Shown here: positions 1-34,483 of the stretch, one piece after another
How positions within the stretch are numbered: the first letter of the stretch is position 1
How the letters are laid out: each line of letters starts with the position of its first letter
Assembly: GCF_025353885.1 (NCBI RefSeq)
Contig: NZ_JANXNX010000106.1
Span: forward strand, 1 to 34,483
From: Sphingomonas sp.
Lineage (GTDB): Bacteria > Pseudomonadota > Alphaproteobacteria > Sphingomonadales > Sphingomonadaceae
DNA: 34,483 nucleotides
Reading direction: 5' to 3'
Position numbers and translations under genes: made by a program
Notes under the pieces: model-generated
The model's input: the letters and a program-made list of their open reading frames with translations, nothing else
Databases searched by the model: none
Told to the model about the DNA's origin: nothing

Positions 1-24
1 AAAGAAATGCTTCCGATCCGACAG

Positions 25-58
25 CCGTATAGGCCCCGGCCTGCGCCGGGGTGACGGG
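25..58 (+). repeat. Short palindromic hairpin repeat, copy 1
   Basis: A 34-bp element with a 7-bp stem CCCCGGC/GCCGGGG (34-40 with 45-51) around a CTGC loop, flanked by CCGTATAGG on the left and TGACGG on the right. It matches the reverse complement of the copy at 1441-1474 at nearly every base. It lies just beyond the stop codon of the minus-strand PLP gene that ends at 75, so it could also act as a transcription-end or mRNA-stabilising hairpin. Repeats of this look are scattered between genes in many sphingomonads; the family assignment is from memory. Confidence 0.75.
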
Positions 59-74
59 CCGATTGTCTGGCCCC

Positions 75-1379
75 CTAAACCGCCCCCAACGCCTGCCGGA
101 AATCGGCGATCAGGTCGTCCGCATTTTCAACCCCCACCGAAATACGCACCAGATTGTCGCTGATCCCCAGCCCATCCTTGCGTTCTTGCGGCACGGAGAT
201 GTGCGTCATCGCGGCGGGCGCGCTGGCCAGCGTTTCGGTCCCGCCCAGACTGACCGCCAGCTTGGCGATCTTCAGTGCGTCCAGGAACGCGAACGCCTCG
301 CGCTCGCCGCCCTTCAGGTACAGCGAAAACGTCGATCCCGCCCCGGTGCAATGGCGATTATAGATGTCCGCCTGCCGTGATCCGGCCTCCAAGAAACCCA
401 GATACCCGACCGTTTCGACCTGCGGCTGTTCGCGCAGGAACGCACACACCTTCGCCGCATTTTCGCCCGCCCGGCTCATCCGCAGTTCCAGCGTCTCCAG
501 GCTGCGCAACAACATCCATGCCGAGTGCGGATCGGTGATCGTGCCGATTGTGTTGCGCATCATCCGGATCGGGTTGATCATGACCTTCGACCCGACCGCG
601 CCGCCCGCGACCAGGTCGCTGTGCCCGCCCGCATATTTGGTCAGCGAATAGATCACCAAGTCGGCACCCTGTTTCAGCGGCTTCGCCCACAGCGGCCCCA
701 GAAACGTATTGTCGATGACGATCGGTGGCTTTTCACCCGGAAACGCGGCGTCGCGCGACGCCTTGACCGCCTCCACATCGACCAGCGCATTGGTCGGATT
801 CGCCGGGCTTTCCAGATAAACCAGCGCGACATTGCCCTTGGCCTTGGCCGCCGTCATCACCGCATCGATCTCGTCGCGCGTCGCGCCCGCCGGAAAGTCG
901 AGCCAATGCACGCCAAACCGGCCCAAGATGCGCCCGATCAGCGTTTCGGTCGCGGCATAAAGCGGTGCCGAATGGACAATGACGTCGCCGGGCTTGACCA
1001 GTGCGAGCATGACGGTCGCAATCGCCGACATTCCGCTGGAAAACACCAGTGCGTCCTCGGCATCTTCCCAGATACTTAAGCGGTCCTCCAGAATTTCCTG
1101 GTTCGGACCGTTGAAGCGTGAATAGACCAGCCCCTCCGCACCGCCCGGTCGCTTGCCGGTGATCCCTTCGAAAAACCGTTTTCCGGCCGCCGCATTTTCA
1201 AAGACGAACGTCGAAGTCAGAAAAATCGGCGGCTTCAGCGATCCCTCGGATAACGCGGGATCGAACCCGTGGCCCATCATCAGCGTCTCGGGCGACAGCC
1301 GCCGCCCGCCGATTTCGAGGATGTCCTGCTTGGGGCGGCGGCGCGGGCTGACGCCCGTCAATTCGGCTTCATCGGTCAT
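75..1379 (-). CDS. Cys/Met metabolism PLP-dependent enzyme (cystathionine gamma-synthase family)
   Basis: A 434-residue fold-type I PLP enzyme of the family that includes cystathionine gamma-synthase, O-succinylhomoserine sulfhydrylase and methionine gamma-lyase; it acts in the cytosol on sulfur amino acids or their homoserine-ester precursors. Visible hallmarks are the YSRF motif near residue 87 (phosphate contact from the neighbouring subunit), SSGMSAI at 114-120, the PLP aspartate in VIDNTF near 223, and the Schiff-base lysine K248 in SLTKYAGGHSD. The N-terminus has about 35 residues more than the shortest family members. The gene stands alone, with hairpin repeats beyond both ends. Which of the family reactions it performs cannot be decided from the sequence, so no gene symbol is given. 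The family is sure, the substrate is not. Confidence 0.9.
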   Translation of the reverse strand: MTDEAELTGVSPRRRPKQDILEIGGRRLSPETLMMGHGFDPALSEGSLKPPIFLTSTFVFENAAAGKRFFEGITGKRPGGAEGLVYSRFNGPNQEILEDRLSIWEDAEDALVFSSGMSAIATVMLALVKPGDVIVHSAPLYAATETLIGRILGRFGVHWLDFPAGATRDEIDAVMTAAKAKGNVALVYLESPANPTNALVDVEAVKASRDAAFPGEKPPIVIDNTFLGPLWAKPLKQGADLVIYSLTKYAGGHSDLVAGGAVGSKVMINPIRMMRNTIGTITDPHSAWMLLRSLETLELRMSRAGENAAKVCAFLREQPQVETVGYLGFLEAGSRQADIYNRHCTGAGSTFSLYLKGGEREAFAFLDALKIAKLAVSLGGTETLASAPAAMTHISVPQERKDGLGISDNLVRISVGVENADDLIADFRQALGAV

Positions 1380-1440
1380 CGGGATTTCCTTGGCATCTTC
1401 TCATGATGCGCGTTGTAACGCGTCGAGCTGCATCCCGATA

Positions 1441-1474
1441 CCGTCACCCCGGCGAAGGCCGGGGCCTATACGGG
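1441..1474 (-). repeat. Short palindromic hairpin repeat, copy 2
   Basis: Second copy of the 34-bp element, in inverted orientation relative to copies 1 and 3. The stem CCCCGGC/GCCGGGG is at 1447-1453 and 1458-1464, with loop GAAG. It lies in the 158-bp gap between the start of the PLP gene (1379) and the end of pgeF (1538), and forms a head-to-head pair with copy 3 about 47 bp away, an arrangement like that of bacterial interspersed REP pairs. Confidence 0.8.
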
Positions 1475-1521
1475 CTTATTCATCGGTCGCACATGTGATA
1501 AAGGCACACCCAATCCGACGT

Positions 1522-1554
1522 CCGCACAGGCCCCGGCCTAAGCTGGGGTGACGG
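1522..1554 (+). repeat. Short palindromic hairpin repeat, copy 3, overlapping the pgeF stop codon
   Basis: Diverged third copy. The stem is CCCCGGC (1531-1537) with GCTGGGG (1542-1548), which keeps pairing through a G-U wobble, and the loop is CTAA. The element overlaps the 3' end of pgeF: the TAG stop codon (1538-1540) and the last few codons (TVTPA) are encoded by it. It may serve as the transcription-end hairpin of the lgt operon. Confidence 0.7.
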
Positions 1555-2323
1555 TCGAACCCACCGCAATCAACGAAATCTGTCGCCCATAATCCGGCTC
1601 GCCGCCATGCGTCGCCCGCCGAAAACTAAAGAACCGCGTCGGCAGCGCATAGGTGTCCAGCCCCAGCGCCGCCACGCGCGTCACGCCCGCCGCCGCAAGC
1701 CGGTGTGCGACATACGCTTCCAGGTCGAATTGGAAATGACCCGCCCGCCGACCGTCGGCAAAAAAGCGCTCGGTGGCGGGATCGTGGGCGGCAAAGCGCA
1801 TCCGGAACGCGTCGTCCACCTCATAGGACGCCCGCGCGATACAGGGTCCGATTGCCGCTGTAATCCGGTCGCGGCGCGCGCCAAGCCGTTCCATCGCGGC
1901 GACTGTGGCATCGGTGATCCCGCCCAGCGCACCCTTCCACCCCGCGTGCGCCGCGCCGACGACTCCGGCCTCGACATCGGCCAGCAGGACGGGCGCGCAA
2001 TCCGCCGTGACGATGCCCAGCACCAGTCCGGGGCGGTCGGTCACCAGCGCGTCGGCATGCGGGCGCGCGTCGTCGGGAAAGGGCGCTTCGACCGTCACCG
2101 CATCCGCCGAATGGGTCTGGTAGACCGTCACCAGTTGCGCCCCCGGAGCCACCGCCGCGACCGCCCGCCGCCGATTCTCGGCCACCGCCAGCGGGTCATC
2201 CTGCGACCCCAGGCCGACATTCAGGCCGCTCACGATTCCGTTCGAAACACCGCCATTCCGACCCAAAAACCCATGCGGGACACCCGATAACAAGCCCGAT
2301 TGGCTAATATCGCACATCATCAT
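1538..2323 (-). CDS. pgeF: Peptidoglycan editing factor PgeF (laccase-domain, YfiH family)
   Basis: A 261-residue protein of the copper/zinc-binding YlmD/YfiH family (polyphenol oxidase fold). In E. coli the homologue corrects peptidoglycan precursors by removing wrongly inserted L-Ser from UDP-MurNAc. The metal triad is visible as H71 (YQTHSAD), C109 (TADCAP) and H126 (AHAGWKG). The start codon overlaps the end of the upstream methyltransferase gene by 4 bases, which indicates translational coupling in the lgt-methyltransferase-pgeF operon. ATG codons one or two positions later are equally possible starts. The C-terminal residues TVTPA come from a hairpin repeat and probably replace the ancestral tail. 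Confidence 0.93.
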   Translation of the reverse strand: MMMCDISQSGLLSGVPHGFLGRNGGVSNGIVSGLNVGLGSQDDPLAVAENRRRAVAAVAPGAQLVTVYQTHSADAVTVEAPFPDDARPHADALVTDRPGLVLGIVTADCAPVLLADVEAGVVGAAHAGWKGALGGITDATVAAMERLGARRDRITAAIGPCIARASYEVDDAFRMRFAAHDPATERFFADGRRAGHFQFDLEAYVAHRLAAAGVTRVAALGLDTYALPTRFFSFRRATHGGEPDYGRQISLIAVGSTVTPA

Positions 2324-3378
2324 GAAAAGCCGCTCGGGATGGGCCAGTTGCGCGCGGTGATGGCCATCGCCCGGAACAGTATCCCCATCGCGTCTGGCGC
2401 GGTAAGTCTTTGATGTGCCGCGACAATCTCATCTGCCCGTGCCGGGGATTGCCGCGCCAGCGCCGCCGCGCGGGCGGCGATTCCCATGCTCCCCAGGAAA
2501 TCGCGCTGCGACACCGGGCCGTGGACGATCGATCCGGTCAGCGTCGCGGCGGCACCCAAGGTGGCAAAATCGACGTGCGCGCTCAAATCGACGGTGCCGG
2601 GCGCATCGAACGGATTGGCGGGCTGATGGTGGCGGACCGCCTGCAAAGTCTCACCGGCCGCGGGTCCGTCATAGCCATAATCGACGACAAGCACCGCGCC
2701 GCCCTGCCGCTCAAGTCGTTGTGATAGCGCGCGAATAATGGCGACGCCCGGCGGCGAAGTCTCGACGATGCTGCCCACCGGCGCATCCCGCAGCGACTCG
2801 GGCACGATCGTTTCCGGCACCAGTTTTCCCGATACCGGCAGGAACAGCGTATCCTGGCACGCGACCATCCGCTGTCGCCAGCCATCAGGCGCGCGGACCA
2901 GTTGCTGAACCGGCAGCGCGTCAAAAAACTCATTGCAAACAACAACTAACGCGCCATCTTTGGGCAGGGTCGTGATGTCATCGTGCCAGATCGCGCCCGG
3001 CAAAACCCGCCGCTGCTCGTCCCGCAACCGCGGAGAGGTCTCAACGAGATGCTCTACCAACTTCATCCCGCCGCGCGCCATCGCCCGCCCCGCATCCACC
3101 GCCAGCGTCCCGCGACCGGGGCCGAGTTCGACATAATGCACCGCCGGTCGTCCCGCGCGGTCCCACAGGTCGGTCAGCCAGACCCCGATCAGTTCACCGA
3201 ACATCTGGCTGATTTCCGGCGCGGTGATGAAATCGCCGTCGGCCCCGACCGAGGCGCGGGTCGCATAATATTCGGCATTGGCAGCCGCCATGAACTGCGC
3301 CACCGACATTGGCCCGCCCAGCGTGATCGCCCGCGCCAGTCGTTCAGGCAGCGCGCCGATTTCAAGCGACGCTGGCAA
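2320..3378 (-). CDS. Class I SAM-dependent methyltransferase, NDUFAF7/MidA family
   Basis: A 352-residue protein of the family (formerly DUF185) whose mitochondrial member NDUFAF7 methylates an arginine of complex I subunit NDUFS2. Signature segments are [10 protein letters not shown] at 48-57 and the SAM-binding motif ELGPGRGTL at 84-92. Length agrees with the family. It overlaps the end of lgt by 17 bases and the start of pgeF by 4, so the three genes are almost certainly one operon. The bacterial substrate is not established; methylation of the complex I subunit NuoD is a reasonable inference from the mitochondrial homologue. Confidence 0.9.
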
Positions 3379-4225
3379 GACCCGCCGTACCCTCGACCCG
3401 CACGCGCCGGGCCTTTGCGGTCGCGACCAGATAGAGGCCGACCAGGATCATCGGGATCGACAGCGTCTGCCCCATCGTCAGGCCCCACGACAGATGCTCG
3501 AGCCCCGCATCGGGTTGCCGCACCAGTTCCAGCAAAGTGCGCGCCAGACCGTAACCGACCAGTCCGGTGCCGACCAGCTTGCCAGGCTGGTAACGCGCAT
3601 CGGTCTTCCAGAACATCAGGTTCAGCACCGCGAACAGCACGATTCCCTCCAGCCCCGCCTCATAGAGCTGGCTGGGATGGCGCGGGATGCCGTCGCCCGT
3701 TGCCGGAAATATGATGCCCCACGGCAGCGTCGTCGGTCGCCCCCACAGCTCGCCGTTCACGAAATTTGCCAGCCGCCCAAAGAATAGCCCGAACGGCGTC
3801 ACGCAGGCCACATAGTCGCAGATCCGCATCATGTTGAGCCGGTGCTTGCGCGTGAAATACAGCAGCGCGAGGATGACGCCCAGGAAGCCGCCGTGGAGCG
3901 ACATCCCGCCCTCCCACAGCTTCAGCATCTCGAACGGGGTTGCGATCATCTCGGGCTTGTAGAACAGGATATAGCCGATCCGCCCGCCGAGGATGATGCC
4001 CAGCGTGACGTAAAAGACCAGGTCGTCGGCATGACGCCGCGCCATCGGTGCGCCGGGCTGCGCGAGCAGCTTCAGCAGATACCACCAGCCCACCAGAATC
4101 CCCGAAATATAGGCGATGCTATACCAGCGGAGCTTGAAGAAACCGAGGTCGAGGGCGATCGGCGACAGATGCAGGTCGCTCCAATTGATGGCTGCCGTAG
4201 CGTCACTTGCGAACTGTGCAATCAA
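3362..4225 (-). CDS. lgt: Prolipoprotein diacylglyceryl transferase
   Basis: A 287-residue inner-membrane enzyme that moves diacylglycerol from phosphatidylglycerol to the lipobox cysteine of prolipoproteins, the first step of lipoprotein maturation. It has several hydrophobic segments, the conserved SLHGGFLG segment, and the signature [13 protein letters not shown] with the arginine and asparagine that define the family. The start is TTG at 4225, preceded by a GGGGAAAAG ribosome-binding site; there is no in-frame ATG before the conserved region. First gene of the lgt-methyltransferase-pgeF operon and divergent from the acyl-CoA synthetase gene, with about 70 bp between them. Confidence 0.96.
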
Positions 4226-4294
4226 AGCTTTTCCCCATGAGTTTCGCGCTCCATACAGAGCGTGTTGGCGAAGACCAAGCGGAGAGACGACACG

Positions 4295-6013
4295 ATGCTA
4301 TCGGAACTGGACCTGCGGATCGAACAAGCGATCGGCGACCTTACAAATGCGGATGGTCTGCTGCCGCTGACGACGTTTGCGCTGCCCGGTGGAAACCTGG
4401 TTCCGATGATCGCAAGCGCCCCGCCGACGCTTAATGCCTATTTCGCCGAATTCTGCGCGCAACACGGCGATGCCGACTTCATCGTCGATGGCGACGAGCG
4501 CATCAGCTTCACGCAAGGCTATGCTGCCGCCGTCGACGTGGCCCAAGCGCTGGTCACCGGGTTCGGCATAAAGCCCGGCGATCGGATCGGCATCGCGATG
4601 CGGAACGCCCCCAGCTGGATCATCCTGTACATGGGCACGCTGATGGCCGGCGGCGTCGCCACGCTGCTCAACGGCTGGTGGCAGGGAGCCGAACTGTCGA
4701 ACGGTGTTGCCGATGTCGAGGCCCGGCTGGTGTTTGCCGACCCACCGCGCGTGAAGCGGCTCAATCAGTGCGGCAATCCTCCTGCGTGCGAAATCGTCTC
4801 GGTCGATGTTGCCTTGCCTCTTGCCGAGGCCCTGGAACATATCATCGTGCGCGGCACGGGGGCCGTCGAATTGCCGACTGTCGAACCCGACGACCTGGCG
4901 ACGATCCTGTTTACAAGTGGATCGACGGGCCAGTCGAAGGGCGCGTGTTCGACCCACCGCGCGGTCGTTCAGGCGACCTTCTCTTATCTGGCCACGGCAA
5001 TGGTGGTCCTCCGGCTCGGAACCGAAAATGGCACGATCAAGGCAGATGCCCCCCAACATGCCGTCCTGATGACAGTGCCGCTGTTCCACGTTACCGGTGA
5101 AGTTCCGATGATGCTCGTCAGCTTCGCGATCGGTCGCAAGATCGTGATGATGCCCAAATGGGACACACTGCGGGCGATGCAGCTGATCGAAAGCGAGCGG
5201 GTCACCAACTTTACAGGTGTGCCACTGATGAGCTGGGAGATCCTGAATCACCCTGATCGTAGCCAGTATGACCTGTCGACGGTGCAGTCCTTCTTTGCCG
5301 GGGGCGCGCCGCGCCCGCCCGAACACGTCCGGCGGCTGAACGAGGAACTGCCCGCGCCACCCGCCCTTGGTTACGGGCTGACTGAAACCAATGCCGTCGG
5401 CTGCAGCAACTTCCTCACCAACTATCTCGACAAGCCGAATTCGACGGGCAGGGCTTCGAAACCGCTGGTCGACGTCGCCATTCTGGATGATGCGGGCACA
5501 TCGGTGCCGCAGGGCGAACGCGGGGAAATTTGCATTCGCACGGTCGCCAATTTCCGCGAATATTGGAACCGGCCCGAAGCCACGGCGGCAGCGACGACGA
5601 CCGACGGCTATTTCCGAACGGGCGATATCGGCTATCTTGATCCCGAAGGCTATATCTTCATCGTCGACCGCAAGAAGGACATCATCATTCGCGGTGGCGA
5701 AAATATCAGCTGCCAAGAAGTCGAAGCCGCTATCTATACCCATCCCGCCGTCGCCGAGGCCTGTGTATTCGGATTGCCCGACGAGCGGCTGGGCGAGATT
5801 GTTGGGGCGCTGGTCCATTATCATCCCGGTGATCACCTGAGCGAGGAAGCCCTGCGGTTTTTCCTCGGCGAACAATTAGCCGCGTTCAAGGTGCCAGCCC
5901 AGGTCTGGATTTCCGAGACGCCGTTGCCAAAGCTCGGGACCGAAAAGATCGACAAGGTCGCACTCCGGGCGCAGTATCGCCAGATATTCATCCAGCAGTC
6001 GGTCGACGCCTAG
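4295..6013 (+). CDS. Class I adenylate-forming enzyme, probable acyl-CoA synthetase
   Basis: A 572-residue ANL-superfamily enzyme that probably activates a carboxylic acid through an acyl-AMP to its CoA thioester in the cytosol. Core motifs appear in order: the P-loop [15 protein letters not shown], the adenine motif [25 protein letters not shown] with the ribose-binding aspartate, the hinge [15 protein letters not shown], and the C-terminal catalytic lysine in TEKIDK, where Glu replaces the usual Gly. ATG 4295 is chosen because GGAGAG lies 8 bases upstream; a GTG at 4262 in the same frame lacks such a site. Neighbours do not reveal the substrate; a medium- or long-chain or aryl acid is possible. 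Confidence 0.88.
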
Positions 6014-6052
6014 GTCTGGCGTGAACCCACGCGCTTGCCTATCAGTCGACTG

Positions 6053-8311
6053 ATGGCCGTCGATCGTTCGCTTCGTTTCCCCCGCACTATGACGCGTCGC
6101 GGCCTGTTGATCGGCGGCGGTGCGGGGGTCGGGCTGCTGATTGGATGGGGCGCGTGGCCCCGGACCTATCGACCCAATCTAAATGCGACGCGCGATGAAC
6201 GGATTTTCAACGCCTTCGTAAAGATCGGGATGGACGGACATGTGACGGTTGTCGTGCCGCAGGTCGAGATGGGGCAGGGGGTCTACACCACCTTGCCGCA
6301 GATCGTGGCCGACGAATTGGGCGCGGACTGGCGGACGATCGGGGTCGAGCCTGCACCAATTAACCCACTGTATAACAACAGTCTGTTCGTCGAGGAATGG
6401 GACGGTGACAACGGCGAGCGCCAGGGTTTAACCAATCTATGGCTGTTGCGTGACGGGTTAATGGTAACCGGCGGATCGACGTCGGTGCGGGGGTTCGAGG
6501 ATCGGCTGCGCGAGGCGGGCGCGGCGGCGCGGGCATTATTGTGCGTTGCCGCCGCAAAACGCTGGGATGCCGACTGGCGCGCGTGCGACACCGGGAGCGG
6601 ATTCGTAACTCGGGGCGAGGACCGGGTCAGGTTCGGGGAGATTGCCGCTGAAGCGGCAACGGCGAAGCTGCCGAGAGACATCGGACTTCGCGAGGGCCGC
6701 AACAACCGGCTGACAGGCCAGTCGTTGCCCCGTCTGGATGCCCCGTCGAAGGTTGATGGCAGCGCCCAATATGCCGCCGATATTCGGCTGCCCGACATGG
6801 TCTATGCCAGCATCGCGCAGGGGCCGATCGGCAATACCCGGCTGAAATCGATTGACCGGCGTGCGGCGGAGCGGATCGCAGGTGTTCTAGCGGTGGTGCA
6901 GACCGACGGCTGGGTGGCCGTCGTCGCGACAAACTGGTGGACGGCGAACACGGCACTGTTGGCGATGCGGCCCAAGTTCGAGACGACAGGCGGGCTGGCC
7001 GATGATCGCAAGATCGACGCGGCGTTGGACGCAGCGTTCGAGAATGGAACCCGGATCACCAGCATCGGCGACGTCGGCGCGGCGTTTCGCGGGGCGCAGG
7101 TGCTGACTGCCCACTATCGAATCGGCCTGGCACCCCATGCCGCGATCGAGCCGGTAAGCGCCACCGCCGCGATCGATCATGGTGAGATGCAATTGTGGAT
7201 CGGCACGCAGGTGCCGGGGCTGGCGGGGCAGGCGGCGGCGCGGGCGATCGGGCTGGACCCGGCCAAGGTGACAGTGCATCCCATGTTGATCGGCGGATCG
7301 TTTGGGCGGCGTTACGAAATCGAAATCGCGGCGCAGGCAGCCATTCTGGCGCAGAAGATGAAGCGTCCGGTGCAACTGGTCTGGTCGCGGGCAGAGGACA
7401 TGCGGCAGGATCGGTTCCGGCCCGCCGCCGCCGCTCGAATGGCCGCACGAATGGCGCCTGGTGGTCGTATCGAGGCGTGGCTGGGCAAGATTGCGACACC
7501 CGCCACGACCGCCGAATTGAAGGCGCGAATCGTCGGAAGCGTCGGCGCGCACGAAGCAATGACGGCACAGGCCGGGGTGTCGGTGCCGGCGTCGGTGGCG
7601 GGTGCCGTGCCGCCCTATGCGATCCCCAATGTCGCGATCGACCTTCATCCGGCGGGCATCGGTGTCCCGACGGGTGATTGGCGAGGGCGCGCCCACGGGG
7701 CGAGCGCATTCTTCACCGAATGTTTTATCGACGAACTGGCGGCGTCGCAGGGGATCGAACCATTTTCATTCCGCATGGGCTTGCTGGGGGACAATCCGCG
7801 GCTGGCCCTGTGCCTATCGAAATGCACTTCGCTCGGCGGCTGGAACGGCGGCGGACCCGGCACTGCGCAGGGACTCGCGTGTCATTCGATGGCAGGATCG
7901 CACGTCGCAGTGATGGCGGAGGCGCGCATCGGTGACGATGGCCGGGTAAAGGTCGATCGGCTGGTGGCGGTCGTGGATTGCGGCGAAATTATCAACCCCG
8001 ACATCGTCCGGCAACAGGTCGCGGGCGGCATGATCTTTGGGATGTCGGCGGCCACGGGGGCGGCAGTCAGCATCGAACGCGGACTGGCTGGGCCCGAACA
8101 GCTGGGCGCATTGCGCCTGCCAAGGCTGGTCGATGCACCACGCATCATCATCGAACTGGTCGGCACGCCGCACCGCGCAGGTGGCGTCGGTGAACTATCG
8201 GTCGCGCCGGTCGGGCCCGCCATCGCCAATGCTTTGTTTGCTGCTACGGGGCGGCGGTATCGCAGCTTGCCCTTGCTGGCGCCGATCGGCGGAATGGAGA
8301 CGAAATCCTAG
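6053..8311 (+). CDS. Molybdopterin-binding subunit, xanthine dehydrogenase family (IorB-like), Tat-type N-terminus
   Basis: A protein of about 750 residues resembling the large subunit of isoquinoline 1-oxidoreductase and related aldehyde dehydrogenases, which carry the molybdenum cofactor and hydroxylate aldehydes or N-heterocycles. The N-terminus has a twin-arginine motif (TRRGLLIGGG) followed by a hydrophobic stretch, then VVPQVEMGQGVYTTLPQIVA. Further on are GGSFGRR, FIDELA and, near the end, GVGEL with the conserved active-site glutamate. Start choice is uncertain: TTG 6035, ATG 6053 and ATG 6089 share the frame and none has a clear ribosome-binding site. The usual [2Fe-2S] partner gene is not adjacent. 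The stop TAG shares its last base with the GTG start of hemH. Confidence 0.85.
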   Translation: MAVDRSLRFPRTMTRRGLLIGGGAGVGLLIGWGAWPRTYRPNLNATRDERIFNAFVKIGMDGHVTVVVPQVEMGQGVYTTLPQIVADELGADWRTIGVEPAPINPLYNNSLFVEEWDGDNGERQGLTNLWLLRDGLMVTGGSTSVRGFEDRLREAGAAARALLCVAAAKRWDADWRACDTGSGFVTRGEDRVRFGEIAAEAATAKLPRDIGLREGRNNRLTGQSLPRLDAPSKVDGSAQYAADIRLPDMVYASIAQGPIGNTRLKSIDRRAAERIAGVLAVVQTDGWVAVVATNWWTANTALLAMRPKFETTGGLADDRKIDAALDAAFENGTRITSIGDVGAAFRGAQVLTAHYRIGLAPHAAIEPVSATAAIDHGEMQLWIGTQVPGLAGQAAARAIGLDPAKVTVHPMLIGGSFGRRYEIEIAAQAAILAQKMKRPVQLVWSRAEDMRQDRFRPAAAARMAARMAPGGRIEAWLGKIATPATTAELKARIVGSVGAHEAMTAQAGVSVPASVAGAVPPYAIPNVAIDLHPAGIGVPTGDWRGRAHGASAFFTECFIDELAASQGIEPFSFRMGLLGDNPRLALCLSKCTSLGGWNGGGPGTAQGLACHSMAGSHVAVMAEARIGDDGRVKVDRLVAVVDCGEIINPDIVRQQVAGGMIFGMSAATGAAVSIERGLAGPEQLGALRLPRLVDAPRIIIELVGTPHRAGGVGELSVAPVGPAIANALFAATGRRYRSLPLLAPIGGMETKS

Positions 8312-9318
8312 TGGACAAACCCGCCGACCATCCGCCGGTTGCACCGCCGCGCATTGGCGTGCTGCTAATCAATCTGGGAACCCCCGACGCTGCAACGCCG
8401 GTCGCGGTCAAACGGTATTTGCGCGAATTTCTGTCGGATCGTCGCGTTGTCGAATTACCACCGATCCTGTGGCAGCCGCTGCTTCGCGGTGTCGTGCTGA
8501 ACACGCGGCCTGCAAAGTCGGCGCACGCCTATGGCCAGATATGGACCGACGACGGTTCGCCCCTCGATGCCATCACGCGCGCGCAGGCGCGCGGCCTCGC
8601 GGACAGTTTCGGTCCGGTCGTGACGGTGGACTATGCAATGCGCTATGGCCAACCGACGATTCCGGACAAACTGCACGCGCTGAAGGCGATGGGGTGCGAA
8701 CGCATCCTGATTGCGCCGCTGTATCCGCAGTATTCGGGGGCAACGACCGGGACTGTAAACGACAAGGCCTTCGCGACGCTGGCGGCGATGCGCTGGCAAC
8801 CGGCGATCCGAACGCTGCCCCCCTATCATGACGATCCAGATTATATCGCGGCGCTTGCGGCTTCGATCTCGGCGTCGTTGGCTGAACTTTGTTTTGAACC
8901 CGAAGTGCTGGTGACGAGTTTTCATTCGATGCCGGAGGCGACCCTGATCAAGGGCGATCCCTATCATTGCCAGTGCCAGAAGACCGCCCGACTGCTGAGC
9001 GCAGCTTTGGGCCGTGACCTGGTGGTCAGTTTCCAATCGAAGCTGGGACGTGCGAAATGGCTGGGACCACCGACCGAAGCCACTTTGGCGCGGGTCGCGG
9101 GTGAGGGGGTGAAGTCGGTCGCGGTGGTCACCCCCGGGTTTTCTGCCGACAATCTGGAAACGCTGGAAGAGATCGCGATTCGTGGGCGTGAGACTTTCAT
9201 GGCGGCAGGGGGCCGGGATTTCGCCTGCCTGCCGTGCCTAAACGACAGTGAGCCGGGTATGGCGATGCTGCGAAAATTACTTGCGCGCGAACTTGAAGGC
9301 TGGAGCGCGCCTGTCTAG
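8311..9318 (+). CDS. hemH: Ferrochelatase
   Basis: A 335-residue enzyme that inserts Fe(II) into protoporphyrin IX, the last step of protoheme synthesis, on the cytoplasmic face of the membrane. It begins after a short tail with the family opening IGVLLINLGTPDA, contains VDYAMRYGQP, the metal-site histidine in TSFHSMPE, the segment SFQSKLGRAKWLGP, and VVTPGFSADNLETLEEI with the conserved glutamates. GTG at 8311 overlaps the upstream stop by one base (TAGTG), so translation is probably coupled to the molybdopterin subunit. The C-terminal part ends without the [2Fe-2S] cysteine cluster known from some ferrochelatases. Confidence 0.96.
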   Translation: MDKPADHPPVAPPRIGVLLINLGTPDAATPVAVKRYLREFLSDRRVVELPPILWQPLLRGVVLNTRPAKSAHAYGQIWTDDGSPLDAITRAQARGLADSFGPVVTVDYAMRYGQPTIPDKLHALKAMGCERILIAPLYPQYSGATTGTVNDKAFATLAAMRWQPAIRTLPPYHDDPDYIAALAASISASLAELCFEPEVLVTSFHSMPEATLIKGDPYHCQCQKTARLLSAALGRDLVVSFQSKLGRAKWLGPPTEATLARVAGEGVKSVAVVTPGFSADNLETLEEIAIRGRETFMAAGGRDFACLPCLNDSEPGMAMLRKLLARELEGWSAPV

Positions 9319-9348
9319 GCTTGAGCCTGATAATCGGGAGAGAGATAT

Positions 9349-10071
9349 ATGGCACGCGTCGCAATCGTTACCGGGGGAACGCGCGGAATTGGCGAAGCGA
9401 TCAGCCTGGCTTTGCAGAAATCGGGAATTACCGTGGCGGCGAACTATGGCGGCGACGATGCAAAAGCCAAGGCTTTTTCCGAAAAGACCGGGATTGCCGT
9501 TTACCGCTGGGATGTCGGTGATCACCAGGCATGCCTGGACGGCTGCGCCCGGGTCGAGGCAGAACTGGGGCCGGTCGATATCGTCGTCAACAACGCCGGG
9601 ATCACGCGCGATGGGACGCTGGCGCGGATGACCTTCGAAGATTGGAACGACGTGATGCGCGTCAATCTGGGCGGTTGTTTTAACATGGCCAAGGCCTGTT
9701 TTCCCGGTATGGTCGCACGGGGCTGGGGCCGGATCGTCAATATCGGTTCGATCAACGGGCAGGCCGGGCAATACGGACAGGTCAACTATGCCGCCGCCAA
9801 GTCGGGCATTCACGGGTTTACCAAGGCGCTGGCGCAAGAGGGCGCTCGCAAAGGCGTGACGGTCAACGCAATCGCGCCCGGTTACATCGACACCGACATG
9901 GTCGCCGCAGTGCCCGCCGACGTCCTGGCAAAGATCGTGGCGAAGATCCCGGTCGGCCGCCTGGGGCAGGCCCACGAAATCGCGCGTGGGGTGTCCTTCC
10001 TGGTGTCGGAGGATGGCGGGTTCGTCACCGGGTCGACGTTGTCGCTCAATGGCGGGCAGCATATGTATTGA
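9349..10071 (+). CDS. phbB: Acetoacetyl-CoA reductase (short-chain dehydrogenase)
   Basis: A 240-residue SDR that reduces acetoacetyl-CoA to (R)-3-hydroxybutyryl-CoA with NADPH, supplying monomer for polyhydroxybutyrate. The nucleotide-binding TGGTRGIG is near residue 10, NNAG follows strand four, and the catalytic set is S134, Y147 and K151 (YAAAK). Across its length (NYGGDD, YRWDVGD, VNNAGITRDGTLARM) it looks like PhbB rather than the related FabG. A GGGAG ribosome-binding site precedes ATG by 8 bases. The next gene starts inside its stop codon. No polymerase or thiolase gene is in the window, so the PHB role rests on sequence alone. Confidence 0.9.
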   Translation: MARVAIVTGGTRGIGEAISLALQKSGITVAANYGGDDAKAKAFSEKTGIAVYRWDVGDHQACLDGCARVEAELGPVDIVVNNAGITRDGTLARMTFEDWNDVMRVNLGGCFNMAKACFPGMVARGWGRIVNIGSINGQAGQYGQVNYAAAKSGIHGFTKALAQEGARKGVTVNAIAPGYIDTDMVAAVPADVLAKIVAKIPVGRLGQAHEIARGVSFLVSEDGGFVTGSTLSLNGGQHMY

Positions 10072-10313
10072 GCGACGGTGCGTTCGCCTACCGATCGCCA
10101 GTCAAGCATTCCGTAACGATCGCCGGGCACGAGACGGCGATCACGCTGGAACCGATCTTCTGGGATGCGCTCCGCGGTGCTGCTCTGGCGCGGTCGTTGC
10201 CGCTGAACGCGTTGGTCGCGCAGATCGACGTCGAGCGCATCGCGACCGCCAACCCACCGAACCTGGCAAGCGCGATAAGGCAGTGGTTGATGATGGCTGG
10301 CAAGGGCGGATAA
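10068..10313 (+). CDS. Small ribbon-helix-helix domain protein
   Basis: An 81-residue protein matching the alphaproteobacterial RHH_4 family (PF13467, from memory): KHSVTIAGHETAITLEP forms the strand, then FWDALRGAALARSLPLNALVAQID and a final helix NLASAIRQWLM. Such proteins are presumed DNA-binding dimers; targets are unknown. Translation starts at a TTG inside TTGA, overlapping the phbB stop by 4 bases, so the two are probably translated together. Regulation of PHB genes is possible from context but is inference only. Confidence 0.8.
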   Translation: MSDGAFAYRSPVKHSVTIAGHETAITLEPIFWDALRGAALARSLPLNALVAQIDVERIATANPPNLASAIRQWLMMAGKGG

Positions 10314-10335
10314 ACTTGCTAGAGCCGCCAGTGTA

Positions 10336-12864
10336 ATGGCCGAACCCGACGACGAACCGCTGAGACTGCGACTGACCCGCGAAGGAAGTGCCGCGCTGGG
10401 CTGGGGGCGGGGTGTCTGGGCGCACCGGCTGGGGAAGCTCGTCGTGCTGGGGATCGCGGCGGTACTGGTCGGGTGGCTGGCGATCTGGCTGGTCTTTGCG
10501 CGCGACCTGCCCGATGCAAAACAACTGCTGGCCTATCAACCACCGCTGCCGACCAACGTGCGCGGCTACGACGGAACCCCGATCCACAGCTATGCGCGCG
10601 AGCGGCGGGTGCAACTGGGGTTCGACGAATATCCCAAGCTGGTGATCGACGCCTTTATTTCGGCGGAGGACAAAACCTTTTTCTCGCATGGCGGCGTCGA
10701 TTACACCGGCGTGGCGGGGGCATTGATCGACTATGTCAGTAAAATCGGCAGCGGCAGGCGTGCGCGGGGCGGTTCCACGATCACGCAGCAGGTCGCGAAA
10801 AACCTGTTGCTTGGCAATGAGTATTCCATCGGGCGCAAGGTCAAGGAAGCCATCCTCGCCTATCGGATCGAGGGTGCGCTGTCCAAGAAACAGATCCTCG
10901 AAATCTACCTCAACCAGATATTTCTGGGTCGCAATGCCTATGGCGTGCAGTCAGCGTCGCGTGCTTATTTCGGCAAGGACGTCGGTGAACTGACCCTGCC
11001 TGAGGCGGCCTATCTGGCGATCCTGCCCAAGGCCCCGTCAAACTATGACCCAGACCGTGCCACGGCAAAGGCTACCGACCGGCGCAATTATGTCCTGCGA
11101 GAGATGAACCGGAACGGCTATATCACCGACAGCCAATACGCCGCCTCGCGCGCTGCGCCATTGGGTGCGGTCAACCGGGTCGCCGCACGCGAGGCCGTGG
11201 TTGGCGATTATTTCATGGAAGAAGTTCGTCGCTCGCTGATCGCCAAGTTCGGGGAAACCGCCAAGGACGGTCCCTATTCGGTGTATTCGGGCGGCCTGTG
11301 GGTGCGGTCGTCGCTCGACCCGATCATACAGACCCACGCGCAGGACGCCCTGCGAGATGGCCTGCTCCGCTACGATCGCGGCCATGGCTGGAGCGGGCGG
11401 GCCGGCCATATCGACATCGATGACGCGTGGATCGGAAAGCTGGCCGCCGCCAACATCGGCATATCGTACAAGGACTGGCGCACCGCCGTCGTGCTGGCCA
11501 AGTCGAGCAACGGCGCGCAGGTCGGGTTCGCAAACGGGGCGACCGGCGCAATGTCGGCGGCTTCAGCATCAATGCCCCGCCATGGCACTGCGACATCGGC
11601 GTTCAAGTCGATGGAGCCGGGCGACATCATTGTGGTCGCTCCCGAGGGCACCAACTGGGCCTTGCGTAACGTGCCCGAGATATCGGGTGGCATGATGGCG
11701 CAGAACCCGCATACCGGACAGATTCTAGCGATGCAGGGCGGTTTTGACGCGCGACTGGCATCGTTCAACCGCGCAACGCAGGCGCTGCGGCAGCCCGGTT
11801 CGAGCTTTAAGCCATTCGTTTATGCAGCAGCGCTTGACCACGGCATGACGCCCGCGACCACCATCGTAGATGGTCCGTTTTGCGTCTATCAGGGCGCCCG
11901 TCTTGGTCAGAAATGCTTCCGCAATTTTGACAACGCGCGGGGGGCCGGACCGCAGACGATGCGCTGGGGCGTCGAACAGTCGCGCAATTTGATGACGGTC
12001 CGCGCGGCGAGCCAGACCGGCATGGATAATGTCGTGAAGATGGCGGACGCGGTCGGCATCAGCGCGCCGGGCAAGCCCTATCCCAAGGTGCTGGCCATTG
12101 CGCTCGGTGCGGGGGAAACGACCGTCATGCGGATGGTCAACGCCTATTCGATGCTTGCCAATAACGGTCGCGCGCTGAAGCCAACGCTCATCGATTTCGT
12201 CCAGGACCGCAATGGCAAAATAATCTATCGTGCCGATAGCCGACCCTGCGACCGCTGCAACATGCCACACTATGATGGCAAGCCGATGCCCCGCCCGCCC
12301 GCCCGCGCCAAGCAGGTCATCGACCCCATGACTGCCTATCAGATCGTCCATATTACCGAGGGTGTGATTCAGCGCGGCACTGCGACGGTATTGCGTGACC
12401 TGAACCGTCCGATCTTTGGCAAAACCGGCACGACATCGGGCCCGACCAACGTGTGGTTTGTCGGCGGATCGCAGGACCTGATTGCTGGCGTATACATGGG
12501 TTTCGACACGCCGCGTTCGATGGGCGGCTATGCCCAGGGTGGCCGTATCGCTGCTCCGATCTTCGATCAATTTGCCAAGGGTGCGATGAAGAACATGCCC
12601 GTCATCCCCTTCCGCGCCACGGCCGGGATCAGGATGGTTCGCATCGACCGTCGATCGGGCAAACGTGTATATGGCGTCTGGCCAAACAACGACGATCCCA
12701 AGTCTCCGGTCATATGGGAGGCTTTCAAGCCTGAAAGCGAGCCGCGCCGGTCCATTCGCAGGGACGAATTGCCACAGGCGATCCGTCCGAAAGCCACGGC
12801 GAGACCCACCGCCCCCAATCGGGCGGACAGCGATTTCTTGCAAAGCCACGGCGGCATTTACTAA
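10336..12864 (+). CDS. mrcA: Penicillin-binding protein 1A, bifunctional transglycosylase/transpeptidase
   Basis: An 842-residue class A PBP that polymerises lipid II glycan chains and cross-links peptide stems in the periplasm. A short cytosolic tail is followed by a TM anchor at about 32-56. The GT51 domain carries the catalytic glutamate E111 in SAEDKTFF and the segments GGSTITQQVAKNLLL and KKQILEIYLNQIFLG. A middle OB-like insert lies around 345-440. The transpeptidase has the nucleophile S489 in the SSFK motif (489-492), SRN at 549-551 and KTGTTSG from K696. All catalytic motifs are intact. The ribosome-binding site before ATG is weak, with 22 bases separating it from the RHH gene. Confidence 0.96.
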   Translation: MAEPDDEPLRLRLTREGSAALGWGRGVWAHRLGKLVVLGIAAVLVGWLAIWLVFARDLPDAKQLLAYQPPLPTNVRGYDGTPIHSYARERRVQLGFDEYPKLVIDAFISAEDKTFFSHGGVDYTGVAGALIDYVSKIGSGRRARGGSTITQQVAKNLLLGNEYSIGRKVKEAILAYRIEGALSKKQILEIYLNQIFLGRNAYGVQSASRAYFGKDVGELTLPEAAYLAILPKAPSNYDPDRATAKATDRRNYVLREMNRNGYITDSQYAASRAAPLGAVNRVAAREAVVGDYFMEEVRRSLIAKFGETAKDGPYSVYSGGLWVRSSLDPIIQTHAQDALRDGLLRYDRGHGWSGRAGHIDIDDAWIGKLAAANIGISYKDWRTAVVLAKSSNGAQVGFANGATGAMSAASASMPRHGTATSAFKSMEPGDIIVVAPEGTNWALRNVPEISGGMMAQNPHTGQILAMQGGFDARLASFNRATQALRQPGSSFKPFVYAAALDHGMTPATTIVDGPFCVYQGARLGQKCFRNFDNARGAGPQTMRWGVEQSRNLMTVRAASQTGMDNVVKMADAVGISAPGKPYPKVLAIALGAGETTVMRMVNAYSMLANNGRALKPTLIDFVQDRNGKIIYRADSRPCDRCNMPHYDGKPMPRPPARAKQVIDPMTAYQIVHITEGVIQRGTATVLRDLNRPIFGKTGTTSGPTNVWFVGGSQDLIAGVYMGFDTPRSMGGYAQGGRIAAPIFDQFAKGAMKNMPVIPFRATAGIRMVRIDRRSGKRVYGVWPNNDDPKSPVIWEAFKPESEPRRSIRRDELPQAIRPKATARPTAPNRADSDFLQSHGGIY

Positions 12865-12922
12865 CGGACTTTATCGACTGCTGCCAAAGACAAGTTGCCC
12901 GCGTTAATTTAAGGAAAAGACC

Positions 12923-14050
12923 ATGCGCGCCGAAGCGCAGGCTCACATCGACCAAATCAATGCCGCACTCGAACTGCTGCGCCGTTTTCTCGACTGGGAC
13001 CGCGCGCTGAAGCGGCTCGACGAGCTGAATGCAAAGGTCGAGGACCAGTCGCTCTGGAACGATCCGAAGGCGGCGCAGGCGGTCATGCGTGAGCGTCGTC
13101 GGCTGGACGAGGCCATAACCGCCACGCGCGCCATCCAGACTGAAATGAACGATACGACCGAGTTGATGGAAATGGCGGAAGCCGAGGGTGATGTCGGCAT
13201 GGTCGATGAGGGTGTCGCTGGTCTCGCCGCGCTCGCGATACGTGCTGAAAAGGACAAGGTGCAGGCGCTGCTGGCCGGCGAGGCAGACGGCAACGACACC
13301 TATGTCGAGGTCAATGCGGGGGCTGGCGGGACCGAGAGCCAGGACTGGGCCGGGATGCTGACGCGCATGTACCAGCGCTGGGCCGAACGGCACGGCATGA
13401 AGGTTGAACTGGTCGACAGCCATCCGGGCGAGCAGGCGGGGCTCAAGTCGGCGACGCTGATGCTGAAGGGCGAGAATGCCTATGGCTATGCCAAGACCGA
13501 GAGCGGCGTGCATCGGCTGGTGCGGATCAGCCCGTATGACTCGGCGGCCCGGCGCCACACCAGCTTTGCCAGCGTCTGGGTCTATCCGGTGGTGGATGAG
13601 AATATCGACATCGAGATCGTCGAGAGCGAGTTGCGAATCGATACCTATCGCGCGTCGGGAGCGGGTGGACAGCACATCAACACAACCGATTCCGCTGTTC
13701 GCATCACGCATATCCCGACCAACATCGTCGTCCAGTGCCAGAATCAGCGTTCGCAGCACAAGAACAAGGCCGAGGCCATGAACCAGCTTCGTGCGCGCTT
13801 GTACGAAGCCGAATTGCGGAAGCGCGAGCTGGAAGCCAATGCGACGGCGGCAAGCAAGACCGATATCGGCTGGGGTCACCAAATCAGGTCCTATGTCCTG
13901 CAACCCTATCAGATGGTGAAGGATCTGCGCACCGGCGTGGTGTCGACCGCACCCGGCGATGTCCTGGACGGGGACCTCGACAAGTTTATGGCGGCGGCAT
14001 TGTCGCAGCGCGTGACCGGCGAGACGGTCGAAGTGGAGGATGTCGATTGA
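12923..14050 (+). CDS. prfB: Peptide chain release factor 2
   Basis: A 375-residue class I release factor that recognises UGA and UAA and hydrolyses peptidyl-tRNA. The GGQ motif is at 248-250 in SGAGGQH. The stop-codon recognition tripeptide, Ser-Pro-Phe in E. coli RF2, reads Ser-Pro-Tyr at 203-205 here. The reading frame is continuous through the N-terminal region (LLRRFLDWD) where E. coli prfB has its programmed +1 frameshift at an internal UGA, so that autoregulation is absent. AAGGAAAAG precedes the ATG. The downstream methyltransferase starts inside the prfB stop codon. Confidence 0.97.
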
Positions 14051-14763
14051 GCCGGATCATCGCCCTGTCGCAAGCGACCGGGGTGCTTTCGCTGCTAATG
14101 GTGGGCGCGTGCCATGCCCAGCCGCAGTCTCCGCGCGCGAGCGATTTTCCGGCAGCGCATCGCCCGGTGGCGTCGATCGTGTCGGCACGCTGGTCCGACG
14201 AGGATACGCGCGACACGGCGGGCGAAGCCACCGAAGTGATGAATCGTGCGGGCGTCAAGGCGGGCATGACGGTAGCCGACATCGGCGCGGGTGAGGGATA
14301 TTACACCATCCGGCTCGCCGCGCGCGTTGGCGGAAAAGGGCGGGTCCTGGCGCAAGACATCGTTCCCAAGGTCCGCGATGCGCTGGCCGAGCGCGTGACA
14401 CGCGAGCGGCTCGACACCGTGAGCGTGAAGCTGGGCCAGCCCGACGACCCGCAACTGCCCGAGGCAAGTTTTGACCGTGTCTTTTTGGTGCACATGTATC
14501 ATGAGATCGCCAGCCCGTACGCGTTCCTTTGGCACTTGCGGCCTGCGGTGAACGCACGTGGCCGCGTGATTGTGGTCGATGCGGATCGTCCGACCAATCA
14601 GCACGGGACGCCGCCGAAATTGCTCGACTGCGAGTTTGCCGCGGTTGGCTATGCGCGCGTGGATATGCAGGTCATGCCGTCGGCGGGTGGCTATCTGGCC
14701 GCCTATGAACCGCGAGGGGTCCGGCCGGAGGCAAAAGCGATCAAGGCGTGCCCGACTGGTTAA
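14047..14763 (+). CDS. Exported class I SAM-dependent methyltransferase-like protein
   Basis: A 238-residue protein beginning at TTG 14047, which overlaps the prfB stop as TTGA. The N-terminus looks like a secretion signal: a hydrophobic run to [10 protein letters not shown], offering either a signal peptidase site after CHA or a lipobox-like VGAC. The rest is a Rossmann methyltransferase, with motif [17 protein letters not shown] and the later segments [12 protein letters not shown] and GRVIVVDAD. It resembles predicted methyltransferases that commonly carry signal peptides in sphingomonads. Function and substrate are unknown, and SAM is not thought to be available outside the cytoplasm. Confidence 0.82.
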
Positions 14764-14766
14764 GCC

Positions 14767-14791
14767 CTGGCTAGGGATCGACCTAGGCCAG
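14767..14791. terminator. Stem-loop between convergent genes
   Basis: CTGGCTAGG pairs with CCTAGGCCAG around a GATCGA loop, with one bulged base. It spans the short gap between the plus-strand methyltransferase stop (14761-14763) and the minus-strand pepN stop (14783-14785), which it overlaps. No T-tract follows on either strand, so it is only a candidate bidirectional terminator. Confidence 0.4.
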
Positions 14792-17389
14792 CGACTTGGA
14801 AACCTGCTCGAACACATCTTTCGACAATCCCGGCGTGGCGAGGATACGTTCCAGCGCCGCAAGCATCAGCGCCTGTCGCTCACTGTCGAACCGCCGCCAT
14901 CGACCCAGCGAGGGCACCATCTTTGCCGCCGTCTGGGCGTTTACCGGATCGAGCGCGATGATCTGGTTGGCGAAAAACGCATAGCCCCGTCCGTCGATCG
15001 AGTGAAGCCAGCGCTGGTTGACGCCGAACGCCCCGACCAGCGCCCGAAAGCGATTGGGATTGGCCAGCGTGAAATCAGGATGGCGTTCCAGGGCGATCAC
15101 CGCATCGACCGTGTCGGAACGCGTAGCCATGGCTTGCGCGGTAAACCATTTGTCGAGCACGAGCGCGTTGTCACGATAGCGCTGATAAAAAATGTCGAGC
15201 GCGGGAACCCGCTGTTCGGCATCGCTGTTGGCCAACGCCGTGAGCGCCGCCAAACGGTCGGTCATGTTGTCGGCAGCCGCGAACTGGTCGAACGCCAGCT
15301 GTGCGCCCTCGGCCGGATCGGCGGCAATGATATACGTCAGAGCGACGTTGCGAATCCGCCGCGCACCCTTGGCAGCCGGCGAGTATTTAAACGCGCGGTC
15401 GCCGTTCTCGGCATAGATCGCTCGCCATCTTGCAAGATGCGCGGTCGCCAGTGCCGACCGCAACGCCTCTCGCGCAACAGCAATCGCATCGGGATCGACG
15501 ACGAGCATCTGGTCCCCGATAAACGCCTCGCTCGGCAACCCGACTGCCTCTCCGACAAAGGCTGGATCCAGCGTCGTGTCCGCCAGCGTATCGCCGACAC
15601 TTTCGACGACCGCTGTGTGGTTTGCCTTGCCAGTCGAAACGGCCCCAACCAGCGTATCGATCATTAATTGTTGCATCGCCTCGTAACGGGCGAAAGGATC
15701 GTCATCGACCGCGGCCAGGAACGCCAGATCGGCTTCGCTGCGATTGGTGTCCAGCACGACTGGAGCTGAGAAATCGCGGTTGATCGACAGCACGGGCGGT
15801 TCGGAAAATCCATCGAACGTCAGGGTCGCGCTATCGGTCTCGAGAACGACCAGCGACTCGCCCGTGCTGGTGCCGGTCTCCCGATTGAACAGCGCCATCC
15901 GGATCGGGAGCGTCATTGGTTGCTTAACCGGTTGCGAAGGTGTGGGCGGCACGACCTGTGACAGGGTCAGGGTCGCCTGTTGCCGGATCGCATCGTGCGA
16001 GATCGTCGCGGTCAGCCGGGGCGTTCCCGCCTGCGCATACCAGCGTTTGAATATTGTTAGGTCAACACCGCTGGCATTCGCCATCGCCGCGACGAAGTCG
16101 TCGCAGGTCACCGCCTGCCCGTCGTGCCGCTCGAAATACAGGTCCGACCCTGCGCGGAATTTCTCGGCTCCCAGCAAGGTGTGGATCATCCGGATGATCT
16201 CGGCACCCTTGTTATAGATCGTTGCGGTTTAGAAGTTGCCGATCTCCATGTAGCTGTCTGGCCGGATCGGGTGTGCGAGTGGGCCGCTATCTTCGGGAAA
16301 TTGGCTGCCACGCAGGGCGCGCACGTCCTCGATCCGCTGAACCGCAGCCGAACCCTGGTCGGCGGAGAAGCACTGGTCGCGAAAGACGGTAAAACCCTCT
16401 TTCAGCGAAAGCTGAAACCAGTCCCGACAGGTGACACGATTGCCTGACCAGTTGTGGAAATATTCGTGCGCGACAACGCCTTGAATATTGTCAAAATCAA
16501 GGTCGGTCGCGGTCTCTGCATCAGCCAATATGTAACGCGAATTGAAGACGTTCAGGCCCTTGTTTTCCATCGCTCCGAAATTGAAGTCGTCGACCGCGAC
16601 GATGTTGAACACCTCTAGATCGTATTCGCGCCCGTAAACCTCCTCATCCCATTTCATGGAAGTCTTCAGCGAGGCCATGGCGTGGGCGGTCTTCGGCAGA
16701 TCGGCCTTCCGCACCCAGATGCCGAGTTCGACCTTGCGCCCCGACATCGTCGTAAAGCTGTCCCGATTGACTCGCAGATCGCCTGCAACCAGCGCAAACA
16801 AGTAGCTCGGCTTCAAAAACGGGTCGGTCCATTCGGCCCAGTGTCGCCCCTCTCCCGCATCGCCGTTCGCGATATTGTCGCCGTTGGCCAGCAGCACCGG
16901 ATACGTAATCTTGTCCGCAGTCATCCGAACCGAATAACGGCTCAACACGTCGGGGCGATCGGGAAAGAAGGTGATGCGACGGAAGCCCTCGGCCTCACAT
17001 TGAGTGCACAACAGGCCCCCGCTGGCATACAGGCCCATCAACTGCGTGTTACGTTCCGGCGACAGTTCGACTTCGGTTTCGATGACATGATCGTCGCCGG
17101 TCAAGGGAACGATCAGCTTCCCCTGCTCGATCCGCCAGCAGTTGATCCCCTGGCCATCGACCCGCACCGACAGCGGCGTCAGCGTCTCGCCGTCAAGCAT
17201 CAGCGGCCGCTCGTGGTCGCCGTTGCGCGTGACCGTAAGCCGCGCGCTGACCCGTGTCCGTGCCGGATCGAGATCGAAATCGAGCGCGATCTGCGGCACC
17301 AGCCAGTCTGGCGGTCGATAATCTTCGCGGCGGACGACCTGCGGCTCCGAAAGGGGAGCGGCGGCGGTGGTGGTCTGGATATCGAGCAT
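14783..17389 (-). pseudogene. pepN: Aminopeptidase N interrupted by one in-frame stop codon
   Basis: The 869-codon frame encodes an M1 zinc aminopeptidase of normal PepN length, broken only by TAA at 16229-16231 (codon 387). Both sides are in the same frame and well conserved. The N-terminal part has GAMEN (272-276), HEYFH with zinc ligands H308 and H312 and the base E309, and the third ligand E331. The stop falls where PepN proteins have Tyr in NFYTAT (Tyr376 in E. coli, by alignment from memory); the catalytic Tyr381 equivalent is codon 392, just beyond it. A 386-residue product would lack that tyrosine and the C-terminal domains. TAA differs by one base from either Tyr codon, so this is a recent nonsense mutation or a sequencing error. 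No ribosome-binding site is evident before ATG 17389. Confidence 0.9.
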
Positions 17390-17495
17390 TACTGTTAACT
17401 AGAAGCGCGGGCGGTGGGGCACAACCGGCAGCCTCGGGGAAACTGCGCTTGCCACGCCCGACGCCATGGGCAATCGCAGGGAGGCGAGGGTGGTT

Positions 17496-18311
17496 ATGGC
17501 GCGACTGTGGATTTTCGGACTGGGCTACACCGCGTCGCGGATTGCTGACCGGTTGCGCGCCGACGGGTGGGACGTGGCAGGCACTGGCCGTGCGGGCTCT
17601 TCGTTCGAGGATGAGGCCAGGGTGCGCGCTGGGGTGGGCCTGGCAACGCACGTCCTGTCATCGGTGCCGCCCGATGCAGATGGCGACCCAGTGATGGCGC
17701 GTTATGGTGACATACTAGGGAAGTGCTGGCTCGGTTACCTTTCCTCCACCGGGGTTTACGGCGACACCGGCGGCGCGTGGGTGGACGAAAGCGCGCCAGT
17801 CAGGGGCCGCCGCGCCAACCGCAACCGGGCTGACCTCGACTGGCAGAAACTTGGCGCACATGTGTTTCGTCTGCCCGGCATCTATGGGCCAGGACGCTCG
17901 GCGCTGGACCGCGTGGCCGAAGGCAAGGCCCATCGCATTGGCCTGTCCGATCAGATTTTCAGCCGGGTCCATGTCGACGATATTGTGAGCGGCGTGGTTG
18001 CTGGCATTGCGGCTCCCGCAGGAATATATAATCTTGCGGACGATTATCCGACTTCGCAAGACGAGGTGATCGAGGCGGCGGCTGCATTGCTGAACCTGCC
18101 AGCGCCGCCGTTCATCGCACTCGACAGCCTGTCACCGATGGCGCGCAGTTTTTATGCCGAGAACCGCCGCGTGGCAAACGGCAAGGCGAAACGCGTTCTC
18201 GGATGGCAACCGCGCTACGCCGATTTTAGGACTGGCTTGCGGCTCCTGAGCGCGATCACGAGCCCAACCAGCGTTACGACGGCGCCCGACCCGGCCAGCA
18301 ACGTCCAGTGA
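17496..18311 (+). CDS. NAD(P)-dependent epimerase/SDR-like protein (YeeZ-like)
   Basis: A 271-residue extended-SDR protein: LWIFGLGYTASRIADRL is the Rossmann glycine motif, followed by YLSSTGVYGDTGG with the active-site region, FRLPGIYGPGRS and RVHVDDIV. It most resembles the YeeZ-type NAD-dependent epimerases of unknown substrate. ATG 17496 is chosen because GGAGGCGAGGG lies 5 bases upstream. The first 60 or so residues after the Rossmann strand are shorter than in classical epimerases. The last 97 bases run into the convergent transporter gene, so the final part of the protein is probably a tail created by read-on into that gene. Confidence 0.82.
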   Translation: MARLWIFGLGYTASRIADRLRADGWDVAGTGRAGSSFEDEARVRAGVGLATHVLSSVPPDADGDPVMARYGDILGKCWLGYLSSTGVYGDTGGAWVDESAPVRGRRANRNRADLDWQKLGAHVFRLPGIYGPGRSALDRVAEGKAHRIGLSDQIFSRVHVDDIVSGVVAGIAAPAGIYNLADDYPTSQDEVIEAAAALLNLPAPPFIALDSLSPMARSFYAENRRVANGKAKRVLGWQPRYADFRTGLRLLSAITSPTSVTTAPDPASNVQ

Positions 18312-19132
18312 TAATGTTCGAATAGCGTGGACAGCAGCATCGCCAGGACCGGCGTGATAACGCTGGAATAAGCAGCGCGCGCGGGACCGATGGCCCTGAT
18401 CACGCTGAAGTAACAGGTAAATGCGACGGCGCTCGCCATGACCCCCAGATACAGCACGCCGCCGAGATAGGTGGGTGTCAATTCGATAACGGGCGCGCCG
18501 GTCGTGGCCAGCCCGACACCGGCATTGATCGCCGCGCCCCAAACCATTCCCCAAGCCAGCATTCCCGCCATTGGCATGGCCCGAGCAGCATTTGTTCCCT
18601 GCAGGACATTGGCGGCCGACGCAGAAAGTACGCCAAGGAGGGTCAATCCCACGCCGACGATCGAGGCATGGCTGCTAGCATCATCCCCACGCGCCTCTTG
18701 CAGGATCAACAGCCCGACACCGACCAAGGCGATCATCGAACCGAACAGAAACCGCCCGGTCAGCGGTTGCTTCAGGAAGATGCTTCCGAAGATTGCATTT
18801 GGAACGATCAAAAGCGCAAATACGACTGCGACCAGACCGGAGGTGATCAGCCCTTCGGCCTGATAAACAAAATTAAAGTTGAGGAAGAACTGTGTGAAGC
18901 CCAGCAAGGCGGCAAAGCACTGTTCTCTGCGGTCGAGCTTCAGCGGCGCTCCAGTGGCGATGGCATGGATAGTAATTGCCACGGCGCCGACGAGAAAACG
19001 ATAGCAAACCGACCAGTTGGGAGGCACCACGCCCAGTTGGCCGCGGATAACGATCCAGGTCGAGCCCCAGATAATCGTCGCCACGGCAAAGGGTATCAAT
19101 ACCCGCGCTGTCAGCATTGGGGCTTTGGTCAA
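18215..19132 (-). CDS. EamA/DMT-family transporter
   Basis: A 305-residue integral membrane protein with about ten hydrophobic helices arranged as two EamA repeats, typical of drug/metabolite exporters such as those for amino acids. The opening PFAVATIIWGSTWIVIRGQ and the second-repeat segment LGVMASAVAFTCYFSVI are characteristic. It starts at TTG 19132, one base after the threonine aldolase stop codon; ATG 19117 is an alternative. Co-transcription with the aldolase fits export of an amino acid such as threonine or glycine, but that is inference. Its 3' end overlaps the convergent epimerase gene by 97 bases. Confidence 0.88.
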   Translation of the reverse strand: MTKAPMLTARVLIPFAVATIIWGSTWIVIRGQLGVVPPNWSVCYRFLVGAVAITIHAIATGAPLKLDRREQCFAALLGFTQFFLNFNFVYQAEGLITSGLVAVVFALLIVPNAIFGSIFLKQPLTGRFLFGSMIALVGVGLLILQEARGDDASSHASIVGVGLTLLGVLSASAANVLQGTNAARAMPMAGMLAWGMVWGAAINAGVGLATTGAPVIELTPTYLGGVLYLGVMASAVAFTCYFSVIRAIGPARAAYSSVITPVLAMLLSTLFEHYHWTLLAGSGAVVTLVGLVIALRSRKPVLKSA

Positions 19133-19133
19133 A

Positions 19134-20135
19134 TCACAGGTTTTTCAAGGCGGCTGCGAGCGCATCAATCTCTGCCTGAGGCTGGTCCCAAGATATTACG
19201 AAGCGCGCCTCGCCCGGCCCCCAGTCGTAAAAATCAAAGCCCTGCGCACGAAGCGCGGCGGCCTGGTAGGCGTCGAGCGTAACGAAGACCTCGTTCGCCT
19301 CGGCCGGGTGAAGCAGGCGGCCCGCCGCCGCCGCTGCCAACTGGGTCGCGCCCGCGTTGGCAGCGCGAGCGGTGGTCAACCACAGATCGTCGTCCAGCAT
19401 CGCCAGCAACTGGGCCGCCTGATACCGTCCCTTCGACGACAAATGCCCGGCGCGCTTGCGACGGACACGAAGCTCGTGCACCAGGCTCCGGTCGAAAAGG
19501 ATCAAAGCCTCTGCCGACAGTCCGCCGTTCTTGATGAAGCCGAAACTCAATGCTTCCACGCCACTGCGCCACGTCACATCCGCGGGGGCCGCGCCGGTAT
19601 GCGCGATCGCATTAGCAAATCGCGCGCCGTCCATATGGAGCCGCAGGCCACGCGTCTTGGCGAGCGCGCCGATTGCCGCGACTTCCTCCGGCGCATAGCT
19701 TTGGCCATATTCGGTAGCATTGGTGATCGAAATCGCTGCGGCCTGCGTTCGGTGAACGTCGTTAGCGATCCCGTCCAGCAACACGTTGATCGTGCCGGGC
19801 GTCAGCTTTGCAGCATTACCGTCCGCAAGCAGAAGCCTGGCTCCCCCGGAATAGAACTCCGGGGCACCTGCCTCGTCGTTCTGGATGTGCGCGTCCCGGT
19901 GGCAAACGATCCCGCGATACGGCGGACACAGCGCCGCCAGTGCCAGCGAATTAGCCGCCGTCCCCGTCGCCACCCACAGAGCGCAGACCTCGGTCTCAAA
20001 CAGGTCAGAGAAAGCTGCATCCAGCGACTGGCTTAGCGCATCGCCGTCATAGGCAGTATCAACCCGATTGGCGCGCGCAATCGCGTTCAGGACGGCCGGA
20101 TGAACAGAGGCCGCATTGTCAGAAAAGAAACGCAT
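19134..20135 (-). CDS. Threonine aldolase family, PLP-dependent
   Basis: A 333-residue fold-type I PLP enzyme of the beta-eliminating lyase/threonine aldolase family, which cleaves L-threonine or L-allo-threonine to glycine and acetaldehyde. MRFFSDNAA opens the family pattern, ATGTAANSLAL binds the cofactor phosphate, HMDGAR has the PLP aspartate D169, and K202 in FIKNGGLSAEA is the Schiff-base lysine. GGGG lies 4 bases upstream of ATG 20135. It precedes the transporter gene with a one-base gap. Stereospecificity (low-specificity L type) cannot be judged from the sequence. Confidence 0.9.
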   Translation of the reverse strand: MRFFSDNAASVHPAVLNAIARANRVDTAYDGDALSQSLDAAFSDLFETEVCALWVATGTAANSLALAALCPPYRGIVCHRDAHIQNDEAGAPEFYSGGARLLLADGNAAKLTPGTINVLLDGIANDVHRTQAAAISITNATEYGQSYAPEEVAAIGALAKTRGLRLHMDGARFANAIAHTGAAPADVTWRSGVEALSFGFIKNGGLSAEALILFDRSLVHELRVRRKRAGHLSSKGRYQAAQLLAMLDDDLWLTTARAANAGATQLAAAAAGRLLHPAEANEVFVTLDAYQAAALRAQGFDFYDWGPGEARFVISWDQPQAEIDALAAALKNL

Positions 20136-20181
20136 GATAGCCCCATGCGGTTCTCGTCGGTTCGCGTCAATTGCTGTCGGC

Positions 20182-20224
20182 GCTGGACCCGGCGGTCGGA
20201 CTGCGACTTGTCAACATGTCCAGC
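20182..20224 (-). terminator. Inverted repeat directly after ribH
   Basis: GCTGGAC (20182-20188) and GTCCAGC (20218-20224) form a perfect 7-bp stem with a 29-base loop, abutting the ribH stop codon. No T-run follows on the minus strand. It may end or stabilise the riboflavin operon transcript, but the long loop makes this weak. Confidence 0.3.
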
Positions 20225-20647
20225 CTAAGCGCCGAACCGTTCCTTGAGCGCCATCATCGCGAGGGCGGCCCTGGCGGCTTCCCCGCCCTTATTCTTTTCA
20301 TCGGGACGCGCGCGGGTCAGCGCCTGGGCTTCATTTTCGACGGTGAGGATGCCGTTGCCGATTGCCAGGCCATCCATCGTCAACGCCATGACCCCACGCG
20401 CGCTTTCTCCGGCGACGATTTCAAAGTGATATGTTTCGCCGCGGATGACTATCCCCAAGGCGACATAGCCGTCGTAGCGCCCACTTTCCGCCGCCAGGGC
20501 GATCGCGCCCGGAATTTCGAGCGCGCCCGGCACCGTGATCGTGTCATGGTGGTGACCCGCGTTATCAAGCGCTTCGCGTGCACCCTGTAGCAGCAGATCG
20601 TTGAGCGGGGCATAGAACCGCGCTTCGATGATAAGCAGTTTTGCCAT
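20225..20647 (-). CDS. ribH: 6,7-dimethyl-8-ribityllumazine synthase
   Basis: A 140-residue enzyme that condenses 3,4-dihydroxy-2-butanone 4-phosphate with the ribitylaminouracil intermediate to give lumazine, the penultimate step of riboflavin synthesis. [12 protein letters not shown] and [14 protein letters not shown], with the active-site histidine, are the family signature. Its ATG shares one base with the TAA stop of the upstream ribB fusion (TAATG), so translation is coupled: one gene makes the four-carbon substrate and the next consumes it. Confidence 0.96.
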
Positions 20648-21948
20648 TAATTCATTTCCGGTCCGGGGATTGGGCGTTCGCCGATTATGGACAGGCCGTA
20701 ACCGTCGAGCGCGATGAGGGTATGGTGAGTATTGGTCAGCAGGATCATGTCCTGTACGCCCAATTCGGCAAGAACTTGCGCCCCGACGCCATAATCACGC
20801 AATTCTTCTACTTCGGGCGCGCCAGAACTCTTGCCTTGCGCCCGCAGGTTCATCGCGCGGCTCAAACCGTCCTGCATGGTGCGATTGATGACGACAATAA
20901 CGCCGGCACCGTCCTCCGCGATGACTTTCATCGATCCTGAGAGTAGTCCCGATCGGCCATTCTCTTCGCCGAACGTGTCAACGAAGATCGAATGCGTGTG
21001 CATGCGCACCAGCGTCGGTTTGGCGGGGTCGATATACCCTTTTACCAATGCGACCGTTTCGTCGCCGGTTGCCTTGTTATAGAATGTCATCGCGGTCCAG
21101 TCGCCGCCCCAGCGACTGACAAACCGCATCTCGGTACGCTTTTCGATCAGATGGTCATGCTTTTGCCGAAAAGCGATGAGATCGCGGATCGTCCCGATCT
21201 TCAGGCCGTGCAAGCGGGCAAACGCGGTCAGGTCACCCATCCGCGCCATGGTGCCGTCATCCTTCATGATCTCGCAGATCACGCCTGACGGGTTAAGGCC
21301 CGCGAGACGCGCGACATCGACCGCTGCTTCGGTATGACCGGCGCGTGCCAGCACGCCGCCTTCACGTGCGATTAGCGGAAAGACGTGGCCGGGTGTCACG
21401 ATGTCGCCGGACCCTTTACTGGCGTCGATGGCAACCGAAATGGTGCGCGCGCGGTCAGCGGCCGAAATGCCGGTCGTGACGCCTTCGCGCGCCTCGATCG
21501 AAGTCGTGAACGCGGTTTCGTGCCGGGTCCCGTTGGCACGGCTCATCAACTGCAAGTCCAGAGTGTCGACGCGCGACTTGGAGAGGGCAAGGCAGATTAG
21601 CCCGCGTCCGTGTGTCGCCATGAAGTTGATTGCGTCCGGGGTCGCCATCTGGGCGGGAATAATGAGGTCGCCTTCATTTTCCCGGTCTTCGTCGTCCACC
21701 AGGATAAACATCCGACCATTGCGGGCCTCGTCGATAATGTCCTCGATCGGCACCAGCGACGGGGTGTGGTCGTTCGACAACAGATATGCCTCAAGTTTGC
21801 GCAACGTGTCCGCCGTGGGATTCCACGTAGGAGAATCGAGATCACGCAGACTGTTTGCATGAAGGCCCGCTGCGCGCGCGAGACCGGAGCGCGAAACCCC
21901 TCCGCCGGCGACATGGTCTCTTAGTTTTTCAATAAAGGATGTGTTCAT
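20647..21948 (-). CDS. ribB: HTH-RibB-RibX fusion: 3,4-dihydroxy-2-butanone 4-phosphate synthase with N-terminal helix-turn-helix and degenerate RibA-like domain
   Basis: A 433-residue protein with three parts. Residues about 1-58 look like a Cro/XRE-type [22 protein letters not shown] being the helix-turn-helix, followed by [14 protein letters not shown]. Residues about 65-265 are a complete DHBP synthase: [10 protein letters not shown] with the metal glutamates, GHVFPL, and RAGHTEA. Residues about 275-433 resemble GTP cyclohydrolase II but contain no cysteine: VRMHTHS stands where RibA has VRxHSEC, and the CxC of the zinc site is missing, as in the RibBX variant described in proteobacteria. 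The protein should therefore make DHBP from ribulose 5-phosphate but not open GTP. It lies downstream of tRNA-Thr and translates into ribH. There is no ribosome-binding site; the predicted transcript starts at the ATG. Confidence 0.9.
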
Positions 21949-21953
21949 TACCC

Positions 21954-21983
21954 AAGATAATCACATCGTAGTGTGATCGTCAA
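21954..21983 (-). promoter_or_regulatory. Predicted ribB promoter, leaderless
   Basis: On the minus strand, TTGACG (21978-21983) and TATCTT (21954-21959) are separated by 18 bases. Only GGGTA lies between the -10 hexamer and the ATG at 21948, so a normal start distance of 6-8 bases puts transcription at the A of the ATG. This agrees with the missing ribosome-binding site. Confidence 0.55.
21960..21977. promoter_or_regulatory. 18-bp palindrome filling the ribB promoter spacer (candidate operator)
   Basis: ATCACA and TGTGAT form perfect 6-bp arms around a 6-base centre. The palindrome coincides exactly with the spacer between the predicted -35 and -10 elements of the ribB fusion gene. A bound dimer would block RNA polymerase. 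The obvious candidate ligand is the gene's own N-terminal HTH. It is not a Crp site, because the half-sites are in the opposite order (TCACA-N6-TGTGA). Confidence 0.55.
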
Positions 21984-22084
21984 TTCAAATGTGCCGATCG
22001 CTGGGGAACAATCAGCGCTGTGGTTCTGACCACTACCCGGGACAAGGTCTGGCTAAGCAAACGACCCGCCAGGTCTATGAAAAA

Positions 22085-22159
<75 letters not shown>

Positions 22160-22192
22160 ACATTGACCGGATAACCTGCCAATAGAGGCGCG

Positions 22193-22221
22193 CCTATGAA
22201 CAAAGCGGGTGGACTGGTCAA
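22193..22221 (-). promoter_or_regulatory. Possible promoter of tRNA-Thr
   Basis: TTGACC at 22216-22221 and CATAGG at 22193-22198 with a 17-base spacer on the minus strand would start transcription roughly 25-30 bases before the mature tRNA 5' end. The -35 is strong and the -10 is weak. Confidence 0.4.
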
Positions 22222-22224
22222 GGC

Positions 22225-22413
22225 GTGACGGACTATCAATCTGTCATGGCAAGAGCAGATCCCGAAAAACTGGCAGCGGCACTTCGCGAAAATTTGCGTC
22301 GGCGCAAGACGCAGGATCGCGCGCCCGAACCCACTTTTGGTGCCGATGAGGAGGGCGATTTCCCCTCGGAGAGCGATGCTCAACCGGTACCCGACAAGGG
22401 GTCGGCGGAATAG
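22225..22413 (+). CDS. Small conserved hypothetical protein
   Basis: A 62-residue hydrophilic protein starting at GTG 22225, or at ATG 22246 (55 residues). The segment ADPEKLAAALRENLRRRK, a basic amphipathic helix, resembles a small protein seen in sphingomonad genomes; the C-terminal half is acidic and probably disordered. No function is known. AAGG precedes the GTG at short range. It is divergent from tRNA-Thr and followed by a predicted stress promoter. Confidence 0.55.
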   Translation: MTDYQSVMARADPEKLAAALRENLRRRKTQDRAPEPTFGADEEGDFPSESDAQPVPDKGSAE

Positions 22414-22425
22414 AATTCGGGCACG

Positions 22426-22450
22426 GGAACGGCAAATGGACCGGTGCGTT
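22426..22450 (+). promoter_or_regulatory. EcfG-type general stress promoter
   Basis: GGAAC (22426-22430), a 16-base spacer and CGTT (22447-22450) match the consensus known for the alphaproteobacterial general stress sigma factor EcfG, GGAAC-N16/17-CGTT, without a mismatch. It is properly placed about 55 bases upstream of the small membrane protein gene at 22504. Confidence 0.7.
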
Positions 22451-22503
22451 GCTCTCTTAGTGGCAGAATCAGTCCATTATATCGAAACAGGAAAGGAACT
22501 CCA

Positions 22504-22653
22504 ATGTTTGGAATGATTGCAGCAGTTCTCGTGGTTCTTTGGTTGCTTGGGTTCCTGGCGTTTCACGTGGCCGGTGGACTTATCCACCTCCTACTGGTTG
22601 TGGCCGTTATCATGGTTGTCATCCATTTCGTCAGCGGTCGTCGGGCGGTTTAA
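22504..22653 (+). CDS. Lmo0937-family small membrane protein
   Basis: A 49-residue, almost wholly hydrophobic protein with two predicted membrane helices: IAAVLVVLWLLGFLAFHV, then GGLIHLLLVVAVIMVVIHFV, ending in a basic tail SGRRAV. The LWLLGFL and GGLIHLLLV segments identify the Lmo0937 family of unknown function, found in many bacteria and often stress-induced. AGGAAAGGA lies 6 bases before ATG 22504. An EcfG-type promoter precedes it, which suggests a role in stress tolerance. Confidence 0.85.
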   Translation: MFGMIAAVLVVLWLLGFLAFHVAGGLIHLLLVVAVIMVVIHFVSGRRAV

Positions 22654-22689
22654 CCCTCGTTAGCGTCGTGACCGCCGTGCAAGGGTTAA
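22650..22689. terminator. Inverted repeat between convergent genes
   Basis: TTAACCCT (22650-22657) and AGGGTTAA (22682-22689) pair perfectly. The repeat spans the stop codons of the small membrane protein gene (plus) and the flippase gene (minus). A second stem, GGCGGT (22644-22649) with ACCGCC (22671-22676), is interleaved with it, so the two are alternatives. There is no T-tract, so terminator function is only probable from position. Confidence 0.4.
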
Positions 22690-24171
22690 GATGTCGCTCA
22701 GGATCGGCCTGGCGAAAATGAGGGCTGCCGTGGCGAAAGCCACGAAACCGGTCAAGACGAGTATCAGCAAATGTGCTGTGACCAAGAGCGGCGGGAGCAG
22801 CCGGTCGGTCGTCGCGACGATGGCTGCCATTGCGGCAGCGGCCACCAACGGTCGGGCAATCTCCTTCAACAACGTGAAGGCATTGAGCCCGATCACGGGA
22901 AGCGACATGGCGGCGGTAATGATCGTCAACAAAGGAAACCCGAACAGCCAAGCCTCGGCAAGACCGGTTGCACCGCGGTGGACGCCAACTGCAAAACAGG
23001 TCGTCATGATGATAGCGCCCGCCAGTGAACTATAGACTGCCATCCGCGGTTTGCCGAGCGCGTTGGTCACCGGCGCGAATAGAATCTGCAGTGTCACGAA
23101 CGGCATGACCCATGCCAGTACATGGATGAGCGGGGCGACTTCGACCCAGTGCGGTCCAAGGACGGTCTGCACGAGCGGTTCTGCGGTCAGCGCCATCCCC
23201 GCATAGAATGGCAGTGATACGAGCATGATCATCCCCGTCGAACGCACGAATGCCGCGGCGATGGCGGGACGATCATCCTGCAGCCGTGCATAAGCCGAAT
23301 AGGCAATCTCGTTCATCGGGGGGACGAATTTACTGGTCAGCAATTGCGCCAGGAATAGCGCGGTCGAGTACAGCCCGAGATGCCGGGCATCAAGGAACCG
23401 CCCACCGATGAAAATGTCGGATTGGGTTTGGACGAACCATAGCAACTGGCTGGTGATGACCGCCAATCCAAAACTCATTGTCGCTCCCGCCCCGGCAAAG
23501 CGGAAACTGGGCGTGAAGTCGGGTCGCGCGGCGATCGACATGCCAATGGCGCGCGTCCAGATCATTGCGATCGGCGCGAACACCAATGTCCACACGCCCC
23601 AGCCCGCCATTGCCCCAGTCAAGGCGGTGCCAGCCCCCGCAAAGGCGGAAGCAAAGTTGGCCATCGCTTGCGCCCGGAAATCCATTTTGCGGCTAAGCAG
23701 CGCCACCGAAAGCGCTAATGGCGGGTTGGCAAGGTAGATCAGGCATTGCGTCCGGAGCAGGTCGGCAACGATCGGTTGCCGATAGTAAGCGGCAACCGCG
23801 GGGGCGAGCAGAAACTGGAGAATCGCCAGCGTGCCGTTGAGTAGAATCAGCAAGCCCAGCACTTGGCGAACATGATGTTGATCGATTGTCGGGGCACGGA
23901 TCAGCGCATTCGCAAAGCTGCCGCCGCTGAGCATGCTCAAGAGCACCAGTACGCTCGACGTCATCGCAAAGACACCGTAATCCGCGGGTGCTAAAAGCCT
24001 GATAACGATGAAGGTGGCCGACCAAGTGAACAACTGGGCAAAAATCTGGCTGCCGGAGCGCCACACCAGGCTCTTGACCACGTGGGAGCCAAGTTCGGTC
24101 GTGACCACATCGGGAAGATCGCCGGGAGTTACGATCGGGCCGTGAAGGCTGATATCTTCAGGGCCGGGCAT
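22660..24171 (-). CDS. Oligosaccharide flippase family protein (Wzx-type, MOP superfamily)
   Basis: A protein of about 503 residues from ATG 24171 with 12-14 hydrophobic segments; the early segment SLVWRSGSQIFAQLFTWSATF and RLLAPADYGVFAM are typical of polysaccharide-exporting flippases of the Wzx/WzxC group. It would move lipid-linked sugar units across the inner membrane for exopolysaccharide or surface glycan. The frame is open for 16 more codons upstream to 24219, but the ATG is preferred because the conserved part begins after it. A GAGGA sits rather far (14 bases) upstream. No glycosyltransferase or polymerase is adjacent, so it is an isolated copy. Confidence 0.85.
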   Translation of the reverse strand: MPGPEDISLHGPIVTPGDLPDVVTTELGSHVVKSLVWRSGSQIFAQLFTWSATFIVIRLLAPADYGVFAMTSSVLVLLSMLSGGSFANALIRAPTIDQHHVRQVLGLLILLNGTLAILQFLLAPAVAAYYRQPIVADLLRTQCLIYLANPPLALSVALLSRKMDFRAQAMANFASAFAGAGTALTGAMAGWGVWTLVFAPIAMIWTRAIGMSIAARPDFTPSFRFAGAGATMSFGLAVITSQLLWFVQTQSDIFIGGRFLDARHLGLYSTALFLAQLLTSKFVPPMNEIAYSAYARLQDDRPAIAAAFVRSTGMIMLVSLPFYAGMALTAEPLVQTVLGPHWVEVAPLIHVLAWVMPFVTLQILFAPVTNALGKPRMAVYSSLAGAIIMTTCFAVGVHRGATGLAEAWLFGFPLLTIITAAMSLPVIGLNAFTLLKEIARPLVAAAAMAAIVATTDRLLPPLLVTAHLLILVLTGFVAFATAALIFARPILSDILTLARRSRR

Positions 24172-24293
24172 CGAGATACAGCTTTTCCTCGCGGTGCAAC
24201 CGTTGTGCGCCGCCCGCAAGAAGCGTTACCAGCAATTACTGCATTAGACCGCTGATATTTTCACTTTAAAAGCTATGTAACGGGACGGCTTGA

Positions 24294-24479
24294 TTAGCCC
24301 CCGCCGAAACTGGCCGGAAGTGTCTCGGCTTCAGCTTTCGCGCCCGCGACAATTTTTTCGTAATGCTCGGCCATTTCGCCGTGAATTCGAGCAATCGACG
24401 CATCCGCGGAGATGCTGGCAAGCTCGCGCTCGTGCAATGCGCGACCCTGATAATAGTCCATGTCGTTCTGCTTGCTCAT
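24294..24479 (-). CDS. Small conserved hypothetical protein
   Basis: A 61-residue protein, MSKQNDMDYYQGRALHERE onwards, with a long amphipathic helix (ELASISADASIARIHGEMAEHYEKIVAGAKAEAE). Proteins with this YYxxRAxxE and HxxMAxxYE pattern recur in sphingomonads without a known function. ATG 24479 is chosen because GAGGGG lies 5 bases upstream; an upstream extension to 24542 lacks one. A GGAAC-N16-AGTT sequence upstream could be a stress promoter. It is divergent from the Crp/Fnr regulator gene. Confidence 0.65.
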   Translation of the reverse strand: MSKQNDMDYYQGRALHERELASISADASIARIHGEMAEHYEKIVAGAKAEAETLPASFGGG

Positions 24480-24530
24480 CTGGACCCCTCGCGTAACGAC
24501 GCATTGAGCTAAACGAATGATTTCGCGAAT

Positions 24531-24555
24531 AACTTCGATCAATTGCGATGGTTCC
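24531..24555 (-). promoter_or_regulatory. Possible EcfG-type promoter, one mismatch
   Basis: On the minus strand GGAAC (24551-24555) is followed after 16 bases by AGTT (24531-24534), one mismatch from the GGAAC-N16-CGTT consensus. It is about 50 bases upstream of the small gene starting at 24479. Confidence 0.35.
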
Positions 24556-24613
24556 TGATATAGCTGGTTGCAAGAACGAAACTGTGCCGGAAGGTGCGCA
24601 AGATGGAGGTGGG

Positions 24614-25363
24614 ATGCTTACCAGCCGGTTTTTGATGGGACGCCATCGCGAGGATTTGAGCGAGCATGAATTGGAGGCGCTGGAGCGTGCCGTCGGCTCA
24701 GTCACCACCTATGCGGCGCGCGAGGAGCTGGTACATCACGGCACGGAAATCCATCACAGCATGTTGCTGGTCGAAGGGTTCGTGTGCCGCTACATGGATG
24801 GGCTGGATGGCCACCGCCAGTTGGTCGCGCTGCACGTCCCAGGTGACTTTGTCGATCTGCATGGTTTTCCCCTGAAACGCCTGGACCATGACATCGCCTC
24901 GCTGACGGAGGTGAAAGTGGCCAACTTCCCGCATCCGGATTTATCGCGATTGATCGTCCAGCACCCCAATCTGGGAAGGATGCTGTGGTTCAGCACCTTG
25001 CTAGACGCCGCCATGCACCGTGAATGGATTTTCCGGCTTGGTCGACTGGGAGCCATTGGCCGGGTCGCGCATTTTTTTGCGGAGGTTGGCAGGCGACTGC
25101 AGATGGTCGGCTTGAGTGACGGGTCTTTGTTCCCGCTGCCGCTCCACCAGTCGGACCTGGCCGAGGCCTGCGGGATCACCACGGTCCACGTCAATCGCGT
25201 CCTTCGCGACCTGCGCGAACGTAAGGTCGTGAATTTCAAAGCTGGGGAGGTCGTTGTCCACGACATTTTGGCACTTCACGCGCTTGCCGAGTTTGACGAC
25301 AGATACCTTTACCCGTCCGCGGCCACCCAGCCAGAGGCCAAAGAGAAACGCCGCCACCCGTAA
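24614..25363 (+). CDS. Crp/Fnr-family transcriptional regulator
   Basis: A 249-residue regulator: an N-terminal cyclic-nucleotide-binding-like barrel (HHSMLLVEGFVCRYMDG, LHVPGDFVDLHGF), a long dimer helix, and a C-terminal winged HTH with LHQSDLAEACGITTVHVNRVLRDLRE as the DNA-binding unit. No FNR-like N-terminal cysteine cluster is present, so it does not sense oxygen through an iron-sulfur centre. The effector is unknown. ATG 24614 is chosen because GGAGG lies 4 bases upstream; an open extension to 24548 is not conserved in appearance. Its end overlaps the terminator hairpin of typA. Sphingomonads carry many such paralogues. Confidence 0.9.
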   Translation: MLTSRFLMGRHREDLSEHELEALERAVGSVTTYAAREELVHHGTEIHHSMLLVEGFVCRYMDGLDGHRQLVALHVPGDFVDLHGFPLKRLDHDIASLTEVKVANFPHPDLSRLIVQHPNLGRMLWFSTLLDAAMHREWIFRLGRLGAIGRVAHFFAEVGRRLQMVGLSDGSLFPLPLHQSDLAEACGITTVHVNRVLRDLRERKVVNFKAGEVVVHDILALHALAEFDDRYLYPSAATQPEAKEKRRHP

Positions 25364-25375
25364 GGGCAACGGCGT
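25348..25375 (-). terminator. Rho-independent terminator of typA
   Basis: On the minus strand ACGCCG pairs with CGGCGT around an inner CCC/GGG stem with a four-base loop, followed by TTTCTCTTT. It lies 7 bases after the typA stop (25382-25384). It also covers the last codons of the plus-strand Crp/Fnr gene, for which it can serve as a weaker terminator. Confidence 0.65.
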
Positions 25376-25381
25376 GTTCGA

Positions 25382-27214
25382 TCAGGCAGCCTTGGCGCGG
25401 CTTGCGCGCTTGCGCTCGTTGGGATCGAGATACCGTTTGCGAAGGCGAATGCTTTTCGGCGTGACTTCGACCAGTTCGTCATCATCGATATAGGCGATGG
25501 CCTGCTCCAGCGTCAGGCGCTTCGGCGGGGTCAGGCGGATGGTGTCCTCCTTGCCGCTCACGCGAAAGTTGGTCAGCGCCTTCGACTTCATCGGGTTGAC
25601 TTCCAGATCGTCAGTCTTGGCATTTTCGCCGACAATCATGCCCTCGTAAAGCTGCTCCTGCGGGGCAACCATCAGGATACCGCGCTCTTCCAATGGACCA
25701 AGGGCATAGGCATTCGCCTCGCCAGCACCGTTGGAGATCAGCACGCCATTCTTGCGGCCTTCAATCTTGCCCTTGTGAGGGCCATATTTTTCAAACAATC
25801 GATTCATGATTCCTGTGCCGCGTGTGTCGGACAGGAATTCGCCGTGATAACCGATCATCCCGCGTGCAGGTGCGCTGAAGGTGATGCGGGTTTTGCCGCC
25901 TCCCGATGGACGCATGTCGGTCATTTCTGCCTTCCGGATGTTCATCTTATCAACGACAGTGCCCGAATATTCTTCGTCGACGTCGATGATGACTACTTCA
26001 TAGGGCTCGGTCTTGCCGCCGGTTTCATCTTCGGAGAACAACACGCGCGGGCGGCTGATGCCGAGTTCAAAACCCTCGCGACGCATCGTTTCGATCAATA
26101 CGCCCAACTGAAGCTCGCCGCGACCGGCAACCTCATAGCTGTCCTTGTCTGAAGATTCGGTCACCTTGATCGCGACGTTCGATTCGGCTTCGCGGAACAG
26201 GCGATCGCGAATCATGCGACTTGTGACTTTAGTGCCTTCGCGACCAGCCATTGGCGAATCGTTCACGGCAAAGCGCATTGACAGCGTTGGTGGATCGATC
26301 GCCTGTGCGTGAAGCGGCTCGGTCACGCTTGGGTCGCAGATCGTGTTAGCAACGGTCGCGACCGTCAGCCCGGCAAGTGAGATGATGTCACCCGCATTGG
26401 CTTCTTCGACCGGAATTCGCTCGAGGCCACGAAACGCCATGATCTTCGACGCGCGACCGGTTTCGACGACCTTGCCATCCGGGTCGAGCGCGTGGATGGC
26501 CATGTTGGTCCGGACCGAACCCGAAAACACCATCCCGGTGAGGATACGACCGAGGAAGTTGTCGCGATCGAGCAGCGTGACGAGAAACTTGAACGGACCA
26601 TCGGGGTCGGCCGATGGCGCCGGGACGTGCTTGACGATCGTCTCGAAGAGCGGAGTCAACGTACCTTCACGAACATCCGGATTGTCGCCGGCGTAACCAT
26701 TACGACCGCTGGCAAAAATAACCGGAAAATCAAGCTGCTCGTCGTTTGCATCCAGGCTGACGAAAAGGTCGAACACTTCATCCAGCACTTCCTGTGCGCG
26801 CGCGTCCTGGCGGTCGATCTTATTGACGACGACGATCGGCTTCAACCCTAGTGCCAGCGCCTTGCCCGTGACGAACTTGGTCTGCGGCATTGCGCCTTCG
26901 GCAGCATCGACCAGCAGGACGACGCCGTCGACCATCGATAGGATACGCTCTACTTCGCCGCCGAAATCGGCGTGTCCAGGCGTGTCTACAATGTTGATCC
27001 GCGTCTTTTCGCCGTGATGATCGTCCCATTCGATCGACGTGCACTTGGCGAGAATCGTGATCCCGCGCTCCTTTTCAAGATCGTTCGAATCCATCGCGCG
27101 CTCTTCGATGCGCTGGTTGTCGCGAAACGTGCCCGACTGGCGAAACAGCTGATCGACTAGAGTTGTCTTGCCATGATCGACGTGCGCGATGATGGCTACA
27201 TTACGTAGGCTCAT
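25382..27214 (-). CDS. typA: Translational GTPase TypA/BipA
   Basis: A 610-residue ribosome-associated GTPase needed for growth under cold and other stresses and for late ribosome assembly. The GTPase domain has the P-loop AHVDHGKT at 10-17, DTPGH at 77-81 and NKID at 131-134. EF-G-like domains follow, and the C-terminal TypA domain has [19 protein letters not shown]. Full length and intact. AGGA lies 8 bases before ATG 27214. An 8-bp inverted repeat is found 56-100 bases upstream. Confidence 0.97.
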
Positions 27215-27269
27215 GAAATATCCTGGATGAACGAACTGGGAATTGGCGCGCGCTTAGCCGAAATGACGC

Positions 27270-27314
27270 CGTGCAACAAGTCGGGGCATTAGGTGCGTGG
27301 TCGAGCGTTGCACG
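27270..27314. repeat. Inverted repeat upstream of typA
   Basis: CGTGCAAC (27270-27277) and GTTGCACG (27307-27314) are perfect 8-bp inverted arms with a 29-base loop, within the 174-bp gap between typA and the DUF2474 gene. It could be a 5' leader hairpin or operator of typA, or the transcription end of the cyd operon. Nothing else is recognisable in this gap. Confidence 0.4.
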
Positions 27315-27388
27315 CGTTTGAGTAAGAGAGCCGGTCGCAGCCGCGCGCGAGGGCCAGGTCACGCGCCGAATAAGCGCCAGATTTCTGT

Positions 27389-27496
27389 CTAGGGCTTCAG
27401 CAAGGCCCGAATAGCAAATCCCACGACCCCAAGCGCGCTGACGCTGGCAACCCAGATCAGGATCAGCCAGCCGACCTGCCTAATGGTCGTGCGCAT
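27389..27496 (-). CDS. DUF2474-type small subunit of the bd oxidase (CydX-like)
   Basis: A 35-residue single-helix membrane protein, MRTTIRQVGWLILIWVASV onwards, with the W and hydrophobic pattern of DUF2474 proteins found at the end of cyanide-insensitive oxidase operons. It overlaps the end of cydB by 17 bases, so it is translated from the same transcript. By analogy with CydX it probably packs against CydA and stabilises the haem sites. Confidence 0.8.
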   Translation of the reverse strand: MRTTIRQVGWLILIWVASVSALGVVGFAIRALLKP

Positions 27497-28487
27497 GATA
27501 GCCGTCCTCGTCGACCTTGCCGCGGAACACCCAGTACGACCAGCCGGTATAGGCGAGAATGAGGGGGACCATGATCGCAGCCCCAACCAGCATGAAAAGC
27601 TGGCTGACGGGTGGGGATGCGGCCTCCCAGATCGTTACACGACCGGGGATCACATCGGGCCAGATCGACACTGCCAGCCCGGCCATCGACAGGCCGAAAA
27701 TGGCGAGTGCCCACACGAAAGGCGAATGGTCGCTTCCTTTGTGGACGGTTCGCCAGAGCATGATCGCCGCGCCACCGACCAGTAGCGGCATCGGGATAAC
27801 GACCAGCAGTCCGGGATAGCTGAACCACCGGGTGTAATATTGCCCTTCCAGAAAGGGCGTCGCCAGGCTGACAAGACCAAGCGCCATGACCATGGCCAGG
27901 GTCAGCCATTTGGCGAAACGTCGGGCGTCGTCGTGAACCGGTCCCTCGGTCCGCCAAACCAGCCAGCAAGCGCCCAGCAAGGCGTAGCCGACCAGCAGGC
28001 TAAACCCACACAGCAGAGAGAACGGTGTCAGCCAGTCCCACCAGCCGCCGCCATAGCTGCGCCCTGTTACGGTGATTCCCTGCAGCAGTGCGCCAAGTGT
28101 GATCCCTTGTGCAAACGTCGCAACCGATGATCCGATGCTGAATGCGGCGTCCCAGCCCTTGCGATGGTTGGCGTCACGCCAGCGAAATTCGAACGCGACC
28201 CCGCGAAAAATCAGGCCGAGCAGCATCGCGATCAGCGGCGCGTAGAGAGCGGGCAGCACGATCGCATAGGCCAGCGGAAATGCGGCCATCAAGCCGCCAC
28301 CGCCAAGGACCAGCCATGTCTCGTTGCCATCCCAGACTGGCGCGATGGCGTTCATCGCCATGTCGCGTTCGTTGCCAACCTTGAAATGGGGAAACAGGAT
28401 GCCGATGCCAAGGTCAAAGCCATCCATCACGACATACATGGCAACCGCAAATGCGATGATCGCGGCCCAGACGACGGTGAGGTCCAT
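27480..28487 (-). CDS. cydB: Cytochrome bd-type ubiquinol oxidase subunit II
   Basis: A 335-residue membrane subunit that pairs with CydA in the bd quinol oxidase. MDLTVVWAAIIAFAVAMYVV, then MDGFDLGIGIL and NAIAPVWDGNETWLVLGGG, are the family signature; about eight hydrophobic helices follow. ATG 28487 shares one base with the cydA stop (TAATG), which fixes the start despite a longer open frame. The C-terminal DGYHAHDH is a histidine-rich tail and is overlapped by the DUF2474 gene. Confidence 0.95.
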   Translation of the reverse strand: MDLTVVWAAIIAFAVAMYVVMDGFDLGIGILFPHFKVGNERDMAMNAIAPVWDGNETWLVLGGGGLMAAFPLAYAIVLPALYAPLIAMLLGLIFRGVAFEFRWRDANHRKGWDAAFSIGSSVATFAQGITLGALLQGITVTGRSYGGGWWDWLTPFSLLCGFSLLVGYALLGACWLVWRTEGPVHDDARRFAKWLTLAMVMALGLVSLATPFLEGQYYTRWFSYPGLLVVIPMPLLVGGAAIMLWRTVHKGSDHSPFVWALAIFGLSMAGLAVSIWPDVIPGRVTIWEAASPPVSQLFMLVGAAIMVPLILAYTGWSYWVFRGKVDEDGYHAHDH

Positions 28488-29878
28488 TAGGAATTCTCCA
28501 TCGCAGGTGTAGTCCCGGAGGTTCGGATCGGGCCAGCAACATTGTCGGGCTCGTTCTCGTGCGGCGGGTTTGCCATCAATTTCAGGATATACCAGGTGCC
28601 CGCCGAGAAAGCGGCGAAATACACGATGACGAATGCCGCAAGCGACGTCGCGACCCCCGGCGTTGCGATTGCGGACGAGGCATCGGCGGTACGGAGCAGG
28701 CCCGATATTACCCATGGCTGACGTCCAACTTCGGTCGTCGCCCACCCCGCCAGCACTGCGACCGTTCCTGACGGCCCCATGACTATCCCGGCACGGTGCA
28801 GCCATTTCCAGTCGTACAGCTTGCCACGCATACGGGCAAGCAGGCTCCACAAGCCAAGCCCCAGCATGGCAAAGCCGATTCCGACCATGATCCTGAATGT
28901 CCAGAACACAATAGCCACCGGGGGCTGGTCGGCGCGCTTGACCGTATCAAGTCCGTTCATCGGCGCATTCAGGTCATGCTTGAGGATCAGTGAGGAAAGC
29001 TTTGGTATCTCCACCGCATAGCGTACCGTCTGGGCATCCTGGTCGGGCAGGCCAAACAGGATCAGCGGCGCGCCGTCCGGATGGCTTTGAAAATGCCCCT
29101 CCATTGCCATGATCTTGACCGGCTGATGCTCTAGCGTGTTCAAGCCGTGCATGTCGCCGGCAAAGATCTGGATCGGCGCGACGATGGCGGCCATCCACAT
29201 TGCCATCGAAAAGCTGGTTTTCACGGCCGTCGTCCGGCTGCCCTTCAACAGATGCCACGCTCCCACGCCGCCGACGATAAAGGCAGTGGTCAAATAGGCG
29301 GCGATGACGGTGTGGACGAGGCGGTATGGGAAGCTGGGGTTGAAGATGATCGGCAGCCAGCCATCCTTCGGCACAAACTGGCCGACGGCGTTGATCGCCC
29401 AGCCCGTCGGCGTCTGCATCCAGCTGTTCACGCTCAATATCCAGAAAGCGGAGATGAACGTGCCGACCGCCACCATCAGCGTCGCCCCGAAGTGCAGGCG
29501 CGGGCCGACCTTCTTCATGCCGAACAGCATGACGCCGAGGAACCCGGCCTCAAGGAAAAATGCGGTCAGCACTTCATACGCCATCAGCGGGCCGATGATC
29601 GGCCCTGCCTTGTCGGAGAACACAGCCCAGTTGGTCCCGAACTGATATGACATGACGATGCCCGACACGACGCCCATCGCAAAGACAATCGCAAAGATGC
29701 GGACCCAGTATCGGAACAGGTCGATATATACCTGTTTGCCGGTTTTCAGCCACAGCCCCTCCAGCACCGCGAGGTAGCTTGCCAAGCCGATCGAAAAGCT
29801 TGGAAATATGAAATGAAACGAAATGGTAAACGCAAACTGGGCGCGAGCCAGCACGAGCGCGGTTTCCGCTGGGGTCAT
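28487..29878 (-). CDS. cydA: Cytochrome bd-type ubiquinol oxidase subunit I (cyanide-insensitive type)
   Basis: A 463-residue membrane subunit that carries the haems and the quinol site and reduces oxygen to water without pumping protons. The haem ligand H22 is in ISFHFIFPSFSIG, the conserved glutamates in AYEVLTAFFLEAG, the second haem histidine in RLVHTVIAAYL, the methionine in FRIMVGIG, and GRQPW follows. It is about 60 residues shorter than E. coli CydA, consistent with a short Q-loop of the CioA type. ATG 29878 has a GGA 5 bases upstream. A palindrome lies over its predicted -10 element. No cydDC is in the window. Confidence 0.95.
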   Translation of the reverse strand: MTPAETALVLARAQFAFTISFHFIFPSFSIGLASYLAVLEGLWLKTGKQVYIDLFRYWVRIFAIVFAMGVVSGIVMSYQFGTNWAVFSDKAGPIIGPLMAYEVLTAFFLEAGFLGVMLFGMKKVGPRLHFGATLMVAVGTFISAFWILSVNSWMQTPTGWAINAVGQFVPKDGWLPIIFNPSFPYRLVHTVIAAYLTTAFIVGGVGAWHLLKGSRTTAVKTSFSMAMWMAAIVAPIQIFAGDMHGLNTLEHQPVKIMAMEGHFQSHPDGAPLILFGLPDQDAQTVRYAVEIPKLSSLILKHDLNAPMNGLDTVKRADQPPVAIVFWTFRIMVGIGFAMLGLGLWSLLARMRGKLYDWKWLHRAGIVMGPSGTVAVLAGWATTEVGRQPWVISGLLRTADASSAIATPGVATSLAAFVIVYFAAFSAGTWYILKLMANPPHENEPDNVAGPIRTSGTTPAMENS

Positions 29879-29932
29879 GGCGTTCCGTTACGCCTGTTTT
29901 GGTCCTGTCCAAAGCACAAACTGCGATAGTGT

Positions 29933-29951
29933 GATTGCAGGATATGCAATC
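29933..29951. promoter_or_regulatory. 19-bp palindrome over the predicted cydA -10 element (candidate operator)
   Basis: GATTGCA and TGCAATC are perfect 7-bp arms with a 5-base spacer, 55-73 bases upstream of cydA. On the minus strand the palindrome covers TATCCT (29939-29944), a plausible -10 with TTCAAG (29961-29966) as -35 at 16 bases. It is in the divergent cydA-telA region and could control the oxidase. It does not fit the FNR consensus TTGAT-N4-ATCAA. Confidence 0.45.
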
Positions 29952-30018
29952 TCTGTGTCACTTGAATAATACACCCTAACCCGCTTATCTAGGAGCGACT
30001 TTCAAAAAGGCGAAGACC

Positions 30019-31218
30019 ATGGCCATCCGGATTGCTGACACTCCCGACCTTGTGCTGACCGCCCCGGATCCGGTGCCTGTAGTCTCGCCGGAAAAAGCCA
30101 GCGGACTGGTGCCGCTGGAGGATGCCCAGAAAACCCAACTCGAAGCCAAGGCAGAGAGTTTCGTCGAGGCATTAGCGGCGCAGGATGTTAATTCTCCCGA
30201 GTTTGGCAAGCGCGTCGACCAAATTTCGGACATGGGCCGCCGCGAGATTGCAGATGCCGCGGGCCAGTCGAACCGGTTTCTCGACCGCCCGGTGCGCGCG
30301 ATGGACAAAGAGAGCGGTGTCGGCACCGACCTCGCCGAACTGCGCCGCACGATTGAGGATCTCGACCCCGGTGCTCGCGGCAACCTGACCGCGCCGCGCA
30401 AATTGTTCGGCATCCTGCCCTTTGGCAACAAGATGCGAAATTACTTCGACGGTTATAAATCGGCGCAGTCGCACATTGCGTCGATCCTGACGCGGCTTCA
30501 GGGCGGCAAGGACGAGTTGCTGAAGGACAATGCAGCGATCTCGGTCGAACGCCAGTCGCTGTGGGCGGCGATGGGCCGGTTGGAACAGATGATTCATGTT
30601 TCGAAGGCGCTCGACGCCAAGCTGGAGGCGAAGGCCTTCGAACTGGAAAGCAGCGACCCCGCCAAGGCCAAGGCGATCCGCGAGACCGCGCTGTTCTATG
30701 TTCGGCAGCGTTCGACCGATCTCCTGACCCAGATGGCGGTGACGGTGCAGGGCTATCTGGCGCTTGACCTGGTCAAGAAAAACAATGTCGAACTGGTGAA
30801 GGGTGTCGATCGGGCGTCCACCACGACGGTGTCGGCATTGCGAACAGCGGTCACCGTCGCACAGGCAATGACCAACCAGCGGCTCGTGCTGGAACAGATT
30901 ACCGCGCTGAACACGACAACGGCAAACATCATCGATTCGACCGGCGCATTGCTGAAGGCAAACACGGCGGCGATCCATGAACAGGCAGCTGGGTCCACGA
31001 TCCCGCTGGAGACGCTGAAACGCGCGTTCCAGAATATCTACGACACGATGGACAGCATCGACACATTTAAGGCGAAAGCCCTGGTCTCGATGAAGACGAC
31101 GATCGATGCGCTGGGATCGGAGGTCGAGAAGTCGCGCGGCTACATCGCCCGCACCGAGGGGGCCTCGCAGGCGCAGATCGGGCACAGCGCCGCCCCGAGC
31201 CCCTTCGAACCGGTATGA
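30019..31218 (+). CDS. telA: Toxic anion resistance protein TelA
   Basis: A 399-residue cytosolic, largely alpha-helical protein of the TelA/KlaA family, first linked with tellurite resistance and later with tolerance of cell-envelope stress. Characteristic segments are FGILPFGNKMRNYFDGYKSAQ and QSHIASILTRLQGGKDELLKD, then VTVAQAMTNQRLVLEQI and ANIIDSTGALLKANTAAIHEQ. An acidic, proline-rich N-terminal tail precedes the domain. AAGGCGAAG precedes the ATG. It is followed by an XpaC-like membrane protein, a pairing also known in Firmicutes; molecular function remains unclear. Confidence 0.92.
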   Translation: MAIRIADTPDLVLTAPDPVPVVSPEKASGLVPLEDAQKTQLEAKAESFVEALAAQDVNSPEFGKRVDQISDMGRREIADAAGQSNRFLDRPVRAMDKESGVGTDLAELRRTIEDLDPGARGNLTAPRKLFGILPFGNKMRNYFDGYKSAQSHIASILTRLQGGKDELLKDNAAISVERQSLWAAMGRLEQMIHVSKALDAKLEAKAFELESSDPAKAKAIRETALFYVRQRSTDLLTQMAVTVQGYLALDLVKKNNVELVKGVDRASTTTVSALRTAVTVAQAMTNQRLVLEQITALNTTTANIIDSTGALLKANTAAIHEQAAGSTIPLETLKRAFQNIYDTMDSIDTFKAKALVSMKTTIDALGSEVEKSRGYIARTEGASQAQIGHSAAPSPFEPV

Positions 31219-31225
31219 GCGCTGC

Positions 31226-31930
31226 ATGAACTCGAACGACGTCCTCGCGCGCGCAGAGGAAGCCCTGCGTCGCCACGGCACAGCCCCTCGCCTGGAACAG
31301 CGTGCTCGGGCGGCCCAGCGTCGCTCTGCCGGACGCAAGGTGATGCGGATCATCTGGGCGGCGGCCGCGACCCTGCTGGCGGTGATCGTCGCCGGACTGG
31401 TCCTGCCGACCGGCATCGGGACGACCGGCGTAATGATCGCCAGCCTCGTCTTTGCGCTGGTCGTCATTGGCATCGTCATGATGCCGGGTCAGCGCTTGCC
31501 CGATGCCGCCACACTGCCGACGACCGCGCTCGCGCTGCTTCCGCTCCGTACCGAAAGCTGGCTGGCGAGCCAGCGTGCGCTGTTGCCCGCCCCCGCGCAG
31601 CGGTTGAGTGACGGGATTGGTTTGAAGCTGGAAGCGCTCGCCCCGCAGCTACAGACGCTGGACGAACGCGAACCTGCGGCCGCCGAAATCCGCCGCCTGA
31701 TTGCCGACGAATTGCCCGAACTGGTTAAGGGCTATGGCCGAGTTCCAATGGCTTTGCGACGTGACGGGATCGACGGCATGGCCCCCGACAAACAGTTGAT
31801 CGACGGGCTCACTGTGGTCGACAGCGAACTGGCGCGCATGAGCGAGCAACTGGCGCGAGGCGATCTTGAAAAGTTGGCGACGCAGGGAAAATACTTGGAA
31901 CTAAAATACCAGGGCGATACGCTGGGATAA
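31226..31930 (+). CDS. Two-TM membrane protein next to telA, XpaC-like
   Basis: A 234-residue protein with a basic N-terminal helix, two predicted membrane helices at about 39-61 and 64-87 (IIWAAAATLLAVIVAGLVLP and a second after a TGIGTTG turn), and a C-terminal cytosolic helical domain. That domain ends in LVKGYGRVP, LIDGLTVVDSELARMSEQLA and LATQGKYLELKY, a layout like XpaC proteins that accompany TelA in Bacillus. The similarity is of pattern and context, not proven homology. ATG 31226 lies 8 bases after the telA stop, so the pair is one operon. Confidence 0.7.
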   Translation: MNSNDVLARAEEALRRHGTAPRLEQRARAAQRRSAGRKVMRIIWAAAATLLAVIVAGLVLPTGIGTTGVMIASLVFALVVIGIVMMPGQRLPDAATLPTTALALLPLRTESWLASQRALLPAPAQRLSDGIGLKLEALAPQLQTLDEREPAAAEIRRLIADELPELVKGYGRVPMALRRDGIDGMAPDKQLIDGLTVVDSELARMSEQLARGDLEKLATQGKYLELKYQGDTLG

Positions 31931-32019
31931 CGCCGGAACGGAAGGCGCGACGCGGGCAACGTGACCTTTTCGCCATTCATCGCTAATAGCGGCGCTTCGC
32001 CTCGTTTCGGGATGTTTCG

Positions 32020-33744
32020 TTGACGCTTTACCTCGATTATACCGCGCATCTGAATGCCGCGCTCGACCTGCTTCCGCTCGTTGCTGGGGCGGATCGCACT
32101 AACATTACGGTCGAACCTCCACGTGATCCCGCGCATGGCGATCTAGCGACTAACGCTGCGATGGTGCTGGCCAAGGGAGCGGGCGTAAAGCCGCGCGATC
32201 TGGCCGAACAGCTGAAGCCGCTGCTGGAAGCGGTGCCGGGTGTCACATCGGTTGAGATTGCCGGACCGGGTTTCATCAACCTGCGACTGGCCGACGCGAT
32301 GTGGCGCGACGAACTGGTCCGCATCCACGCGGGTGGGAGCGATTACGGACGATCAGACACCGGCGCGAATGCAATCGTGAACATCGAATATGTGTCGGCC
32401 AATCCGACCGGACCGATGCACATGGGGCATTGCCGTGGGGCGGTGGTCGGCGATGCGCTGGCGACCCTGCTTCAATATTCGGGCCACCGAGTCATCAAGG
32501 AATATTATGTCAATGACGCGGGCGGGCAGGTTGATGTCCTCGCCCGGTCTGCGCACGTGCGTTACCGCGAGGCCCTGGGTGCCCAGGTCGGAGAGATTCC
32601 CGAGGGGCTTTATCCCGGCGATTATCTGATCCCGGTCGGGCAGGCACTGGCGACGGAATTCGGCGAGCGGTATGTCGACGCCCCCGAAGCGGATTGGCTG
32701 GTGCCGTTCCGGACGCGCGCGGTCGCTGCGATGCTGGTGCTGATCAAGGCCGATCTCGCGCTGCTTGGTATTCATCATGACGTGTTTGCATCCGAAGCCG
32801 AAGTCCAGGCTGCTGGAAAGCCCGAGGCCGCTGAGGCGCGGCTGCGCGCCGATGGGCTGATCTACGACGGTTTTCTGGAAGCACCAAAGGGGCAAGTCGA
32901 CGATGAGTGGGAGCCTGTCGAGCTCCCGCTGTTCCGGAGCACCCAATTCGGCGACGACCAAGACCGACCGATCCGAAAATCCAACGGCGACTGGACCTAT
33001 TTCGGCGCTGACATGGCCTATCATTTCCAGAAGTCGGAAACTGCGGATGCGCTGATCGACATCTGGGGTGCCGACCACGCGGGCACGGTCAAGCGTATCC
33101 GGGCGGCGGTCGCGGCGCTGACCGCCAATGAGTTCGGCGTGCCGAAGCCGTTCGATGTGAAGATCATCCAGATGGTCCGCCTGTTGCGCGATGGCGAACC
33201 GGTGAAGATGTCGAAGCGGTCGGGTAATTTCGTGACGTTGGCCGATGTCGTGAACGAGGTTGGCAAGGATGTCGTGCGCTTCACAATGCTCAGTCGTAAA
33301 GCCGATGCGCAAATGGACTTTGACTTCGCCAAGGTGGTCGAGGCGTCGAAGGACAACCCGGTCTTCTATGTTCAGTACGCCCACGCGCGGATCATGTCGC
33401 TTGGTCGCAAGATCTCAGAAGCCGGGATTGTGCCCGGGAATCCCGATGTCAAAAAGCTGGATGCGGAGGACCTGGTCCTGGTCAAGCTGGCTGCGCAATT
33501 TCCGCGAATCGTTGAATCGGCGGCCTCGAGTCGCGAGCCGCATCGCATCGCTTTCTATCTTTATGACTTGGCCGCCGCCTTCCATGCATTTTTCAATGTG
33601 GGCAATGATCGGCCTGATCGGCGGGTGTTGATAGTTAACGATCCCGATTTGACACAGGCGCGACTTTTCATGGCTGATGGTATCGGACAAATTATCCGTA
33701 ATGGCTTGTCGATAATGGGCGTGACCGCCGCCGAGGAGATGTAA
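32020..33744 (+). CDS. argS: Arginyl-tRNA synthetase
   Basis: A 574-residue class I synthetase that charges tRNA-Arg. The N-terminal additional domain ends in GPGFINLRL; the HIGH motif is HMGH at 134-137 in SANPTGPMHMGHCRG; KMSKRSG begins at K396; the C-terminal anticodon-binding DALR domain ends in GLSIMGVTAAEEM. The start is TTG 32020: the only nearby ATG (32012) runs into a stop three codons later. It is followed after one base by the SPOR gene, with which it is probably co-transcribed. Confidence 0.97.
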   Translation: MTLYLDYTAHLNAALDLLPLVAGADRTNITVEPPRDPAHGDLATNAAMVLAKGAGVKPRDLAEQLKPLLEAVPGVTSVEIAGPGFINLRLADAMWRDELVRIHAGGSDYGRSDTGANAIVNIEYVSANPTGPMHMGHCRGAVVGDALATLLQYSGHRVIKEYYVNDAGGQVDVLARSAHVRYREALGAQVGEIPEGLYPGDYLIPVGQALATEFGERYVDAPEADWLVPFRTRAVAAMLVLIKADLALLGIHHDVFASEAEVQAAGKPEAAEARLRADGLIYDGFLEAPKGQVDDEWEPVELPLFRSTQFGDDQDRPIRKSNGDWTYFGADMAYHFQKSETADALIDIWGADHAGTVKRIRAAVAALTANEFGVPKPFDVKIIQMVRLLRDGEPVKMSKRSGNFVTLADVVNEVGKDVVRFTMLSRKADAQMDFDFAKVVEASKDNPVFYVQYAHARIMSLGRKISEAGIVPGNPDVKKLDAEDLVLVKLAAQFPRIVESAASSREPHRIAFYLYDLAAAFHAFFNVGNDRPDRRVLIVNDPDLTQARLFMADGIGQIIRNGLSIMGVTAAEEM

Positions 33745-33745
33745 T

Positions 33746-34477
33746 TTGACCGATACTGATCGCGAACCACTGCCGCTCAATGACCATGACCGGCTGCCTT
33801 GGCTCGAGGCTGTCGAGGACGAGGACAATGATCGCGTCTCGACGCGCAAGCTGGCCGGTTTCGTGATCGCGGCGATTGCGGCGCTGGGCCTGGTGATCGG
33901 GGGCGTCTGGCTGCTACGGCACAGCGGTCCGGGGCCACAGGGCGACGGCAAGCTGATCGCGGCGCAGGAGGGTGACTATAAGGTTCGCCCCGACACGCCC
34001 GGCGGCATGAAGGTCGAGGGGCAGGGCGATAGCGCCTTTGCCGCCTCCGAAGGGGCCGAGGCCAATGGCAAGATCGACCTGAACGCGACCGCCGAGACGC
34101 CGGTCGCCAGTGGCAAGGCGGGTCTGGCGAAGACGACGGCAGCACCTGCTGCCAAGGTTGCGACGGCGTCGATGCCCGCTTCGGGTGGCAAGCTGATAGC
34201 GGCTCCTCCTGCCAAACCGTCGGTTCGTGGTGGCGCTGCTGCGGCATCGGGAGCACTCGTGCAGCTTGGCTCTTTCAATTCGGAGGCCCAGGCCAGTGCT
34301 GCGTGGGTCAAGCTCACCAAACGGTTTGCCTATCTGGCGCTGCTGGCCAAGTCAGTCGAACCGGCCACCGTCAACGGCAGCACCTTCTACCGGTTGCGCG
34401 CGAACGCCGGGGGCGATGCCAGCACGATCTGCGGAAAGCTGAAGGTCGCGGGAGAAAATTGCTTTATGGTCAACTGA
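33746..34477 (+). CDS. SPOR-domain-containing inner-membrane protein
   Basis: A 243-residue protein: an acidic cytosolic tail, one TM helix at about 36-57, a long Ala/Gly/Pro-rich periplasmic linker, and a C-terminal SPOR domain from about residue 167 (LVQLGSFNSEAQASAAWVKL to the end). SPOR domains bind denuded glycan strands at the division septum. The start is TTG 33746, with GAGGAG 7 bases upstream; it follows argS by one base. In related genomes this gene is followed by nagZ and scpAB, which would lie beyond the window end. Not to be equated with FtsN without further evidence. Confidence 0.9.
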   Translation: MTDTDREPLPLNDHDRLPWLEAVEDEDNDRVSTRKLAGFVIAAIAALGLVIGGVWLLRHSGPGPQGDGKLIAAQEGDYKVRPDTPGGMKVEGQGDSAFAASEGAEANGKIDLNATAETPVASGKAGLAKTTAAPAAKVATASMPASGGKLIAAPPAKPSVRGGAAAASGALVQLGSFNSEAQASAAWVKLTKRFAYLALLAKSVEPATVNGSTFYRLRANAGGDASTICGKLKVAGENCFMVN

Positions 34478-34483
34478 CCGCAG

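Follow-up and report, generated by a model that had tools for sequence, protein, structure and literature searches.

A Sphingomonas HTH-RibB fusion gene with a conserved palindromic operator inside its predicted leaderless promoter: a probable autogenous repressor

Introduction

A stretch of 34,483 nucleotides from Sphingomonas sp. (NZ_JANXNX010000106.1, hereafter the window) carries a ribB gene with two unusual features. About 60 residues stand ahead of the enzyme part of its product, and an 18-bp palindrome lies exactly between the two boxes of its promoter. The question raised by this locus is whether the enzyme is the reader of the palindrome and so the regulator of its own gene. A first-pass annotation, made from the letters of the window, had proposed a compact autoregulatory circuit of this kind. 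The locus was compared here with its relatives in the family, order and class and in viral genomes.

Results

The ribB-ribH locus

The following features were assigned in the window.

20225..20647, minus strand: ribH (lumazine synthase), its start overlapping the ribB stop (TAATG)
20647..21948, minus strand: HTH-ribB gene, an open reading frame of 433 codons (433 aa)
20674..21135, minus strand: degenerate GTP cyclohydrolase II domain (the X of RibBX), cysteines of stand-alone RibA lost
21172..21744, minus strand: DHBP synthase (RibB) domain, Pfam PF00926, E 4.5e-82
21769..21948, minus strand: N-terminal HTH domain, residues 1-60, Cro/C1-like by alignments, model and fold search
21946..21948, minus strand: ATG start codon and predicted transcription start (leaderless), 12 nt past the palindrome core
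21954..21959, minus strand: -10 element TATCTT, from sequence and promoter scan
21960..21977, no strand assigned: operator O1, ATCACA-N6-TGTGAT, filling the -35/-10 spacer, conserved in HTH-ribB relatives
21978..21983, minus strand: -35 element TTGACG, from sequence and promoter scan; TTG is the commonest triplet there in 97 aligned relatives

The ribB stop and the ribH start overlap by one base, so the two genes are probably co-transcribed. Downstream of them on the same strand were beta-eliminating-lyase and EamA transporter genes (18215-20135). A CRP-family gene was present at 24548-25363. The X domain of the window protein was missing the cysteines of the stand-alone RibA of the same genome, and any cysteine at residues 301-360 was found in three of 43 relatives. 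A RibB joined to a cyclohydrolase-like domain without zinc cysteines is what we take to be a RibBX-type enzyme, and the window protein was classed as one on this basis. HTH residues A24, G28, L29, H30, N32, L34, R35, W42, N43 and P44 were invariant in 43 proteins. Conservation was 0.80 in the turn region of the HTH compared to 0.64 in the X domain.

Read on the minus strand the order upstream of the gene is TTGACG, ATCACACTACGATGTGAT, TATCTT, GGGTA and ATG, and the promoter scan returned the identical two boxes. The spacer is the palindrome ATCACA-CTACGA-TGTGAT (21977-21960), with both 6-bp arms perfect. Two claims of the first-pass annotation were confirmed here. The boxes are 18 bases apart with a palindromic spacer, by sequence and promoter scan alike, and the window ATG has no ribosome-binding site, as no Shine-Dalgarno-like stretch was present before it. 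Five bases separate the -10 element from the ATG. Sigma-70 transcription starts about 7 nt past the -10 element, which puts the predicted start at or beside the ribB ATG. Given the five-base gap and the conserved promoter-ATG spacing, a start at the ATG itself is a reasonable prediction. The window is among the few of the 97 aligned relatives with T in place of A at core position +17, so the -10 element can be read as TATCTT (18-bp spacer) or TTATCT (17 bp). Immediately upstream of the promoter is a tRNA-Thr(GGT) gene (22085-22159, minus strand); ribE takes this place in some relatives.

Conservation of the operator with the HTH

Taken alone the promoter was unremarkable, with a score of 9/12 and 3 such sites found in 6 kb against 1.9 expected. 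Palindromes with up to three mismatches were also at background level (6 found, 9.2 expected). The exact core TCACA-N6-TGTGA occurs once in the 2.76-Mb genome of the window, at ribB; with up to one mismatch there were 10 sites compared to 14 for the reversed control. The operator was judged real because it is conserved in relatives. This ruled out a chance palindrome despite the background level of looser ones.

The ribB search covered 196 genomes of the order, from which 130 ribB places were taken for examination of their 5' regions. These were the best-scoring 131 among the matches listed, with G042 left out. The best core match was scored from -150 to +30 of each ribB. A core with at most one mismatch was found in 97/102 HTH-ribB loci compared to 0/28 HTH-less loci. 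Mismatches in the former numbered none in 87, one in 10 and two in five loci. Among the latter no locus had none or one, a single locus had two, and 27 had three to five. Shuffled sequences reached none or one in 17 of 2,600 cases. The co-occurrence of HTH and operator had a Fisher p of 1e-23 with kinship ignored, the loci being non-independent through kinship.

A tree of RibB enzyme cores was built from 63 loci. These were 70 loci less L014, L017, L174, L176, L186 and L192, where the anchor pattern was unmatched or the frame unusable, and L170, which was left out of the tree. The HTH label needs six changes on this tree. Across five independent HTH contrasts (the starred branches) the operator changed in parallel in 4.6 on average and in the opposite direction never. 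The sign test on independent pairs gave a median p of 0.0625 with a range to 0.25, short of 0.05. Some lines that the tree places inside groups of HTH carriers had neither HTH nor operator.

A second set was obtained by an HTH-only scan of named genomes, from which the best 80 of 589 confirmed relatives were taken. It included Sphingomonas, Novosphingobium, Sphingorhabdus, Sphingosinicella, Erythrobacter and other genera. The core was present with at most one mismatch in 80/80 of these (77 without a mismatch and three with one). The frame was a fused HTH-RibB in 79/80, and the remaining locus, L319, ends at a contig end. The second set is partly independent of the first, 75/80 upstream regions being new by string comparison. 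The palindrome was therefore found in front of HTH-ribB genes of relatives, together with the HTH, as the first-pass annotation had expected.

Geometry of the promoter in relatives

A limit of one mismatch over the ten core letters was used to select the 97 aligned loci, and independent evidence comes from the other positions alone. Alignment on the core gave TTG at -7 to -5, the palindrome (consensus ATCACATTnnaATGTGATA) and TA at +16/+17, that is TTG, N3, 17 bp and then TA. Frequencies in the -35 triplet were T.61, T.72 and G.51. Unselected positions were conserved at core +5 (T.85), +6 (T.81), +10 (A.80), +16 (T.79) and +17 (A.89), while the flanks of the site varied.

The first in-frame ATG was 11-15 nt past the core in 78/97 loci and in 70/80 of the second set (best 80 of 589), and at other distances in 19/97 and 10/80, respectively. 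A Shine-Dalgarno-like stretch was present in 1/70 second-set loci with the ATG at 11-15 nt. With a loose pattern one was found between core and ATG in 14/97. The variant distances and these stretches indicate that the leaderless start is not universal. It looks conserved in most HTH-ribB relatives, where the leaderless geometry of the first-pass annotation was kept, the start being predicted. In five Sphingomonadales loci (L282, L285, L287, L289 and L294) the downstream one of two in-frame ATGs, 45 nt from the operator core, is preceded by GGAGG, and the upstream one lies at the leaderless distance of 12 nt. These genes possibly have two starts, one leaderless and one leadered.

In 62/97 loci a second half-site, ATGTGAT with at most one mismatch, was found upstream, 19-23 bp before the start of the core. 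The reversed control motif gave 0/97 at the same tolerance. In the best 80 of 589 it was found 20-23 bp upstream in 68/80, and 11/472 control windows had it anywhere in 35 positions. Three loci of the first set had it at 42. The distance from half-site to half-site is mostly 31-32 bp, or 52, which is about three or five helical turns and places both on one face of the DNA. No second half-site (O2) was recognisable upstream of O1 in the window.

Distribution of HTH-RibB and the FMN riboswitch

From the names of the relatives, the family of the window is evidently the Sphingomonadaceae in the broad sense. Among the matches listed, HTH-RibB was found in 102/113 genomes of the family and HTH-less RibB in ten, with no match in G157. 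The operator was absent in all ten HTH-less genomes, and two genomes with a second, HTH-less copy had none at that copy. Nine of the ten HTH-less genomes had the ribE stop between 26 bases inside and 1 base before the predicted ribB start. The ribE pattern was unmatched in the tenth (G053), though its upstream DNA resembles a ribE end. For 12/47 HTH genes a ribE end was located within about 600 bases upstream, and the core lay between the two genes in 10 and overlapped the ribE end in two. No HTH was found in 16 ribB loci of other families examined in the order. In a class-wide search several of the matches listed reached before residue 60, and the five 5' regions examined (G341, G333, G382, G535 and G348) had no HTH.

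Two genomes of the same genus as that of the window (G254 and G662) had no HTH match among those listed. G254 had a weak cyclohydrolase-domain match alone to HTH-RibB, so its ribB has perhaps been replaced or is absent from the assembly. In Novosphingobium sp. ES2-1 an HTH-ribB gene with the exact core upstream is located on a 620-kb plasmid (NZ_CP063446.1; L236 3001-4275, plus strand). It adjoins AarF-kinase and redox-enzyme genes, with no further rib gene within the 6 kb examined.

The Rfam scan of the window gave a tRNA as its sole match, with neither RF00050 nor another leader element. Under strict filters the FMN riboswitch (RF00050) was found in 0/113 family genomes. An FMN riboswitch or other Rfam leader element was rejected on these two results, in line with the first-pass claim that no such riboswitch could fit. 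The riboswitch was present in 16/196 genomes of the order. As 67/83 genomes of other families had neither fused HTH nor riboswitch, the HTH is not simply a substitute for the riboswitch and the two are not simple alternatives.

Other copies of the operator

The exact sequence ATCACA-N6-TGTGAT was found at 41 sites in 39 of 119 family genomes; the reversed control gave none. HTH-ribB accounted for 36/41 of the sites, 15 being placed by positions from the ribB search, five in loci examined and 16 by positions from the second search. The other five were in G219 (contig C20), G071 (a second site), G276, G264 and G208. No visible HTH gene adjoined the site in the first three. In G264 (contig C21) the exact site (L205 1495-1512) is followed after 17 bp by a gene for a terminase large subunit, and an HTH gene was absent in the 3 kb examined. 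This site is either chance or a phage operator. A wider regulon was not seen, given the single exact core in the genome of the window and the 36/41 family sites at HTH-ribB.

Prophage and viral relatives of the HTH

Both RibB copies of G208 are without the HTH, and the exact operator of this genome led to a prophage. The prophage stretch also occurs as a 38-kb IMG/VR contig. On it is a gene for a stand-alone protein of 68 aa that is related to the RibB HTH. A further relative was found in Pseudanabaena phage Pan3.

L231 4712-4915 and L234 3001-3204, plus strand: stand-alone HTH gene in the cro position of the sphingomonad prophage
L235 6001-6186 (ON968454.1 31047-31232), plus strand: cro-like frame of Pseudanabaena phage Pan3, unannotated, with annotated genes on the opposite strand

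Upstream of the prophage HTH gene are TCCCATCTTGATGTGA and TCACATTCAGATGTGT, 31 bp apart, followed by the ATG at the same distance as in ribB. A further tandem operator pair, also spaced 31 bp, is 2.8 kb away. Divergent to this gene is the frame of a CI-type repressor, which combines a Cro/C1-type HTH with Peptidase S24, so the gene occupies the cro position. The ribB gene itself is not divergent from a CI-type repressor. An HTH match was found in 197/249 family genomes, and that of G208 was the only free-standing one among the matches listed.

The Pan3 frame lies beneath two genes annotated on the opposite strand. Its HTH is 44-48% identical and the frame is divergent from an HTH-S24 frame. 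The palindrome AGCATAT-N4-ATATGCT, different in sequence, is in the same register as the ribB operator, and a second half-site (6/7) is 31 bp upstream. The recognition segment is RIHRNTLNG compared to GLHANTLRD, and the ATGTGAT half-site was absent from the Pan3 stretch. The Pan3 HTH as a query gave no match in viral contigs.

Six viral loci were found. One was the known prophage, L239 and L240 were the same, and L238 had no clear start or palindrome. Three further distinct viral relatives had TTG, and in the same register each had a stretch resembling a palindrome, with 5, 4 and 6 of 7 arm positions matching. In random DNA a score of 5 in registers 11 or 12 is reached in 3% of cases, and the palindrome of L241 in the fixed register is weak (4/7). 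A second half-site was seen in the prophage and Pan3 and, weaker, in L242 (5/7, at 32). Cro-like divergence was present in three of five distinct viral relatives, from a Cro/C1 HTH with Peptidase_S24 in L234 and Pan3 and from a Cro/C1 HTH in L242. An operator scan of viral contigs gave 18 stretches, and by the motif pattern an HTH was encoded in one alone of the stretches examined, the known prophage. The others were mostly AT-rich, probably chance, and were rejected.

By sequence the prophage gene links the operator to the HTH and not to RibB. It suggests that the geometry of promoter, operator and ATG belongs to the HTH. Promoter, operator, leaderless start and HTH would then be one module common to ribB and small phage genes.

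Fold of the HTH

The HTH of the window matched no Pfam profile. Those of three relatives matched HTH_3, HTH_26 or HTH_31 with E 0.0025 or weaker, under the curated cut-offs, and further profile searches were likewise weak. A model of the HTH alone had a mean pLDDT of 81 and three helices, with no regular helix at the expected place of the recognition helix. The full-length RibB model was set aside due to pLDDT below 50 at 114-127 and 129-203. With the HTH model the first Foldseek rows were mostly Cro/C1 (XRE) regulators, at weak E values of at least 0.17. The top VIA-align rows were HNF-1A (Z 7.7 and 6.6) and MuB (6.6). XRE regulators, controller proteins, AcrIIA15 and phage repressors followed at Z about 5.5-6.5, where a Z under 8 may reflect merely a common arrangement. 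Neighbours by Foldseek and VIA-align included restriction-modification controller proteins. The modelled fold is compatible with Cro/C1 regulators, and the assignment as a Cro/C1-like HTH rests mainly on homology to the phage proteins in the cro position.

Discussion

HTH-RibB is likely an autogenous repressor of its own ribB-ribH promoter. The anatomy of the promoter, its conservation, the co-occurrence of operator and HTH, their joint absence and the phage counterparts were all observed. Binding, repression, the mRNA start, the geometry of the dimer and an effector are what we infer from them. The DHBP synthase domain is dimeric, as established for the family. A RibB dimer, joined through this domain, would bind O1 with its paired N-terminal Cro/C1-like HTH domains. 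Because O1 is located between -35 and -10, the bound protein would exclude RNA polymerase and shut off the ribB-ribH transcript, predicted to start at or a few bases from the ATG. Cooperative binding of two dimers would be possible in most relatives, where the second site lies about three helical turns further upstream. The window gene would use O1 alone, without a cooperative partner site. Such a loop would keep the amount of RibB, and of RibH, constant. Binding could possibly be modulated by a ligand of either enzyme domain, RibB or X, along the lines of the substrate or product effect suggested in the first-pass annotation, and this part is put forward tentatively. The compact autoregulatory circuit of the first-pass annotation is supported by the co-occurrence, by the joint absence in nested lines and by the link of HTH to operator in the prophage, all at the level of sequence comparison.

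HTH-RibB may instead read the operator and activate, or do both at different concentrations. Activation or dual action is known for phage CI at OR2 and for restriction-modification controller proteins on tandem sites. Many relatives have tandem sites three turns apart, and controller proteins are among the fold neighbours of the HTH. Activation and repression by HTH-RibB cannot be told apart from sequence. The position of O1 between -35 and -10 in the consensus of the 97 relatives is nevertheless a repressing one, and the window has the HTH yet no recognisable O2. Activation or dual action is unlikely for these reasons. It is less likely still that another regulator, for example of the CRP/FNR type, reads the palindrome and that the RibB HTH has another function. 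The window does have the CRP-family gene noted above, and TGTGA/TCACA half-sites look CRP-like, but their order here is the reverse of that in a CRP site. Such a reader would also have to account for an operator that is missing upstream of all 28 HTH-less ribB examined and that precedes a stand-alone HTH gene in the prophage, and a single exact genomic site ill suits a global regulator. It is very improbable that the main role of the HTH is to titrate or localise the enzyme, with a leaderless promoter geometry inherited along with it and marginal regulation: DHBP synthase should far outnumber the need of one operator and some lineages keep ribB without HTH and operator, but the unselected operator positions are conserved while the flanks vary, ten HTH residues are invariant, and the turn region is better kept than the X domain.

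Autogenous repression by HTH-RibB has partial precedents. PMC5293562 describes trifunctional PutA, an enzyme with an N-terminal DNA-binding domain that doubles as an autogenous repressor. The two are alike in joining a metabolic enzyme to an N-terminal DNA-binding domain and in autogenous repression, which is predicted for HTH-RibB. PutA differs in its ribbon-helix-helix fold, its proline-catabolic pathway and its proline-driven membrane switching. HTH-RibB is a vitamin-biosynthetic enzyme with a predicted leaderless promoter and without a known ligand switch. As expected of an autogenous repressor of the PutA type, it has a DNA-binding domain fused to a complete enzyme and a conserved, co-inherited operator at its own promoter. 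RbkR, an archaeal HTH-riboflavin kinase, regulates riboflavin genes and likewise combines an HTH with an enzyme of flavin metabolism. It is archaeal with another enzyme domain, whereas HTH-RibB is bacterial and built on DHBP synthase. BirA (HTH-biotin ligase) is a biosynthetic enzyme doubling as a repressor; unlike HTH-RibB it regulates a separate operon, has a defined corepressor and is an unrelated enzyme. HTH-RibB shares with RibBX the DHBP synthase and the X domain without the cysteines of stand-alone RibA, and adds the N-terminal HTH. Also comparable are the Cro-type regulators of phages and the controller proteins of restriction-modification systems, small HTH proteins of the Cro/C1 fold with palindromic sites at their own promoters. 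The cro-position relatives in the sphingomonad prophage and Pan3 share sequence and geometry with HTH-ribB. Unlike HTH-RibB the viral relatives are stand-alone proteins of 61-68 aa with no enzyme fusion. In many bacteria ribB or another rib gene is under the control of the FMN riboswitch (RFN, RF00050), according to passages of PMC13028884. The riboswitch is a leader RNA, whereas HTH-ribB has hardly any leader, no RF00050 match, and a DNA operator with a protein. A literature search of open-licence papers gave none that describes a regulator of the HTH-RibB kind, and passages of the riboflavin reviews PMC12542839 and PMC13028884 do not describe one.

The origin of the arrangement may lie in a phage. 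A whole cro unit of a phage, with its promoter, its tandem operators at a 31-bp spacing, the leaderless start and the reading frame of the HTH, could have been captured by an ancestral sphingomonad. Through in-frame fusion to ribB this phage-type switch would have come to control vitamin B2 synthesis. Prophage and host ribB might then cross-regulate, since the present-day prophage still uses the identical operator. This origin is possible but rather doubtful, because the HTH tree, with its long branches, does not show whether the transfer ran from phage to ribB or the other way.

Few enzymes act as repressors of their own genes, and there is something to learn from every one of them. If HTH-RibB is one of them, riboflavin synthesis would be under protein-based control across a family in which the FMN riboswitch was not found (113 genomes). 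The anatomy is simple, an operator inside a leaderless promoter and a DNA-binding domain at the N-terminus of the enzyme, and comes down to one protein and one DNA fragment. It would also tie the regulation of a housekeeping gene to a phage regulator with an identical operator, a traceable case of module exchange between phage and host.
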